Positions 1-64,000 of a DNA stretch of 64,000 bases are shown here, piece after piece. The notes beneath the pieces were generated by a model. The model saw only the letters and a program-made list of their open reading frames with translations, did not search any database and had not been told where the DNA came from. The number at the start of each line of letters is the position of its first letter. Position 1 is the first letter of the stretch. The position numbers were made by a program, and so were the translations under genes. Origin of the DNA: Bacteroidota bacterium (lineage in GTDB: Bacteria; Bacteroidota; Rhodothermia; JANXDC01); NCBI GenBank assembly GCA_025998875.1, contig AP024675.1, forward strand, positions 1,399,549 through 1,463,548, given 5' to 3'.

Positions 1-887
1 GGTACGTCCAGCTCCCGGATGGCCTCAAGCGTTTCCCGATCGTCCTGTTCCAGGAGCAGTTTCACGTCCAGGCGATCTCGCGGATAATCCAATCGTCCCA
101 GGCCGAAGGCGATCTCCCGCACGATGGCCGCTTCCCGGTAGACGGGGATCAGGATGCTGTATTCGGGTAGTTCCTCCTGCCGCACGGCGGCCAGTTCTTC
201 TTCACTGACCGTTTGATGCAGTTCCCGTCGGGCCCCGGCGAGCGTAAGGGAGGCCTTGAAGAGGATATTGAGCAGGTAAAACCCGTTCAGGGCCAACAAA
301 AGCGCGGCCAGGGTTTGGGTGCCGTATCCGTACAGGCCAGCAAGCAGGGCCGTAAGCAGCAGGGCGATACCCAGCAGCTGGGCGGGGGTGAAGGGCTGAA
401 TGGCCGAACGAAGCGGATCTTCGAGAAAAAGCAGGTGTACGGTATCGGCGGCCAGGTCGCGCCCGAAGTACGTATGATGAACCCAGGCCAGATCTACGTC
501 TAGGGCGAACCGATACCGAACCCGAAGCCCGGTAAGGGCCTCGATCCAGCGGGCGGGTTCGGGGTCGAAGGGGTCCAGCACGGCCACCTCCAGCTCCGTG
601 CCCTCCCGGCGAAGGGGCCAGCACTGCAGGCGCTCGAGCTCATAGCGGGGCAGGGCGAGCTGTTCCAGGAGCGCGAAGGCGTCTGTGCGGCCGATGAGGG
701 CAAGCGCCTCCAGCCCGGTCTGCTCTCCGATCCAGGCGGCATAGGTGCTGCGGGCGATAAAGCCGCCCTGTAACAGAGCGCGCGCAAGCGGCCACTGCCG
801 TTGCTGCGCCAGGACTTCTGCCTCTCTTAGGCTTTGGGCCTCCAGAAGCCCGCAGTCCAGGATTCGATCACGGAGCGTGCTTTTCAT
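1..887 (-). CDS. MshEN-domain glycosyltransferase family 2, partial (3' end outside window)
   Basis: The reading frame runs off the left edge, so 295 codons are visible. The start ATG overlaps the stop of the BcsB-like gene (ATGA), which implies translational coupling. Residues 1 to about 65 carry two Leu-rich repeats ending in GxI/GLL, the pattern of the GspE/MshEN N-terminal fold, a known c-di-GMP binder in some families. Two hydrophobic helices follow (about 169-187 and 191-211). A GT2 domain then begins with YSILIPVYRE at 243 and a DDRET acidic motif at 282-286. This order resembles NfrB/BcsA-like processive synthases but with the MshEN domain at the N-terminus. With BcsB next door I infer an inner-membrane exopolysaccharide synthase. 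The polymer is unknown, and the QxxRW region lies outside the window. Confidence 0.8.
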   Translation of the reverse strand, partial: MKSTLRDRILDCGLLEAQSLREAEVLAQQRQWPLARALLQGGFIARSTYAAWIGEQTGLEALALIGRTDAFALLEQLALPRYELERLQCWPLRREGTELEVAVLDPFDPEPARWIEALTGLRVRYRFALDVDLAWVHHTYFGRDLAADTVHLLFLEDPLRSAIQPFTPAQLLGIALLLTALLAGLYGYGTQTLAALLLALNGFYLLNILFKASLTLAGARRELHQTVSEEELAAVRQEELPEYSILIPVYREAAIVREIAFGLGRLDYPRDRLDVKLLLEQDDRETLEAIRELDV

Positions 888-2860
888 GCCGCCTGCCGAA
901 GCACCTTGCTGCTCTGGTTCTGGCGAAGGCGCTCGTAGATCCAGAACAGGCCGAAGAGCACCAGCACCCAGACTAGGATGAAGAGCAGTAGACGATATTT
1001 GCGTACGTAGTAACCTATCCCGGGCCGGTCAGGGATCCAGATGCGGTACGGCCCCTCTGTGTGCAGGCCGTAGGCAAGCCGTCCGTCGGTGAAGGCCAGG
1101 TTGGCCCCGCGCAGCAGGCGGGAGGCGGGGATGCGCTCCAGGAGCCGGGAGGCCAGCGCATATCCCCCCTCGCCGCGGCTGATCACCCCCAGCAACGGGG
1201 CGCGGCCCGTGCCCCCCAGCACGACCATGCCGGTAATCTGCTGTAGGGAGGCGGCAAAAAGTACGCTTCCATCTTCGCGGATGAGGGTCAATTCCTGATC
1301 TGGCCGCACGGGAAAGCGTTCTAGCAGGGGCCGGGGTATGGCCGATGCGCGGGCCAGTATCGCTCCCCCCTCCGGAGGGACCTCGAAGCGCACGGTCGGC
1401 CACCGGGGTAGGCCGCTCTGCCGAGCCGCCCAGCGCACCAAGAGCGCGGCCGCCTGGATCTGCTCCGGCTCAATCGGGGGCAGTAGCCCGATGTCTAGCT
1501 CCGGCAACAATAACCCGGGAAGCATGCCCAGCGTGAGTCGATCCGGCGGGGTGGGATCGGGGATGCGCACATAGGAGTCAGGCAGAATATGGCCCAGAAA
1601 TGGGCGCCCGCTCCCCTGACATCCCCCATCCTGCGGGTAAAAAAGTAGCTCGAAGTCCAACTTGCCCGGCTCCATGGCGGAGACCGGGGCTATGGGTATG
1701 TGAACCTCCTCCCAGGTGCCGGATCGGTCCAGTTTCCGGCTGTAGAGGAGTCTTTCGTTCCAGTACACATTCAAAAACCCCTTCTCTCCGGAATCCAGGG
1801 GCGTGTAACGGCCGCGGAGGACTAGCTCCATGCTTCGGGCAAAGAACCCGCGATCTGCCGGGGAGAAATAGACGGTTTGTCGCAAAACCCCGGATCCGCT
1901 GAAGATGAGGTCTTTCCAGCCTAGTTCCTCGAAGGTGAGCTGAACCGGGGCGCGTGTGGGGGCGGATGTCTTGAGTTCCCGGGCCTCGATGAGCCGGATG
2001 CCGGGATCGCGCAACGTCTGCCTCAGCTCGGGCGCCACGAGCGCCCAGGCGGCCTGCTGGAGGGCTTGCCCGTTCTGGGCCCAGAAGATCAGTTTGCGTC
2101 CCCGGAGGGTCAGGTACGCAGGGGTTTGGGGGGGATGATCGGAGAGGTCACGGGGCGGTGGGCCTACGCCAATCCATATCTGGGGCAGGGAGTCCGGTGG
2201 CGGGGTTGTGCTCAGTACAAAACGGGTCCCGGGGAACTGGGCTTCCCAGTTGCCGATCAGGCCAATCAGGGTCGGGGCTAGTTCTTGCAGATGCTTGCCG
2301 AAGGGCACAACGGCAATGTGCGCGGGAAGGTCGGCAAAAAAATCGGCCACCGAAGGCGTTTGCGAAACGGGCTTTTCGGCCAGGATCAGGCGGCTTCCAG
2401 GAGCGATCCAGATCCGCAGGGCGCCGCTTGCCAGATCCGCACAGGGATCGTCGCTGATCCGCAGGAAGCCGCGCAGTTCGAGCACTATGCCGCCCGGCTC
2501 TCCCGGCACCACAGGTTCGGTCCTCTTTTCAAAAAGCGCCGCCAAAGGGGCCAGAGTGAACCGGATCGTGCGGGGAGAATGGCCCACCCATATGGTTCCG
2601 ACGGGTACTCCGGAGGCCCACAGCGTGAGGTGGGAGCTGGGGTGCAGGTTTTCCGGGGCCTCCCACCGCAGTTCCACTACGCTCTCGTTCCAGATCACCT
2701 GTTCCGGACGGACGACGGGCACATAGAGCTGCGCGCGAGGATAGCGCCCCTCCAGGTGCAACCCCGCACGATAGCCCATCTCCTCCAGGCTGGTCGCTCG
2801 TTGTCCCTGAGCGAGACCTGTAAGAAGGCAGACAAGAAAACCCGCACATCTATAGCGCAT
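884..2860 (-). CDS. BcsB-like periplasmic subunit of an exopolysaccharide synthase
   Basis: A 658-residue protein with an N-terminal signal peptide (MRYRCAGFLVCLLTG) and one C-terminal transmembrane helix followed by a basic tail (YERLRQN), the topology of BcsB. The middle contains carbohydrate-binding-like beta modules and a DPCADL segment like that preceding the first BcsB flavodoxin-like domain. I chose the ATG at 2860 rather than an upstream in-frame one because it starts the signal peptide and has GGGAG nine bases upstream. It overlaps the downstream glycosyltransferase by four bases. In cellulose synthases BcsB anchors and guides the nascent glucan. The homology is clear in architecture but divergent in sequence, so the polymer need not be cellulose. 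Confidence 0.75.
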   Translation of the reverse strand: MRYRCAGFLVCLLTGLAQGQRATSLEEMGYRAGLHLEGRYPRAQLYVPVVRPEQVIWNESVVELRWEAPENLHPSSHLTLWASGVPVGTIWVGHSPRTIRFTLAPLAALFEKRTEPVVPGEPGGIVLELRGFLRISDDPCADLASGALRIWIAPGSRLILAEKPVSQTPSVADFFADLPAHIAVVPFGKHLQELAPTLIGLIGNWEAQFPGTRFVLSTTPPPDSLPQIWIGVGPPPRDLSDHPPQTPAYLTLRGRKLIFWAQNGQALQQAAWALVAPELRQTLRDPGIRLIEARELKTSAPTRAPVQLTFEELGWKDLIFSGSGVLRQTVYFSPADRGFFARSMELVLRGRYTPLDSGEKGFLNVYWNERLLYSRKLDRSGTWEEVHIPIAPVSAMEPGKLDFELLFYPQDGGCQGSGRPFLGHILPDSYVRIPDPTPPDRLTLGMLPGLLLPELDIGLLPPIEPEQIQAAALLVRWAARQSGLPRWPTVRFEVPPEGGAILARASAIPRPLLERFPVRPDQELTLIREDGSVLFAASLQQITGMVVLGGTGRAPLLGVISRGEGGYALASRLLERIPASRLLRGANLAFTDGRLAYGLHTEGPYRIWIPDRPGIGYYVRKYRLLLFILVWVLVLFGLFWIYERLRQNQSSKVLRQAA

Positions 2861-2916
2861 GGAACCGCGCTCCCTTTCTTGCCTCGGGAAAGCCATTCAA
2901 TCGATGTGCCGGCCTC

Positions 2917-2940
2917 TCTCAAGGTGAGACAAGGTTGAGA
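2917..2940. promoter_or_regulatory. Operator-like repeat between divergent genes
   Basis: The region between the BcsB-like gene and the barrel gene (2861-3084, 224 bases) holds an inverted repeat TCTCAA (2917-2922) / TTGAGA (2935-2940). It overlaps two imperfect direct copies of CAAGGTGAGA. The position between divergent starts suits a regulator site. No regulator gene is adjacent and nothing else in this gap is convincing, so this is a weak call. Confidence 0.25.
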
Positions 2941-3084
2941 AAAGCCGAGGGCGGTTTCATTTTCTCCGGTGCGGTGTTACGATTTCCCTTTTCCCAGCGC
3001 TCAAGAAGGCTTGGGGGAGGGCGGAACAGAACGTGCGTGCATGGGCCTGTGTGGAGCTGTACTCCCGGCAAAAGGGCGACAACC

Positions 3085-3900
3085 ATGAACCGTTGGTTTC
3101 TGTTCTGGCTACCGATAGGGATCCTTCTGCCCGCTTTAGCATGGGCCGGAGGGCCGTGGGCGCCGGAGCGAGGGAAGAGTCTCTGGATTCTGCAGTATCA
3201 TACCTACGGCACCGCGCGCTGGACCGACGCCTCCGGTAGGGCTCGAGCCTATCCCTATGGCGGGCGATATCAGGCCCGCAGTGCCCTGCTATATGTCGAG
3301 TATGGATTGGGCATGAACTGGACGCTCGAGGCCTATCTCCCCCTCGCCTGGCAGCTGTACAGGGACTCAACGGGCTACGAGCAACGGTACAGCAGCCTGC
3401 GCGATCAGGAGCTGGCCCTTCGGCGCCTCCTCTGGCGCGAGGGAGGGTGGCTTTTTGCCCTGCGGGGGAGTTTGCATCTGCCCTGGGGGTATAACCCGGC
3501 CCGGGACCCGGCGGCGGGTTATGGCCGATACGGGGTCGGAATATCGGGCCTCCTGGGGATAGGGCACCCCGGGTTCTGGGCGGTTGTGGAGCTGGGCGGG
3601 CGCAGCTACGGATCGGCCGGTATGCAGCTGCGAGCGGAGGCCATCGCGGGTATGCACCTGAAGCAAAGGCTGCGTCTCTGGGTGCAGACCTCCATGTTGT
3701 ATGCTCCGGTCGGGGGCGATGAGGCGCCTTCCTTGAGCCCCTGGGCCCAGGTGCGTCAGACGGTGGTCAAGCTCTCCCCCACCGTTGCCTGGCAGCTCAG
3801 TGAAGGCCTGACGGTGCAGCTGAGCTGGGATCGGGACCTCTACAGTCGCCGGTCTGCGCTGGGCACCGGTTGGCGTTTAGGGATGTGGTGGCAACCGTAG
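3085..3900 (+). CDS. Putative outer-membrane beta-barrel protein
   Basis: A 271-residue protein with a clear signal peptide (MNRWFLFWLPIGILLPALAWA). The rest alternates polar and hydrophobic residues in strands rich in Tyr, Trp and Gly with Gly-Tyr turns, and ends in an aromatic-containing strand, as expected of an outer-membrane barrel. The start at 3085 follows AAAGGG; an in-frame upstream ATG at 2935 lacks a signal sequence. It is divergent from the BcsB-like gene, so it could supply an outer-membrane route for the polymer, but that link rests only on position. No named family recognised. Confidence 0.6.
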   Translation: MNRWFLFWLPIGILLPALAWAGGPWAPERGKSLWILQYHTYGTARWTDASGRARAYPYGGRYQARSALLYVEYGLGMNWTLEAYLPLAWQLYRDSTGYEQRYSSLRDQELALRRLLWREGGWLFALRGSLHLPWGYNPARDPAAGYGRYGVGISGLLGIGHPGFWAVVELGGRSYGSAGMQLRAEAIAGMHLKQRLRLWVQTSMLYAPVGGDEAPSLSPWAQVRQTVVKLSPTVAWQLSEGLTVQLSWDRDLYSRRSALGTGWRLGMWWQP

Positions 3901-3903
3901 CAG

Positions 3904-3934
3904 TTTGTCTTTCTGTTCCGGCGGCCTAATTTTG
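3904..3934 (+). promoter_or_regulatory. Bacteroidota-type promoter (TTTG-N19-TAATTTTG)
   Basis: TTTG at 3904-3907 and TAATTTTG at 3927-3934 are 19 bases apart, an exact match to the -33 TTTG / -7 TAnnTTTG consensus described for Bacteroidota primary sigma. It lies 46 bases before the quinone reductase ATG, directly after the preceding stop. It would drive the quinone reductase and thiI. Confidence 0.6.
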
Positions 3935-3980
3935 CCTCTCTCTAGTGTTGTGTTGTTTTTCTGGACGCGGACAGAGGGCG

Positions 3981-4952
3981 ATGCAAGCTATCCGGGTGTA
4001 CCGCTTCGGCGAGCCCGAGGTTATGCAACTTGAAGAGCTACCCGTCCCGGAGCCAGGTCCGGGTCAGGTACGTGTGCGCATTCATGCGGCGGGGGTCAAT
4101 CCCGTCGATACGTATATCCGCTCCGGGGCCTACAGCCGGTTGCCTGAGTTGCCCTACACCCCCGGCCATGATGGGGCGGGGATCGTGGATGCCGTGGGAG
4201 AGGGGGTCGAAAAGGTCTCTCCGGGAGATCGCGTCTACGTAGCCGGCTCCCTGACGGGCACGTATGCCGAATATGCTCTCTGTCTGGTCGATCAGGTTTT
4301 TCCCCTGCCCGAACACGTTTCCTTCGCGCAGGGCGCCGGGCTCGGTATCCCATACGGGACGGCCTATCGGGCGCTGTTCCAGAAAGGACATCTGAAGCCC
4401 GGGGAGCGGGTGCTCATCCATGGAGCCAGCGGTGCGGTCGGGCTGGCCTGCCTGCAGTGGGCCCGGGCATGGGGGGCTCATGTGCTCGGTACGGCGGGGA
4501 CGGGGGAAGGGCTGGAACTGGTGCGCGCCTGGGGCGCGGAGGCCGTGTTTCTGCACCGAGATCCGGGCTATGAGGAGCAGATCCTGCAGTGGACCGGGGG
4601 GCGGGGTGTGGACCTGATTGTCGAGATGCTGGCCAACGTGAACCTGGAGCGGGATCTTCGCCTGCTCGCCCGCCGAGGGCGGCTGGTTATCGTGGGGAGC
4701 CGAGGAAGGATCGAGTTCTCGCCCCGGGAAATTATGCGCGCCGAGGCCGTGGTGACGGGGTTTGTGCTCTTCGATACCCCCGCCGAGGAGCGCAGGCAGA
4801 TCCATGAGGCCATCGGGGCGGGCTTGCGCACGCGCCTGCTCGATCCCGTCGTGCGCCTTACCCTCCCCCTGGCCGAGGCCCCTTGTGCTCATCGCCTGGT
4901 GCTGGAGCCCGGAGCAAGGGGGAAAATCGTGCTGGTTCCGGAGTCGATATGA
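3981..4952 (+). CDS. qor: Zeta-crystallin-type NADPH:quinone reductase (zinc-free MDR family)
   Basis: A 323-residue medium-chain dehydrogenase/reductase that lacks zinc ligands. The N-terminal GroES-like fold contains NPVDTYIRSGAYSR and LPYTPGHDGAG, the quinone-reductase signature. The Rossmann domain contains HGASGAVGLACLQWARAWG for NADPH. A segment near residues 215-240 (EMLANVNLERDL, VIVGSRG) recalls animal zeta-crystallin more than typical bacterial YhdH. The predicted reaction is one-electron or two-electron reduction of quinones or enones by NADPH in the cytoplasm. The start at 3981 begins the conserved MQAIRVYRFG; an in-frame ATG 36 bases upstream adds unconserved residues. The stop overlaps thiI by four bases. 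Confidence 0.9.
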   Translation: MQAIRVYRFGEPEVMQLEELPVPEPGPGQVRVRIHAAGVNPVDTYIRSGAYSRLPELPYTPGHDGAGIVDAVGEGVEKVSPGDRVYVAGSLTGTYAEYALCLVDQVFPLPEHVSFAQGAGLGIPYGTAYRALFQKGHLKPGERVLIHGASGAVGLACLQWARAWGAHVLGTAGTGEGLELVRAWGAEAVFLHRDPGYEEQILQWTGGRGVDLIVEMLANVNLERDLRLLARRGRLVIVGSRGRIEFSPREIMRAEAVVTGFVLFDTPAEERRQIHEAIGAGLRTRLLDPVVRLTLPLAEAPCAHRLVLEPGARGKIVLVPESI

Positions 4953-6202
4953 ACCAGGACCGATGGCTCGAGCTGGCCTGGGATGGCCTGGCGGTCCACT
5001 ATCACGAGATCGCCCTCAAAGGGCAGAATCGTCCCTTTTTCCGGCGTCGTCTCCTGGAGCGCCTCAAAGCGGTTCTGCGTCCTCTGGGGCTTGTGGCCGA
5101 GGACAGGTTTGATCATTTTTTTGTCCCCCTGGGAGGCAAGCATCCGGCCGAGGCATTGAGGCGCATCGGTCGTCTGTTCGGGGTGGCTTATGCGGCGCCC
5201 GTGCGAGTGCTGGAGCCGGGTCTTGAGGCGATGGCCGAAGGGGCTATAGCGCTGTATCGGGATCTGGCTGGCTCGGGAGCCCGGCCCACCATGGCTGTGC
5301 GCGCCCATCGGGCCGACAAGCGTTTCCCCCTGACCTCCCGGGAGCTGGAGCAGGAGATCGGCCGAAGACTGGTTGAGGCCCTGGGGGCACCCGTACGCCT
5401 CAAAGAGCCGGAGATCGAGATCCGATTGCGCCTGCAGAGCCGAGAGGCCTATCTCCTGGGGCCCAAATACGAAGGTCCGGGCGGTCTACCCGTGGGGGTG
5501 ACGGGGCGGGTGCTTGTGCTCTTCTCCGGAGGTATCGACTCCTCTGTGATCGGATGGCTGCTTATGCGACGGGGGTGCTCGGTGGATTTCGTCCATTTTC
5601 ACGCCTTTCCCACCCCGGAAGCCGTCCGAGAGAGCAAAATCCCTCGCATGATCGAACCCCTGCTGCGCGACCAGGGGCTGAAAGCCCGCCTGTTCGTGGT
5701 GCCCTATCATGTGTTTCAGCTCACGCTCCTGGAGCATCCCGTTCCTCCGGCCCTGGAGCTTATCCTGTTCCGCCGTTTCATGGTGCGTGTGGCTTCCCGT
5801 ATCGCGCACGCCCACGGGCACCGGGCCTTGGCCACGGGGGACAATCTGGGTCAGGTGGCCTCGCAGACGCTCGAAAGCCTGGTTGCGCTCGATGATGCGG
5901 CCGAGGTGCCCGTTTTTCGGCCCTTGCTGACGTATAACAAGCCGGAGATCATTTCGCTGGCCGAGCGGATTGGCACCTATGCCGCGGCCATAGAACCGTA
6001 CAAAGACTGCTGCTCGATTATCGCCCGACGTCCGGAGACGCGACCTGCTTTAGAGCGGGTACGAGCAGTCGAGCGCGATCTGCCCCTGGAGGCCATGATC
6101 GAGCGCACCCTTGAGCGCCTTGTCTGCTGGCGCCTGCCGGAAGCAGCCCCCTCTGCCCCGGCCCCTTCCTCGGAGGCCAATCAGCTCGGGGAATCCCCCT
6201 GA
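4949..6202 (+). CDS. thiI: tRNA 4-thiouridine synthase ThiI (short form, no rhodanese domain)
   Basis: A 417-residue protein with an N-terminal ferredoxin-like/THUMP region and a PP-loop ATPase. The PP-loop is VLFSGGIDSS, followed by the VDFVHFHAFP strand. Conserved ThiI stretches NLGQVASQTLESL, PVFRPLLTYNKPEII and EPYKDCC are present. ThiI adenylates U8 of tRNA and passes sulfur to it, and can also supply sulfur for thiazole. The C-terminal rhodanese domain of the enterobacterial enzyme is missing, as in many bacteria whose sulfur carrier is a separate protein. It starts at ATGA overlapping the quinone reductase and its tail runs 22 bases into convergent lnt. Confidence 0.95.
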   Translation: MNQDRWLELAWDGLAVHYHEIALKGQNRPFFRRRLLERLKAVLRPLGLVAEDRFDHFFVPLGGKHPAEALRRIGRLFGVAYAAPVRVLEPGLEAMAEGAIALYRDLAGSGARPTMAVRAHRADKRFPLTSRELEQEIGRRLVEALGAPVRLKEPEIEIRLRLQSREAYLLGPKYEGPGGLPVGVTGRVLVLFSGGIDSSVIGWLLMRRGCSVDFVHFHAFPTPEAVRESKIPRMIEPLLRDQGLKARLFVVPYHVFQLTLLEHPVPPALELILFRRFMVRVASRIAHAHGHRALATGDNLGQVASQTLESLVALDDAAEVPVFRPLLTYNKPEIISLAERIGTYAAAIEPYKDCCSIIARRPETRPALERVRAVERDLPLEAMIERTLERLVCWRLPEAAPSAPAPSSEANQLGESP

Positions 6203-7800
6203 CGGCGGCCCCGGGCCAGGGCGTAGAGGGCCAGGGTCAGTATTCCCACCAGTCCCAGCAGACCGGGCCAGTCGCCGAGTCGGACGTACAGGGTCTGCCC
6301 CTCCAGCAAGGGAACGGCTCTGGATCGTGCCTCCGGACGCCACCATGAGGTCCGTTCCAGCACGCGTCCGGAGGGCAGGATGAATCCGCTGATGCCCGTG
6401 TTGGCCGCGCGCACCACGGCTCGGCGCACCGCGATGGCCCGCAGGCGGGCGTAGGCGAAATGTTGCCGGTATCCGCCCGTATTGCCCCACCAGCCGTCGT
6501 TGGTGATCACCACGAGCACCTGTGCGCCCCGGCGCACAAAGTGGCGAATGAAGTCGTCGAAGATGGATTCATAGCAGATCAGGGGAGCCAGCTTCAGGTC
6601 TTCTCCGAGCCGGAAGGGGTTCCTGTTGCGGCCCACCCCGTAGCTACTGACCCCTCCCAGATCCACGCTCAGGCGGGCCAGCGCGGGCCACAGATCCAGA
6701 AACGGTACGCGTTCGGCAAAGGGCACGAGCTGAATTTTGTCGTATCCTTGTCGGGGCCGATGGGGCTGAAAGAGCGCGGCCGAGTTGAACGCATCGAACG
6801 CTCGCCCGTCGGGTGTGCGTCGGGCCGAGGGGGGAATGGGCCCGGAGTCCGGATAGAAACGCACGGATACGTATCCTGTGAGTACGGCAATCCCGTGCCG
6901 GTCCACCCAGGCCTGCACGGAGTCTATGAGATCGGTGGGACGATGTTCCCAGATCGGATCCGGGATGGCTGTCTCCGGCCAGACGATGAGCACGGGTTGC
7001 GAGGCGACTGTTTCCTCGCTGAGGCGCAAGAGCCGATCCAGCTGTTCATAGGGCCCCAGTTGGGAGAACTTCGCTCCCGGGTCTATGTTGGGTTGTACGA
7101 CCCCGAAGACCGCATCCGGAGCCGCCCGGTCCCACTGGCCCATGCGCACCGATCCGTAGCTGAGGGGCAGGATGAGCAGGGCCCAGCCCAAGGCGAGCCA
7201 GCGAAATCCAGGCCTGCCCCGCAAGCCCGCATACGCCCACAGGTTCCAGGCCCAGATCCAGCTCGATCCAAGCAGGGAGCCCCCCAGATCGACAAACTGC
7301 GCCAGCCAGGGCCAGTCGGCCAGGGTGTTGCCCAGCACAAGCCAGGGAAAGCGGAGTTCCCATCGGAAGCTGAGCCATTCCAGAGCCAGCCAGCAGGCCA
7401 TGAGGGCCCCGTGTCCCGCGCCGGCCCGAGCGCTGCGATGCCGTATCCAGCTGGCGACCCCCACGCACAGGCTCTGCAGGGCGGCATTCAGGGGGAAGAC
7501 GGCCGCCCCGCTCCAGGCGCCGGCCGGTACGACGTTGAAAAGCAGCCAGTAGGTGACGATCAGGTTCCAGAGCAGTAGCCCCGGCCAGGCCTGCCGCATG
7601 GCCACAAGGGCCCCGGGGGCGGTCTCCACTATCCGCAGGAAGGGCACAAGCCCCACGTAGGCCAGGGGCAGACAGGAAAAAGGGGGAAAGGCCAGCCCCA
7701 GCAACAACCCGCCCAGCAGCCCAGCCAGGACGGGATGTCGGTCTATGGCCGAAAGCACGCCCTTCAGCCTGCGGGCGGTCTCAAGAACGCTCCTCTGCAT
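6181..7800 (-). CDS. lnt: Apolipoprotein N-acyltransferase
   Basis: A 539-residue inner-membrane enzyme with about six hydrophobic helices in residues 24-225 and a C-terminal nitrilase (CN hydrolase) domain facing the periplasm. The catalytic triad is visible: E276 in WPETAIP, K355 in YDKIQLVPFAE, and C409 in LICYESIF. It transfers an acyl chain from phospholipid to the N-terminal Cys of diacylated lipoproteins. Several lipoproteins in this window are plausible substrates. It starts 20 bases inside the end of rsmI, so the two are coupled, and it converges on thiI. Confidence 0.95.
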   Translation of the reverse strand: MQRSVLETARRLKGVLSAIDRHPVLAGLLGGLLLGLAFPPFSCLPLAYVGLVPFLRIVETAPGALVAMRQAWPGLLLWNLIVTYWLLFNVVPAGAWSGAAVFPLNAALQSLCVGVASWIRHRSARAGAGHGALMACWLALEWLSFRWELRFPWLVLGNTLADWPWLAQFVDLGGSLLGSSWIWAWNLWAYAGLRGRPGFRWLALGWALLILPLSYGSVRMGQWDRAAPDAVFGVVQPNIDPGAKFSQLGPYEQLDRLLRLSEETVASQPVLIVWPETAIPDPIWEHRPTDLIDSVQAWVDRHGIAVLTGYVSVRFYPDSGPIPPSARRTPDGRAFDAFNSAALFQPHRPRQGYDKIQLVPFAERVPFLDLWPALARLSVDLGGVSSYGVGRNRNPFRLGEDLKLAPLICYESIFDDFIRHFVRRGAQVLVVITNDGWWGNTGGYRQHFAYARLRAIAVRRAVVRAANTGISGFILPSGRVLERTSWWRPEARSRAVPLLEGQTLYVRLGDWPGLLGLVGILTLALYALARGRRQGDSPS

Positions 7801-8482
7801 CCCGATCCGCTCCAGCGATCACGAGCACAAGTTCCCCACGAGGGGGGTGTTCCTGTACGGAGGCGAGCAGCTCGGAGAGCGTGCCCCTGCGCACCTCCTC
7901 GAAGCGCTTGGTGAGCTCTCGTACCAGCGCCGCAGGCCGATCCGGACCCAATAGGTGCACCAGATCCTGCAGGGTGCGCCCGATGCGATGCGGGGATTCG
8001 TAGAGCACGATTGTGCGTTCCTCGCTGCGGAGCGCCTCCAGGCGTCTGGCGCGCCCTTTCCGGGCGGGCAGGAAGCCTTCGAAGACGAAGCGCTGGCAGG
8101 GCAGTCCGCTTATGACGAGGGCGGGCACAAAGGCCGTGGGGCCCGGAAGCACCTCCACGGGCACACCGGCTTCGATGCAGGCGCGCACCAGCAGGAAGCC
8201 CGGGTCGGAGATCCCGGGCGTACCCGCATCGGTCATGAGCGCCACACGGGCTCCTGCGCGAAGGCGCCGGAGAACGGAGGCAAGCTTGCGATGCTCGTTA
8301 TGGGCGTGATAGCTCTCACAGCGCAGCGAGAGGCCGTAATGCTCCAGGAGCAGGCGGCTTGTCCGGGTGTCCTCGCATAACACCCAATCCACCTCTTCGC
8401 GCAACAGGCGTACGGCCCGGAAGGTCCAGTCCTCCAGATTCCCGATCGGTGTGGGGACGACAAAAAGCCGACCGTTGGCCAT
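7781..8482 (-). CDS. rsmI: 16S rRNA (cytidine-1402-2'-O)-methyltransferase
   Basis: A 233-residue tetrapyrrole-methylase-fold enzyme. RsmI signatures include VVPTPIGNLEDWTFRA at the N-terminus, CEDTRTSRLLL, TDAGTPGISDPG and LPGPTAFVPAL. It makes the 2'-O-methyl of m4Cm1402 in the ribosomal P site using SAM. The protein is somewhat shorter than the enterobacterial form, which has extra C-terminal residues. It is the first gene of a minus-strand pair with lnt and is divergent from holB; only 67 bases separate the two starts. Confidence 0.95.
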   Translation of the reverse strand: MANGRLFVVPTPIGNLEDWTFRAVRLLREEVDWVLCEDTRTSRLLLEHYGLSLRCESYHAHNEHRKLASVLRRLRAGARVALMTDAGTPGISDPGFLLVRACIEAGVPVEVLPGPTAFVPALVISGLPCQRFVFEGFLPARKGRARRLEALRSEERTIVLYESPHRIGRTLQDLVHLLGPDRPAALVRELTKRFEEVRRGTLSELLASVQEHPPRGELVLVIAGADRDAEERS

Positions 8483-8549
8483 GGGGGCGGGAAGTGGTTA
8501 TCTTGAATCGGTTGCGAAGGTAGAGGCATCCGGACGGTGGCGCAAGCCT

Positions 8550-9674
8550 ATGGGCTGGGAAGAGCTTGTCGGTCAGGAACGGGTACGCGATACGCTCCGC
8601 AGGGCGCTCCAGGGCCGGCGTCTGGCGCAGGCGTATCTGTTCTACGGACCTCCCGGATCCGGAATGGAACCCGCGGCCCTGCTCTTCGCCCGCGCGCTGC
8701 AGTGCCTCCGCGGGGAGGCCGATCCCTGCGATGCCTGTTCGGCCTGTCAGAAGGTGCGCGCCCTCCTGCATCCGGACGTGCACGTGCTCTTTCCCGCCCC
8801 GACAGATGCCTCGGAGGAGGAGATCGCCGCGCAGCGCGCCCTGCTGGCCGAGGAGCCGTATGCAGAGCTGGACTGGAGCCGTCGTGCCTTGAGCGAGGAA
8901 CGGGCGCGCAACAAACAGGCGCTCTACAGCATGGCCATGATCGAGGCTCTGCGGCGCGCCATCTACCTGCGCCCCTACGAGGGGCCCTACCAGGTGGTCC
9001 TGCTGCTGGAGGCGGATGCGCTGCGTCAGGAAGCGGCCAACGCGCTGTTGAAGACGCTCGAAGAGCCCCCGGAGCGCGCCGTCTTCGTGCTGAGCACAAG
9101 CCGGCCGGAGCGGCTGTTGCCGACCCTCCTTTCTCGCACGCAGAAGGTCCGTTTTGAGCCGCTCACCGAGGCGCTCATCGAAGAGGCCCTCCGGGCGCGT
9201 GGCCTGGGCCAGCAGGAGGCCAGTCTGCTGGCCCGGATGGCGGCGGGCAACCTCTCCCGGGCCCTGAGCCTGCTCAGGGTATCCTGGAGCGCCGAACGGG
9301 AGGCCGCGCTGAGATGGTTGCGGGCCCTGGCCACGGGGCGCCGGCTGGAGATGCTGCGCTATGTCGAGGAGGCCCAGCGTATCAGCCGGGAACAGCTCAA
9401 GGATCGCCTGCAGACCCTGCTGTTCTGGTTGCACGATCTGTGGCGCTACCGGATCTGGCCCGAGCCGAAGGGGTTGTATTATCCGGATCAGATCGAGGTG
9501 CTTGCGCGTTTTCATCGCAACCTTCCGGGCGTAGATCTGGAGGCTATGATCGCCGCCCTGGAAGAGGCCCTGGAGGCCATCGAGCGCAACGGAAACGCCC
9601 TGTTGGTCTGCATGGCGCTCAGCCTGCGCCTGGAGCGCGCCCTGCGCCGTGAGGCCGTATCATCCTGGAGATGA
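8550..9674 (+). CDS. holB: DNA polymerase III clamp-loader subunit delta-prime
   Basis: A 374-residue AAA+ clamp-loader protein. It starts MGWEELVGQERVRDTL, typical of delta-prime. The P-loop position reads GPPGSGMEPAA, with Met replacing the catalytic Lys, so ATP binding is probably lost, as is usual for delta-prime. A zinc module follows, with cysteines in LQCLRG and CDACSACQK. ALLKTLEEPP and the sensor segment LSRTQK are present (Thr where the SRC motif has Cys). It acts in the replicative clamp loader. The ATG at 8550 begins the conserved domain; the longer frame to 8367 runs antisense into rsmI. Confidence 0.92.
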   Translation: MGWEELVGQERVRDTLRRALQGRRLAQAYLFYGPPGSGMEPAALLFARALQCLRGEADPCDACSACQKVRALLHPDVHVLFPAPTDASEEEIAAQRALLAEEPYAELDWSRRALSEERARNKQALYSMAMIEALRRAIYLRPYEGPYQVVLLLEADALRQEAANALLKTLEEPPERAVFVLSTSRPERLLPTLLSRTQKVRFEPLTEALIEEALRARGLGQQEASLLARMAAGNLSRALSLLRVSWSAEREAALRWLRALATGRRLEMLRYVEEAQRISREQLKDRLQTLLFWLHDLWRYRIWPEPKGLYYPDQIEVLARFHRNLPGVDLEAMIAALEEALEAIERNGNALLVCMALSLRLERALRREAVSSWR

Positions 9675-9725
9675 GGTTGCCTGCCAGGGCGCGCGGTTGG
9701 ATCTTCCGATACAGAAGGAGCATCT

Positions 9726-10970
9726 ATGACCATATCAGCAACCGCAGTTGTCCCCTCTGTGAGCCGGTGCTCCGGGGGATGTGCAGGCGGCTGTGGCAAC
9801 TCCGGACGGGGATGCGGTGGGGGATGTGGCACGGGAGCGTGTCCCGCCCTGCGCGTCTTTGACTGGCTGGCGGATTTCGGCATCGAGCAGGCCACCCAGA
9901 CGCTGGACATCGTCGAGGTGCTTTTTAAGGGCAACCGGAAGGCCTTCTATCGCAACGCCCAGGGGATTACCCTGCGCAGTGGGGACTACGTCGTCGTCCA
10001 GGCGGATCGGGGCCTCGATATGGGGCGGGTCAACCTGATGGGAGAGCTGGTGCGGCTGCGTCTGAAGGCCCGGGGGTTGGATATACAGGCCGAGTTCCCC
10101 CGCATCGTGCGGCGCGCCACGGCCGAGGATATGGCCCGCTACGAGGCCAATCGGGCTCGGGAAGAGGAGGCCTTCCGCATCTGCCGTCGGCATATCGAGC
10201 GGCTCAACCTGAGCATGAAGCTCGTCGACGCCGAATGGCAGTTCGACGGCAAAAAGCTTACCTTCTACTTTACGGCCGAGCATCGGGTCGATTTTCGTCA
10301 GCTGGTCCGCGATCTGGCGGCCGAATTTCGCACGCGCATCGAGCTGCGCCAGATCGGGGTGCGCGATGAGGCCGCGCGCGTGGGGGGTATCGGCAGCTGC
10401 GGCCGGGAGTTATGTTGTTCGACCTGGCTGCAGGAGTTCAAGCACGTCTCCACCCAGGCGGCCCGCGTGCAGAATCTGCCCATCAATCCGGCCAAGCTCA
10501 GCGGCCAGTGCGGGCGCCTGAAGTGCTGTCTGAACTACGAGCTGGAGCAGTACATGGAGGCACTGGCCCAGTATCCGCCGCTGGAGACGCGCCTGCGCAC
10601 CCAGCGTGGGGAAGGGATCATCGAAAAAATCGACATCTTCAAAGAGCGGCTCTGGGTCCACTATCCGGAAACGGATACCTGGGAACAGCTGCCGCTTGAG
10701 GAAGTGCGCCGGATTCTGGAGCTCAACCAGCAGGGTATCGTACCCGCCGTAGCGGTCTCCGATCCGGAGCCCCTTGAGGTGGATCGAGATGAGCTCAGCC
10801 TGGATGGCCTGCCCTGGCCGGAGGCGGAGAGCCCCCCTGCGCCGGAAGAGCCGCAGAAAAAGGGCCGGCGGCGCCGCCGTAAGCGGCATAAGCGTTCCTC
10901 TCCCTCGAGCAATCAGGCCGAGGGGTCTGCTCCGAAGAAATCCTCCCGAAGAAAACGCCGCCGTCGATGA
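9726..10970 (+). CDS. PSP1-domain (RicT/YaaT-like) protein with Cys/Gly-rich N-terminus and basic tail
   Basis: A 414-residue protein started by ATG after a strong AAGGAG. Residues 15-38 are a Cys/Gly-rich stretch with six cysteines spaced every 3-5 residues. The PSP1 core follows, with GIGSCGRELCCSTWL, INPAKLSGQCGRLKCCLNYE and an adjacent KAFYRN strand. The C-terminus (about 370-414) is Lys/Arg-rich, likely RNA- or DNA-binding and disordered. In Bacillus the homologue RicT forms an Fe-S complex that promotes RNA processing; the Bacteroidota role is unproven. Its stop overlaps dapF. Following holB is a common arrangement. Confidence 0.88.
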   Translation: MTISATAVVPSVSRCSGGCAGGCGNSGRGCGGGCGTGACPALRVFDWLADFGIEQATQTLDIVEVLFKGNRKAFYRNAQGITLRSGDYVVVQADRGLDMGRVNLMGELVRLRLKARGLDIQAEFPRIVRRATAEDMARYEANRAREEEAFRICRRHIERLNLSMKLVDAEWQFDGKKLTFYFTAEHRVDFRQLVRDLAAEFRTRIELRQIGVRDEAARVGGIGSCGRELCCSTWLQEFKHVSTQAARVQNLPINPAKLSGQCGRLKCCLNYELEQYMEALAQYPPLETRLRTQRGEGIIEKIDIFKERLWVHYPETDTWEQLPLEEVRRILELNQQGIVPAVAVSDPEPLEVDRDELSLDGLPWPEAESPPAPEEPQKKGRRRRRKRHKRSSPSSNQAEGSAPKKSSRRKRRRR

Positions 10971-11782
10971 AAATCCCGTTCTGGAAGATGTCGGGGGCGG
11001 GAAACGATTTCGTCGTGCTCGACAACCGCTCCCTGGCTTTGCCTCCGGAGACCCACGCCCGCTGGGCGCGCCGACTCTGTGAGCGCCGGTCGGGTATCGG
11101 CGCCGATGGGCTGTTGCTCCTGGAGGCGGACTCGGAGTACGCCTTTCGTATGCGCTACTACAATGCCGATGGATCCCGGGGGCGTATGTGCGGCAATGGG
11201 GCCCGCTGTCTGGCCTATTTCGCCTGGGAACACGGTATACCGGACGATCCCGTTTGGTTCCGGACCGACGTCGGTCCGTTTTGCGCCCGACGTGCAGGCC
11301 CCCGACGGGTGCGCCTAGACTGGCCAGAACCCCAGCGCTGGCATACGGGGCTGGAGCTTGACGGCTGGCCGGCTGTGTGGATAGATACGGGGACGGAACA
11401 CCTGGTCGTTGGCCCCCTGGCGGATCTGGATGCACTGGATGTGCCCCGTATTGGGGCCCGTCTGCGAGCCCATGAGGCGTTGGGCCCGGAGGGGGCCAAC
11501 GTGAACTTCGTGACCCCGATCGGGGAGGATAGCCTGCGGGTGCGCACCTACGAACGCGGCGTGGAGGCCGAAACCCTGGCTTGCGGAACCGGGGCGGTGG
11601 CCGCCGCCTGCGTGGCCTACCAGCTCGGGTGGGTGCGCCGCTTTCCCGTTCGCGTGCACATGCCCGGCGGCGTGCTGGAGGTGGGAGGGCGTCCGGGGCC
11701 GGAGGGGCGGTGGGAAGCATTGTATCTCGAAGGCCCTGTGCAGGTCACCTTTACCGGCGTATTTCTCGGGGAGGCAGAGTGA
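10967..11782 (+). CDS. dapF: Diaminopimelate epimerase
   Basis: A 271-residue cofactor-independent epimerase that interconverts LL- and meso-diaminopimelate for lysine and peptidoglycan. The N-terminus MKIPFWKMSGAGNDFVVLD is characteristic. The two catalytic cysteines sit in RGRMCGNGARC and ETLACGTGA. Length matches the family. Its ATG overlaps the PSP1 stop (ATGA) and its own stop overlaps a GTG start (GTGA), so three genes are chained. Confidence 0.96.
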   Translation: MKIPFWKMSGAGNDFVVLDNRSLALPPETHARWARRLCERRSGIGADGLLLLEADSEYAFRMRYYNADGSRGRMCGNGARCLAYFAWEHGIPDDPVWFRTDVGPFCARRAGPRRVRLDWPEPQRWHTGLELDGWPAVWIDTGTEHLVVGPLADLDALDVPRIGARLRAHEALGPEGANVNFVTPIGEDSLRVRTYERGVEAETLACGTGAVAAACVAYQLGWVRRFPVRVHMPGGVLEVGGRPGPEGRWEALYLEGPVQVTFTGVFLGEAE

Positions 11783-13050
11783 GCCGAAACACGGTGCTTG
11801 TGCTGCTCCTGGGGGGGATGCTCCTCCGCTGCTCCGGGCCCGAGGCGCTCCGGCGCGCCCAGGGGGCTGAGGAGGGACGAAGTCCGCTCGAAGATCGCAT
11901 CGCCACGGTGCAGCTTTTCCCCACCGGCGCCGAGGAGGCGCCCCCGGTGCTCGTCCTTGGTCAGGAGCAGACCCTCACGCTCGCCTTCGACTGGCTCGGA
12001 GCCGATCCCCCGCCGCCGCTGGAGGTGATCTTCCTGCACCTGGATCGCCACGGCCGCCCCGATCTGCTGCCGGCCCAGTATATGGTGCGCTTCGATCGGG
12101 ATGTGATCCGAGACTATCGGCCTTCTATGCGCACCCGTCTGCCCTACTACCATGTGCGCTACCGCTTTCCCAATGAGCAGATCGCTTTCCGGCTCAGCGG
12201 ACAGTATCTGGTGCGCGTGTTGGAATCCCGCACAGGCGCGGTGCTCCTGGAACGTCGCTTCTATGTCTCAGAACAGAACCTGGAGGCCCGCCTCGCCCTG
12301 GAGCCGTGGGCCTTTGTGCGCGGGCAGTTCGGGGCTCCGGTACTGCGCCTGCGTCCGCCGGAGTTTGTGCTGAACCCCATCGGGGATCTGCGGGCCTGTT
12401 TTGCCCTCAACGGGCGCCTGGAGGCCCCCCAATGTCCGGCACCCGCGCTCCTGGAAAGCCCCTGGATGGAGTACCGGCCTGCTCCCGAAGAGCTCTTCGC
12501 CTCTTTTGCCGGGGAGCCTTTCGTGCTGGACCTGACCCGCCTGGAGGGGGCGCGTTCGCCTCGCATTGAGCAGGTGGATTTCTCCCCTCCGCAGGTGCGC
12601 GTGCTCCTGGAGCCGGACCGTCTGAGCACGCCCACCGGTGGGGATGTGCCCCTGTTTTTCACCTCCGGCGGGCTCATCGAGCGCTATGGATCGCGGGCCA
12701 ACGCGGCCTTGACGGCCGAATACGTGGATGTGGTCTTCAGGCTCGAGTTGCCCGCTGAAAACCCGCTTGAGGGGCCGGTTTTTCTGGTGGGCAGTTTCAA
12801 CGATTTTCGGCCTGCCCCGGAGTACCGCATGGAGTACGATCCGAGCTCCCGACGCTACCAGCTCACCGTGCGGCTCAAGCAGGGCCTCTACACCTATCAG
12901 TACGTGACCCTAGACGGCCGCACGGGTCGGCTCCGGCCCGTTTTCGATCGCCCCCTCTGGGGAGAGGTGCTCTATACGGCGCTCGTCTACTACACCGATC
13001 CCCGCATTCCCGCCGATCGCCTGCTCTGGGTAGGCAGCCTGTTGCCTTGA
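11779..13050 (+). CDS. Type IX secretion plug-like lipoprotein (DUF5103)
   Basis: A 423-residue protein starting at GTG 11779, overlapping the dapF stop as GTGA. This start gives a lipoprotein signal with lipobox LLRC. The N-terminal half contains the DUF5103 pattern: VQLFPTG, LTLAFDWL, a PAQYMVRFDRDVIRDY segment, the phrase YYHVRYRFPNEQIAFRLSGQYLVRV and an ERRFYV strand. DUF5103 includes PlugA, which seals the SprA pore of the type IX secretion system at the outer membrane. The C-terminus has a CBM48-like turn (FLVGSFNDFRPAPEYRM). With the T9SS-tailed protease at 53.8 kb it supports a T9SS in this organism. Confidence 0.8.
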   Translation: MSRNTVLVLLLGGMLLRCSGPEALRRAQGAEEGRSPLEDRIATVQLFPTGAEEAPPVLVLGQEQTLTLAFDWLGADPPPPLEVIFLHLDRHGRPDLLPAQYMVRFDRDVIRDYRPSMRTRLPYYHVRYRFPNEQIAFRLSGQYLVRVLESRTGAVLLERRFYVSEQNLEARLALEPWAFVRGQFGAPVLRLRPPEFVLNPIGDLRACFALNGRLEAPQCPAPALLESPWMEYRPAPEELFASFAGEPFVLDLTRLEGARSPRIEQVDFSPPQVRVLLEPDRLSTPTGGDVPLFFTSGGLIERYGSRANAALTAEYVDVVFRLELPAENPLEGPVFLVGSFNDFRPAPEYRMEYDPSSRRYQLTVRLKQGLYTYQYVTLDGRTGRLRPVFDRPLWGEVLYTALVYYTDPRIPADRLLWVGSLLP

Positions 13051-13129
13051 TGTCGGCGGTCCCCGGCAGGTTGCCTGCAAGGGCAAGCGGTGGCGTATTT
13101 TTCCTCCGCTCCAAAACGACGGAAAGACG

Positions 13130-14788
13130 ATGCGCAGGACGTGGATCGTGTGGTTTGGACTCTTGGCCATCTCCCCGGCCAGGGGCCAGGAAGCGGCGGA
13201 CGTATTGCTCTATAACGGCCGCATCTACACCATGGCCGAGCCGGCTCGCGCAGAAGCTATGGCCATCCGGGGGGATCGGATCGTGGCCGTGGGCTCCACA
13301 GCGGAGCTAAGGCGCCGCTTTCGGGCGCGCACGGAGATCGACCTGGGGGGTCGGACCGTACTGCCCGGCCTCATCGACGCACACGCCCACCTGATGGGGC
13401 AGGGGGTGAGCATGCTGCAGGCCGATCTGGTGGGGGCCAACTCCAAAGAGGAAATCCTCGATAGGCTCCGGCGCTTCGCCCAGAGCCGCCCGCCCGGATC
13501 CTGGATCCTGGGGCGGGGGTGGGATCAGAACCGCTGGCCGGAGAAGGCCTTCCCCACGGCCGAGGATCTGGACCGTCTTTTCCCGGATCGACCCGTCTGG
13601 TTGCGCCGCATCGATGGGCATGCGGCGTGGGCCAACTCAAAGGCCATGGAGTTGGCCGGTATTTCAGTCCAGACGCCGGACCCGGAAGGGGGGCGCATTC
13701 TGCGGTATCCGGATGGACGTCCCACCGGGGTGTTCATCGATCGGGCCATGGCACTGGTGGAGCGCTTTATCCCTCCACCCTCAGAGGAGGACCTGGAGCG
13801 CGCCCTGGAACTGGCCATCGGGGAATGCCTGCGCTATGGCATCACGAGCGTACACGATGCCGGCGTAGATCGCCGCACGATCGAGCGTTACCGGCGTTTC
13901 ATCGACGAGGGGCGTTTCCCGTTGCGTGTTTATGCGCTCATCGGCGGGGTGGGGGAGACGCTGGAGTATTTCTGCCGGCAGGGTCCCCTGCTCGGCTACG
14001 GCGGCAACCGATTGACCGTGCGCGCCGTCAAACTGTACGCCGACGGGGCTCTGGGGTCCCGGGGTGCGGCGCTGCTGGAGGATTACAGCGACGAGCCGGG
14101 CAACCGGGGCTTGCTCATCGTATCGGCCGACTCCCTGGCCCGCCAGGTCGAGCGCGTCATGGCCTGCGGCTTTCAGGTGGCCATCCATGCCATCGGAGAT
14201 CGGGGCAATCGGGCCGCGCTGGATGCGATCGCCCGGGCCATCGAACGCACCGGACGCCGGGATCTGCGGCCGCGTATCGAACATGCCCAGATCGTGGCCC
14301 TGGAGGACATCCCCCGATTCCGACAGCTGGGGGTCATCGCCTCCATGCAGCCCATTCACGCGACCAGCGACATGTACTGGGCCGAGGCCCGTGTGGGCCC
14401 GGAGCGCATCCGGGGTGGATACGCCTGGCGCCGGTTTCTTGATGCCGGAGTGGTGCTGGCCGCGGGTTCGGATTTCCCCGTGGAGCCCGTGAACCCCTTC
14501 CTCGGCCTTTATGCGGCTGTTACGCGTCAGGATCGCTCCGGCTGGCCTCCCGGGGGCTGGTATCCGGATCAGCGCCTGCGCCTTCAGGAGGCCGTGCGGG
14601 CTTTCACCCTGGGGGCTGCCTATGCCGCCTTCGAAGAAGACCTGAAGGGCAGCCTGGAGCCGGGTAAACTGGCCGACTTCATTGTGCTGGATCGGGATAT
14701 CTTCGCCGTTCCGGAACGGGATATCGCCGATGTGCGTGTACTGGAGACCTGGCTCGGCGGGGAGCGGGTTTACCGCGCCGAGCCTTAG
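13130..14788 (+). CDS. YtcJ-like metal-dependent amidohydrolase (amidohydrolase 3), exported
   Basis: A 552-residue protein with a short signal peptide (WIVWFGLLAISPARG). The metal ligands of the amidohydrolase-3 subgroup are visible: GLIDAHAHL (HxH), VAIHAIGDRGN, RIEHAQIV and the Asp in AAGSDFPV. The C-terminal beta-sandwich motif GSLEPGKLADFIVLDRD is typical. The substrate is unknown; related proteins hydrolyse exocyclic amides or cyclic ureides. It follows the plug gene by 79 bases, which hold a weak promoter-like TATTTTTC (13096-13103). Confidence 0.88.
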   Translation: MRRTWIVWFGLLAISPARGQEAADVLLYNGRIYTMAEPARAEAMAIRGDRIVAVGSTAELRRRFRARTEIDLGGRTVLPGLIDAHAHLMGQGVSMLQADLVGANSKEEILDRLRRFAQSRPPGSWILGRGWDQNRWPEKAFPTAEDLDRLFPDRPVWLRRIDGHAAWANSKAMELAGISVQTPDPEGGRILRYPDGRPTGVFIDRAMALVERFIPPPSEEDLERALELAIGECLRYGITSVHDAGVDRRTIERYRRFIDEGRFPLRVYALIGGVGETLEYFCRQGPLLGYGGNRLTVRAVKLYADGALGSRGAALLEDYSDEPGNRGLLIVSADSLARQVERVMACGFQVAIHAIGDRGNRAALDAIARAIERTGRRDLRPRIEHAQIVALEDIPRFRQLGVIASMQPIHATSDMYWAEARVGPERIRGGYAWRRFLDAGVVLAAGSDFPVEPVNPFLGLYAAVTRQDRSGWPPGGWYPDQRLRLQEAVRAFTLGAAYAAFEEDLKGSLEPGKLADFIVLDRDIFAVPERDIADVRVLETWLGGERVYRAEP

Positions 14789-14829
14789 GGTTCGGATCCG
14801 TATCCATGGCCTGGGAGAGGAGATAACCG

Positions 14830-15633
14830 GTGCGTGCTGTAGTGCTGGGATGCATATTGGGCTTGTTTTTCCTGAGTGGCTGTGCGGGGTCGCGTTCCGC
14901 TCAGCGGCTGGATACGCCCGAGGAGGCCTACAACCGGGCCCTGGCGCTGTTCGAGCGAGGTCGATACGCACAGGCGGCCGAAATGGCCCAGCGGGTATTC
15001 GAGTTCGGACGGGGGCATGAATACGCCGAGCCCGCGCAGCTGCTCCTGGCCCGGTCGTATTTCCAGGCGCGCGACTACCTAATGGCCGCCAACGAATACA
15101 ATCGCTACATCACGCTTTACCCCCGTAGCGAGCGCGTAGAGGAGGCGGAGTTCGAGCGGGCCCTCTGCTACTACTATCTCTCCCCGCCCTATTATCTGGA
15201 CCAGTCCGACACCCAGCGGGCCATCGACCTGCTGCGCCTCTTTACGATTCGTTATCCCGGCTCTCCACGTGCAGCGGAGGCCGCTCGTTACATCACGGAA
15301 CTGCGCAACCGGCTGGCGCGCAAAATCTACGAGGCGGCCCGGCTGTACATGCGCATGGAGGCCTGGGAGGCGGCCGCGCTCACCTTCGGGGAGGTGCTCA
15401 ACCAGTATCCGGATTCGGAATGGGCCGACAGGGCCCTGCTGGGGCAGGTTCAGGCCTATATGGCTTTCGCCAGCTCCAGCGTGCCGGCCCGTCAGGCCGA
15501 ACGCTACCGTATGGCCCTGGAGGCGGCTAACCGATTCCGGCAGCTTTTTCCCCAGAGCCCCCTGCGGCCTCAGCTGGAGGCGCTGGCCGTGGAAATTCAA
15601 AGCCGGCTCGGAGACGGACAGGCCATTCGCTGA
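14830..15633 (+). CDS. bamD: BamD-like outer-membrane assembly lipoprotein
   Basis: A 267-residue lipoprotein beginning with GTG after GGAG. The signal ends at the lipobox FLSGC. Residues 30-260 form TPR-like repeats in the YfiO/BamD arrangement: EEAYNRALALFERGRYAQA, then SYFQARDYLMAANEYNRYI, and a YPGSPRAAEAARY loop. BamD binds BamA and helps insert beta-barrel proteins. Its presence fits the cluster of SurA-like chaperones later in the window. It ends nine bases before nadD. Confidence 0.88.
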   Translation: MRAVVLGCILGLFFLSGCAGSRSAQRLDTPEEAYNRALALFERGRYAQAAEMAQRVFEFGRGHEYAEPAQLLLARSYFQARDYLMAANEYNRYITLYPRSERVEEAEFERALCYYYLSPPYYLDQSDTQRAIDLLRLFTIRYPGSPRAAEAARYITELRNRLARKIYEAARLYMRMEAWEAAALTFGEVLNQYPDSEWADRALLGQVQAYMAFASSSVPARQAERYRMALEAANRFRQLFPQSPLRPQLEALAVEIQSRLGDGQAIR

Positions 15634-15641
15634 CGGGTCCG

Positions 15642-16226
15642 ATGCGCATCGGCGTTCTGGGAGGCTCCTTCAATCCCCCGCACTGGGGGCACCTGTTCGT
15701 GGCCGAGTACGTGCGCGATGCCCTGCAGCTGGATCGCGTCTGGCTCGTCGTCGCTCCCCGTCCTCCGCATAAGCTCACCGACCCCGAGCTGGCTCCGGCC
15801 GAGGACCGACTCGCGATGGTCCGTCTGGCCACCTCGGAGGCCCCGGCCCTGGAGGCCTCGGAGATAGAGTTCCACCGGGAGGGCCCCTCCTATACGGTCG
15901 ATACCCTGGAGGCCATCCGGGAGGCCCATCCGGGGGCACGTTTGTACCTGATCCTGGGGGCCGATAGTCTGCAGAACCTGCCCACGTGGCGAAATCCGGA
16001 GCGGATCGCGCAGATGGCCACGTTGGTGGCCGTGGGGCGTCCGGGCTGGACGCTCTCGCCCCTGCCCGCGCGATGGGGGGCGGAGGTGCACTGCCTCGAG
16101 GCCCCCCTGATCGGGATATCCGCCCGTGATATCCGCGCGCGCGTTCGGCAGGGCCGCTCGATTCGCTTCTGGGTCCCGGAGCCCGTGCGCCGTTATATCG
16201 AGGAGCGCAACCTGTACCGAGCCTGA
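15642..16226 (+). CDS. nadD: Nicotinate-nucleotide adenylyltransferase
   Basis: A 194-residue nucleotidyltransferase that makes deamido-NAD from nicotinate mononucleotide and ATP. GGSFNPPHWGHL contains the HxGH motif, PRPPHK follows, and ISARDIRARVRQG near the C-terminus replaces the ISSTxIR motif. The final IEERNLY is family-typical. It follows the BamD-like gene closely and converges on mobA. Confidence 0.95.
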   Translation: MRIGVLGGSFNPPHWGHLFVAEYVRDALQLDRVWLVVAPRPPHKLTDPELAPAEDRLAMVRLATSEAPALEASEIEFHREGPSYTVDTLEAIREAHPGARLYLILGADSLQNLPTWRNPERIAQMATLVAVGRPGWTLSPLPARWGAEVHCLEAPLIGISARDIRARVRQGRSIRFWVPEPVRRYIEERNLYRA

Positions 16227-16245
16227 GCCCCTATTGCGGCCGTCT

Positions 16246-16276
16246 CCCCTTGCCGTGCTCGATGCGAGCGGAAGGG
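16246..16276. terminator. Imperfect hairpin between convergent nadD and mobA
   Basis: In the 61-base gap between convergent genes, CCCTT-CC-GCTC pairs with GAGC-GG-AAGGG around a GATGC loop with small bulges. There is no T-run on either side, so if it terminates transcription it does so weakly or bidirectionally with Rho. Confidence 0.35.
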
Positions 16277-16287
16277 CGTGAGGCCGG

Positions 16288-16902
16288 TCAGCGGGGAATG
16301 TGAAGCGCTCCGGATGCGAGCAGTTCTCGGGCTTTATGGTAGGCTTCCGGGGTGTTGATGTTGAGCAGGATTTCCGGTGGAAAGGGGGAGGATTCGATGG
16401 GGACGGGTTCTATCTCGAGCGTTTCCAGCCAGTCCTGAACCCGACGCCTGCCCAGCTTGAGGGCCACCACGAGCGGCTCCAGCGCCGAGCGGGCATAGCG
16501 GGCGCAGAGGGGCATGTACATGCCCCCCACGGTGGGCACCAGGGCTTCGGCCGGCGGGTGAGCGATCAACCAGCGCAGGAAGGCCTCATTTACGAAGGGC
16601 ATATCACAGGCCAGCACAAACAAATACGGGGTACGGGTGCGCTTGAAGGCCGCATGAATCCCCGCCAAAGGGCCGACTCCCCGGAAGCGATCCTCCAGGC
16701 GGGGCACATCTTGCGGGTAAGGTCGCTCCCGGGGGGCGGAGAGATAGACCCGGTCTGCGAAGACGGCGCGCAGCCGCTCAAGCAGATGCTCCAGGATCGT
16801 GCGGCCTTCCCATTCCAGCAGGGCCTTATCCTGCGGGCCGAAGCGCCGGCTTTCGCCTCCGGCCAGCAGCACAGCGGATACTTCTAGAGGCGATACGCTC
16901 AC
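16288..16902 (-). CDS. mobA: Molybdenum cofactor guanylyltransferase
   Basis: A 204-residue GT-A-fold nucleotidyltransferase. The N-terminus has LLAGGESRRFGPQDKALLEW, the MobA GTP-binding signature, and LACDMPFVNE is the metal-binding Asp motif. It converts molybdopterin cofactor to the guanine dinucleotide form. The start is GTG at 16902, overlapping the EnvC-like stop (GTGA). No molybdoenzyme or other moa/moe gene is in the window. Confidence 0.88.
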   Translation of the reverse strand: MSVSPLEVSAVLLAGGESRRFGPQDKALLEWEGRTILEHLLERLRAVFADRVYLSAPRERPYPQDVPRLEDRFRGVGPLAGIHAAFKRTRTPYLFVLACDMPFVNEAFLRWLIAHPPAEALVPTVGGMYMPLCARYARSALEPLVVALKLGRRRVQDWLETLEIEPVPIESSPFPPEILLNINTPEAYHKARELLASGALHIPR

Positions 16903-18104
16903 GGCCGCTCTCCCCGGGGACGCAACCAGGGTTCGGGATCCAGATGCTGTTGGCCTCTCCAGAGGGCGAAGAACACGCCCGCTCCGCGGGGAGACTCTTC
17001 CAGGCCCGCCCGACCGATAATCTGTCCGGCCACGACGGGATCACCCTCGCGCACGAGTACCTGCGACAGGTTCGCATATACGGTTGTGTACGCGCCGTGC
17101 TGAATGAGCACGGTATTGCCGTAGTCGGCGATGAAAAGCACCCGGCTGATCCGGCCATCGAAGATAGAGCGGACGGGAGCCGCGGGGGGCGTGGCGATGT
17201 CGATGCCGATGTTCAGCGTCTGCGTGCCGTATTCCGGGTGTACGCGCCTGCCGTAGCGTTCCACAATAACGCCTTCTGCGGGCCAGGGCAGCCGACCCCG
17301 ATTGGCGGCGAAGTTCTCGCTCAGCCGTTCCAGGTTGCGGGCCAGTTCGGGTTCGGCCTCGGCCTGGACCGCGGAGCGGCGTTCGGTCTCTGCGATCAGG
17401 GCGGCCAACCGGCGTTCGAGCTCCTGGGCATATCGGCGTTTTTGTTCCAGTTCGCGCTCCAGGCGGGTTCGATCCCGGCGCAGGGAGTGCAGGAAGGCAT
17501 CCCGTTCTCGGATGCGCTCGCTCAACGTCCTGCGCTCCTGTTCAGAGTCCCGCAGCAGGGCCTGGCTCTGGCGCAGCTGGTTGGCTAGGGTTTCCTGCTT
17601 CTGGCGCAACAACTCCGCCAGCGTGTTCAGCGTCTCTGCCTGTCGGCGACGTTCCTGGGCGAAGCGCTGCAGGTACCGGGCCCGGATGAGGGCCTGGTTG
17701 AAGCTTGCCGCTGTGAAGATGAGCGCCAGCTCATGCAACCGGCCGTATCGATAGGCGTACTGGACCCGGCGCCGATATTGATCCAGTATCCGGGCATGTC
17801 GTTCCTGGAGTTGGGCGATCTGCGCTTTTGTCTCTTCCATCTGCACATCCAGCTCCCGGATACGCCGGGCGAGCGTGTTCAACAGCTCATCGCGGAGCCG
17901 TATCTGGCGGTTGTATGTGGCCAGCAGGCGCAGTACCTGGCGTTCCTGCTGTTGCGCGCGACGCAACTCCTCTTCATAGCGCTGGATTTCCCGGCGCAGC
18001 ATCTCGAGTTCCTGCTCCGTCTGGCGGCGCACGTCCCGTTCCTGCGCCCCGAGGGAGCCTGAGAGGCCGAACAGAAGGCATATGAGCAGGATCGTCCTCA
18101 CCAT
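16899..18104 (-). CDS. EnvC-like murein hydrolase activator (degenerate LytM)
   Basis: A 401-residue secreted protein: signal peptide (MVRTILLICLLFGLSGSLGA), long coiled coil (about residues 22-250, Arg/Glu/Gln heptads), and a C-terminal M23/LytM domain. The metal-binding HxxxD becomes NIGID in GTQTLNIGIDIATP, and the HxH pair is replaced by FFALW, so the peptidase is almost certainly inactive. This is the pattern of EnvC, which activates cell-division amidases. I start at 18104, where the signal peptide begins; the frame stays open to 18548 but that stretch overlaps the DUF4292 gene in another frame. Confidence 0.88.
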   Translation of the reverse strand: MVRTILLICLLFGLSGSLGAQERDVRRQTEQELEMLRREIQRYEEELRRAQQQERQVLRLLATYNRQIRLRDELLNTLARRIRELDVQMEETKAQIAQLQERHARILDQYRRRVQYAYRYGRLHELALIFTAASFNQALIRARYLQRFAQERRRQAETLNTLAELLRQKQETLANQLRQSQALLRDSEQERRTLSERIRERDAFLHSLRRDRTRLERELEQKRRYAQELERRLAALIAETERRSAVQAEAEPELARNLERLSENFAANRGRLPWPAEGVIVERYGRRVHPEYGTQTLNIGIDIATPPAAPVRSIFDGRISRVLFIADYGNTVLIQHGAYTTVYANLSQVLVREGDPVVAGQIIGRAGLEESPRGAGVFFALWRGQQHLDPEPWLRPRGERP

Positions 18105-18850
18105 CGCAGGCGGGGGAGCTGCCCGGGGGGATCCCAGGCGGGCGGGGTTCCCGTGGTGTCGAGCGTGCGCAACCGATAGAGGATCTCCAGGCCCTCGGCG
18201 GGGCGGCGGATCAGGATACGGCGGGGCAACCAAACGTTCTCCCAGCGCATCCAGTCCTCGTAGCGGCGCTCCTCCTGCAGCGTATCGTTTCTGTAGCGTT
18301 GCAGGCCGGCCGGGAGTCCGATTTCGGGATCGAAATCGAACTGAACCTCCGCACTGCGCCAGCGCCAGGCTCCGGGCTCCTGGTGCAGAAGCGTCGTATC
18401 CGACCACAGAGCAGGCAGATCCCGACCGGAAAGCCATGTCCAGATCTGCGAGGGAGTAAGACGTACGCCCTCCGGCAGGGCCAGGCCCAGGGGCAGGCGA
18501 TCGGCTTGGGATCCGAGCAGGATCACCCGGCCGTTGAAGCGGTCCCATATCTGCAGGGAGTCCCGGGTGAGCCGGAGGCGGGCTACCTCCAGGCCCATAA
18601 AGGCCTGCAGGCGGGCGAGCAACAGGCTGTCACCCAGAAAGAACAGCTCCCCTCCCGCCGGAAAACGCTGGCCGGCTGTCTGTATCGAGAGCTCGAAGGC
18701 TACCCGCTTGGGAGGGGGGACGGGCTGTAGCCGCAAGGAGGCGGCCTGCCACAGGCCCGCAGGGGGAGGAGGGGCAACGGAGGCCGGTGGGCGTGTGGCA
18801 CAGCCGGAAAGAAGGAGTATTCCGATCCAGCAGACCAACGATCTGGACAT
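18098..18850 (-). CDS. DUF4292 lipoprotein
   Basis: A 250-residue lipoprotein with signal and lipobox LLLSGC. The body is a LolA/LppX-like curved sheet typical of DUF4292, known mainly from Bacteroidota, where it often precedes an EnvC-like gene as here. The stop overlaps the EnvC-like start by seven bases. A role in lipoprotein or envelope handling is possible but untested. It is divergent from the 18880 gene with only about 30 bases between starts. Confidence 0.75.
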   Translation of the reverse strand: MSRSLVCWIGILLLSGCATRPPASVAPPPPAGLWQAASLRLQPVPPPKRVAFELSIQTAGQRFPAGGELFFLGDSLLLARLQAFMGLEVARLRLTRDSLQIWDRFNGRVILLGSQADRLPLGLALPEGVRLTPSQIWTWLSGRDLPALWSDTTLLHQEPGAWRWRSAEVQFDFDPEIGLPAGLQRYRNDTLQEERRYEDWMRWENVWLPRRILIRRPAEGLEILYRLRTLDTTGTPPAWDPPGQLPRLRW

Positions 18851-18879
18851 CGCTTGCTCCGAACAGCGGGTTTTTCAAT

Positions 18880-19689
18880 ATGGACACGCAGAGCGGCAAG
18901 GAACAAGGGGGCAGGCCGGATAAGGACGCCCAGCAGGTGAAAAACCCAAAACCCGCCCGGATGGTGGCTTTACAGCGAGACGGAAGGGGGCGTATTTTCG
19001 AGCCGGTCCTGGATACGGGAGTGCACATGGAACCCGCTTTCTGGATCCTCACCCCACCTCCCCTTGAGCGCGGAGGGCGGCTCTGGGTGGAGGTCCGCTA
19101 CGGAGATCCCGAGACCAACAGCCTTCTCCCCGCTGAACTGGAGGCGGGGTTGGTGCGCGCCCGCGTGTGGGCCGAGCGGGCGCATGAGCTGGATACAGAA
19201 ACCCTGCGTCTGAGTCTGAACGCGCAACGACAGCTGGGCTTCTACGTCAGCGCCGAGCGTCTGCCCATAGCGTTGGGGCTGTATTACGACTTGGGGTACC
19301 ACCTTTCCTCCGAGGGCTTGCCTCTATATGTGCACTGTTACGCGCAGGGGGTCGTGCTGGGCGCCGAGGCGTATCCCACCCGGGTGCCCGCGGCCCATCT
19401 GACGCTGCGCCTGCTTCCCGAAAGCTGGCCCGCGGCAGAGCGTCCCTGGCCGCTGCGGGTGGAGTTCTTCGGAAGGCCTCAGCCCGGAGCGGAGGTGGAG
19501 CTGATTCGGCCCCGCTGCTGGAAGGGGCAAACGGACCACGAGGGCTGGGTTGAGATCCCCGCCCTGGAAGTGGGGACCTGCGCCCTGCGCGTTACGGTCC
19601 GGGTTCCGCGATCCGGAACCGTGCGGGGGCAACCATACCAGGCTGTTGAACACCGTGCCACGCTCTATTTGCCCGTGCAAGAGGGGTAA
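18880..19689 (+). CDS. Uncharacterised protein with C-terminal beta-sandwich-like segment
   Basis: About 269 residues with no signal peptide or membrane helix. The C-terminal third reads like a transthyretin/Ig-like domain (GQTDHEGWVEIPALEVGTCALRVTVR), the pattern of carboxypeptidase regulatory-like or DUF4198 domains. The first roughly 30 residues are polar and low-complexity, so the true start may be downstream: a GTG at 18937 with AAGGA upstream is one option. It is two bases from the nucleotidyltransferase, so the two are probably co-transcribed. I do not recognise a family. Confidence 0.6.
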   Translation: MDTQSGKEQGGRPDKDAQQVKNPKPARMVALQRDGRGRIFEPVLDTGVHMEPAFWILTPPPLERGGRLWVEVRYGDPETNSLLPAELEAGLVRARVWAERAHELDTETLRLSLNAQRQLGFYVSAERLPIALGLYYDLGYHLSSEGLPLYVHCYAQGVVLGAEAYPTRVPAAHLTLRLLPESWPAAERPWPLRVEFFGRPQPGAEVELIRPRCWKGQTDHEGWVEIPALEVGTCALRVTVRVPRSGTVRGQPYQAVEHRATLYLPVQEG

Positions 19690-19691
19690 AG

Positions 19692-20693
19692 ATGCGTCTT
19701 GTCATACCCATGGCCGGAAAAGGCACGCGCCTGCGGCCCCATACGCACACCACGCCCAAGCCGCTACTGCCCGTTGCGGGTAAGCTCATGGTCGAGCGTA
19801 TCCTGGAAGCCTTCGTCGGCGCGTTGCCGGAGCGCATCGATACGATCGGGTTTGTGCTCGGAGATTTCGGAGCCGAGGTTTCGGCCACGCTCGCCGAGCT
19901 CTGCAGACGGCTGGGGGCGGAAGCCCGCTTCTACCGGCAGGAAAGCCCCGAGGGCACAGGGCATGCCGTGTACATGGCGGCGGAGCTGCTGGAAGGCCCG
20001 GTGATCGTGGCGTTTGCCGATACGCTTTTCGAGCTGGATCGGCTTTTCAGCCTGGACGCGGAGGCCCTGATCTGGGTTAAGGAGGTCGAAGATCCCCGCC
20101 GTTTCGGGGTGGTGCTCGAGGAGGGGGGGCGGATCGTGGGTTTTGTGGAAAAACCCTCCGAGCCCATTTCCCGGAAGGCCATCATCGGCATCTACTATTT
20201 CCGTCAGGGCGCCCGACTACGCCAGGCGCTGGAGCGGCTGATCCGGGAGAACAGGCGCGGACACGGCGGGGAATTACAGCTCACCGACGCGTTGGATGAT
20301 CTCATCCGACAGGGGCTGCCTTTTCAGACGACCACGGTTTCCAGCTGGCTGGACTTTGGCACCGTGACGGATATGCTCCAGAGCACTTTCTATGTGCTCG
20401 AGCGCATGGGGCAAGATGTTCATCCCTCGGCTGTGATCGAAAATAGCGTGCTTCTGGGTCCCGTCTACGTGGGGCCGAATGTGCAGATCCGGAATGCCGT
20501 TGTGGGACCTTTTGTGTCTCTGGAGGCCGGGGTGTGTCTGGAGCACAGCCGGATCGAGCGCACCATCCTCAACCGGCACGCGTACGTGGCCCATTCTCTG
20601 CTGCGAGAGAGCTTCATCGGGCAGCACGCCTGCCTGGTCGGGCTTTCGGGTCGCTTCAACATCGGCGATCATAGCGCCGCAGAAGGCGTATGA
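19692..20693 (+). CDS. Sugar-phosphate nucleotidyltransferase with left-handed beta-helix
   Basis: A 333-residue protein. The N-terminus MAGKGTRLRPHTHTTPKPLLPVAGK is the pyrophosphorylase signature of the RmlA/GlmU superfamily. Further motifs are FADTLF for metal binding, GFVEKP and WLDFGT. From about residue 238, VHPSAVIENSVLLGPVYVG starts hexapeptide repeats of a beta-helix. It probably makes an NDP-sugar (dTDP-, UDP- or CDP-glucose type); substrate not determinable here. The stop overlaps mutS2. Confidence 0.85.
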   Translation: MRLVIPMAGKGTRLRPHTHTTPKPLLPVAGKLMVERILEAFVGALPERIDTIGFVLGDFGAEVSATLAELCRRLGAEARFYRQESPEGTGHAVYMAAELLEGPVIVAFADTLFELDRLFSLDAEALIWVKEVEDPRRFGVVLEEGGRIVGFVEKPSEPISRKAIIGIYYFRQGARLRQALERLIRENRRGHGGELQLTDALDDLIRQGLPFQTTTVSSWLDFGTVTDMLQSTFYVLERMGQDVHPSAVIENSVLLGPVYVGPNVQIRNAVVGPFVSLEAGVCLEHSRIERTILNRHAYVAHSLLRESFIGQHACLVGLSGRFNIGDHSAAEGV

Positions 20694-23071
20694 TGGAACT
20701 GATCCCGGCGCATACGCCGGAGCTTCTGGGGTTCGATACGCTGCGAACCCGTCTGGAGGCCCTGGCTCTTTCCGATTCCGGCCGAGAACGCATCCGGAAC
20801 CTTGTCTTCTGGACCGATCCGGAGGTGATCCGGGGCTATATGGAGCGCACCGAAGCGCTCAAGAACCTCTTGTTGCATGACGATCCCTTCCCTTTGGAGC
20901 CGTGGCCGGATCTGCGTCCCCTTTTCCGTCAGGCGGCCGTTATGGATGTCTACCTGCCCGGAGCCCATCTGGTTCAGATCGCCCGATGGCTTCGACAGGT
21001 CCGGACGGTGCGCGCCTATCTGGAGCGGAGGCGGGCCCGCTATGGGTTGCTCTGGGAATCTTTCGGTTCCCTGATTCCGCTTCCGGAGCTGGAAGAAGCC
21101 ATTTTTTGCGCCCTCTTCGATGATGGCGGGGTGCGGCCAGATGCCTCTCCGGAGCTGCGTCGTCTCTCCGAGGAGCGAGCCGTGCTGGGGGAGCGGCTCC
21201 ATCGGCGTCTGGACCAGATCCTCTCCGAGTGGGCTATGGCCGGCTTGCTGGCCGATGAGCAGCCCGCGTTTCGGGGAGGCCGGCTTCTTTTGCCCGTACA
21301 GGCGGAGCACAAGCGTCGCGTAGCGGGCTTTATACACGATGTCTCCTCTACCGGGCAGACGGTCTATGTAGAGCCGGCCGCGCTTTTGGAGCTCAACAAC
21401 GAACTGCGCGCGCTGGAGGCCGAAATACAGCGTCAGCAGGAGGCCGTGCTCCGGGAGCTCACGGCCCGGCTGCGCCGTCACCTGCCGGAGCTGGAGTACA
21501 ACCTGGAGCTCATGGTCCGGCTCGATGAACTGCAAGCCAGGGCTCGGCTGGCCATCGAGCTCATGGCGGAGATGCCCGAACTGGACGGGGAAAGCAGGGT
21601 GCTGCTCAGGGAAGCCCGCCATCCCGGACTGTGGCTGTCGCGGCCGGATAAGTCCACGGTTGTACCCCTGGATCTGGAGCTGGGCACCCGAAGCCGGGTG
21701 CTGGTCATCTCCGGGCCCAACGCGGGGGGCAAGTCCGTGGCCATGAAGACGGTGGGGTTACTGGTGCTCATGGCCCATGCCGGCTTGCTTTTGCCCGCCC
21801 ATCCGAAGAGCCGCATCGGGCTTTTTGCCCGGATGGGGGTAGATATCGGAGATGCCCAGTCCGTCGAGCAGGATCTGTCCACCTTCAGTGCGCATCTGGA
21901 GCGGCAGCGCGCCATTCTGGAGCGGGCCGATGCACGCACGCTCGTGCTCATCGATGAGCTGGGCACGGCCACCGATCCGGAAGAGGGGGGGGCGCTGGGA
22001 GGGGCTATTCTAGACGTATTGCTTGAGCGCGGGGCGCGCGTGATCGTGACCACGCACCATGGGGCGATCAAGGCCTGGGCGTTGCGCACCCCGGGGGCGG
22101 AAAACGGCTCTATGGCCTTCGATGAGGAGCGTCTGCAGCCCACGTATCGTTTCCGGCCCGGTGTGCCCGGCCGTTCGTACGCCTTCGAGATCGCCCGCCG
22201 GATCGGGATCCCGGATTTTGTCCTGGAGCGGGCGCGGCACCTGGCCCGGCTCAAGGGGCCTCGTCTCGATGAGGTGCTGGCCTCCTGGGAGGCCGAACGC
22301 CGCGCCTTCGAGGAGGCGCGCCGACGACTGGAGGCCGAACTCCAGGCGCTGGAGCGGGAGCGCCGTGAGCTGGCCGAGCGCAGAGCGGCTCTGGAGCAGG
22401 AGGTGGCCGATATCCGGGCGCGCGCCCTCAAGGAGGCCGAAACCCTGCTCCGGGAGGCGCGGGCTCGTATCGAGCGCACTATACGGGAAATCCGAGAGGG
22501 GCAGGCGGAGCGAGAACACACCCGCAGGGTCCGTTCCGAACTGGAGCGGTTCGAGCAGGAGGTTCGCTCTGAGCGCCGGGCGCTGGAGCAGAAACGGGGG
22601 GCGCGGGCCACTCCCCGTCCGATACAGGTCGGCGACTGGGTGGAGCTCATCGAGCATCCCGGCGCCCCGGCCCGGGTGCTGGAGCTCTCCGCCTCGCAGG
22701 CGGTGGTATTGCTGGGGGGGCTTAAGCTTCGCACCTCCCTGGATCGGATCCGACCCGCAGCCTCTGTGCCCCGCGAGGAGCCCGCTTCCGGTATCGCCCG
22801 ATCCTCCTCTCTCCCTCTCGCCCTGCGCGCAGGGTATGAACTCGACATCCGCGGCATGCGGGCTTCGGAAGCCCGGGAGGTGGTGGAACGTTTCCTGGAC
22901 GAGGCACTGGCCGCCGGCCTGGAACGGGTGCGCATCATCCATGGAAAAGGCGATGGCGTGCTGCGCCAGGTGGTTCATGAGGTGGCCCGATCCCATCCAG
23001 CCGTTTCCGGCTGGGTGGAGGCCCGGCCTGAGGAGGGAGGGGCTGGGGTAAGTATCCTTATGCTGCGTTAG
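20690..23071 (+). CDS. mutS2: MutS2 (DNA/ribosome-associated ATPase-nuclease)
   Basis: A 793-residue protein with the full MutS2 layout: core/lever region, ATPase with Walker A GPNAGGKS at 342-349, VLIDELGTATDPEEG Walker B, TTHH, a long charged coiled coil about 500-640, a KOW-like patch, and a C-terminal Smr domain (LDIRGM at about 712, HGKGDGVLR). The mismatch-recognition domain of MutS is absent, as expected. Known roles are suppression of recombination and, in Bacillus, splitting collided ribosomes. Two adjacent ATGs (20690, 20693) are possible starts. Confidence 0.95.
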   Translation: MMELIPAHTPELLGFDTLRTRLEALALSDSGRERIRNLVFWTDPEVIRGYMERTEALKNLLLHDDPFPLEPWPDLRPLFRQAAVMDVYLPGAHLVQIARWLRQVRTVRAYLERRRARYGLLWESFGSLIPLPELEEAIFCALFDDGGVRPDASPELRRLSEERAVLGERLHRRLDQILSEWAMAGLLADEQPAFRGGRLLLPVQAEHKRRVAGFIHDVSSTGQTVYVEPAALLELNNELRALEAEIQRQQEAVLRELTARLRRHLPELEYNLELMVRLDELQARARLAIELMAEMPELDGESRVLLREARHPGLWLSRPDKSTVVPLDLELGTRSRVLVISGPNAGGKSVAMKTVGLLVLMAHAGLLLPAHPKSRIGLFARMGVDIGDAQSVEQDLSTFSAHLERQRAILERADARTLVLIDELGTATDPEEGGALGGAILDVLLERGARVIVTTHHGAIKAWALRTPGAENGSMAFDEERLQPTYRFRPGVPGRSYAFEIARRIGIPDFVLERARHLARLKGPRLDEVLASWEAERRAFEEARRRLEAELQALERERRELAERRAALEQEVADIRARALKEAETLLREARARIERTIREIREGQAEREHTRRVRSELERFEQEVRSERRALEQKRGARATPRPIQVGDWVELIEHPGAPARVLELSASQAVVLLGGLKLRTSLDRIRPAASVPREEPASGIARSSSLPLALRAGYELDIRGMRASEAREVVERFLDEALAAGLERVRIIHGKGDGVLRQVVHEVARSHPAVSGWVEARPEEGGAGVSILMLR

Positions 23072-23089
23072 GAAGAAGGAGGTTACCCG

Positions 23090-24079
23090 GTGAAACCCAG
23101 GGTATTTGTGACCTACCGGATTCCCGAGGCCGGTCTACGGCTGTTGCGCGAGCAAGCGGAGCTGATTGTCAACGAAGAGGATCGTTTTCTGAACGAAGAG
23201 GAGATCATCTCCCGGGCCCGGGACGCCGAGGCGCTCATTACGCTCCTGCAGGATCCCATCACCGCACGGGTCATTGAGGCTCTGCCCCGGTTGAAGATCA
23301 TCGCCAACTACGCGGTGGGATACAACAACATCGATGTGGAGGCCGCCACGCGGCGGGGGGTGGTGGTTACCCACACACCGGATGTGCTTACCGATGCCAC
23401 GGCCGATCTGACGATGGCCCTGATCTTGGCCGTGGCCCGACAGGTGGTGGCCGCCGATCGGTTTGTCCGCGAGGGGCGCTTTACGGGCTGGAAGCCTGAG
23501 CTGTGGCTCGGCATGGAGTTGCGGGGTAAAACGATCGGCATCGTCGGCATGGGACGTATCGGCTACGCCGTCGCCCGCCGGGCTGTGGCCTTCGGCATGG
23601 AGGTGATCTACCATAATCGGCGTCCGGCCAATCCCACACTCGCCTACCTCGTGGGAGCTCGGTACGTGTCCCTGCAGGAGCTGCTGGAGCAAGCGGACGT
23701 CGTTTCCCTGCACTGTCCCCTTACCCCCCAGACGCGGCATCTGATCGATCGCCATGCGCTGGAGCGCATGAAGCCGACGGCGATTCTCATCAACACGGCC
23801 CGAGGTCCCGTGGTGGACGAGGCCGCCCTGGCCGAGGCCCTGCGCCAGGGGCGCCTGGCCGGTGCGGGGCTGGATGTCTTCGAAGAAGAACCGCGCGTCC
23901 ATCCGGATCTGCTCTCCCTGCCCAACGTGGTGCTGACTCCGCACATCGGAAGCGCCACTCGGGAGGCCCGGGAACAGATGGCCATTATGTGCGCACAATC
24001 TGTGATCGCCGCGCTTTCCGGAGAGGTGGAGGTGTCGCATATGGTCAATCCCGAGGCGCTCCTCCTGCGCAACGGATAG
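23090..24079 (+). CDS. D-isomer-specific 2-hydroxyacid dehydrogenase (glyoxylate/hydroxypyruvate reductase type)
   Basis: A 329-residue NAD(P) dehydrogenase beginning with GTG after a strong AAGGAGG. The nucleotide fold has GIVGMGRIGYAVARR. The catalytic residues are the Arg in NTARGPVVD, the Glu in GLDVFEEEP and the His in LTPHIGSAT. NYAVGYNNIDV is typical of D-glycerate dehydrogenase/glyoxylate reductase, the likely activity. It follows mutS2 by 18 bases. Confidence 0.9.
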   Translation: MKPRVFVTYRIPEAGLRLLREQAELIVNEEDRFLNEEEIISRARDAEALITLLQDPITARVIEALPRLKIIANYAVGYNNIDVEAATRRGVVVTHTPDVLTDATADLTMALILAVARQVVAADRFVREGRFTGWKPELWLGMELRGKTIGIVGMGRIGYAVARRAVAFGMEVIYHNRRPANPTLAYLVGARYVSLQELLEQADVVSLHCPLTPQTRHLIDRHALERMKPTAILINTARGPVVDEAALAEALRQGRLAGAGLDVFEEEPRVHPDLLSLPNVVLTPHIGSATREAREQMAIMCAQSVIAALSGEVEVSHMVNPEALLLRNG

Positions 24080-24084
24080 GGGAA

Positions 24085-24113
24085 TTGACAATGGGGGCAG
24101 CTCATGCCATATT
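24085..24113 (+). promoter_or_regulatory. Candidate promoter with consensus TTGACA
   Basis: TTGACA at 24085-24090 is an exact -35 hexamer, followed after 17 bases by CATATT (24108-24113). It sits just after the dehydrogenase stop and 59 bases before the DUF4783 start, and would drive DUF4783 and the large kinase. The -10 match is partial. Confidence 0.4.
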
Positions 24114-24171
24114 TGATCGGTATGAACGCGGGAGGGTACCCAGAGGCCCCCGCAGAGAAGGCGAATGGCTC

Positions 24172-24636
24172 ATGCCCTGTTGGATTGACATGAAGAGGTG
24201 GGTGCGCCTGTGGGGGGTCGGGGTCTGGCTCTGGGCATGGATGATGGTTGCGTTCCGAGCCTGGGCGCAGACCGGTCCTGCGCAGAAAGAACCCCCTGCT
24301 GAGGTGCCGTTTGCCCAGATTCAGAGCGCGCTCGCCGGAGGGATAGCTCGCCCGCTGGTGGCGCTGGTCAAGGAGGGGGTGGAGATCGCCCTGCTAGAGG
24401 AGCGGGATTTCTACAGCCGCAGGCAGGCCGAGTACGTGCTCAACGCGTTCTTTCAGCGCTATCCTCCGGTCGGATTTCAGTTTCGTCATCGGGGCGCGGC
24501 CGACGGGAGCTCCTATGGGGTGGGGACGTACTATTACCGCTCCCCGGATGGGAGACGTAGCCAGTTGCGCGTTTACGTGTTGCTTCGTCTGGGCGAGCGG
24601 GGTTGGGAGATAGAAGAAATCCGTTTTGAAAACTGA
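24172..24636 (+). CDS. DUF4783 exported protein
   Basis: A 154-residue secreted protein. After the signal peptide (WGVGVWLWAWMMVAFRAWA) the mature part starts PFAQIQSALAGGIARPLVALV and ends with a YYRSPDGRRSQLRVYVLLRLGERGWEI segment, typical of DUF4783, an NTF2-like/cystatin-like fold in Bacteroidota. I use ATG 24172 because GAGAAGG lies about ten bases upstream; ATG 24190 is an alternative giving the same mature protein. The family function is unknown. It ends nine bases before the kinase. Confidence 0.75.
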   Translation: MPCWIDMKRWVRLWGVGVWLWAWMMVAFRAWAQTGPAQKEPPAEVPFAQIQSALAGGIARPLVALVKEGVEIALLEERDFYSRRQAEYVLNAFFQRYPPVGFQFRHRGAADGSSYGVGTYYYRSPDGRRSQLRVYVLLRLGERGWEIEEIRFEN

Positions 24637-24644
24637 AGGCCAGC

Positions 24645-27600
24645 ATGCGCTGGGTACGTCGATGGAGAGGACGATACGCTCGTATCGTCCTTTTTGCATA
24701 TTTCGGAGGGGGGATACTCTGGCTGGGCGGCTGGATCCTGTGGGAATACGCACGCTGGGCGCACTACCCCGCTCGACAGCGTGCCCTCCAGCAGGAGATC
24801 CTGCGCGCCTGGGGGGAACTGGAAGACGAGGTCCGCCGGCGCGCCGAGGCCTTTGCACGCCATCCCGTCGTGCGCCGGGGGCTCCAAGCTGATACCGGGG
24901 CCCTGGTGCGGTGGGTCGAATCCCTGGACTGGGAGGAGGAGCTCTGGAGTCTGGATGTGCTCGATGCACAGGGCCGCGAGCTGGCCTGGCGGGGCCACCG
25001 CATGCCCCTCTCCGAAGAGGCAAACGGCCCGCTGCAGACCGAGGTGATCGTCGAACCCGGGCGTCGAGTATATCTCGTTGTCGTGCGCGCCGTGGAGGTG
25101 GGGGGCCGATTAGCGGGGTGGGTGCGAATCGGTCGGCTGTTGCGCTCCTGGTTGCCTGTGCAAAACGCGTATATCTGGGAATATGACTGGGCCGCCCGTT
25201 GGCGACAGCGCCTGAACGCGCAAGTAGCGGTGGACTGGCATGGCTCGCTTAGTGCCCCGGATGGGCTTTCTCCCGGTGCAACGCCGTTACGCCTGCGAGA
25301 CGGGCGTCCCGTGGGCGCGCTCTACACACCCTACATGGAGCGCCCCCCTTTCCGGCTTCCCTGCTCGGAACGGGAGGGAAAGGCTTGGCTCCTGCTCTGG
25401 ATTCTGGGCGGAGGCGTCCTGTGGGGGATCCTGCGATGGGGGGCCGGGAGGCGCTGGGATCAGGGGTGGAGGGCGTTTGTATACGGGAGTTTGCTCTGGT
25501 GGGCGCTCCGGTGGGCGTTGCTGGGGGTGCCCTGGCCGGGGTCGTGGTTCCAACCCGGCTGGCTGGGGTCGGGGGCGCTGGGTCCTCTGAGTCGTTCCTT
25601 GGGGGACGTTCTGCTCAGCGCCTTCTTCGCCTTCCTCTGGGCCCTTGCCCTCTGGCGTCTGGTTCCTCCTCAGATCCTGCGGCCCGTCGGTCGTCTGGGG
25701 TCGATAGCGCTGGGGCTTGCGGGTTTCTGGGTGGGGATGCTCTGGGTTGCCCTGGGGGAGCTCATGGAGCGGCTGGCGGTGGACTCGACCCTGACGTATT
25801 TCTCCCTGCAGGGCCTTTTCCCCTCCCTTCCCGTCTTCGGCCTGTATGTGGCTCTGGCCCTGTTGGGCGCAACGGCACTGCTGGTGGGGTTCTGGCCGCT
25901 GGTGTCTCTGGATCGGCAGCTGGGGCATGTGAGGCCGAGCAGGGCGATGCTGTCCGTAGGCGCGGGCCTGCTGATGCCTGTCGGGTTTGCGCCTTCGGCC
26001 TGGAGGGTATATCTGGCCTTCTGCGCGGCGGTGTTGATCCTCTACGGGTTCTGGCGGGCGCGTGCGCAAAAAGAGGGGTTTGTATTTCGGTTTCAGGGTA
26101 TGCCCCTGCGCATACTGTTTCTGACCTCGGTCGGCTTGACGGTTGCGCTCTATCCCCTCTGGCTGCGCGCCGTACGCGCCCAGTGGCAGGTGCAGATGCA
26201 GGAGCTGGCTCAACGCCTGGTGCGCCAGGAGGATCGCTGGACGATGTTCACGCTGGAGGAGGTCCTGCGTCAGCTCCAGAATGACGCTGAGCTGGTGGAG
26301 GCGCTGCGCCGGCCCGGAGAATCCGTCGATTCCCTGCTGGCTGAACGGGGGATCTGGACCCTGCTTCGCGCTCTGCGCGGCTACGAGGTCGATCTGCGCA
26401 TCTACGATCTGTCCGGACGCAGCCGTAACCGCCCTTCTCTGGCCCTGGTGCTGATTCCCCCGCTCCCGGAGCGTCTGCCCCGGGACTGGATGGAGACCTA
26501 CTCCCAGCAGCCGCGACGCCCCGATCCGTGGGTCTACGTGGTCCGGGGACGTGCCGGGATGCGCGAGCGTTATGAGGGGGTGGCCCCTGTGCTGACACCC
26601 GATAGACGGTATTTCGTCGGGTGGGCGCTTGTCCGGGCCTTTCCAGGGGGACTGAGCACGCTGGTGGACATGCCTCTGCCCCGCGTGCTGGTGCGCCGCG
26701 AGATGCATGCGGACTGGCAGTCTCGTTTTGCCGTGGCGGTTTTTCGGGACGGCTGGTTGCTTCGTAGTCGGGGAGAGGGTTTTATCCGCTACAGGCTCCA
26801 GACCGACTTGGCTGCTCTATCCGGGGACCGCTGGCTGCTGGAACGAGAAGGGGAACGCTCTTACTGGACGCTTTACCGTCCGTCGGAAGACGGACGCCTG
26901 GTGGCCGTGCGCATAGAGACTCCGGCTGGGTTGCTGCATCTCTTCTTTGGGTTTCAGCTCTGGCCCCCGACCCTGTTTGTGGCCTTCTTGGGCCTGGTGT
27001 TCTTCTTCGGGGGATTTCGGTCCGGAGGGCTATGGCGCTACAGGCGATTCCGGGATCGGCTCTTTGATGCCGTGCTGCTGCTTTCCCTGCTCACCTTCCT
27101 CGCCGTGGGTGGGGTGGCCTACCGCATCATACGCCAGCAGAGCGTCGAGCAGCTCAAACAGCAGGTACGCACGGATCTGGAGACCATCCAGGCCTACCTG
27201 GAGCGCTCTTCGGGATGGGAGCAGGGGCGGTGGCGCCTGCCGGGCGCCCAGCTGGATTCCCTGGCCCAGCTGTTGGATGCGGATATCAACCTCTATCGGG
27301 AGGCGCGTCTGGAGGCCACTACCCGTCCGATCATCTTCCAGTATCACCTGCTGGATGATCGTCTGCCCCTGGCCATTTACCGGGCTCTGTACGAAGAAGG
27401 CCAGCTGGAGGTTTTCAGCCCCACCCGTATCGGCCGCTTCGCCTTCTGGACCGGATACCGGTTGCTCTACCGACCCGACGGTTCCCCGCGCGGCGTGGTG
27501 GCGGTGCCCACTTTGCCCCGACAGCCGCGCCTGGAGCTACAGCTGGCCAGCACGATGGCCTATCTCATTGGCGCCTATGCCGCCGTGTTGTTTTTGGTGG

Positions 27601-28625
27601 CCGCCCTGGTAGGGCTACTTTCTGGGGCCATCGCCGCTCCCCTGCGCCGTCTGCGGGCCGGTCTGGAGCGCGTGGCCCGGGGACGGCTCGATGAGCCTAT
27701 CGCGGTGGAAACCGAAGACGAGCTGGGCGATCTGGTGCGTTCCTATAACGAGATGCTCGCCGAGCTGGATCGCTCCCAGAAGGTGCTGACCCGTCAGGCC
27801 CAGGAGCTGGCCTGGCGGGAGATGGCCCGTCAGGTGGCGCACGAGATCAAAAACCCCCTGACCCCGATGAAGCTCACGCTGCAGTATCTGGAGCGGGCGT
27901 ATCGGGAGCGTAAAGCGGACTTCGATGAGCTCTTCGCCCGCACGGTGCGCGTGCTCCTGGAACAGATCGAGACGCTCAATCGTATCGCCTCCGAGTTCTC
28001 CCATTTTGCGCGCATGAGCCCAAGTCCGCTTGAGCCGCTCGATCTACGGCAGATCCTCCAGGAGGCCGCCGAGCTCTTCCAGACCCATCCCCGCCTCCGG
28101 CTCCTCCTCTGCCTTCCCGAGGAACCCCAGATCGTGGAGGCGGGCCGTGAGGATCTGCGTCGGGTCTTTGTGAATCTGCTCCAGAACGCCGTTCAGGCCA
28201 TGCCACGGGGGGGGAAGGTCCAAATTCAGCTTGAACGGCTCGATGGCCGGATTCGCGTGGCCATATCGGATACAGGCCCCGGCATCCCCGAGGAAATCCG
28301 GGATAAATTGTTTTTGCCCAATTTCTCCACCAAATCCAGCGGCATGGGCCTGGGGTTGGCCATTGTGCGCAAAACGGTGGAGGATCTGGGGGGGCGGGTA
28401 TACTTCGAAACCGAAGAGGGGAAGGGTACCACCTTTTACGTGGAACTTCCGCTGCGGGAGGGCGTTTCGGAGTCCGCGTACCCTTCGCAGGCAACGGGGG
28501 AGAACTATGGCGACATGGCCCAATCCCAACCTGGATCCCAACGTGCTGCGGACGGCCTTTCAGGAACGGATCCGGGGCACGATGGGGGAATGGATGGGGA
28601 TGGAATTCCGAGAAGTGACCCCTGA
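24645..28625 (+). CDS. Very large multi-pass sensor histidine kinase (NtrY-like)
   Basis: A 1326-residue protein. An N-terminal helix (15-34) and an extracytoplasmic sensor of about 200 residues come first. A block of about nine membrane helices follows (about 245-500), then a second extracytoplasmic segment, further helices near 765-830, a third sensor-like segment, a final helix near 975-1000, HAMP (about 1000-1050), HisKA with H1066 in VAHEIKNPLTPMKL, and HATPase with NLLQNAVQAM, DTGPGIP and GMGLGLAIV. NtrY-like kinases end near TTFYVELPL; here about 45 extra residues follow in a stretch overlapping the next gene. No response regulator is adjacent, so its partner is unknown. The GAAGG site supports the ATG start. 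Confidence 0.88.
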   Translation: MRWVRRWRGRYARIVLFAYFGGGILWLGGWILWEYARWAHYPARQRALQQEILRAWGELEDEVRRRAEAFARHPVVRRGLQADTGALVRWVESLDWEEELWSLDVLDAQGRELAWRGHRMPLSEEANGPLQTEVIVEPGRRVYLVVVRAVEVGGRLAGWVRIGRLLRSWLPVQNAYIWEYDWAARWRQRLNAQVAVDWHGSLSAPDGLSPGATPLRLRDGRPVGALYTPYMERPPFRLPCSEREGKAWLLLWILGGGVLWGILRWGAGRRWDQGWRAFVYGSLLWWALRWALLGVPWPGSWFQPGWLGSGALGPLSRSLGDVLLSAFFAFLWALALWRLVPPQILRPVGRLGSIALGLAGFWVGMLWVALGELMERLAVDSTLTYFSLQGLFPSLPVFGLYVALALLGATALLVGFWPLVSLDRQLGHVRPSRAMLSVGAGLLMPVGFAPSAWRVYLAFCAAVLILYGFWRARAQKEGFVFRFQGMPLRILFLTSVGLTVALYPLWLRAVRAQWQVQMQELAQRLVRQEDRWTMFTLEEVLRQLQNDAELVEALRRPGESVDSLLAERGIWTLLRALRGYEVDLRIYDLSGRSRNRPSLALVLIPPLPERLPRDWMETYSQQPRRPDPWVYVVRGRAGMRERYEGVAPVLTPDRRYFVGWALVRAFPGGLSTLVDMPLPRVLVRREMHADWQSRFAVAVFRDGWLLRSRGEGFIRYRLQTDLAALSGDRWLLEREGERSYWTLYRPSEDGRLVAVRIETPAGLLHLFFGFQLWPPTLFVAFLGLVFFFGGFRSGGLWRYRRFRDRLFDAVLLLSLLTFLAVGGVAYRIIRQQSVEQLKQQVRTDLETIQAYLERSSGWEQGRWRLPGAQLDSLAQLLDADINLYREARLEATTRPIIFQYHLLDDRLPLAIYRALYEEGQLEVFSPTRIGRFAFWTGYRLLYRPDGSPRGVVAVPTLPRQPRLELQLASTMAYLIGAYAAVLFLVAALVGLLSGAIAAPLRRLRAGLERVARGRLDEPIAVETEDELGDLVRSYNEMLAELDRSQKVLTRQAQELAWREMARQVAHEIKNPLTPMKLTLQYLERAYRERKADFDELFARTVRVLLEQIETLNRIASEFSHFARMSPSPLEPLDLRQILQEAAELFQTHPRLRLLLCLPEEPQIVEAGREDLRRVFVNLLQNAVQAMPRGGKVQIQLERLDGRIRVAISDTGPGIPEEIRDKLFLPNFSTKSSGMGLGLAIVRKTVEDLGGRVYFETEEGKGTTFYVELPLREGVSESAYPSQATGENYGDMAQSQPGSQRAADGLSGTDPGHDGGMDGDGIPRSDP

Positions 28626-29205
28626 GCGGCTGCTCATGCGCATGCCTGTCTCCGAACGGGTTCGCCAGCCCATGGGCCTGTTGCATGGCGGGGCTACGGC
28701 GGCGCTCATAGAAACGATCGCCTCCTTCGGGAGCGCCCTGCACTGCCCGCCGGGATCCATGCCGGTGGGGGTGGAGCTCAACTGCAACCATCTGCGCTCG
28801 AAAACCGCCGGATGGGTGGAGGCCATCGCCCGGCCGCTGCATCTGGGCCGTCGCTTGCACGTCTGGGATGTGCGCGTGCGCGACGAGGAGGACCGGCTTG
28901 TGGCCGCAGGCCGCTGCACGATCGCCATCGTGGCGGTGCGCCGGCCCGATCGCCCGCTGGAAGAAGAAGGAGAATCCGGCATGGAGCTGGAGCAGGCTCT
29001 GGAGGCCCTGCGTGAAAACCCCCGCCTGACGGATAACCTGACCGATTCCGTGGCGCGCGTGCTGCTTCAGTGGGCCGAAGCCCAGCTCAGGGCGGGCGTC
29101 TCCCCGGCGCGCGTCTTTGCCCTGCTGCGGCAGCTCAACGCAGAAGCCCCCGAGGACCCCGATCAGGCGCTGGATCGCGCCCGATCCCTGCTGGAAGCAA
29201 GCTGA
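28507..29205 (+). CDS. PaaI/YdiI-like hotdog thioesterase fused to a helical C-terminal segment
   Basis: A 232-residue protein. Residues 1-150 form a hotdog thioesterase: MGLLHGGATAALIETIASFG holds the conserved HGG, and LNCNHLRS and TIAIV strands follow. The best-known relatives hydrolyse 1,4-dihydroxy-2-naphthoyl-CoA or aromatic acyl-CoAs. Residues 159-232 are a separate, mostly helical acidic segment of unknown function. Its first residue is a Met preceded by AAGGAG with eight-base spacing (ATG at 28981), so a 74-residue product could also be made alone. The start ATG lies 119 bases inside the kinase frame, with GGGGGAG upstream. Confidence 0.8.
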   Translation: MATWPNPNLDPNVLRTAFQERIRGTMGEWMGMEFREVTPERLLMRMPVSERVRQPMGLLHGGATAALIETIASFGSALHCPPGSMPVGVELNCNHLRSKTAGWVEAIARPLHLGRRLHVWDVRVRDEEDRLVAAGRCTIAIVAVRRPDRPLEEEGESGMELEQALEALRENPRLTDNLTDSVARVLLQWAEAQLRAGVSPARVFALLRQLNAEAPEDPDQALDRARSLLEAS

Positions 29206-29226
29206 CCCCCATCAGAGGTTCCGCTT

Positions 29227-30408
29227 ATGTCCCGATCCGGTCGTCTCCTGAAATGGATCAACGTGCTCGTTCTGCTCCTGCTGCTCTCCTACGTGGCTTA
29301 TCGGAGCGGCTGGCTCGACGGGCTCTGGTCGCGGAGGAGCGCTCCGGTCGAGGCGCCTCTGTCCCTGGCCCCGGGGCTCCGGTTGGATGCCGTAGAGGTT
29401 CATCAGGGAAGCTGGTTTACGGTCTTCTTCACCCGACCCCGGTATCCGGACCGACCCGAAGGGCGCCATGGCGGGCTCGATGAAGTCTTTGTGGCCGATC
29501 TGGATCGGGCACAGCACTCCATCGACATCGCCGTCTTCGATCTCGACCTGCCCCGGGTGGTGGAGGCGTTGCTGCGCGCACACCGACGGGGAGTGCGGCT
29601 GCGCCTTGTGCTCGATGCGGAGAACCTTTCCGACCCCCGTATGGCGCGCGCCGTGCAGGCCCTGCAGCAGGCCGGTATCCCGATCCGGTGGGATGAACGA
29701 GAGGCCTTCATGCACAACAAATTCGCCATTCTGGACGGCCGCGTGCTCTGGACGGGCTCCTGGAACATGACGGAAAACGATACCTATCGCAACAACAACA
29801 ACATGCTCCGGGTGAGCATCCCCGAGCTGGTGGCCAATTATGTCCGGCGTTTCGAACATCTCTTCGAGGGCCGTATGGGGCAGGAGGCGCCCCGGGATAC
29901 GCCCTATCCCGTTGTCACGTTGTCCGGCCCTGTGCGCATCGAAACGTATTTTTCCCCGGGGGGCGGAGCGGCGCAGGCCATCGAAGATCGCCTTTCCCGG
30001 GCCCGCGAGCGCATTTACGTGATGGCCTTCGCCTTTACGGCCGACGCGCAGGCTCGTTTGCTCATAGAGAAGCATCGACAGGGGCTTCTGGTGCGGGGGG
30101 TCTTCGAGTCCCGCAATGTCCAGGGATCGGGATCCGACTTCGCCCGCCTGCGCCGCGCGGGGCTGGATGTCCGAGAGGACACCAATCCCTACATCATGCA
30201 CCACAAGGTATATGTCATCGACGGCCGGATCGTGATCACGGGCTCGTATAACTTTACGGCCAGCGCCGAGCGGGCCAACGACGAGAATCTGCTCATCATC
30301 GAGGATCCGGAGCTGGCTCGCTATTACGAGGAAGAGTTCGCCCGTCTGTACGAACAGGCGCAAGCGCGTGCCCCTATCGGATCCGGACGGCCTCCGGCGC
30401 GACCTTAA
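29227..30408 (+). CDS. Membrane-anchored phospholipase D-family protein
   Basis: A 393-residue protein with one N-terminal helix (about 10-26). Two HKD motifs are present: [19 protein letters not shown] and [19 protein letters not shown]. The architecture is that of Nuc/PLD phosphodiesterases, acting on phosphodiester bonds of lipid or DNA; anchoring suggests an envelope or periplasmic role. It ends four bases into the convergent uvrB. Confidence 0.88.
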
Positions 30409-32432
30409 TGTCCTGCACCGGCCAGTTCCAGCTGGCGGATGGCGTCCCGCAGTTCGGCGGCGCGCTCGAACTCCCAGGCCTGGATGGCCTCCTGCATCTG
30501 GCGCCGCAGCTCGGCAATCAGGCGCTGGCGCTCTTCCTCCGATAGCCGCCCGGCAAGGGGATCGGCGACCTCGTGGGGTTCCGGATCCACGTAGTAGCGT
30601 CGCCGTTCCTGACGTGAGCTCAGATGATCGGCTACGGCGGTTGTCTGCAGGATCTGCTGCGGGGTTTTGCGCACGGTCCGGGGTATGATCCCGTGCCGTT
30701 CGTTATATGCCTGCTGGATCGCTCGCCGGCGTCGTACTTCTTCGATCATCCGGCTCATGGCCTCGGTGAGGCGATCGGCGTACAGGATCACCCGGCCGGC
30801 CGCATTGCGCGCCGCCCGACCAGCTATCTGAATCAGGGCGCGTTCGGAGCGCAGGAACCCTTCCTTGTCCGCATCCAGAATGGCCACAAGCGCCACCTCG
30901 GGCAGATCCAATCCTTCGCGCAGGAGATTGATCCCGATGAGCACGTCGAATTCCCCCAGCCGCAGATCGCGCAGGATATCGACCCGCTCCAGCGCGTCGA
31001 TCTCGGAGTGCAGATACCGGACTCGGAAGCCGAATCCCACCAGGTAATCGGTCAGATCCTCGGCCATGCGCTTGGTCAGTGTGGTCACCAGCGCCCGTTC
31101 CCCGCGCGCCACCACGGCTCGGATCTCATTCATGAGGTCTTCTATCTGGCCCTTCGTGGGCCGGACCTCCACCTCGGGGTCCAGGATGCCCGTGGGGCGG
31201 ATGATCTGCTCGACGACCACGCCCCCGCATTTTTCCAGTTCATATGGCCCCGGCGTGGCGCTGACGAAAATGACCTGATTGATGAGGGACTCAAACTCAT
31301 CGAAGCGCAGAGGGCGGTTGTCCAGCGCGCTCGGCAGCCGAAAGCCGTGCTCTACGAGCACGCGTTTGCGGCTGATGTCCCCGTTGTACATGCCCCGGAT
31401 CTGGGGGATGGTGATGTGGGATTCGTCGATAATGAGCAGATAATCGGGGGGAAAGTAGTCGAACAGGCAGTAGGGGCGCTGGCCCGGGGCGCGACCGGAA
31501 AGATGCCGGCTGTAGTTCTCGATTCCGGAGCAGTAGCCGATCTCCCGCATCATTTCGATGTCGAAACGGGTCCGTTGCTCCAGCCGCTGCGCCTCAAGCC
31601 ACTTGCCCTCCGCCCGCAGCTCGGCAAGCCGCTCTTCAAGCTCCGCTTCGATGCTCCGAATGGCCCGTTCTAGCTGTTCGGCCGGGGTGACGAAGATCTT
31701 GGCCGGATAGAGGGTGAGCTCCTGGAGTCGTTCCCGAACCCGATTGTGCTCCGAATCGATGCGCGCGATCTCCTCCAGTTCCCTGCCCCAGAAGGACAGG
31801 CGCACGGGCTCATCCTCGTAGGCGGGGAAGACCTCCACCACATCGCCCCGAACCCGAAAGGTGCCCGGCTCCAGGGTCCCGTCGCTGCGCGTATAGAAGA
31901 TGTGGATCAGGCGCAGCAATAGCTCGTTGCGGTCGAGCTCCTCCCCGCGCCGCAGGGTCACAATCTGGCTGCGATAATCCTCCGGGGATCCCAGGCCGTA
32001 GATGCAAGAAACCGAGGCGACCACGATTACGTCGTCGCGCCCGGAAAGCAGGGCGCTTGTGGCGCGCAGCCGGAGTCGGTCGATCTCCTCATTGATGGCA
32101 AAGTCCTTTTCGATGTACGTATCCGTGGCCGGCAGATAGGCTTCCGGCTGGTAGTAGTCGTAGTAGGAGATAAAAAACTCCACCGCATTGTGGGGGAAAA
32201 ACTGCTTGAACTCTCCGTAGAGCTGGGCAGCAAGCGTTTTGTTCGGGCTGATGACGAGCGTGGGCTTGCCCACGCGAGCGATGACATTGGCGATCGTAAA
32301 CGTCTTGCCCGTACCCGTGGCTCCGAGCAGGGTCTGGTATTTGAGCCCGCTTTGAATGCCTCTGACGAGCGCTTCGATCGCCTCGGGTTGGTCCCCCGTG
32401 GGTTCGTATTCGGAGACGAGCTGGAACGGCAT
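30405..32432 (-). CDS. uvrB: Excinuclease ABC subunit B
   Basis: A 675-residue helicase-like repair protein. Walker A is GATGTGKT (37-44), the damage-probing beta-hairpin is [24 protein letters not shown] appears in [10 protein letters not shown], and motif VI lies in [11 protein letters not shown]-terminal UVR motif ([20 protein letters not shown]) binds UvrC. It forms the pre-incision complex with UvrA. Length is normal. It is divergent from groEL, 131 bases apart. Confidence 0.97.
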
Positions 32433-32563
32433 ATGCGCTTCCCTCTCGAACCGAGCAACAGAACGGGCTTTCGCTGCAGCGGGTTCCGGAAGCCGGTTTG
32501 GTTTGCTTCTCTGCGCCGGCGTACCTTGCAGCCGCTCTTATGCCAAATAGGGGATATACTTCG

Positions 32564-34198
32564 ATGACCAAAATACTTGCTTTTGCAGACCAGGCCCGTG
32601 CGGCGCTGAAGCGGGGTGTAGATCAGTTGGCGGATGCGGTGAAGGTGACGCTAGGTCCGAAGGGGCGGAATGTGATTATTGAGAAGAAGTTTGGTCCGCC
32701 GACGGTGACGAAGGATGGGGTGACGGTGGCCAAGGAGGTTGAGTTGGAGGACAAGTTGGAGAACATTGGGGCGCAGATGGTGCGGGAGGTTGCTTCGAAG
32801 ACGTCGGATGTAGCGGGGGATGGGACGACGACGGCGACGGTGTTGGCGCAGGCGATTTTTGCGCAGGGGTTGAAGAACGTCACGGCCGGGGCCAATCCGA
32901 TGGAGTTGAAGCGGGGCATTGAGAAGGCGGTGGCGAAGGTGGTTGAGGGGCTTCGGGAGCTGAGCCGGGAGATTGAGTCCAAGGAGGAGATTGCGCAGGT
33001 GGCGGCCATTTCGGCCAACAACGATGAGGAGATTGGCCGGCTCATTGCGGATGCCATGGAGAAGGTGGGCAAGGACGGGGTGATCACGGTTGAGGAGGCC
33101 AAGGGCATTGAGACGACGCTGGAGTTTGTCGAGGGGATGCAGTTTGATCGGGGGTATTTGAGTCCGTATTTCATCACGAATCCGGATCAGATGACGGCGG
33201 AGCTGGAGGAGCCGCTGATTTTGATTCATGACAAGAAGATCAGCTCCATGAAGGACCTGTTGCCGGTTTTGGAGAAGGTGGTGCAGGCGGGTCGTTCGTT
33301 GCTCATTATTGCGGAGGATGTGGAGGGGGAGGCGCTGGCGACGCTGGTGGTCAACAAGCTGCGCGGGGTTTTGAAGGTATGCGCGGTCAAGGCGCCGGGT
33401 TTTGGGGATCGGCGCAAGGCGATGCTGGAGGACATTGCCATTTTGACGGGGGGACAGGTGATTTCCGAGGAGCGGGGCTTTAAGCTGGAGAACGTGACGC
33501 TGGATTATCTGGGTCGGGCCAAGAAGGTGGTGGTGGACAAGGACAACACGACCATTGTGGAGGGCTATGGGCGCAAGGAGGACATCAAGGCCCGCATCCA
33601 GCAGATCAAGGCGCAGATTGAGAAGACGACTTCCGATTACGATCGGGAGAAGCTGCAGGAGCGTTTGGCCAAGCTGGCCGGTGGGGTGGCGGTGATCAAC
33701 ATCGGGGCGGCCACCGAGGTGGAGATGAAGGAGAAGAAGGCGCGCGTCGAGGATGCGCTGCACGCCACGCGGGCGGCGGTTGAGGAGGGCATTGTGCCCG
33801 GTGGGGGGGTGGCGCTGGTGCGCTGCATCAAGAAGCTCGATGAGCTGCAGCTGGAGGATGCCGATCAGCGCATTGGGGTTTCGATTGTGCGTCGGGCGCT
33901 GGAGGAGCCGCTGCGGCAGATTGCCGAGAACGCCGGCTGGGAGGGCTCGGTGGTGCTGCAGAAGGTGCTCGAGGCCAAGGAGGTGGACTTTGGCTTCAAC
34001 GCGCGCACCGAACAGTTTGGCTCCATGTATCAGATGGGCATCGTCGACCCGACCAAGGTCGTGCGCGTGGCCCTGGAAAACGCCGCCTCCGTGGCCAGCC
34101 TCCTGCTCACAACCGAGGCGGTGGTGGCCGAAAAACCCGAACTCTCCTCCCGCCCGGATGCCGCACCCGGTGCGGGAATGGATATGGGCGGGTTTTAG
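32564..34198 (+). CDS. groEL: Chaperonin GroEL, no adjacent groES
   Basis: A 544-residue 60-kDa chaperonin. [19 protein letters not shown], the ATP-site [29 protein letters not shown] and the C-terminal GMDMGGF mark it as a genuine GroEL. groES, which normally lies directly upstream, is absent; divergent uvrB is there instead, so this may be a second groEL copy or a split arrangement. No CIRCE element is visible upstream. Codon usage is unusual: from about codon 13 through the first three quarters codons end almost always in G or T, whereas the last roughly 200 bases return to the C-ending usage of neighbours. The upstream in-frame ATG at 32498 adds unconserved residues. Confidence 0.96.
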
Positions 34199-34211
34199 TC
34201 TGTGGACCGCT

Positions 34212-35204
34212 ATGGCCGCCGTACGTCTGCTGGGCATCTGCAAGCGGTTTGCCGATCGGGAAGTGCTCTGCGATGTGCACCTGGAGGTCGCCCCGGGCGA
34301 ATTTTTTGCCCTGCTCGGGCCCAGTGGATGTGGCAAGACGACCCTGCTCCGGCTGATCGCCGGCCTGGAGCAGCCGGACGCCGGACGGATCTGGCTCGAT
34401 GGGCAGGATGTGACGGCCTGGCCTCCGGAGCGGCGACAGGTGGGGTTTGTGTTCCAGGACTACGCCCTTTTCCCCCATCTCAATGTGCTCGATAACGTGG
34501 CTTTCGGGCTTGCCGCCCGAGGGATGAAAAAGGCCGAACGATACGCCCGGGCCCGACATATGCTGGTCCGATTGGGCCTGGAAGGGGAGGCAAGAAAGCC
34601 TGTTTCCGCTCTGAGCGGTGGGCAGCAACAGCGCGTCGCCCTGGCGCGGGCGCTTGTGCTCGAACCCCGCCTGTTATTGCTCGATGAGCCGCTTTCGAAC
34701 CTCGATGAGGCCCTGCGCGAACAGGCCCGTATCGAGCTCAAGCGCCTGCAGCGAGAAAACGCGCTAACGGTGCTCTACGTCACGCACGATCAGCAGGAGG
34801 CTCTGGCCCTGGCCGATCGGGTGGGCATCCTCTGGGAGGGCCGACTGGAACAGGTGGGCACCCCCCTGGAGGTCTATCATCGCCCGGCTACAGCGGTGGT
34901 GGCTCGTTTTCTCGGGGCCAATGTGCTGCCCCTTACCCCCAGAACCCGGGAATGGGGGATAGGAGAGGAGCCTGGCTTTCAGTGGGCAGTGCGGCCAGAG
35001 GACTGGGAGGTGGCGCCCGATCCGGAGGGGTGGCCCGTAGTGAGCCGGCAGTTCTTTGGCCTCTACACGGAGTTGTTTGTGCAGGTTGAGGCGGTCTTGC
35101 TGCGCGTCTGGGTGCCTTCCGATTTCCCCGAAAGCCCAACCGTTCGGCTTCGACCTCGCCGCCTGGTGCGCGTGCGCCTTCGGGAGGGCGCAACGTTGTT
35201 GTAA
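34212..35204 (+). CDS. ABC transporter ATP-binding protein (PotA/FbpC type), no permease nearby
   Basis: A 330-residue ATPase with Walker A GPSGCGKTT, signature ALSGGQQQRVALARAL, Walker B LLLLDEPLSNLD and VTHDQQEALALAD. A C-terminal TOBE-like domain (about 250-330) matches importers of spermidine, ferric iron, sugars or molybdate. It starts 13 bases after groEL and is probably co-transcribed. No permease or binding-protein gene is in the window, so the substrate is unknown. Confidence 0.85.
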   Translation: MAAVRLLGICKRFADREVLCDVHLEVAPGEFFALLGPSGCGKTTLLRLIAGLEQPDAGRIWLDGQDVTAWPPERRQVGFVFQDYALFPHLNVLDNVAFGLAARGMKKAERYARARHMLVRLGLEGEARKPVSALSGGQQQRVALARALVLEPRLLLLDEPLSNLDEALREQARIELKRLQRENALTVLYVTHDQQEALALADRVGILWEGRLEQVGTPLEVYHRPATAVVARFLGANVLPLTPRTREWGIGEEPGFQWAVRPEDWEVAPDPEGWPVVSRQFFGLYTELFVQVEAVLLRVWVPSDFPESPTVRLRPRRLVRVRLREGATLL

Positions 35205-35213
35205 AGGGGCTTG

Positions 35214-35268
35214 GAGGGCGCGTATTCCGGTTGCGCTTCAGGACGAGGGCGCGTATTTTCACGCGCCC
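35214..35268. repeat. Short direct repeats and perfect inverted repeat
   Basis: In the 128-base gap after the ABC gene a 13-base sequence GAGGGCGCGTATT occurs at 35214-35226 and again at 35245-35257. The second copy forms a perfect 8-base inverted repeat, GGGCGCGT (35247-35254) / ACGCGCCC (35261-35268), with a six-base loop. No T-run follows, so it is not a standard terminator; a regulator site or RNA structure is possible. Confidence 0.45.
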
Positions 35269-35332
35269 TACCACGTGTAGCCGGCTATTTTCCGGGGCTC
35301 AACGGGGCGTTGCATCACAAGGAGGCTTGCGG

Positions 35333-35797
35333 ATGGCGTCATCTCAAAACACGATTCAGAACCTGCTCAAGATTGTCCTGGCTGTCCTGATCGTCGTGCT
35401 GGGCTATCTGCTATACCGCTCCATTACGGATCCGTGGCGGGAGTACGAGCGGCAGCAACGGATGACGGAGCTGGTCCGGATCCGGATGGACAATATCCGA
35501 ACGGCCGAACGAGAATTTTTCCGAGCTTTTGGCCGCTATACGGCCAACTGGGATTCGCTGATCTGGTTTCTGAAGACGGATTCTCTTCTGCAGGCGCGGC
35601 TCGATAGCCTTTTCCCCCGGTATGTGGGCACGCGCTTTATTCCCGATTCCCTGCCGTTTTCTCCTCGCACGGGCAAGCGCTTTATCCTCTTCGTCAACGA
35701 CACGGCGAAGGTCTATTTCCTCAAAGATCCCGACGGCCCGGACTTTATCGGCGACTCGGTCGACGGAACTCGAGTCCACGTGGCCAGCTGGGAGTAG
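35333..35797 (+). CDS. Uncharacterised single-pass membrane protein
   Basis: A 154-residue protein with a strong AAGGAGG and one N-terminal helix (about 12-29, LLKIVLAVLIVVLGYLLY). A short charged helix (REYERQQRMTELVRIRMDN) and a compact globular domain follow. The layout recalls small proteins with an N-terminal anchor, but I do not recognise the family. It is 13 bases before the next unknown gene; the two likely work together. Confidence 0.7.
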   Translation: MASSQNTIQNLLKIVLAVLIVVLGYLLYRSITDPWREYERQQRMTELVRIRMDNIRTAEREFFRAFGRYTANWDSLIWFLKTDSLLQARLDSLFPRYVGTRFIPDSLPFSPRTGKRFILFVNDTAKVYFLKDPDGPDFIGDSVDGTRVHVASWE

Positions 35798-35810
35798 GCT
35801 TGTTCCTTAC

Positions 35811-36698
35811 ATGGACCGCCTGAGGGTGGGTATTGCCTTCGAAGGCGCGCTGCTGTACTACGCCGAGGTGGAGCACGCCCCCTCGACGCGGCGGCTGCTG
35901 CGGCTCGGGCTGTGCGAGTTCGCTTTTCCCCTGGAGCCCGTTCTCCTGGGGCGTCCCGCTCCGAGTTCCCTCCGGTCCATCCAGGAAGCCCTCGAGAGCG
36001 TACTGGAGCGTTCTCGAGCCACCCAGCTCACTGTAGCCGTCTCGCTGCGCGATCTGCCGCATGCCTTCATCCCTATGCCGGTCGAGGCCTCTGCCCAGGA
36101 ACAGACGCAGGCGGCCTGGTGGGAGCTCGCTCAGCTGTACCCCGGCCTCTCTGCCGATGGCCATCGGCTCACGCTCTATGCGCATCGTCGAGCCGAGGAG
36201 CCGGGAGCGGTGCTGGCCGTGGCCATTCCGGTGGAGTGGTATACGCTCTGGCGCCGGATTCTGGAGCGCCTTTCCATCCGGACGATCCGGATTGTGCCCA
36301 CTCTGGTGGCCGCCGAGCAGGTATGGGAGAGCTATCCCGAAAGCGGTTCCGGAAACGTCTTCCTCCTCGGCCTGCATTCCGAATACGGGGAGATGGCCCT
36401 ATGCCTGGAGGGAACCTGGGTTGCGGCGGCCAGCTATCCTGTGGGAGATCCGGCTAACGTGGCCTACTTCGGGCTTCGCCTGCTCGGGGAGCTGGGGATC
36501 GCGTTGAGCCGCCTGGAGCGGATTTTCTGGTATGGCAGCGCCAGCGAGGTGGACATCGACATGGTGCGGGAGATTCTGGGCCGGCCGGTGGAGCGCCTGG
36601 ATCCCTTCTGCGGGCTTCAGTACCCCTGGGATCGCCTGCCGGCGGATCTGCCCGTGGCTGTTCATGTACTCTCCATTGGGGCGGCGCTAAAGGCATGA
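35811..36698 (+). CDS. Uncharacterised protein, possibly ASKHA/PilM-like
   Basis: A 295-residue protein with no signal peptide. The opening RVGIAFEGALLYYAEVEH and later NVFLLGLHSEYGEMALCLEG read like the two phosphate-binding strands of an actin-like ATPase (ASKHA/PilM fold), but the glycines and acidic residues needed for ATP are not clear. This is a weak structural guess. The stop overlaps rsmD by four bases. Confidence 0.6.
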   Translation: MDRLRVGIAFEGALLYYAEVEHAPSTRRLLRLGLCEFAFPLEPVLLGRPAPSSLRSIQEALESVLERSRATQLTVAVSLRDLPHAFIPMPVEASAQEQTQAAWWELAQLYPGLSADGHRLTLYAHRRAEEPGAVLAVAIPVEWYTLWRRILERLSIRTIRIVPTLVAAEQVWESYPESGSGNVFLLGLHSEYGEMALCLEGTWVAAASYPVGDPANVAYFGLRLLGELGIALSRLERIFWYGSASEVDIDMVREILGRPVERLDPFCGLQYPWDRLPADLPVAVHVLSIGAALKA

Positions 36699-37264
36699 TG
36701 CGCATCATTGCCGGTCACTTCAAAGGGCGTCGGCTCTATGTCCCGGCGGGGGCGCGTATTCGCCCCACAAGCGAACGGGTGCGCGCGGCGGTGTTCAACT
36801 TCCTCCAGCACCGGGTTGACTGGCATAAGGTCCGGGTCCTGGACCTGTTTGCCGGAACCGGTTCGCTCGGGCTGGAGGCCTTGAGTCGGGGCGCCCGGTG
36901 GGCGACTTTTGTGGAAAAACATCCGCTGGCGCTGGGGTTTATCCGAACCACGCTCGCCTCCTGGGGGATCTCGGACCGAGCCGAGCTGGTGCGCGCCCCC
37001 GTGGAGCGCTATCTGGAGCGGGTGCGCGAAGCATTCGAGGTGATCTTCGTCGATCCTCCCTACGGGTATCCGGCCTATGAGGAGCTGCTCCGGCGTATTC
37101 GGGATTCGGCCGCCTACGGGCCTCAGACCTGGTTGGTGCTGGAGCATGGACGGGGGATTTCCTGGGAAGGGCATCCCGACTGGGTCGATACCCGCCGCTA
37201 CGGGCGGACCGTGGTCAGCTATTTTCATCCCGAACCCCCGGCTTCATGGGAGGCCGGTCCATGA
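36695..37264 (+). CDS. rsmD: 16S rRNA (guanine-966-N2)-methyltransferase
   Basis: A 189-residue SAM methyltransferase. The N-terminus RIIAGHFKGRRLYVP and PTSERVRAAVFNFL are typical of RsmD, LDLFAGTGSLGLEALSRGA binds SAM, and VDPPYGYPAY is the catalytic DPPY motif. It modifies G966 of 16S rRNA. The ATGATG start overlaps the upstream stop and its own stop overlaps coaD, the usual pairing. Confidence 0.95.
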   Translation: MMRIIAGHFKGRRLYVPAGARIRPTSERVRAAVFNFLQHRVDWHKVRVLDLFAGTGSLGLEALSRGARWATFVEKHPLALGFIRTTLASWGISDRAELVRAPVERYLERVREAFEVIFVDPPYGYPAYEELLRRIRDSAAYGPQTWLVLEHGRGISWEGHPDWVDTRRYGRTVVSYFHPEPPASWEAGP

Positions 37265-37746
37265 AACGCGCGCTCTATCCGGGCACGTTCGATCCCGTCA
37301 CCAACGGCCATCTGGATATTCTCCGGCGAGCCTGTCGGCTGTTCGATGAGGTGTGGGTGGCTGTGGGCGTCAACCCGGCCAAGCAGACCCTGTTTTCGCT
37401 CGAAGAGCGGCTGGAGTTGCTCCAGCGCTCCGTGGCCGGATGGCCCGGGGTGCAGGTCGTGGCCTTCGAGGGATTGCTGGTTGATTTCGCCCGATCCGTG
37501 GGCGCATGCGCCGTGGTGCGGGGCCTGCGTCAGGTGAGCGATTTCGACTACGAGTTCCAGATGGCGCTCACCAACCGCCGTATGGCCCCGGATATCGAGA
37601 CCGTCTTTCTGATGCCCGCTCAGGAATACACCGTGCTTTCCGCCTCCCTGGTGCGGGAGATCGCCCGATGGGGAGGGGATGTGCGCCCGTTCGTGCCCGA
37701 ACCGGTCCTGGAGGCCCTCGAGCGCCGATTACGGCAGGGTGCGTAG
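37261..37746 (+). CDS. coaD: Phosphopantetheine adenylyltransferase
   Basis: A 161-residue nucleotidyltransferase for the fourth step of CoA synthesis. Signatures are YPGTFDPVTNGHLDIL with the HxGH-equivalent NGHL, VVRGLRQVSDFDYEFQMA, and EYTVLSASLVREIA. Its ATG overlaps the rsmD stop (ATGA). The last 18 bases overlap the convergent BatA-like gene. Confidence 0.97.
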   Translation: MKRALYPGTFDPVTNGHLDILRRACRLFDEVWVAVGVNPAKQTLFSLEERLELLQRSVAGWPGVQVVAFEGLLVDFARSVGACAVVRGLRQVSDFDYEFQMALTNRRMAPDIETVFLMPAQEYTVLSASLVREIARWGGDVRPFVPEPVLEALERRLRQGA

Positions 37747-38703
37747 TCGCGTGCCGGAGAGCACCAGATCCAGAAGCAACAGGATCAGCGCGGCCAGTAG
37801 CGGATAGGCGTACAGGGGTTGTCGGACCCCGGAGGGGGGCGTTTCGATGCGGTAGCGCTCCAGTTGATTGATCTCCTCATATACCCGGGCCAGGGCCGCG
37901 TTGTCCGTTGCCCGGAAATAGTGTCCCCCCGTGCGCTCGGCGATCGCACGCAGAAGGGGCTCATCTACGTCGGCGCGCACCATCACATATCGACGGCCGA
38001 ATATGGGATCGTCGATCGGGTAGGGGGCTTCTCCGGCGGAGCCCACCCCGATGGTATAGACCCGGATGCCGAGCTGACGAGCCAACTCGGTGGCTGTTTG
38101 CGGGTCGATCTCCCCCTGGTTGTTCTTTCCGTCGGTTAGAAGCACCACCACCCGGCTGGGGGCGCGGGAGGTGCGCAGCAGGCGCAGGGCGGTTGCCAGT
38201 CCCATACCGATGGCCGTGCCGTCTTCGAGCAGATCCAGCCGGAGCCCATCGAGCACCCGCAATAGAAAGCCGTGATCGGTGACGGGGGGGCAGGCCGCGT
38301 ACGCCTCTCCGGCGAAGGCCACCAGGCCGATGCGGTCGTTGGGCCGGTTCTGGATAAAGGTGCGCGCCATCTGTCGGGCCGCCTCAAAACGATTGGGATG
38401 CAGATCTTCGGCCTGCATGCTTCCCGAAAGGTCCATGGCCAGCACGATATCGATCCCCATGCGGGCTTCGGGAGGGGTGCCCAGGGGGCGTTCCGGGCCG
38501 GCCAGCGCCAGCACACCGAGGACAAAGGCGGCCGAGCGCACAAGGGGGGAGAGCAGACGCAGGGCGCCTCCGGATCCGGGCATCCGGGGAAAGCCGGATA
38601 CAGGGCTCCTCGGCCTTCTTCGCTCCCGCCACAGATGCAGGGCCCAGTAAACCGGTAAGAGGGCGAGCAGGAGCAGCCAGTACGGCGCAGCGAGAACGAT
38701 CAT
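37729..38703 (-). CDS. BatA-like VWA-domain membrane protein
   Basis: A 324-residue protein with two N-terminal helices, a VWA domain with intact MIDAS residues (MDLSGSM, then TDGKNNQG) and a C-terminal helix. This is the Bat/DUF58 operon type, common in Bacteroidota and linked in some species to aerotolerance or envelope stress. It is the last gene of a minus-strand set, starting at ATGA overlapping the previous gene. Confidence 0.85.
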   Translation of the reverse strand: MIVLAAPYWLLLLALLPVYWALHLWRERRRPRSPVSGFPRMPGSGGALRLLSPLVRSAAFVLGVLALAGPERPLGTPPEARMGIDIVLAMDLSGSMQAEDLHPNRFEAARQMARTFIQNRPNDRIGLVAFAGEAYAACPPVTDHGFLLRVLDGLRLDLLEDGTAIGMGLATALRLLRTSRAPSRVVVLLTDGKNNQGEIDPQTATELARQLGIRVYTIGVGSAGEAPYPIDDPIFGRRYVMVRADVDEPLLRAIAERTGGHYFRATDNAALARVYEEINQLERYRIETPPSGVRQPLYAYPLLAALILLLLDLVLSGTRLRTLP

Positions 38704-39584
38704 GGCCGCTCCTCCCGAAGCAGAGTATGCAGTAGCCGGGATACTTCCCGATGCACTGTAAGGGCCTCCTCGGGGTCGGGTTGGTGGCGGGCGAACTTGA
38801 CCAGATCGGCCTTCTCCAGCACGATGTGCAGGGATTTTAGAGCCGACTCAGGCCAGCGCTGCCGACGCGCCAGCTCGAGCAGCTCGGTGGTCGTGCGTTC
38901 CCGGGCCGGTAGGCCCGTTTCCTCATCCAGAAGGGCGCGCACGAGTTCGCCCAGCTCCAGGATGAAGGCCCCGGGATCGGCCCTCGGATCGGCCCCTAAT
39001 GCGAGCAGCCGTTCGCGGGCCCGCCGGCGGGGGCTCGGGGGACTGGCAGGGGGCCTGTAGAGATCGGTACGGACCCTCCAGAACACGCCCAGCATCCAGA
39101 TCAGCAAAGCGGCCAGTACCAGATAAGCCGGCCACAGGGGGGGAGGGTCAGTCTGAAGCGCGGTTTTGAGCTCGGCCACATCGACAAGGGTGTCGGATAG
39201 CACGGAGAAGACCCGGAGCGGGGGGGAAAACAGGGGTAGCTCTTCTGTCACCCCCGAGGGTTGCTGGATAATCGCTCGCCACCGAAGCCGAAGCACGGTA
39301 TCGGCCACCAGGGGCAGGAGCTCCAGACGCACGCTATCCCGCATGCGGTTCGGGCCCACGGACTCCGCGGGCCAGCGCAGAAAGGTCAGCACCTGGACAC
39401 GGGCGCTGTCCACTTCCGGCGGCAGGGGCCAGCGTACCCGAAGGGATTCGGGGCGTTCCAGAACGATGATCCATCCCGTGCGATCGCCCAGGTGTACCGT
39501 GTCGGCACCGCGCCAGTACATGCGCACCTGTACCGTATCCGGGTCCCAGGAAAAAAGCAGTAGCCCGAGGATCCAGGAGCCCAT
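38700..39584 (-). CDS. Membrane protein of the Bat/DUF58 operon
   Basis: A 294-residue protein with a leader (SWILGLLLFSW), an extracytoplasmic beta-rich part, a helix at about 155-175 (PAYLVLAALLIWMLGVFW) and a cytoplasmic helical domain with RERTTTELLELARR. This topology resembles DUF4381/BatD-like partners that sit between DUF58 and VWA proteins. It starts at ATG 39584, sharing a base with the DUF58 stop, or at GTG 39587; the frame open to 39800 lies antisense within DUF58 and is not the gene. Confidence 0.75.
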   Translation of the reverse strand: MGSWILGLLLFSWDPDTVQVRMYWRGADTVHLGDRTGWIIVLERPESLRVRWPLPPEVDSARVQVLTFLRWPAESVGPNRMRDSVRLELLPLVADTVLRLRWRAIIQQPSGVTEELPLFSPPLRVFSVLSDTLVDVAELKTALQTDPPPLWPAYLVLAALLIWMLGVFWRVRTDLYRPPASPPSPRRRARERLLALGADPRADPGAFILELGELVRALLDEETGLPARERTTTELLELARRQRWPESALKSLHIVLEKADLVKFARHQPDPEEALTVHREVSRLLHTLLREERP

Positions 39585-40468
39585 CACCTCTGCATCCGGG
39601 TCTGGAAAAACGCCCTGAGGGGCTCGACAAAGGAGCGGCTTACATCGATCTCGATTCCGTCGACAGAGGCACTTCGACAGGCCTCCTGCCAGCGGGCGCG
39701 TTCCTGTGCGTAGGCCTGTTGCCATCGCAGACGCACCTCCGGACGGAGGGTGTCCAGCCATCGCCGTTGGCCTGTTTCCAGGTCCTCTACGGCCATCCAT
39801 CCCACAGGAACGAGCGCGGCCTCGCGCGGGTCGAAAGTGCGGATGAAGACCACATCGTGCCGTGCCCGCAACATGCGGAGCGGGCGCGTGTAATCCGGGG
39901 CGCGGCCATCGGAGATCACGGCCACGATACTGCGGCGTTTGAGCAGGCGGCGTGCGAACTCCAGCGCTTCGGACAGGTTCGTGCCCCGACCCTGGGGGCG
40001 AAAGGCGACCAGCTCCCGCAGGAGCTGAAACACATGCCCGCGCCCCTTTCGGGGGGGTAGAACCCGCTCGATGCGGTCGGAAAACAGCACCAGGCCAGCC
40101 CGGTCCCGGTTTCGCAGCGCGCTGAGGGCCAACAGGGCGGCGATCTCTGCGGCCACCTCGGCTTTGAGTCGAGATCCGGACCCGAAGCGCTGGGAGGCGG
40201 AGATATCCAGCAGGATGAGCAGGGCCTGTTCGCGCTCTTCCTCGAAGACCTTCACGTACGGTTGCCCCAGGCGGGCCGAGGTGTTCCAGTCGATCGTGCG
40301 CACCTCGTCTCCGGGTTGATAGGGGCGAACCTCGGAGAAGGTCAGTCCGCGGCCCTTAAAGGCGGCCCGATACTCGCCCCCGAAGAGGTGATCCACCAGT
40401 CCCTTGATGCGCACCTCCAGACGGCGCACCTGGGCCAGCAGGCGGTATAGATCCAGCAGCGGCTCCAT
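39584..40468 (-). CDS. DUF58 protein of the Bat-like operon
   Basis: A 294-residue cytoplasmic protein. The DUF58 signature appears as FSEVRPYQPGDEVRTIDWN and SARLGQPYVKVFEEEREQ, followed by a VWA-like fold with LLDISAS (Asp-x-Ser) and SDGRAPD. DUF58 proteins usually pair with a MoxR ATPase; here the only MoxR is 12 kb away at 52.8 kb. No Shine-Dalgarno is visible before the ATG; the leader is instead the U-rich tail of the tRNA terminator. Confidence 0.88.
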   Translation of the reverse strand: MEPLLDLYRLLAQVRRLEVRIKGLVDHLFGGEYRAAFKGRGLTFSEVRPYQPGDEVRTIDWNTSARLGQPYVKVFEEEREQALLILLDISASQRFGSGSRLKAEVAAEIAALLALSALRNRDRAGLVLFSDRIERVLPPRKGRGHVFQLLRELVAFRPQGRGTNLSEALEFARRLLKRRSIVAVISDGRAPDYTRPLRMLRARHDVVFIRTFDPREAALVPVGWMAVEDLETGQRRWLDTLRPEVRLRWQQAYAQERARWQEACRSASVDGIEIDVSRSFVEPLRAFFQTRMQR

Positions 40469-40477
40469 GCGAGGGGG

Positions 40478-40514
40478 AAAATAAAAAACCCGCCCCGGTC
40501 AACCAAGGCGGGTT
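40478..40514 (-). terminator. Intrinsic terminator of tRNA-Pro
   Basis: On the minus strand AACCCGCC (40514-40507) pairs perfectly with GGCGGGTT (40494-40487) around a 12-base loop, followed by a T-run. It lies six bases beyond the tRNA 3' end and directly before the DUF58 gene, so it probably ends the tRNA transcript. Confidence 0.85.
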
Positions 40515-40519
40515 CGGCG

Positions 40520-40593
<74 letters not shown>

Positions 40594-40598
40594 AACGA

Positions 40599-40630
40599 CG
40601 CAGGTAAAGTTCGCATGCCGGCATGGCAAA
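40599..40630 (-). promoter_or_regulatory. Possible tRNA-Pro promoter
   Basis: On the minus strand TTTG (40630-40627) and TACCTGCG (40606-40599) are 20 bases apart and lie just before the tRNA. TACCTGCG differs from TAnnTTTG at two bases, so this is tentative. Confidence 0.35.
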
Positions 40631-40694
40631 ACGCAAGCCGCTCGGCCCTGCGGCATGCGGTGGTGGGATGGGAGAGGCGCGTTGCGGGCAGCGA

Positions 40695-42317
40695 TCAGGT
40701 CTCATACGTGTCGGGCAGATCATTCTCATAGAGCACCACATCTCCCGGCCGAAGCACCTGACGGAGGTGCTCGTTGGCCTCAAAGAGGCTCCGGAATATC
40801 CGAACTCGTTTTCGCGGGAACCCCGCCTCCTGCAGGCCTTCCTGGATGGGACGTGTGCGCTCCGGGCCGATGAGCAGCACCTCATCGGCATGTTGGGCGA
40901 TGAGGCGCCCCAGTTCGCGGTTGAAGGCGGCCTCCTCCGGGCCCAGTTCGATCATGCCGGGGGTGACCACGAAGCGTCGGCCCGTGCGGAATTGTCCGAG
41001 GATCTCCAGCGCGTTCTGCGCGCCCACGGGGTTGGAGTTGAAAGCGTCGTCGATGATGTAGACGCCCTCTCGTTCCAGGAGCTGTAAGCGGTGGGGAACG
41101 GGCTCCAGACGTCCCACGGCGCGCGCTATCGCACCGGGTTCCACGCCCAGATGTCGGGCTACGGCTATGGCCAGCAGGATGTTCGTTACGTTGTGCCGGC
41201 CCAACAGGCGGGTGCGCAGCGGCTGTGCCCATCCGGTCTCGCGCTCCAGGAGCTCAAACTCCGTTCCCCGGGGGCCGTATCGGATGGCCCGGGCCACGTA
41301 ATCGGCCTCCGAGCGGAGGGTACTGATCGTGCGCACGGGCACGTGTCGGGTGCGGAGGGCGTCTTCGGCCAGAGCCGGGTAATCGATGTTGAAGACAGCC
41401 AGCCCGTCTGCGGGCAGCGATGCGATGAGCTCGTACTTCGTGCGCCGGATGGCCTCCACCGAGCCGAAGGTTTCCAGATGGGCCACGCCCAGCGCGGTCA
41501 GCACGCCGATGCGTGGAGGGGTGATCTGGCAGAGCTCCTCGATGTTGCCGGGGTACCGGGCGCCCATCTCGACGATGAGCACCTGATGCTGAGGGGTAAG
41601 CTGCTCGTTGATCACCTTGCAGATCCCCATCGGGGTGTTGTAGCTGCCCGGGGTGGCCAGCACGTGGAAGCGGCTTTTGAGGATTTCGGCCAGGATGAAC
41701 TTCGTGCTGGTTTTCCCGTAACTGCCCGTGATGCCAATCACAAGCAGATCAGGCTGGCGGGCCAGTCGCATCCGGGCCCGACGCTTAAACCCTTCCTGAA
41801 TACGGCTTTCCACGGGGGAGAGCAACCAGGCCGCCCCGTAAATAAGGGCGGGAATGGCCAGGATGGAGCCGTGCAGGCCAATAAGCCAGGCCCCCCAGGC
41901 CGGGGGTAAATCGAGCAGGAGCTGGCCGGCGGGGATGATCCCGGCCAGCAAGATGACCAACAACAGGCTCACCAGCAGGAGCCTTCTGAGGCGCCAGGTG
42001 TAGACGAGGGGTTTTTTCTCCTTCCGGCGTCGGTACTGGGGGGCGCGGGAGAGCCAGTAAGCCAACAATCCGCCTCCGAGCAACAGGGCGACCCCGGGGT
42101 CTGGATTCCACCAAGCCCCCAGCAACAGGAACGCCATGAGCAGGTCCGCAGGGAGGAGCACTTGCGAGCGATTACGGGCCAGCCATTTGCGGTAGAAATC
42201 AAACTTGTATCCTTCCAGCTGGAAGACGTGCAGGAAAAACCGGAGCCGAAGCCAGCCGTAATACCCCGCCCCACCGAGCACCGCCGCAAGGCCGATCCAG
42301 GAAATGAGCGCCATCAT
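40695..42317 (-). CDS. murF: MurF-like Mur ligase with N-terminal membrane domain
   Basis: A 540-residue protein. The N-terminal roughly 160 residues contain about five hydrophobic helices. A complete Mur ligase follows: ATP loop VIGITGSYGKTSTKF, GSYNTPMGICKVIN, the EMGARYPGNIEEL segment typical of MurF, and DDAFNSNPVGAQNAL in the C-terminal domain. MurF adds D-Ala-D-Ala to UDP-MurNAc-tripeptide. Ordinary MurF is soluble, about 450 residues, with a different N-terminal UDP-binding domain; here a membrane domain seems to replace it. Whether this is the essential MurF or a relative acting on a lipid-linked or other substrate is open. The start is ATG 42317 or 42314, overlapping the hydrolase stop. 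Confidence 0.75.
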   Translation of the reverse strand: MMALISWIGLAAVLGGAGYYGWLRLRFFLHVFQLEGYKFDFYRKWLARNRSQVLLPADLLMAFLLLGAWWNPDPGVALLLGGGLLAYWLSRAPQYRRRKEKKPLVYTWRLRRLLLVSLLLVILLAGIIPAGQLLLDLPPAWGAWLIGLHGSILAIPALIYGAAWLLSPVESRIQEGFKRRARMRLARQPDLLVIGITGSYGKTSTKFILAEILKSRFHVLATPGSYNTPMGICKVINEQLTPQHQVLIVEMGARYPGNIEELCQITPPRIGVLTALGVAHLETFGSVEAIRRTKYELIASLPADGLAVFNIDYPALAEDALRTRHVPVRTISTLRSEADYVARAIRYGPRGTEFELLERETGWAQPLRTRLLGRHNVTNILLAIAVARHLGVEPGAIARAVGRLEPVPHRLQLLEREGVYIIDDAFNSNPVGAQNALEILGQFRTGRRFVVTPGMIELGPEEAAFNRELGRLIAQHADEVLLIGPERTRPIQEGLQEAGFPRKRVRIFRSLFEANEHLRQVLRPGDVVLYENDLPDTYET

Positions 42318-43120
42318 GCCGTTGCTTCCAGAAATTCCCGTATCAGACGACAGACCGTATCGGGTTGATCCCGGAAGAGGTAGTGTCCGGCTTGGGGCAA
42401 GACCACAAGCCGCGATCCCGCAATCCCATCTCGAAGCCGGTAAGCCTGGTCCAGTGGGGTGGTGTGATCCTGTTCGCCCCAGAGGATGAGGGTGGGCAGC
42501 CGGATGTGGGCCAGCAGAGCGTCGAGGTGGTCAGTGACGACGCGCACGAAGACCTCTCGCATCACGCCTTGGGCGTGGCGGTAGTCGGCGGATCCGAGCA
42601 TACGCCACAGCGGGCTCTGGCGCAGCCGCTCCAGGGCGCGTCCTCTCCAGGGTTCAGGTAACAGCAGGAAGGGGCTTTTGAGGGTCTGGGCCATCAGGCG
42701 TCGGGCGTAGTAACGCCAGTTGCGGCGCGGGCGCAGGCCGGCCGCGGCCAGCAGCACAAGCCGATCCAGAGGGTCTCGGATCCGGGGATCGGCCGCCCAG
42801 CGGAGGGCAATGCGCCCGCCGAAGGAATGACCGATGAGGCAGAGCCCGTTGTCGATCCCCTCGGCTCGGGCCAGCTCGGCCATGGCCTCCGCATAGCGCG
42901 TCACGTTCCAGGGCTCCGGGGGCGGGGGGCTGAAACCGAATCCGGGCAGGTCAACGGCATAGACCCGGTATTCTGTGGCCAGACACGCCACCAGGGGGGC
43001 CATATCCAGCGCTCGGGAGCCCCATCCATGAAGCACCATGACCGGCCTGTGGCCGGCGCCATGAATGCTGTAACGGATCAGGGAATCAAACAGGGTTCGA
43101 TGCCGGGTGGGATGCCGCAT
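42314..43120 (-). CDS. Alpha/beta-fold hydrolase
   Basis: A 268-residue hydrolase with oxyanion segment VLHGWGSRALD, nucleophile elbow IGHSFGGRIAL (GxSxG), acid in LWGEQDHTTPL and the catalytic His in PQAGHYLF. The substrate is unknown; it could be an ester or lactone. It starts 14 bases after the CHAT gene, and its stop overlaps the MurF-like start. An open frame extends to 43447 but lies inside the CHAT gene in another frame, so 43120 is preferred. Confidence 0.88.
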   Translation of the reverse strand: MRHPTRHRTLFDSLIRYSIHGAGHRPVMVLHGWGSRALDMAPLVACLATEYRVYAVDLPGFGFSPPPPEPWNVTRYAEAMAELARAEGIDNGLCLIGHSFGGRIALRWAADPRIRDPLDRLVLLAAAGLRPRRNWRYYARRLMAQTLKSPFLLLPEPWRGRALERLRQSPLWRMLGSADYRHAQGVMREVFVRVVTDHLDALLAHIRLPTLILWGEQDHTTPLDQAYRLRDGIAGSRLVVLPQAGHYLFRDQPDTVCRLIREFLEATA

Positions 43121-43134
43121 AGGTCGACGACAAG

Positions 43135-45783
43135 TTAGCCTCGGCCCCACAGCCGGCGCAAAAGGCCACGACGCCAAATCAGGGTTCCGAGGCCGAACAG
43201 GCCCACCAGAAGCGCCGCCCAGAAGAGTTCGGGGGGAAACGCCCTGCGGGAAGGAAGGACCAGGGGGCCCGCCTGACCGTAAAGCACCAGAGAGGACCAG
43301 AAGAAGGGATGACGGGCTATTTCGGGGGCCTGGCCCAAATAGGCCAGTTGCGCCAGCCGGAGCGCTTCGTCGCGCCCCTTTCCCTGGCGTAGCTCGGCGT
43401 AGAAACGCTCCATGATCCAGGCCACCACGGCGTCCTCTACGGACCATAGGGCGGCGATGAGACTCGCCGCACCGGAGCTGAAAAAGCCATAGGCCAGCGA
43501 CAGCAGGCCCTCGCCGACGTATCCCATCCCGCGAGCCGTGTTGCAGGCGCTCAGTACGACGAGCTCCGCTCCTATGGGATGGGAGAGAAGCTCATGGAGC
43601 TGAACAAATCCGTCGTATCCGGGTTCGGGGCCTAACAGGATGGCCGAGCCAGACGGATCCCGGGGATCAAGCAGGGCATGGGTGGCCAGATGTATCAGGC
43701 TCGTTCGGGGGGCGATCTGCCAGAAGGTGGCCTCCGTAGCGCGGCGGCCCTGGAAGATCCAGACACGGGAAAAGGCGCGCTGCAGGGCGCTCACCTCCCG
43801 ACGCGATTCTGGCAGGGGAGAGAGGGGGGGCATATCCGGACGCTCCGGGAGGCGATCCGGCTGGGCGAAGGCCGCGGCTAGCTTCGCGCGGGGTCGGGAA
43901 TCAGGAGGCGGGGGGAGGGTAAGCAGGCGCAGGGCAGGGCTATAGGATATGGCCCAGCGCTCCAGCGCCCAGCCCACTTTGCTCGAAGCCGAGGGGAGGC
44001 GATAGACCAGCATCCCCAGGGGCAGGGCGTACAACGGAGCATCCAGGACGATGACCAGCCGGGAACGTGTGCTGATTTCCCGCTCGAGGGGGGCCAGCAG
44101 GAGCTGATACAGCCTGTGCAGAGCCTGCAGGGGTATGTCGCGATTCAGGATTTCAGCGGGTGAGCTTGAGCCCGAAAGCCAGGGTATCTCGTGAAGCAGC
44201 TCTTCAAGCCTGCCCCGGGAGGCGGGTATCCCCCGCACCCGGACGGAGGTGCCATCGAGGACGAAGACCCATGCCGTATCGATTTCGATGAAGTAGCTGA
44301 GCGCGATCTGTTTTTGCCGGGCGAGGAGGAGTTGTAAGGTGTCCAGCTTCAGGATAGAGGGCTTCTGCAGGGCAAGCAGGTGCTCACGCCAGCGCGTCCA
44401 TCTCAGCTCCGCCTGGGCGATGGCATCTTCGATCGCCCCGCGCGCCCTTCCTGGCGGGAGCAAGGCGCGGTGGGCGTAGAGCTCGTTGAGCTGTTCACGT
44501 AGCCTCTGCAGGCTATCGAGCGCCTCCACCGATAGGGTTCGGGATTGGGTCCGGCGCAGAAGCAGGTCTTCGGCGTACCGGGCCCGGGTCTGTTCCAGCG
44601 TCTGGAGGGCTTCCTCGATGCGGCTCTGCAGGAGCAGTACACGGACCAGTTCCCGATACGGGTCCTGCCATTGTCCGAAGGCCACCGGTGCCCACCAGGT
44701 GCCGGCCACGGAGGAGCGCCGCTGTTCGGCTAGCCGGCAGGCGGAGCGCAGGGTGATCTCGGCTTCTGAGAGCTCTCCGGCCATGCGATAGGCCTTGCCC
44801 AACAGGGTGAGGGTCCAGAGCGTATAGGTATGGGTGCCTGAACGATAGGCCCATCTGAGGGCCTGTTGCGCATACGCGATGGCCTTGCGGGGGTTGGCCT
44901 GTGCCAGTTCCAGATCACAGAGGCGCGTATAGAGTCGGATGGCCGCCTCGGTCTGCGGGTGGCGTTCCAGTATTTTGAGCCCGCTGTAGAGGGCTTCTCG
45001 GGCTCGATCGGGCAGGCCGAGTTCCAGCCAGAGCCAGCCCAGAAGCTCATAGCGTACCGCGGCACGTCCCCAGTCCCGTGTCTGGATGGCTTCCTGGATC
45101 GCCTTTTCCAGCAGGCTGATGCCGTCCTGGGGCCTGTTGGCTCGGTAAAGAGCGAAGGCGCGCAGGGAAAGCCAGAGGCCCCGGTATTCCAGATGCCGCC
45201 GCTCAGGGTTTAGTCGCCACAGCGAGTCGGCCCTGGCCAGCCAGTAGAAGGCGCGCGTGGTATCGGAGAGCACCAGGTAGACGCTGGCTATGGCCAGCGC
45301 GGTGCGCAGCGTCTCGCCGTGATCCGGAGGATGCAGCTCTTCAAGCAATCGCGTGGCTTCATAGTAATGCCCCAGGGCCTCCGCGTAGCGTTCCAGTTGT
45401 TGCAGCAGATACCCCAGTCGGTAATGCAAGCTATAGCGCAGGCGGGCCCGTTTGCGGGGCTGGGCTTCGTAGAGCTCGAGGGCCCGTTTTGTGACCTCCA
45501 AGGCGGCTTCGAGGAGGCCTAACGCCATGTAGGCCTGTCCTTGAAGCGAGTATCCATGCGCCTGCGCCAGGGCATGATCCAGGAGCCGAGCGCGTTCCAG
45601 GAAACGCTGGCTCTTGAGGAGCGCCTCATGGGGTGCGGAGGTGAGTTGTTCCCGGATGGCCGCATACTCGGCCTGTAGCTCGGCGGGTAACTCGTGCGCG
45701 ATCTCCGGGGGGATCTGTGCCGAGGCGAGGGAAACGATGCATAACAGGGGTAACAGCCCCCCGATCAGCCATCCCCGGCGCAT
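43135..45783 (-). CDS. Exported TPR-CHAT caspase-like peptidase, membrane-anchored
   Basis: An 882-residue protein: signal peptide (MRRGWLIGGLLPLLCIVSLA), about eight TPR-like repeats (30-390), a coiled link, and a C-terminal CHAT peptidase. The catalytic pair is intact: H702 in HLATHALLDP and C747 in VVLSACNTARGMG. A GEGLLSLAYGFFSSGAASL segment completes the fold. A C-terminal helix (about 852-870) with a basic tail suggests anchoring. I use ATG 45783 since the signal peptide starts there; in-frame ATGs at 45795, 45810 and 45858 are possible, but a promoter-like TATCTTTC (45839-45832) would exclude the last. It is divergent from a 46-residue protein. Confidence 0.85.
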   Translation of the reverse strand: MRRGWLIGGLLPLLCIVSLASAQIPPEIAHELPAELQAEYAAIREQLTSAPHEALLKSQRFLERARLLDHALAQAHGYSLQGQAYMALGLLEAALEVTKRALELYEAQPRKRARLRYSLHYRLGYLLQQLERYAEALGHYYEATRLLEELHPPDHGETLRTALAIASVYLVLSDTTRAFYWLARADSLWRLNPERRHLEYRGLWLSLRAFALYRANRPQDGISLLEKAIQEAIQTRDWGRAAVRYELLGWLWLELGLPDRAREALYSGLKILERHPQTEAAIRLYTRLCDLELAQANPRKAIAYAQQALRWAYRSGTHTYTLWTLTLLGKAYRMAGELSEAEITLRSACRLAEQRRSSVAGTWWAPVAFGQWQDPYRELVRVLLLQSRIEEALQTLEQTRARYAEDLLLRRTQSRTLSVEALDSLQRLREQLNELYAHRALLPPGRARGAIEDAIAQAELRWTRWREHLLALQKPSILKLDTLQLLLARQKQIALSYFIEIDTAWVFVLDGTSVRVRGIPASRGRLEELLHEIPWLSGSSSPAEILNRDIPLQALHRLYQLLLAPLEREISTRSRLVIVLDAPLYALPLGMLVYRLPSASSKVGWALERWAISYSPALRLLTLPPPPDSRPRAKLAAAFAQPDRLPERPDMPPLSPLPESRREVSALQRAFSRVWIFQGRRATEATFWQIAPRTSLIHLATHALLDPRDPSGSAILLGPEPGYDGFVQLHELLSHPIGAELVVLSACNTARGMGYVGEGLLSLAYGFFSSGAASLIAALWSVEDAVVAWIMERFYAELRQGKGRDEALRLAQLAYLGQAPEIARHPFFWSSLVLYGQAGPLVLPSRRAFPPELFWAALLVGLFGLGTLIWRRGLLRRLWGRG

Positions 45784-45831
45784 GTGTTGCCACATTGGAG
45801 GTGAAAGCATCTTTTGTACGGCACCCCGATG

Positions 45832-45859
45832 GAAAGATACAGAAGCCTGGCGCATCAAA
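45832..45859 (-). promoter_or_regulatory. Possible promoter of the CHAT gene
   Basis: On the minus strand TTTG (45859-45856) and TATCTTTC (45839-45832) lie 16 bases apart. TATCTTTC is one base from TAnnTTTG but the spacing is short. It lies in the 99-base region shared with the divergent miniprotein gene. Confidence 0.3.
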
Positions 45860-45882
45860 CCAATTCGCTAGGAGGTCGTCCT

Positions 45883-46023
45883 ATGCAGTGGCACTGGTTT
45901 TCTTTCTCCTGGCTGGATGATGAGGAGGATGCGGGAGGAGGCAAGGGCAAAGGAGGCTCTGGGGGAGGGAGCTCGGGGGGTGGAGATCCGGAACCTCCAC
46001 CGCCTCCACCCCCGGACGGTTGA
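45883..46023 (+). CDS. 46-residue Gly/Pro-rich miniprotein with aromatic N-terminus
   Basis: It starts MQWHWFSFSWLDDEED, continues as a Gly/Ser/Lys-rich linker (residues 18-34) and ends with a run of prolines followed by DG. AGGAGG nine bases before ATG is among the strongest ribosome-binding sites in the window, which argues for a real gene. There is no signal peptide. It is divergent from the TPR-CHAT gene and convergent with rsmE, two bases apart. Its composition suits a disordered peptide; a substrate, tag or regulator of the CHAT enzyme is possible but purely positional. No family recognised. Confidence 0.6.
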   Translation: MQWHWFSFSWLDDEEDAGGGKGKGGSGGGSSGGGDPEPPPPPPPDG

Positions 46024-46025
46024 GG

Positions 46026-46766
46026 TTATCCCGCAGCGGCCCACAACAGGGCCGCTGCGGCGGCCACGGCCGCGGTTTCGGTGCGCAGCCGATAGGGGCC
46101 GAGGCTGCAGAGCGCCAGGCCGTGGGCGCGCAGCAGTTCGAGTTCCTGATCGGCAAAGCCGCCCTCGGGTCCGATGAGCACACTTATGGTGGCCCCCTTC
46201 GGCAAAGGGCGGGGCAGGAGGCTGCTGATGGGGGGATATGGGGCTCCGGGCCCGTGGGCGGCCAGGCGCCAGCGGGCCTTATCCTGCTGTAGCCAGTCGG
46301 TAAGTGCTCTGGGAGGGAGCAGTTCGGGAAGCCAGCGGCGACCGCTCTGCTTGAGTGCGGCAATGGCTATGCGTTGCAGTCGATCCAGACGTATCTGATC
46401 GCGTTCGGTTCGACTGGTTCGTATCCATGCGATACGACGCACCCCCAGTTCCGTGGCTTTTTCCACCAGCCAGGCCTGTCGGTCCGGGTGTTTGATCACT
46501 CCCACCACGAGCGTGAGCTCATAGCCGACCTCATCGGGATCATAGACAGCCTCTTCGATCTCTCCCTCGATTTCCAAGCCGCGAAGGTTTCGGAGGCGCA
46601 CGGTGTAAACTCCACCCCGGCCATCGGTTACCTCGATGCGGTCTCCCGGCCGATAGCGAAGTACGTGCATGACGTGGTGCGTCTCCTCGGGGGGAAGACG
46701 AAGTAGCGGAGTATGGATGCGCTCGGGGGGACAGTAGAAGCGGTCCATAGAGTAGAAGCGGTCCAT
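46026..46766 (-). CDS. rsmE: 16S rRNA (uracil-1498-N3)-methyltransferase
   Basis: A 246-residue SPOUT methyltransferase. Signatures: HHVMHVLRYRPGDRIEV at the N-terminal barrel, VEKATELGVRRI, KQSGRRWLPEL, IGPEGGFADQEL and the knot strand LGPYRLRTETAA. It methylates U1498 in 16S rRNA. The start is ambiguous because the first codons are duplicated (MDRFYS then MDRFYC): 46766 and 46748 are both in frame, plus an ATG at 46781. Confidence 0.93.
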   Translation of the reverse strand: MDRFYSMDRFYCPPERIHTPLLRLPPEETHHVMHVLRYRPGDRIEVTDGRGGVYTVRLRNLRGLEIEGEIEEAVYDPDEVGYELTLVVGVIKHPDRQAWLVEKATELGVRRIAWIRTSRTERDQIRLDRLQRIAIAALKQSGRRWLPELLPPRALTDWLQQDKARWRLAAHGPGAPYPPISSLLPRPLPKGATISVLIGPEGGFADQELELLRAHGLALCSLGPYRLRTETAAVAAAAALLWAAAG

Positions 46767-46768
46767 AG
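46733..46768. repeat. Exact 18-base tandem duplication across the rsmE start
   Basis: AGTAGAAGCGGTCCATAG occurs twice in tandem (46733-46750, 46751-46768). The unit includes the rsmE start codon, so two start codons six codons apart are in frame. The length is a multiple of three, keeping both open. Confidence 0.9.
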
Positions 46769-46807
46769 ATCTTATCCGCAATCAGCTGCCAACGGGCCGC
46801 ATCCGGC

Positions 46808-46838
46808 TTGCGCCCTTCGGGGGCAAAATCTACTTTTA
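46808..46838 (+). promoter_or_regulatory. Candidate promoter (TTG-N20-TACTTTTA)
   Basis: TTG at 46808-46810 and TACTTTTA at 46831-46838 are 20 bases apart, with one mismatch to TAnnTTTG. It is 53 bases before the Nfu N-domain ATG and would drive the Nfu N-domain, yraN and flavoprotein genes. Confidence 0.5.
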
Positions 46839-46890
46839 CCTCCGGGCCGGATGGTATTGTTCTTGCTCTCTATCAGGCGAGGGTATTGCT

Positions 46891-47169
46891 ATGGCGGTAG
46901 AGGTTATGTTTTCCCCCACACCCAACCCGAACAGCGTCAAAATTACGGCCGATCGGCCTTTCATCGAATCGGGGAGCTTGTCCTTTACCTCTCCGGATAA
47001 GGCGGTTGGCCATCCTCTGGCCGAGCCCATTTTCGCGCTGGGCGGAATCTACAGCGTGTTCATCATGCCGCAGTTTCTGACCGTGACCAAAATGCCCCAG
47101 GAGGACTGGGACCGTCTATTGCCCGCCATTCGGGAAATCGTGGTCCGATACTTTGAGCATGCCCCATGA
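46891..47169 (+). CDS. Stand-alone Nfu N-terminal domain protein
   Basis: A 92-residue protein matching the N-terminal domain of Nfu scaffold proteins: TPNPNSVKITADR, the LAEPIFALGGIYSVFIMPQFLTVTK segment and DWDRLLPAIREIV. The C-terminal NifU domain with the CxxC cluster-binding motif is missing. It may assist Fe-S cluster delivery through another protein. Its stop overlaps yraN by four bases. Confidence 0.85.
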   Translation: MAVEVMFSPTPNPNSVKITADRPFIESGSLSFTSPDKAVGHPLAEPIFALGGIYSVFIMPQFLTVTKMPQEDWDRLLPAIREIVVRYFEHAP

Positions 47170-47537
47170 CCTATATCCCTCATGAACTGGGCCGCCGGGG
47201 TGAGGCGCTCGCTGCAACGTATCTGGAGCGCAAGGGGTGGCGTATTCTGGATCGGAATTATCGTTTCGAGCGGGCCGAGGTGGATCTGGTGGCCACCGAT
47301 GGGCGGGAGATCATCTTTGTGGAAGTCAAAACCCGCGCCTCCGACCAGATGGGATATCCCGAGGAGGCGGTAACCGCGCGCAAGCGCCGCCAGCTCTATC
47401 GAGTCGCCGAAGCCTGGCTACAGGAACGCCGGATGTGGGGGAGCCCCATCCGATTCGATATCATCGCCATTCTCTGGCCTCCGAAAGGAGAGCCTGTAGT
47501 AGAGCATTTTGAAGACGCACTGTGGGAGGCCCCATGA
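47166..47537 (+). CDS. yraN: YraN family (UPF0102) nuclease-like protein
   Basis: A 123-residue small restriction-endonuclease-fold protein: GRRGEALAATYLERKGW, the D/ExK core EVDLVATDGREIIFVEVKTR, and KRRQLYRVAEAWL. Function is unknown, possibly Holliday-junction or DNA processing. ATGA overlaps link it to the genes on both sides. Confidence 0.92.
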   Translation: MTYIPHELGRRGEALAATYLERKGWRILDRNYRFERAEVDLVATDGREIIFVEVKTRASDQMGYPEEAVTARKRRQLYRVAEAWLQERRMWGSPIRFDIIAILWPPKGEPVVEHFEDALWEAP

Positions 47538-48580
47538 GCGATTCCTGGGAACTCATCATCGTGGGAGCCGGCCCAGGTGGGCTGGCTCTGGCAGCCGAAG
47601 CCCTGCACGGCGGTTTTCCCCGCGACGAGTTGCTTGTGCTGGAGAAGAGCGACAAGACCATCTGGTCCATCCGCGCCCTGTATCCGGAAAACAAGCTCAC
47701 CACGGCCAACTACAAAGGCTACACGGCCGATGCGCAGGGTCTGCTGACCATCTCGGATATGACCAAGGCCGAAACGATCGCCTTCTTCGATCGGCTCGTG
47801 GAGCAGTACCAGATCCCTATCCGCTATAACGAGGAGGTCTGGTCGATCCGCGCGCTGGCAGAAGGGGGATACGAGGTGCGCACCACCAGAAACCTCTACC
47901 GGGCTCGTCTGGTGGCCATTGCTATCGGGATCTTCGGGCGGCCCAACAAGCCGGATTATCCCATACCGACGGTGCTCAAAAGCCGGGTGCACTTTGACCT
48001 GACCACCTGGAAGCCAGAGCCCGGCATGGAGGTGCTCGTCGTCGGAGGCGGGGATTCGGCCGGCGAGTACGTACAGTACCTGGTTCAGGACGGCTGTCGG
48101 GTTACGCTTTCCTATCGGCGTCAGCAGATTGTGCGCATGCTCGAGCAGAATCGCCAGGCCGTGGAGCGTCTGGCGGCCGAAGGGCGCATCCGGCTTTGGC
48201 TGGGATCGAATATCACCAAACTGGAGCCCACGCCCGAAGGACGTCCCCGGGTGGTGTTCGCGGAACCGGAGCTGGACAGCCCCCTTTTCGATCATATCGT
48301 CTACGCGCTGGGGGGCACAACCCCGGAAAACTTCCTGCGTTCGGCCGGGATCGCCTTTGAGGGTAAGGTCCCTGTGCTTGATGAACACTTCGAAACCAAT
48401 CAGCCCGGCCTGTTTCTGGTAGGGGATCTGTGCGCGAATATGAAGGGCGGATCCATCATCTACGCCTTCAATACCGCGCACACTGTCTGGGAGCGAATCC
48501 GTCAGCGGTACTGGCAACCTGTCCCGGAGGTCTCCTCCGATGGGATGGCCGCTTCTGCCGGAAGGGGCGGCCGCCCGTAG
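47534..48580 (+). CDS. YpdA-like FAD/NAD(P) oxidoreductase
   Basis: A 348-residue two-dinucleotide-fold flavoprotein. FAD site IIVGAGPGGLALAAEAL, NAD(P) site VLVVGGGDSAGEYVQYL, and GLFLVGDLCANMKGGSIIYA near the end. The redox CxxC of thioredoxin reductase is absent, as in YpdA/Bdr (bacillithiol disulfide reductase) and ferredoxin:NADP reductases. Its substrate is unclear; placement beside an Nfu domain could suggest redox support for Fe-S clusters, which is inference. Confidence 0.8.
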   Translation: MSDSWELIIVGAGPGGLALAAEALHGGFPRDELLVLEKSDKTIWSIRALYPENKLTTANYKGYTADAQGLLTISDMTKAETIAFFDRLVEQYQIPIRYNEEVWSIRALAEGGYEVRTTRNLYRARLVAIAIGIFGRPNKPDYPIPTVLKSRVHFDLTTWKPEPGMEVLVVGGGDSAGEYVQYLVQDGCRVTLSYRRQQIVRMLEQNRQAVERLAAEGRIRLWLGSNITKLEPTPEGRPRVVFAEPELDSPLFDHIVYALGGTTPENFLRSAGIAFEGKVPVLDEHFETNQPGLFLVGDLCANMKGGSIIYAFNTAHTVWERIRQRYWQPVPEVSSDGMAASAGRGGRP

Positions 48581-48674
48581 TTCCCTATCGGTTGCGTTTT
48601 CCCGGCCCGCCTCTGTAAAATCGCCCGCCTAAGTGGGGGCTTCTCCAGAGACGAACATCGGGATAGGCAGACCT

Positions 48675-50675
48675 ATGGGAAACGCAAAGCGCTATGGGGT
48701 GGGCTGGGGTATTGTGTTGCTAAGCTGGCATGCTTTCGGATGTGCGTTGCTGCGGCCCCAGGCCGATCCGGATCCCATCGTGGCCCGCATCGCCGATCAG
48801 CCTGTGCGCTTTTCTGAGGTATATAGCCGATATCGGCAGACGATCGGACAGGATGGGGATTCGGCGGCTGCCTTTGTCGATTTCCTGCAGCGCTATGTGG
48901 ATTACCGCCTTAAGGTGCTCGAAGCGCGTCGGGAGGGATTGGATCGGGATCCGGCCATCAGAAAAGAACTGGAACAATATCGCCGGCAGTTGGCCCGCCC
49001 TTATCTGCTCGAAAAGGCGGTTCTGGAACGGATCATGCGCGATCTGTACCGGAAGCGTCAGGAGGAGATCCGGGCCAGCCATGTGCTCGTGCGGGTGCAT
49101 AATCCAAACGATACCCTGGCGGCCTGGGAGCGGATTCACGCGCTGCGCGACAGCGTACTGGCCGGGCGCCCCTTTGAAGAGATCGCGCGTCGGTACTCCG
49201 AAGACCCCTCGGCCCGGCAGAACGGGGGGGATCTGGGCTACTTCACCGGCGGCCGGATGGTGCGAGAGTTTGAGGAAATGGCCTACAACACCCCGGTCGG
49301 ATCGCTCTCCCCGGTGTTTCGGACCCGCTTCGGGTACCATTTTCTCAAGGTATGGGACCGTCGGCCCCGGACGCCGGATATTCGCGTGGCGCATATCCTC
49401 ATCCGGATACCGTCGGACTCCATGGCCACCGATACCCTGGAGGCGTACCGGCGTATCTGGGCCCTATACGAGCGGCTGCAACAGGGGGAAGATTTCGCCG
49501 AGCTGGCCCGTCGGTATTCCGACGATCGCGCCTCCGCTGAGCGCGGTGGCGAGCTCGGCGTAATCCGGTTCGGGGAGTTTCCGGTCGAGGAGTTCGAGCG
49601 CGAGGCCTTTGCCCTTGACCGGCCTGGTCAGTATTCCCGACCCTTCCGCACCGCTTACGGATGGCATATCGTCAAGTTGCTGGAGCGTCTGTCCCCGCCC
49701 AGCTACGAAGAGGCGCTCGAGGAGCTGCGCGAGCTGGCCCGACGCCTGCCCCAGAGCCGCGAGGAGGAAGCGCTTCTTGTGGAGCGCACCTGGCAGGAAG
49801 CGGGAGCGCGTTTTCATGACGCGGTCCTGGCCCGACTCACCGAGGCCACCGATAGCACGGCCCGCTTGGGTAGCTGGAAGGGGGATGAGTGGCCGGATTC
49901 CCTCCGAAAGGCCGTGCTCATCGAGATCGACACCCTTCGATTTCGCGCCGAGGACCTGCTCCGGCACATTCTCTCCAAACCGGTTTTCATGGTCTGGGGC
50001 GATCCCCGTGTCCGGATGCAGCTTCCGGATCTGGCGGCCGAGTTCCGCCAGGAGGCCGTTTTCCGATATCTGGAAGCCCAGCTGGAGCGCCGCTATCCGG
50101 AATTTGCCAGCCTGATGCGCGAGTATGAAGACGGGCTACTGCTTTTTACCATCACCGAGCGCAGGGTCTGGAGGCGGGCCCAGGAGGACTCCTCCGGGCT
50201 CCGGGCCTGGTACGAACAGCATCGAGATCGGTACCGGTTTCCGGATCGGGTGCGGGTGCTCAGCTGCCTGACGCCGGATTCCAGCCTGGCCCTCGAGCTG
50301 AGGGAAGCGCTTCGATCCGGACTGTCGGCCGATTCCATCCGGGCCCGCTATCAGGGAGATGATGTATTGAGGCTGCGGGTGGAGGTGCTCTATCTGGAAC
50401 GGCCCGATGGGTCTCCCTACGATGAGGCCTTTTCCCTATCGGACGGCTCGGTGAGCGGACCCCGCCAATACCGAACCGGATGGTTGGTGTTCCGGCGGGA
50501 ACGTGTCGAGCCCGCCCGGATGAAGCGTTTCGAGGAAGCGCTCTCGCAGGTGCTCTCGGACTATCAGGAAGAGCTGGAGCGAAAGTGGGTTGCGCAACTG
50601 CGGCAGGTCTATCGGGTCGAGCTGTATCCCGATCGGGCAAGCAAGGCTTTTATGCGGCGGGCCGGACGTTCCTGA
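48675..50675 (+). CDS. Lipoprotein peptidyl-prolyl isomerase with two parvulin domains
   Basis: A 666-residue lipoprotein, with signal and lipobox AFGC. An N-terminal SurA-like helical region is followed by two parvulin (PpiC) domains: IRASHVLVRV through YFTGGRMVREFEE and FGYHFLKV, then RVAHILIRI through GELGVIRFGEFPVEEFE and YGWHIVKL. A further roughly 300 C-terminal residues are helical. It likely folds or holds outer-membrane proteins in the periplasm. It heads a run of three such genes. The upstream in-frame ATG at 48633 adds residues without support. Confidence 0.88.
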   Translation: MGNAKRYGVGWGIVLLSWHAFGCALLRPQADPDPIVARIADQPVRFSEVYSRYRQTIGQDGDSAAAFVDFLQRYVDYRLKVLEARREGLDRDPAIRKELEQYRRQLARPYLLEKAVLERIMRDLYRKRQEEIRASHVLVRVHNPNDTLAAWERIHALRDSVLAGRPFEEIARRYSEDPSARQNGGDLGYFTGGRMVREFEEMAYNTPVGSLSPVFRTRFGYHFLKVWDRRPRTPDIRVAHILIRIPSDSMATDTLEAYRRIWALYERLQQGEDFAELARRYSDDRASAERGGELGVIRFGEFPVEEFEREAFALDRPGQYSRPFRTAYGWHIVKLLERLSPPSYEEALEELRELARRLPQSREEEALLVERTWQEAGARFHDAVLARLTEATDSTARLGSWKGDEWPDSLRKAVLIEIDTLRFRAEDLLRHILSKPVFMVWGDPRVRMQLPDLAAEFRQEAVFRYLEAQLERRYPEFASLMREYEDGLLLFTITERRVWRRAQEDSSGLRAWYEQHRDRYRFPDRVRVLSCLTPDSSLALELREALRSGLSADSIRARYQGDDVLRLRVEVLYLERPDGSPYDEAFSLSDGSVSGPRQYRTGWLVFRRERVEPARMKRFEEALSQVLSDYQEELERKWVAQLRQVYRVELYPDRASKAFMRRAGRS

Positions 50676-51484
50676 TTGGCGCGGCTCTTCTTCTGCTCGG
50701 CGGATGTCGTTCCCGAGAGCCGGAGCTCGTGCTGGCCCGGGTCGGAGAGGCCCGGCTGACGCTTGCCGATCTGCGGCGTGATTGGCCCGAAGGCCTCACC
50801 GGTCCGGACAGCGTCCGCTATGTGGCCGCCTACGTGGAACAGTGGATTCAGCAGGAACTGCTCTATCAGGCCGCTCGTGAAGCGGGTATGCTGGATAGTC
50901 TCTCTGTTCGGCGCCGTATTCAGGCAGCGGAGCGGGCTATAGCCGTAGGCGCGTTTCTGTCCCGGTGGGCAGCGCAGCAACCTGTAGCGCTCTCCGAAGA
51001 GGAGATGCGCGCCTATTTCGAAGCACACCGGGATGAGTTCCGGCTTTCGGAGGACTATGTGCAGATTCGCTATCTGGCAACCTTTACCCGGCAAGCGGCC
51101 GAAGAGGCCCGTCGTGCTCTGTTGGCCGGCCGACCGTGGCCTGAAGTAGTACATCAGTATGCTGCGGACACAGCGGTGGCGGGCATGTTGTCGCGCGGCT
51201 TTCATCCGATAAGTCGGCTGCTGCAACCTTCGGAGTCGCTCAATCGGCTTCTGGGGGTGCTCCGTCCCGGTGAGGTATCGCCCGTGGTCGAGTGGAACGG
51301 CCTCTATCATGTGGTCCAGCTGGTGGAGCGCCGTCCTGTCGGTAGCCTGCCCGAGTGGGAATGGGTGCGCCAAGAGGTGCGTCAGCGTCTGGAAATCATG
51401 CGCCGGAAACAGCGGCTCGAGGAACTCGTTCAACAACTACGTCGACGCATCCCGGTGGAGGTGGCCGACACGGTTCAGTTTTAA
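50585..51484 (+). CDS. Lipoprotein SurA/PpiC-like chaperone, degenerate parvulin
   Basis: About 299 residues with lipobox LLLGGC and a mature start RSREPELVLARVGEARLTL. It has SurA-type N-terminal helices and a parvulin-like tail (YVQIRYLATF, PGEVSPVVEWNGLYHVVQLVERR) lacking the usual second half of the active site. No ATG lies near the signal peptide; GTG 50585, with GGAG upstream, is the best start and gives a long basic n-region. It overlaps the end of the previous gene by 91 bases. Start confidence is low; the gene itself is clear. Confidence 0.75.
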   Translation: MGCATAAGLSGRAVSRSGKQGFYAAGRTFLIGAALLLLGGCRSREPELVLARVGEARLTLADLRRDWPEGLTGPDSVRYVAAYVEQWIQQELLYQAAREAGMLDSLSVRRRIQAAERAIAVGAFLSRWAAQQPVALSEEEMRAYFEAHRDEFRLSEDYVQIRYLATFTRQAAEEARRALLAGRPWPEVVHQYAADTAVAGMLSRGFHPISRLLQPSESLNRLLGVLRPGEVSPVVEWNGLYHVVQLVERRPVGSLPEWEWVRQEVRQRLEIMRRKQRLEELVQQLRRRIPVEVADTVQF

Positions 51485-51498
51485 AGGAACCCCGAGAT

Positions 51499-52835
51499 AT
51501 GCTTCGCCTCTCCTTCCTGTTGGGCCTGCTGAGCTGTTGCGTCTCCGGAGTCGTGGGGCAGACGCGCTTGCTCGATCAGATTGTGGCCGTTGTCGAGGAT
51601 CAGCCCATTCTGCGCTCAGAGGTCGATACCCGTTCCTTCCTCTACGTGCAGAGCGGCTATCCGTATTCTGCCAAGCTCTGGGAGCAGGCGCTCGAGGAGC
51701 TCATCCGGGAGCGGATTCTGCTGATCCGGGCCAAAGAGGATACGCTGGTCAAGGTGTCCGAAGATCAAGTGGAGCGGGAGCTTGAACAGCGTCTCAACCA
51801 ACTGGTGCGTCAGCTTGGCTCTGAAGAAAGGGTCCAACAGCTCTACGGCAAGCCGCTGGTGCAGATCAAAAGCGAGTTTCGCGAAGAGGTGCGCAATCAG
51901 CTGCTCATTCAGGAGTATCAGCGCTTGCGTCTGGGCACAATCCGTGCCACCCGCCCTGAGGTGGAGGCCTGGTTCCGCTCCATCCCCGAAGATAGCCTGC
52001 CGCTTATTCCCACCATGGTCGAGCTGGCTCATATCGTGGCCAAGCCCAGGGTAAACCCCGAGGCGCGCGCCCGCGCGCTGGCGTTGGCCCAGGCCTTGCG
52101 CGACAGCTTGCGTCAGGGGAAAGATTTTGCCCAGCTGGCCAGGCGCTACTCCCAGGATCCGGGGACCGCTCCCGAAGGGGGCTATCTGGGGGAGTTTCAC
52201 TTAAGCGAGCTCATTCCGGAGTTCGCCGCCGCCGCTTCTGCGCTGGAGCCGGGTCAGATTTCCGAGGTCGTCGAAACGCCCTTTGGGTTTCACCTCATCC
52301 GGTTGCATGAGAAGCGGGGGGATGTGATCGCCACAAGCCACATCCTCATCCGCCTGAGCCCGGAGGCGCTGGATCCGGGGCCGGCTATAGAGAAACTGCG
52401 TGCCCTCCGGGATTCCATCCTCGTGCACCGGCGCCCTTTCCATGAGATGGCGCGCAAGTATTCCGAGGACCCGGAGACGGCCCCGCTCGGAGGCCAGATC
52501 CTCAATCCACAAACCGGCCAGCGGAGTCTTCCTCTGGAGGCGCTCGATCCCCTGTTCCGCGAGACCGTCGATACCCTTCAGGTGGGGCAGATCAGCCATC
52601 CGGGTCCGTTTCAGATGCTCGACGGAAAGCTGGCCTATCACATTGTTTGGCTGCAGCGCCGCGTAGAGGCGCATCGGGCCAATCTGGAGCAGGACTATCC
52701 CCAGCTCGAGCAGGTCTTTCTGGCCCAGAAACGGCAACAGGTGCTCGAAGAGCTGGTGCGTCAGGCCGCGCGGGGTATATACGTGGAGATCCGCATCCCC
52801 CTTTCTCATCCCATAGCCTGGTTGGAGCATGGTCC

Positions 52836-52839
<4 letters not shown>
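51499..52839 (+). CDS. surA: SurA-like periplasmic chaperone/isomerase
   Basis: A 446-residue secreted protein with signal peptide and AAAGGAA before ATG. The mature start LLDQIVAVVEDQPILRSEV is the SurA N-terminal signature. Two parvulin domains follow: ELAHIVAKPRV to GGYLGEFHLSELIPEF and FGFHLIRL, then TSHILIRLS to a shortened partner. It guides outer-membrane proteins to the BAM complex. Its stop overlaps moxR. Confidence 0.92.
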
Positions 52840-53840
<1,001 letters not shown>

Positions 53841-53847
53841 CGCAAAG

Positions 53848-55515
53848 GTGCGTGGCTGCTGGCTACGTCTCTCCGGCTGGCTTTGGGCTGGCCTGTTGCT
53901 GGGAGCACTTCTTCCGGGCCCCGGGGTGAGCCAGGTGCGCTACTGGATTTTTCTGCGGGACAAGCCCGAGGCGCTCAGCTTCCGGCCTTCGGACTCCTGG
54001 CTGAGCCCCGAGGCCTGGATGCGCCGCTTGCAGGTGGGCTCCTATCCGCTCTGGAGCGAAGAGGACGCCCCGCTCAGCCCGCATTATCTGCAGGCGCTGG
54101 CCGCGCTGGGGATCCGACCCGTGGTGCAGAGCCGCTGGTTCAATGCCGTCTCCGCCGCGCTCACCGACGAACAGCGTGCCGCGGTGGAACGGTTGCCCTT
54201 CGTGGAGGCCGTACGCCCGGTCGCCCGGATCGCCCCGCCTGATCCCCTCGAATACAGGCCGCTTGCCCCTCCGCCTCCGGTTGCCTTCGGACTGGAGTAT
54301 GGGCCCTCGCGGGCGCAACTGGCCCTCTGCGGCGTTCCACGCCTGCACGAGCTCGGTCTTTCTGGAAGAGGCGTGCGGATCGGATTTCTGGATGCGGGTT
54401 TTGCCCTGGAGGGGCATCCCGCCTTTCGCGCTCTGCTGGCAGAGGGGCGGCTCAAAGGACAGCGCGACTTCGTCGAGGGGGATGAGGACGTCTCCAATAC
54501 ACCGACCCATGGCACGGCCGTGGTATCCATCGCGGTTGGGTTTGATCCAGGCCGGCTGATCGGTCCGGCCTACGGAGCGGAGATCGTACTGGCGCGCACG
54601 GAGGACGTCACTTCGGAAACGCTCCAGGAGGAGGATTTCTGGGTGGCCGGCCTGGAGTGGCTTGAGGCGCAGGGGGTGCGTCTGGTGAATTCTTCGCTGG
54701 GCTATACCACCTTCGACGGGGGCATCGGGGACCATACGTATCGGGATCTGGACGGCCGAAGCACGCTCGTGACGCGCGCGGCCAACCGCGCCGCCGCGCG
54801 CGGTGTGCTCGTCATCAACGCGGCGGGCAACGAAGGAGCCCGCTCCTGGCGATACGTGGTCGCACCAGCGGACGGGGATTCCGTGCTCGCCGTCGGCGCC
54901 GTGCAGGCCAATGGCTTGCTGGCTTCTTTTAGCAGTCGGGGACCTACCTATGATGGCCGGATCAAACCCGATGTCTGCGCTATGGGCGTCGGGGTCGTAC
55001 TGGCCACCCCGAACGGGGGATATGCTCAGGGTAGCGGCACCTCCTTTGCCGCTCCGATCGTAACCGGCCTGCTGGCGCTTGTGCTGGAGCGCTTCCCGAC
55101 GCTGCGGCCGGGAGACCTGCTCAAGCTGGCCCGTCGGTCCGGCACCCGGGCGCAGGAGCCCGACAACGACTACGGATACGGCGTGCTCGACGGGGTTCGC
55201 CTGCTCGATCAGGCCCGGGCTTTTGTGGCTCTCCCCGGAGAAGGGCAGGGGCCTCTGGGTAAACCCTATCCCCACCCCTTCCGGGAAGGGGTGTGGGTGC
55301 CGGTGGCTGTATCCGGACCTCTGCGGGCGGAGGTGTTTTCCCCCCTGGGCCAGCGGATACGGATCCTCGAAGCCCTCGGGCTCGGATCCGGTGCGTTGCT
55401 GTACTGGGATGGCCGTACAGAATCCGGTATGCCCGCCTCCGCCGGGGTGTATGTGCTGCGTCTGCAGTTCGAGGGACGCCTGTTCTGCTCCACGCTGGTC
55501 AAGATCGGCTCCTGA
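53848..55515 (+). CDS. Subtilisin-like serine protease with T9SS sorting domain
   Basis: A 555-residue secreted S8 peptidase. The GTG at 53848 starts a signal peptide (LSGWLWAGLLLGALLPGPG), better than the frame-open ATG at 53791. A propeptide-like region is followed by the catalytic triad: Asp in IGFLDAGF, His in THGTAVVS, Ser in GSGTSFAAPIVTG, plus Asn in AAGNEG. The last roughly 80 residues (PYPHPF, then LLYWDGRTESGMPASAGVYV) form a type A C-terminal sorting domain for type IX secretion. It is seven bases after moxR. Confidence 0.9.
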   Translation: MRGCWLRLSGWLWAGLLLGALLPGPGVSQVRYWIFLRDKPEALSFRPSDSWLSPEAWMRRLQVGSYPLWSEEDAPLSPHYLQALAALGIRPVVQSRWFNAVSAALTDEQRAAVERLPFVEAVRPVARIAPPDPLEYRPLAPPPPVAFGLEYGPSRAQLALCGVPRLHELGLSGRGVRIGFLDAGFALEGHPAFRALLAEGRLKGQRDFVEGDEDVSNTPTHGTAVVSIAVGFDPGRLIGPAYGAEIVLARTEDVTSETLQEEDFWVAGLEWLEAQGVRLVNSSLGYTTFDGGIGDHTYRDLDGRSTLVTRAANRAAARGVLVINAAGNEGARSWRYVVAPADGDSVLAVGAVQANGLLASFSSRGPTYDGRIKPDVCAMGVGVVLATPNGGYAQGSGTSFAAPIVTGLLALVLERFPTLRPGDLLKLARRSGTRAQEPDNDYGYGVLDGVRLLDQARAFVALPGEGQGPLGKPYPHPFREGVWVPVAVSGPLRAEVFSPLGQRIRILEALGLGSGALLYWDGRTESGMPASAGVYVLRLQFEGRLFCSTLVKIGS

Positions 55516-55518
55516 AAG

Positions 55519-57663
55519 ATGCTCTATACGGCTCATGGGCCCGGATGGTGGTTGCTCTGGCTCATCCTGGGTATCGGGGTGGCCTACTGGATGTATCGGC
55601 GGACGGAGCCGGAACTGCCCCGCTGGAAGCGTTTCGGTATGGCCTCTTTGCGCGCGGCCGCGATCAGCCTGCTGGGGATGTTGCTTCTGGAGCCCGTATG
55701 GAGTTTTCGGCGCCTTTCCTCTCTACGGCCCCAGATTCTCTGGCTGGTGGATGATTCCCGGAGCCTGAATACGTCTACTCCCTCCGGGGTGCCTGCCGAA
55801 ACCGTGCGAAATCTGGTGCGCATGCTCCAGGAGGCCGATTGGCGTACGCTCGAGCCGGTCTGGTTGCGTTTTGCCGAGGATACAGCCCCGCTGGCGCATC
55901 CGGATTCGCTGCGTTTTTCCGGACGCCGCACGAACATCTGGCGCGCCCTGGAGGCCGCCTCTTCCCGGTACCGGGAACGAACCCGGGCGCTTGTGCTCAT
56001 CACGGACGGCAACCACAATACGGGCCCCAATCCCCTCTATGGCCTTGAGCGCCTGGCCCTTCCGGTCTACGTGCTGGCCGTCGGAGACAGCACACCCCGA
56101 CGGGATGTGCGCATCGAGCGCGTGCTGGCCGGGCTGATCGCCTACGTGGGCTCGGAGGTTCCGGTGTCCGTTTCCGTGGCCGCTTCGGGCTTCGATCAGC
56201 CCGTGCCCGTTGTCGCCCGTCTGGAGCGGGAAGGCCGGGAACTTGCCCGCGAAGCCCTTTTCGTGGAGCCCGGCCGGAGTGCGCTCGTGGAGTTTCGTCT
56301 GGTTCCGGATCGGCCTGGCCGGCAACTCTACCGGGTGCGTCTGGATCCCCAGCCGGGGGAGTATACGTACGCCAACAACGAGGCCTCCTTTGCCATTGAC
56401 GTGTTGGATCGCCGCCGCCGGGTGCTTGTGGTGGCCGGGGCGCCCGATCCGGACGTGGCCCTCCTGCGGCATGTGCTGGCGCTGGACCCGGAGCTCGAAG
56501 TTGAAGGGCGTACCCAGAAGAACGCCGCCGAATTCTACGAGGGCCCGCTTCCAGATCGCCTGGACGAATTTCAGGCCCTGTTTCTGGTGGGTTTTCCCGG
56601 TCGGGTTCCCATGGAATCCGCATTGCAGCGGCTGCGTCGGGCCGTGCTGGAGGAGGGGGTACCCGTGATTTTCGTGCTGAGCCGGCAGACAGATCTGACC
56701 CGGTTACAGGAGGCCTTCGGTGCGGTGTGGCCCGTGAACCTACAGCCCCGGAGCCTGCAGCAGGAGCTGGCCGTATTCTTCGAACCCACCGGCGCCGGTC
56801 GTGCACATCCCGTCCTGGAGCCCCCGGAGGGGCGAAGCGAAGCGGACTGGGACAAACTGCCCCCCGTTTTCACCTTCGAGGGCGTTTTTGAGCCCCGGCC
56901 CGCGGCCCGGGTTCTGGCCACCATGCGGGTCCGGGATGTGCGCCTGCCAGAACCCCTGCTTGTGGTCCAACAGCTGGGTCGGACGCGCTCGGCCGCGCTG
57001 CTGGGCTGGGGGTGGTGGCGCTGGAAAACTCTGGGGGAGGCCACGGCCGGTGTGGGGGCGCTCTACGACGGCTTGATGCGCAACCTGCTTCGCTGGGCCT
57101 CGGCCGTGCGCGATGAGCGTCGAGTGCGGGTGCGCCCCGCGCAGCTGGTCTACGACCCCCAGGAGGCGATCGATTTCCTCGGCCAGGTCTACGACGAAAG
57201 CCTCCAGCCCCTTTCGGACGCAGAAGTCTGGGTTCAGCTTCGCGGCCCTGGTGGAGGGGAACGCCGTTTTGTGCTCCAACCCCGGGGTGAGGGCCGCTAC
57301 GAGGCGCGCATCGATCCCTTGCCCCCCGGCCTGTATCGCTACCAGGCCGAAGCCCGGCGAGCCGGGGAACGGATAGGCACGGACTCGGGCGAACTTCTGG
57401 TCGAGCCGCTGGACCTGGAGGCCCAGCAGACCCAGCTCAACCTGCCCCTGCTTCGCCAGCTTGCCGCCCGCTCCGGGGGTGAGCTATTCGGTCCTAATGC
57501 GGTCGAGGCGCTCCAGGATCGGCTCCGCAGCCGGCACGGAACCGTGGAGCTTCGGGAGCAAACCGTGCGCATCGCCTTCTGGCAACACCCCGCGGTGTTG
57601 GCCATCCTGCTGTTGCTGTTGGCTTCGGAATGGATCTGGCGCAGGCGGAACAGCCTTCCCTGA
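55519..57663 (+). CDS. VWA-like membrane protein of large Bat/YfbK-related type
   Basis: A 714-residue protein with two N-terminal helices and a C-terminal helix. A VWA-type domain begins ILWLVDDSRSLNTS (Asp-x-Ser-x-Ser) and LITDGNHNTG. A central Rossmann-like portion (VLVVAGAPDPDVALLRHVL, then ALFLVGFPG) resembles the glutamine-amidotransferase-like domain of Bacteroidota VWA proteins, without a catalytic Cys. Following moxR, it may be one of its clients. Confidence 0.75.
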   Translation: MLYTAHGPGWWLLWLILGIGVAYWMYRRTEPELPRWKRFGMASLRAAAISLLGMLLLEPVWSFRRLSSLRPQILWLVDDSRSLNTSTPSGVPAETVRNLVRMLQEADWRTLEPVWLRFAEDTAPLAHPDSLRFSGRRTNIWRALEAASSRYRERTRALVLITDGNHNTGPNPLYGLERLALPVYVLAVGDSTPRRDVRIERVLAGLIAYVGSEVPVSVSVAASGFDQPVPVVARLEREGRELAREALFVEPGRSALVEFRLVPDRPGRQLYRVRLDPQPGEYTYANNEASFAIDVLDRRRRVLVVAGAPDPDVALLRHVLALDPELEVEGRTQKNAAEFYEGPLPDRLDEFQALFLVGFPGRVPMESALQRLRRAVLEEGVPVIFVLSRQTDLTRLQEAFGAVWPVNLQPRSLQQELAVFFEPTGAGRAHPVLEPPEGRSEADWDKLPPVFTFEGVFEPRPAARVLATMRVRDVRLPEPLLVVQQLGRTRSAALLGWGWWRWKTLGEATAGVGALYDGLMRNLLRWASAVRDERRVRVRPAQLVYDPQEAIDFLGQVYDESLQPLSDAEVWVQLRGPGGGERRFVLQPRGEGRYEARIDPLPPGLYRYQAEARRAGERIGTDSGELLVEPLDLEAQQTQLNLPLLRQLAARSGGELFGPNAVEALQDRLRSRHGTVELREQTVRIAFWQHPAVLAILLLLLASEWIWRRRNSLP

Positions 57664-57703
57664 TCGAGCATTCTACTTCTTCGGAGACAGCGGGAACAGA
57701 GAT

Positions 57704-60058
57704 ATGCGTCTGTTCATATGCGGGCTTCTGCTCTTCGGGTTGTACGGCATTCCCCTTTGTGCGCAGAACGACTCCCTCTATATCCGACAGGGACAGGAGG
57801 CCTTCCGGGCCAAGGACTGGGTGGCCGCCGAGCGGGCTTTCCGGCAGGCCCTCTCCATTAACGAGCAAAACGCGGAGGTGCACTACCAGCTTGCCCGGGT
57901 CTACTGGGAGATGGGCAACCGGCGCGCGGCCGGTCAGGAGCTGGATCGCGCCCTGGAGCTGGACCCCGATAACGTTCGCTACCTCGTGGCCCGGCTCGAG
58001 CATCTGCGCCAGGAGACAAGCTTCGCCCTGTGGGATCTGATCAACGAGGCCCGACGTCGTGAACTGGCCCGCCGTATTCTGCGCCTGGATCCCGAAAACG
58101 CCTTCGCGCTCGAGGCGCTGGGAGAATCCTACGCTAACGACTACTGGCGCTACCGCGACGCGGTCTCTCTTACGGAGACGACCTTCTACGATTTCCCCTT
58201 CCGTCAGGAGGATAACCCGGATAACAATCCATTCCGCCGTCTGGATGAAACCGTGGGTGGGGAGCAGACCAGGCCTTCGGATGAGGCGCCCGGACCAGGA
58301 GGCGTCGAGGTAGAGCGGGGGCTTTCTTTTCTGGAGGCGTTCGGGGTGCAGGGTGAGCAGGTGGCCCTCCTGTCGCAGCGCCTCCTGCGGGCCGCTTTTC
58401 TGGAAGACCCCTTCGATCTGGAGCTGTTGCGCCAGCAGGGAGAGCCGGTCTCTGACTGGAGCGCGCGCGGGGAACGCGCCTATCGAATGGCGCGGCAGTT
58501 TCTGGAGCGCGCCCTGGATCGAGACCCTATGCGTCGGGGTGCCTACGAGAAACTCTTCCGCATTTACATGCTCCGCAACGAACTGGCCCCGGCCTATGCC
58601 CTGCTCCGCCAGATGTATGAATTCTTTCCCGAGGATCCCTCAACCTGGCTGTACCTGGGCCTTTTGCACTACCGCGCCCGGCGCTACGATGAAGCCGATA
58701 AGGCCTTTCAAACCGCTTTCCACTACGATTCCACGCTGAAGGCCATCTTCGAGGACGTCTCCGCGCTCGTGCCGGAATCGGAGCGCAAAGCCTACGAAGC
58801 CGATCCGCAGGGCTACAGCGCCCGATTCTGGGCGAGCAAAAAGCCCCGTCTCCTGGTACCCTACAACGAGCGCAAGCTGGAGCATTTCGCCCGTATGGTG
58901 TATGCCGATCTGCTCTTCCGGGTCGAGGCCCTTGGGCTGCGCGGCTGGCAGACGGAACGTGGGCGCATCCTTATCCGGTATGGCATCCCGCCCCGGAGCA
59001 TCAAGCTGCTTCCCTGGATGGTGGCCTCCGGAGAGTCGCTCAACCTGAGCGAGCAGATGCGCACCTTCGATATCTGGGATTACGGGCGCTTTCGCTTCGT
59101 CTTCGTCGATGAGATGCGCAACGGCAACTTCATTCTCTATGCCCCGCCGGCCTCGCATAAAAACCCCTGGATGGTGGACTACGTGATCAAGGCGCGCGAG
59201 ACATTCCGCCAGCTTCCGGAGTATTACCGCTTCGAGCCCCCTGGACGGCTCTTCCGCATGCCCTATCTAATCTCCACGTTCCGGGGCCGAGAGGGAAAAA
59301 CCGATATGGTGGTGCCCTACGGGGTTCCGATCACCAATCCCGATGCGCTCGGGCGCAGTGTGCTTGTGGCTCAGCAGGGGCTTTTTCTTGTCGACGCCGG
59401 GCGCACGATACGGGCCGAGCGACGGAATACGCTCTACGGGTTGCGTCCCGAGCGGGTGGTTCGCTTTCGTAAGGCCGCGCTCTGGATCGATGCCGAACAG
59501 CTCTCCGTGGAGCCGGGGCGCTACCGGCTTTCGCTGGAGTTCGAAGAAAGCACCACGCACGCGCTGGCGCTGGAGCAGAGCGAGCTTGTGGTTCCCGACT
59601 ATACGGGTTCCCGCTTCGCGATGAGCGATCTGCTGCTCGCCTATCAGGTCGAAGAGGCCGAGGCGCCCAGGGCCGGTGAGCCCGTGCTCTGGCGCAACGG
59701 GTTTCGCCTTCAACCGGCTCCCTGGGCGGTTTTCTCCCGCACACAGCCCGTGTACGTGTATTTCGAGCTCTACAACCTGAGCCTGCAGAACGGCCGAAGC
59801 GCCTTCGAGGTAGAGGCGATTGTGCGGCCTCGGCATCAGGCCCGGGGTGTTGCCCGATTGTGGCGCGCCGTGGCTGGCTCTCCCCGGGGGGTTTCCGTGC
59901 GCGCCCGGTTCTCCGGGACCGGCCCGGACCTGATGCGCTACCTGCAAATTGACGTAAGCCGCCTGGATCCCGGCTGGTATACGCTCACGCTCCGTGTACG
60001 GGACCTGCACAGCCGCCACGTAGAGCAGGCCGAACGCCCGCTGTACCTGGAAGAGTGA
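57704..60058 (+). CDS. TPR and GWxTD-domain exported protein
   Basis: A 784-residue protein with signal peptide (MRLFICGLLLFGLYGIPLCA), N-terminal TPRs (DSLYIRQGQEAFRAKDWVAA, NAEVHYQLARVYWEMGN) and a GWxTD-type domain at RGWQTERGRILIRYGIP (Glu for Asp), then beta-rich segments. GWxTD proteins are restricted mainly to FCB bacteria and have no established function. The ATG at 57704 is used; the frame is open to 57461 inside the previous gene. Confidence 0.82.
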   Translation: MRLFICGLLLFGLYGIPLCAQNDSLYIRQGQEAFRAKDWVAAERAFRQALSINEQNAEVHYQLARVYWEMGNRRAAGQELDRALELDPDNVRYLVARLEHLRQETSFALWDLINEARRRELARRILRLDPENAFALEALGESYANDYWRYRDAVSLTETTFYDFPFRQEDNPDNNPFRRLDETVGGEQTRPSDEAPGPGGVEVERGLSFLEAFGVQGEQVALLSQRLLRAAFLEDPFDLELLRQQGEPVSDWSARGERAYRMARQFLERALDRDPMRRGAYEKLFRIYMLRNELAPAYALLRQMYEFFPEDPSTWLYLGLLHYRARRYDEADKAFQTAFHYDSTLKAIFEDVSALVPESERKAYEADPQGYSARFWASKKPRLLVPYNERKLEHFARMVYADLLFRVEALGLRGWQTERGRILIRYGIPPRSIKLLPWMVASGESLNLSEQMRTFDIWDYGRFRFVFVDEMRNGNFILYAPPASHKNPWMVDYVIKARETFRQLPEYYRFEPPGRLFRMPYLISTFRGREGKTDMVVPYGVPITNPDALGRSVLVAQQGLFLVDAGRTIRAERRNTLYGLRPERVVRFRKAALWIDAEQLSVEPGRYRLSLEFEESTTHALALEQSELVVPDYTGSRFAMSDLLLAYQVEEAEAPRAGEPVLWRNGFRLQPAPWAVFSRTQPVYVYFELYNLSLQNGRSAFEVEAIVRPRHQARGVARLWRAVAGSPRGVSVRARFSGTGPDLMRYLQIDVSRLDPGWYTLTLRVRDLHSRHVEQAERPLYLEE

Positions 60059-60061
60059 TCT

Positions 60062-60736
60062 ATGCTCCGCAGACGCCGAGTGGATACCACCCTGCTCACG
60101 CTCGGGACCCTGAACGCAGTGCTGGCCTTGCTGATCGCGCTTGTGCATCTGGTTCCGGTAGATCCACCGGACTCCCAACCCCGCTTTGTGGATGCGCGGG
60201 CCAGGGAGGTGCTCACATTGGACGAGATCCCGCAGACCGCCCCCGGTGCTCCCCCTCCGCCTCCGGTGGTGCCCCTGCCCCCGGTGGTGCTGCCCGATGA
60301 TGAGCTGCTCGAGCCCGAACCGATACCCGTTCCGGAGCCGGATCTGCCCATGAGCCCCTCAAGCCTCAATCCCCCCGTCCCCGGGACGGGATCTCCCGGG
60401 CGTTCCGGTCCGCTCCGGCTCGAAGAGGTGGAGATCAGCCCGCAACCTATCCGGGTGGTGGAGCCCGAATATCCGTCCGAGGCGCGCAGGCGCCGCATCC
60501 GGGCCGAGATCGTGGTGCGGGTACTCGTTGACGAGCGCGGTCGGGTGAGCGAACCCGTGATCTTGCGCCGCTTGCTCTATGGGCGCCAGAACACCCCGCA
60601 GGAGGTAGATCAGCTGGGCTACGGGCTCGAGGAGGCCGCCCTGGCCGCTGCCCTGCGCTGGCTGTTTCGGCCCGCCGAGCATCGGGGGGAACGGGTGCAG
60701 ACGTACACGATAATCACCTTTCACTTCGGCCACTGA
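60062..60736 (+). CDS. TonB-like energy transducer
   Basis: A 224-residue protein: N-terminal helix (LLTLGTLNAVLALLIALVHL), a long Pro-rich spacer (about 60-110, PPPPPVVPLPPVVLP), then a TonB C-terminal domain (VVEPEYPSEARRRRIRAEIVVRVLVDERGRVSEP, split across strands, ending TIITFHF). It couples inner-membrane force to outer-membrane receptors. No exbB/exbD is in the window. It follows the GWxTD gene by three bases. Confidence 0.85.
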   Translation: MLRRRRVDTTLLTLGTLNAVLALLIALVHLVPVDPPDSQPRFVDARAREVLTLDEIPQTAPGAPPPPPVVPLPPVVLPDDELLEPEPIPVPEPDLPMSPSSLNPPVPGTGSPGRSGPLRLEEVEISPQPIRVVEPEYPSEARRRRIRAEIVVRVLVDERGRVSEPVILRRLLYGRQNTPQEVDQLGYGLEEAALAAALRWLFRPAEHRGERVQTYTIITFHFGH

Positions 60737-60743
60737 GGCTTTT

Positions 60744-60765
60744 TACTTTTGGCTCATCAGAGCCA
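60744..60765 (+). promoter_or_regulatory. TACTTTTG element and adjoining hairpin
   Basis: TACTTTTG (60744-60751) matches TAnnTTTG exactly though no TTTG is found at -33. It abuts a perfect six-base hairpin TGGCTC (60750-60755) / GAGCCA (60760-60765). The hairpin would sit near the 5' end of the HD gene mRNA. Tentative. Confidence 0.35.
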
Positions 60766-60777
60766 GCGGGAAAGGCC

Positions 60778-61341
60778 ATGATGACGCTTGCCGAAGCCCG
60801 GACACTCATGGAGAGCTGGACACAGGCCGAGCACCTGCGCCGGCATATGCGCGCGGTCGAAGTGGCCATGGGCCATTACGCGCGCTTCTTCGGGGAAGAG
60901 GAAACAAGCTGGCGCATTGTCGGCCTGTTGCATGACATGGATTATGAGCGCCACCCTTCTCCTGAGGAACACCCCTATGTGGCCGTGGCTTACCTGCGCT
61001 CCCTGGGGGTGCCGGAGCCCTGGCTGGAGGCCATTCTGGGGCATGCCGACTATACGGGTGTGGCGCGCCGCAGCCGGATGGCCCGCGCCCTGTATGCGGT
61101 CGATGAGATGACGGGCTTTGTGCTCGCCTGCGCCTACGTGCGTCCCCGGGGGCTGGAAGATCTGGAGCCGCGTTCGGTGATCAAGAAGATGAAAGACCGC
61201 GCCTTCGCCGCAGCCGTCAACCGAGACGACCTCCGACGCGGCGCCGAAGAGCTCGGCCTGCCCCTCGAAGAGCACATCGGACATGTGATCACGGCCCTGC
61301 GGGATGAGGCCGATTATCTCGGGCTGGAACGGAAGGGTTAA
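60778..61341 (+). CDS. HD-domain phosphohydrolase
   Basis: A 187-residue protein of the HDIG type: HLRRHMRAVEVAM, the metal-binding HD in GLLHDMDYERHP and ILGHADYTG. Related proteins act on nucleotides or related phosphates; substrate unknown. AAAGG precedes the double ATG (60778/60781). It converges with the REC-HisKA gene with a four-base overlap. Confidence 0.85.
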   Translation: MMTLAEARTLMESWTQAEHLRRHMRAVEVAMGHYARFFGEEETSWRIVGLLHDMDYERHPSPEEHPYVAVAYLRSLGVPEPWLEAILGHADYTGVARRSRMARALYAVDEMTGFVLACAYVRPRGLEDLEPRSVIKKMKDRAFAAAVNRDDLRRGAEELGLPLEEHIGHVITALRDEADYLGLERKG

Positions 61342-62048
61342 CTCTCCCCGGCCGACCGCCAGATATCCAGCATGCTCGTATCCACGTAATCCGTGAGCAC
61401 GATCTTCTTGAGCGCGGCCAGCCGTTTGGTGATCTCCGCAATCCGATCGGCCGCCTCGTTGATCGCCTCCAGCGCCTGCACCACCTCCGCATCGAGCTCA
61501 TAGACAGAGGCCAAGCTCAGCAACATCTGCGCATACCCCGTAATGATAGAAAGGGGGTTGTTGATCTCGTGATTGATCGCGGCCACGGTCTGTTGCAGGA
61601 GCCGGAGCTTTTCCAGCTCGCTGCGCTGCGCCTCCAGTTCGGCCAGCCGGCGTTCCAGCTCCCGCCGTCGCAGTACGTCCTGCAGTACAAGAGGGAGCTT
61701 TTCCAGATGGCTCAGATCGGGATCCTTGGTCAGGTAGTCATAGGCGCCGGCCTTCATAGCCGCCACGGCCACATCTTCCCGGCCCACCCCCGTTAAGACC
61801 ACCACGGGGGTCGTATGCCCCAGCGTGCGCACATGGGCGATCACCTCCAGCCCATCTCCATCGGGCAGATTATGGTCCGTCAGAATCAGGTCGAAAGGGG
61901 CTCCTGCGCGCAGCCGTTCCAGACAGGCGGCGACGGTCTCGACCGTCTCCAGATGCGCTTCCGGCATCGTGCGCTCGATAGTCCGACGCACAAGCAGGGT
62001 ATCGCCCCGGTTATCCTCCACAAGCAGGATGCGCAGCGGATTGCTCAT
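61338..62048 (-). CDS. REC receiver with HisKA-like dimerization domain, no ATPase
   Basis: A 236-residue protein. Residues 1-120 form a receiver with phospho-acceptor D58 in LILTDHNLPDG and K108 in YLTKDP. A coiled linker follows, then an H-box (AINHEINNPLSIITGYAQM, H160) and a second helix, but no N, G1 or G2 box of an HATPase domain. It could be phosphorylated by the adjacent PAS kinase, whose stop overlaps its start (ATGA), and may act as a phosphotransfer intermediate. Confidence 0.85.
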   Translation of the reverse strand: MSNPLRILLVEDNRGDTLLVRRTIERTMPEAHLETVETVAACLERLRAGAPFDLILTDHNLPDGDGLEVIAHVRTLGHTTPVVVLTGVGREDVAVAAMKAGAYDYLTKDPDLSHLEKLPLVLQDVLRRRELERRLAELEAQRSELEKLRLLQQTVAAINHEINNPLSIITGYAQMLLSLASVYELDAEVVQALEAINEAADRIAEITKRLAALKKIVLTDYVDTSMLDIWRSAGES

Positions 62049-64000
62049 CTCTCCATGGTCTGCTTTTTGGGCAGGGTAAAGTAGAACGTCGATCCTTTCC
62101 CGGGCTCCGATGCCACCCAGATGCGCCCTCCGTGTTGCTCGATAATCTTCTTGCAGATCGTCAGCCCGGCGCCTGTGCCCTCAAACTCTTCTTCGGTATG
62201 CAGACGCTGAAAGATCTTGAAAATCCGCTCATGGTGTTTGGGATCAATTCCGATCCCGTTGTCCCGCACATACACTATATACTCATTTTCCGACTCCGAT
62301 GCACCGATCTCCACCCGGGGTTGCGGACTGCGGTTGTACTTGAGCCCGTTGGTGATCAGGTTGTGAAAGACCTGCCGCAGTCGCAGGGGATCTCCACGGA
62401 CGATAGGCAGGGGCGTGAGCATTTCGATTTCGAAAGGACGCTCGCGGGCCAAGGCCTGAGGAAAGTCTTCGCGGATCAGCGTGCGTACAAGCTCCTCCAG
62501 GTCTACCTCCATATCCGGAGCTTCTGTGCGGCTGATGCGCGATAGCTCCAGCAGGTTCGTGATCAGGCGGCTCATGCGATGGGCCGCCTGTTTGATAAAC
62601 TCGAGCAGTTCTCGAGCCTGAGGGGTCAATTCCTGCAGATGGTCCTCTTCCAGCAGGGAGATGAAGCCCAGGATGTTGCGCAGAGGGGTCTGTAGGTCAT
62701 GCGAGACGATGTAGGTAAAATCGTTGAGCTCCTCGTTGATGGCGGCCAGCTGTTGGTTTTTGGCCTCCAGTTCCGCCGTACGGGTGCGTACCAGCTGCTC
62801 CAGGTTTTCCGTGTACGTGCGCAGCTGGGCCTCCAGCCGTCGGGCTTCTGTGATGTCTATACCGACGGCGACAAAGGAGCCTCCAGCTCCGGTGATCCGG
62901 CTTACGGTCCAGGACAGAATGCGCTCGCTTCCGGTCCGGTTGCGAAGCCGCATCTCAAATTCTCTGTGTCCCTCCGGCGGGCGGAAGGCCGACAGGAGCT
63001 CGGAAGCCGCATCCGGGTCGGCGGCGCTTTTTTCCAGGAATGCCTCCAGCGAAGGGATCTCGCTGCGGCTATATCCCGTGACCTCGTACGCCTTTCGGTT
63101 CCAGATCTGGGTTCTGCCCTCCGCATCAAAGGCGAAGATGACCACCTGGGCTGTGTCGATGAGGTTATGCAGAAAAGCCTGTGCCTCGCTCAGCTCGGCG
63201 GTGCGTTGCTCAAGGAGCTCCTCTAAATGCTGGGCGTAGGCGCGCAGCTGATGCTCCAGGCGTTTCTGCTCGCTTACCTCCACGAGTACGACGAGGTAGC
63301 ACCTGCGGCCTTCCGTGAGCAGCGCACGGCCTATAGCCAGCACGTGCGCCCGCCGGCCTCCGGGCAGTTCCCAGAGCTCAACTGGGCCCGATCGGGGCTC
63401 TTCGGATTCGAATAGCGTTTTCCAGGAGGAAAAATCCAGGCCGGGCACGAGCACAGGCAGGGCGCTTCCCCGGATGGAACCGCCCCTCGTGCCCAGCCAA
63501 CTCAAGGCCGCCTCGTTGAGCTCCCGGATCCGCAGCTCTTCATCCAGAATGCAGACGGGAACGGGAAGAGCCCCAAACCAGCTGCGGTACAGCGGCTCTT
63601 TTTCGGGTCGCTGGCTCCAGGCCCGCGCCACTTCCCCCAGACGCGCCAGCAGGCGCTCGAGCTCATCCTGCGGGGGATGGGGAAAAGCAGCCGGCTCGAC
63701 GGAATGGCCGGCCTCCAGGGCATCGACGAGACCAAGAGCCCGTTCGGCTGGGCGCACCAGTCGCCGGTGCGTAAAGAGCAACAATAGCCCCACCAGCGCC
63801 AGCCAGATTCCGGCCACAACGGGCAGAGTCCCGAGCACATACTTCCAGAAGGCCCCGGTGATGTGCCTTCGATCCTGCTCCAGAATCAATACGGCTACCG
63901 GATCTCTGGGGTTATCGGAGAATTCCCGTCCCAGCACCGGATAGGCGTACAGCAACACCCCATCGGGTCCGAAGCCCCAGTACGGGGTGCGCAAGGCCAG
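62045..64000 (-). CDS. PAS sensor histidine kinase, partial (5' end outside window)
   Basis: At least 651 residues; the frame is open to the right edge with no credible start. It begins in an extracytoplasmic region, a helix follows (VLGTLPVVAGIWLALVGLLL), then HAMP-like, two PAS domains (VPVCILDEELRIRELN; VVIFAFDAEGRTQIWNRKAYE), coiled coils, HisKA (YIVSHDLQTPLRNILGFIS) and HATPase (NLITNGLKYN, DNGIGIDP, GTGAGLTICKKII). The C-terminus resembles phytochrome-type kinases. It precedes REC-HisKA, the likely target. Confidence 0.92.
   Translation of the reverse strand: MALRTPYWGFGPDGVLLYAYPVLGREFSDNPRDPVAVLILEQDRRHITGAFWKYVLGTLPVVAGIWLALVGLLLLFTHRRLVRPAERALGLVDALEAGHSVEPAAFPHPPQDELERLLARLGEVARAWSQRPEKEPLYRSWFGALPVPVCILDEELRIRELNEAALSWLGTRGGSIRGSALPVLVPGLDFSSWKTLFESEEPRSGPVELWELPGGRRAHVLAIGRALLTEGRRCYLVVLVEVSEQKRLEHQLRAYAQHLEELLEQRTAELSEAQAFLHNLIDTAQVVIFAFDAEGRTQIWNRKAYEVTGYSRSEIPSLEAFLEKSAADPDAASELLSAFRPPEGHREFEMRLRNRTGSERILSWTVSRITGAGGSFVAVGIDITEARRLEAQLRTYTENLEQLVRTRTAELEAKNQQLAAINEELNDFTYIVSHDLQTPLRNILGFISLLEEDHLQELTPQARELLEFIKQAAHRMSRLITNLLELSRISRTEAPDMEVDLEELVRTLIREDFPQALARERPFEIEMLTPLPIVRGDPLRLRQVFHNLITNGLKYNRSPQPRVEIGASESENEYIVYVRDNGIGIDPKHHERIFKIFQRLHTEEEFEGTGAGLTICKKIIEQHGGRIWVASEPGKGSTFYFTLPKKQTMER

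Follow-up and report, generated by a model that had tools for sequence, protein, structure and literature searches.

The locus analyzed here lies in a stretch of 64,000 nt of bacterial DNA (hereafter, the window) and consists of two divergent genes, one encoding a large enzyme and the other a protein of 46 residues, followed by an outer neighbor. The initial annotation had proposed both genes of the pair from reading the DNA, and both were found among the window ORFs at the positions and on the strands given there. The features, in the order of their coordinates, are:

43135..45858, minus strand: gene for an exported TPR-CHAT protease, 907 codons counted from the first possible start (TTG)
43141..43233, minus strand: C-terminal transmembrane helix and basic tail, residues ~876–906, from the helix at 876–906 in the AlphaFold model
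43273..44124, minus strand: CHAT peptidase domain, residues 579–862 (Pfam PF12770, E 1.8e-56)
43543–43545 and 43678–43680, minus strand: predicted catalytic pair, C772 and H727, respectively, from the alignment of CHAT proteins
44461..45684, minus strand: TPR or helical-repeat array, residues ~59–466 (Pfam TPR_12, TPR_1, and TPR_2)
45718..45783, minus strand: signal peptide, a hydrophobic stretch with A-x-A before Q, reaching up to ...IVSLASA and followed by Gln48
45870..45875, plus strand: AGGAGG ribosome-binding site of the small gene, read from the sequence
45883..46023, plus strand: small protein gene, 46 aa, MQWHWFSFSWLDDEEDAGGGKGKGGSGGGSSGGGDPEPPPPPPPDG, with an ATG start and the AGGAGG 7 nt upstream
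46026..46781, minus strand: outer neighbor, rsmE-like RNA methyltransferase, named by eye

Judged by its sequence, the enzyme is a CHAT-family (PF12770) predicted cysteine protease with an intact dyad. The CHAT domain, the only one in the 2.35 Mb genome, scores 192 bits against a curated Pfam cut-off of 24, and both H727 and C772 are invariant in the alignment of CHAT proteins (108 of 108), so that the His/Cys pair is indeed kept, as had been claimed (these residues, numbered from the first TTG, are the H702 and C747 of the initial annotation, numbered from Met26). The true start is more likely to be Met17, Met22, or Met26 (45810, 45795, or 45783) than the first TTG. The TPR array, the signal peptide, and the C-terminal anchor described at the outset were likewise recovered, through the Pfam TPRs, a Q-rule site, and the C-terminal helix of the model. 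The array is also backed by helix pairs in the AlphaFold model (mean pLDDT 83, pTM 0.80) and by matches to TPR structures in the PDB. The end of the signal peptide, ...SLASA before Q, fits the Bacteroidetes Q-rule (PMC5837995), and the corresponding site in the enzyme of the sister species reads ...GPMQA before QVSPD. The C-terminal membrane helix is present in 34 of the 39 proteins of the window's own CHAT clade (clade A). From these features, the enzyme is predicted to be exported to the cell envelope and to face the periplasm. The PADLOC anti-phage profiles matched neither of the two window proteins.

The small ORF opposite the enzyme is, by the pattern of its sequence changes, a genuine coding gene. 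A divergent ORF, MELLWERFDDEDEASGGGKGKGGSGGGSSGGGDPEPPSPPPPDGRV, is kept at the same place in the sister species of the same genus, and over the 29-codon Gly/Pro core the two differ by 14 synonymous codon changes and a single non-synonymous one, the differences at the three codon positions being 1/0/14. The other two forward frames over the core show 0 synonymous and 13 non-synonymous changes. On the antisense strand, the mirroring of Gly and Pro codons leaves one frame with mainly synonymous changes as well (11:2), but no start codon was seen in it. The same third-position excess was observed for related small genes, with differences of 134/114/297 by codon position over 17 pairs. The strength of the ribosome-binding site, which the initial annotation had counted among the highest in the window, was borne out: AGGAGG was seen near an early start in only one of the 111 long stop-to-stop frames of the window, that one being another frame. 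More generally, sites resembling ribosome-binding sites precede 21 of 55 collected small genes, compared with 2.5 expected. In BLAST searches with the small protein, only its own genome and the sister species rose above noise, and the further matches (E 0.02 and worse) were dismissed as low-complexity. The 46-residue protein had no Pfam match, and six of seven small proteins had none in NCBIfam, whereas the seventh matched one model below threshold (E 0.09); the open-access papers searched did not contain the paired small gene either. Thus, the enzyme belongs to a known family, whereas the small gene is covered by neither Pfam nor NCBIfam models.

To quantify the association, we applied one rule to CHAT genes and to control genes: an ORF on the opposite strand, starting with ATG, of 28–80 aa and polar composition, with its 5′ end at most 420 nt upstream or at most 80 nt downstream of the CHAT start. 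The rule was set after examples had been seen and was applied identically to the controls, which were taken from 21 stretches of 20–64 kb; candidates overlapping a long ORF were dropped for control genes and kept for CHAT genes. In clade A, 23 of 39 CHAT genes have a small divergent ORF by the rule (25 of 39 with two added by eye), and in a second group, clade B, 31 of 32 do. The same rule found none beside 32 evaluable genes of other CHAT clades, including copies in the same genomes, and one among 275 control genes. Computed on 54 of 71, the Fisher p-values are 7.6e-47 against the control genes and 1.5e-14 against the other CHATs, values that are too optimistic because the genomes are related. 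The pairing was seen in about 55 genomes of one class, Rhodothermia; 20 CHATs from other classes had no such ORF. Among 75 evaluable CHATs in a genome collection drawn mostly from other phyla, found by an alignment-based scan after a single-protein CHAT query had given no match, the rule was positive only in two Rhodothermales. Roseithermus sacchariphilus, also of the class Rhodothermia, was positive by eye. The initial annotation had asked whether the small protein is conserved beside CHAT genes in relatives, and it is: judged from sequence, the pairing is conserved across the class and in two CHAT clades. Families f8 and f20 and most of f13 have the CHAT gene with no small gene adjoining it, so that the partner is not indispensable.

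Clades A and B differ in the enzyme, as the clade B enzymes (family f4) have no membrane helix. A single inherited CHAT clade for all pairs was rejected by the AU test of an A+B grouping (p 4e-5), based on a quick tree with long branches in play. Either the pairing has two origins or it is old, with losses in the intervening lineages, the small proteins being too short to decide. In several loci of family f4 (L121–L126, also L075, L080, and L081), CHAT genes of the two clades stand in tandem, and a small divergent ORF is found only before the second copy, that of clade B.

Most of the families read first have a small divergent ORF, MKRWRFYLPMSDEEPEGDELAGEAGGDGGDGNDPAPPCGPDHPDYPNC and MMSVWNPARRWMQEQEKDPPGGDGGDNPTHPDDPESREEQQQQ being examples from clade A; clade B provides, among others, MFDFNEEYFSLAMPDPEQTGGDGDDDDTGSVT and MRWDLHNRYVVFSRPDDNGGGDPPPPPPPGGGPGEGGGGIAPTDPKEDG. 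The proteins of the pairs are acidic, rich in Gly, Pro, and Ser, and 28–72 residues long. The 55 collected have little sequence in common and share a bipartite layout, in which the N-terminal 10–18 residues hold nearly all aromatic and most hydrophobic residues and a polar, acidic tail follows. Phe, Trp, and Tyr occupy 111 of 990 positions within the first 18 residues and 3 of 1,234 thereafter. The polar tail is not independent evidence because the detection rule demands it; the aromatic head is not part of the rule, and its aromatic content is just slightly above that of ordinary proteins. Since small proteins of different families share character and not sequence, a fixed recognition motif is not definable. 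The WHW and WFSFSW motifs and the polyproline end that the initial annotation had singled out are peculiar to the window species: the sister protein opens with MELLWERF, and polyproline is missing from most relatives. A signal-peptide-like stretch was found in none of the 55 small proteins, so that the mismatch with the exported enzyme, first remarked on for the window pair, is general. No common core peptide, cysteine, or cleavage motif of the AgrD type was found in the 55 either, and Cys occurs in only 4 of them. The AlphaFold model of the window protein (mean pLDDT 59, pTM 0.19, from a 4-row alignment) is compatible with disorder, and the protein is probably unfolded. In family f5 (L015, L017, and L018, clearest in L018), near-repeats of a Gly-Asn-Thr/Ser-Pro-Pro-Pro unit stand behind an acidic, lysine-rich head, which suggests that this small protein grew by internal duplication.

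The genes beyond the pair vary. The outer neighbor is recF in most of clade A, rsmE in the window genus, and, by eye, probably ftsY in clade B (family f4); these names were partly assigned by eye. In clade A genomes without the small gene, the gap between CHAT and recF is 72–211 nt, compared with 285–516 nt in three loci with it, and eight genomes with no CHAT match have no such small ORF before recF. Terminator-like hairpins lie directly behind the small gene in L006, L009, and L018. Given the gap sizes, the hairpins, and the enrichment of sites resembling ribosome-binding sites, the small gene looks like a transcription unit of its own that travels with CHAT. Promoter-like sites of the Bacteroidota type were found in 9 of 55 shared gaps, with 2.3 expected. 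We considered a leader peptide of recF and rejected it, as rsmE adjoins the small gene in the window genus and the hairpins separate it from recF in those three loci. In the window, a perfect 12-bp inverted repeat, ccgcagcggccc/gggccgctgcgg (46031–46060), follows the small gene immediately and lies within the 3′ end of the rsmE-like gene; it has no T-run after it. At four other loci (L102, L111, L116, and L117), the CHAT gene lies behind a lipoprotein-like ORF with a Pro-rich stretch, which is a candidate for another, exported partner.

Taken together, the results provide good support for the conclusion that the two genes belong together. The initial annotation had regarded the pair as a candidate two-part system from position, and this idea gained ground, as the two genes are found together repeatedly within the class, in both CHAT clades, and next to different outer neighbors. 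What the two products do jointly is more tentative. We see about an even chance that the genes form one module, in which a periplasm-facing TPR-CHAT cysteine protease or sensor would be served by its own small cognate ligand or substrate, encoded on the other side of a divergent promoter region common to both genes. The aromatic/basic N-terminal 10–18 residues of the partner would make the specific contact, and the acidic Gly/Pro tail would be a soluble, extended handle that may lie in the TPR groove or in the CHAT active site and would switch, or report on, the enzyme. By analogy, we infer that the enzyme and the small protein may touch. Because the partner carries no export signal, such contact would need leaderless export or leakage via a damaged inner membrane, and the roles of substrate, ligand, or alarm peptide are put forward as hypotheses, given a small protein with no signal peptide and an exported enzyme. 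Electrostatic docking of an acidic partner was discarded as a general rule, since the clade B enzymes are themselves acidic (median net charge −19.5).

The main rival is a pair linked by shared regulation without direct contact, in which the small protein would act in the cytosol on something else, such as the membrane surface or a stress, and one divergent control region would switch both genes on. The divergent layout and the promoter-like sites in the shared gap fit this reading, as do the hairpin terminators, which make the small gene its own unit, and the small protein that stays without a signal peptide while the enzyme is exported. However, the small gene accompanies two CHAT clades that form no single group (AU p 4e-5), and no others. 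This pattern implicates the enzyme, not a promoter, and we hold shared regulation to be rather unlikely. An origin of the ORF as a spurious low-complexity frame in a GC-rich gap is close to refuted: the tail is of low complexity and such frames readily open in GC-rich DNA, but the third-position excess over 17 pairs, the 14:1 ratio in favor of synonymous changes in the core, and the enrichment of sites resembling ribosome-binding sites all speak for coding, and the small ORF is also present beside the second CHAT clade in AT-richer DNA, compared with 1 of 275 control genes.

The small protein might also be a peptide-signal or bacteriocin-like precursor that leaves the cell without a Sec signal and is trimmed by the envelope CHAT protease, its product acting on neighboring cells or as a density signal. 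Its length and layout, with an aromatic/basic head and an acidic tail, recall AgrD, the precursor cut by a membrane cysteine protease; the small protein diverges fast between species, and a dedicated envelope protease adjoins it. Nevertheless, a precursor appears quite improbable, as neither a core peptide nor a cysteine or cleavage motif is conserved among the small proteins, CHAT is not a relative of AgrB, and no transporter gene was noticed in passing beside the pair. Alternatively, the pair could be a damage alarm, in which the small protein would stay in the cytosol as a danger signal and would meet the envelope TPR-CHAT receptor or protease only upon a breach of the inner membrane, by phage lysis, a toxin, or a pore, and would trigger a proteolytic response. 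On this reading, the lack of an export signal in the partner of an exported enzyme would make sense; we nonetheless consider the alarm very unlikely.

CHAT proteases are related to caspases and separase. Most of those in bacteria, and the exported ones in particular, have no substrate or ligand known to us. A small gene that stands beside two separate exported TPR-CHAT clades, despite changes of the outer neighbors, is a concrete candidate partner, and with the pair, a single peptide and a single enzyme would be enough to test what an envelope CHAT protease recognizes. The pairing also brings to light a set of small genes outside the Pfam and NCBIfam models that is visible only because these genes adjoin the enzyme.

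Among solved structures, the best Foldseek match of the enzyme model is DdvA (PDB 8rw5 and 8rot, E 3.2e-15), followed by Csx29 (8eey_B, E 2.4e-14) and separase (E 3e-12). Separase combines helical repeats with a cysteine protease of the CHAT clan and is held by securin, a partly disordered protein. The window enzyme resembles it by fold, and securin, a eukaryotic inhibitor, is much larger than the window small protein. In AgrD-like precursors, an amphipathic leader and a charged tail flank a conserved core peptide containing Cys or Ser, a feature that the small proteins of the pairs do not share.

Csx29, the TPR-CHAT protein of the type III-E CRISPR Craspase, cuts Csx30, the product of another gene at the same locus (PMC10028731). 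It has in common with the window enzyme the TPR array, the CHAT peptidase with its His/Cys pair, and the fold. However, Csx29 acts inside the cell, where it is switched by Cas7-11 and target RNA, whereas the window enzyme is exported, and the signal peptide alone argues against its being a cytosolic Csx29. Its substrate Csx30 exceeds the disordered-looking partner of 46 residues in size and inhibits a sigma factor. Craspase also has Cas7-11 and a CRISPR array, none of which was recognized among the neighboring window ORFs read by eye.

DdvA is a transmembrane anti-sigma factor with a TPR-CHAT-like part. The likeness is confined to the fold, and the global TM-score is low (0.25), possibly owing to long flexible arrays that fail to superpose. 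The N-terminal cytosolic anti-sigma domain of the DdvA type is absent from the window enzyme, in which the TPRs follow the signal peptide and no Pfam anti-sigma family was found. In other classes (L101, L103, L106, L107, L115, and L119), a TPR-CHAT gene is immediately preceded by an ECF sigma gene and a one-helix, anti-sigma-like membrane ORF with a TPR tail; the sigma gene was called by Pfam in L101, and the rest of these operons was read by eye. Their TPR-CHAT proteins are related to the window enzyme, exported, and equipped with a C-terminal helix. Unlike the window pair, they are encoded co-directionally with the sigma factor and without a small divergent gene, and the operons look like a split version of the DdvA-like arrangement.
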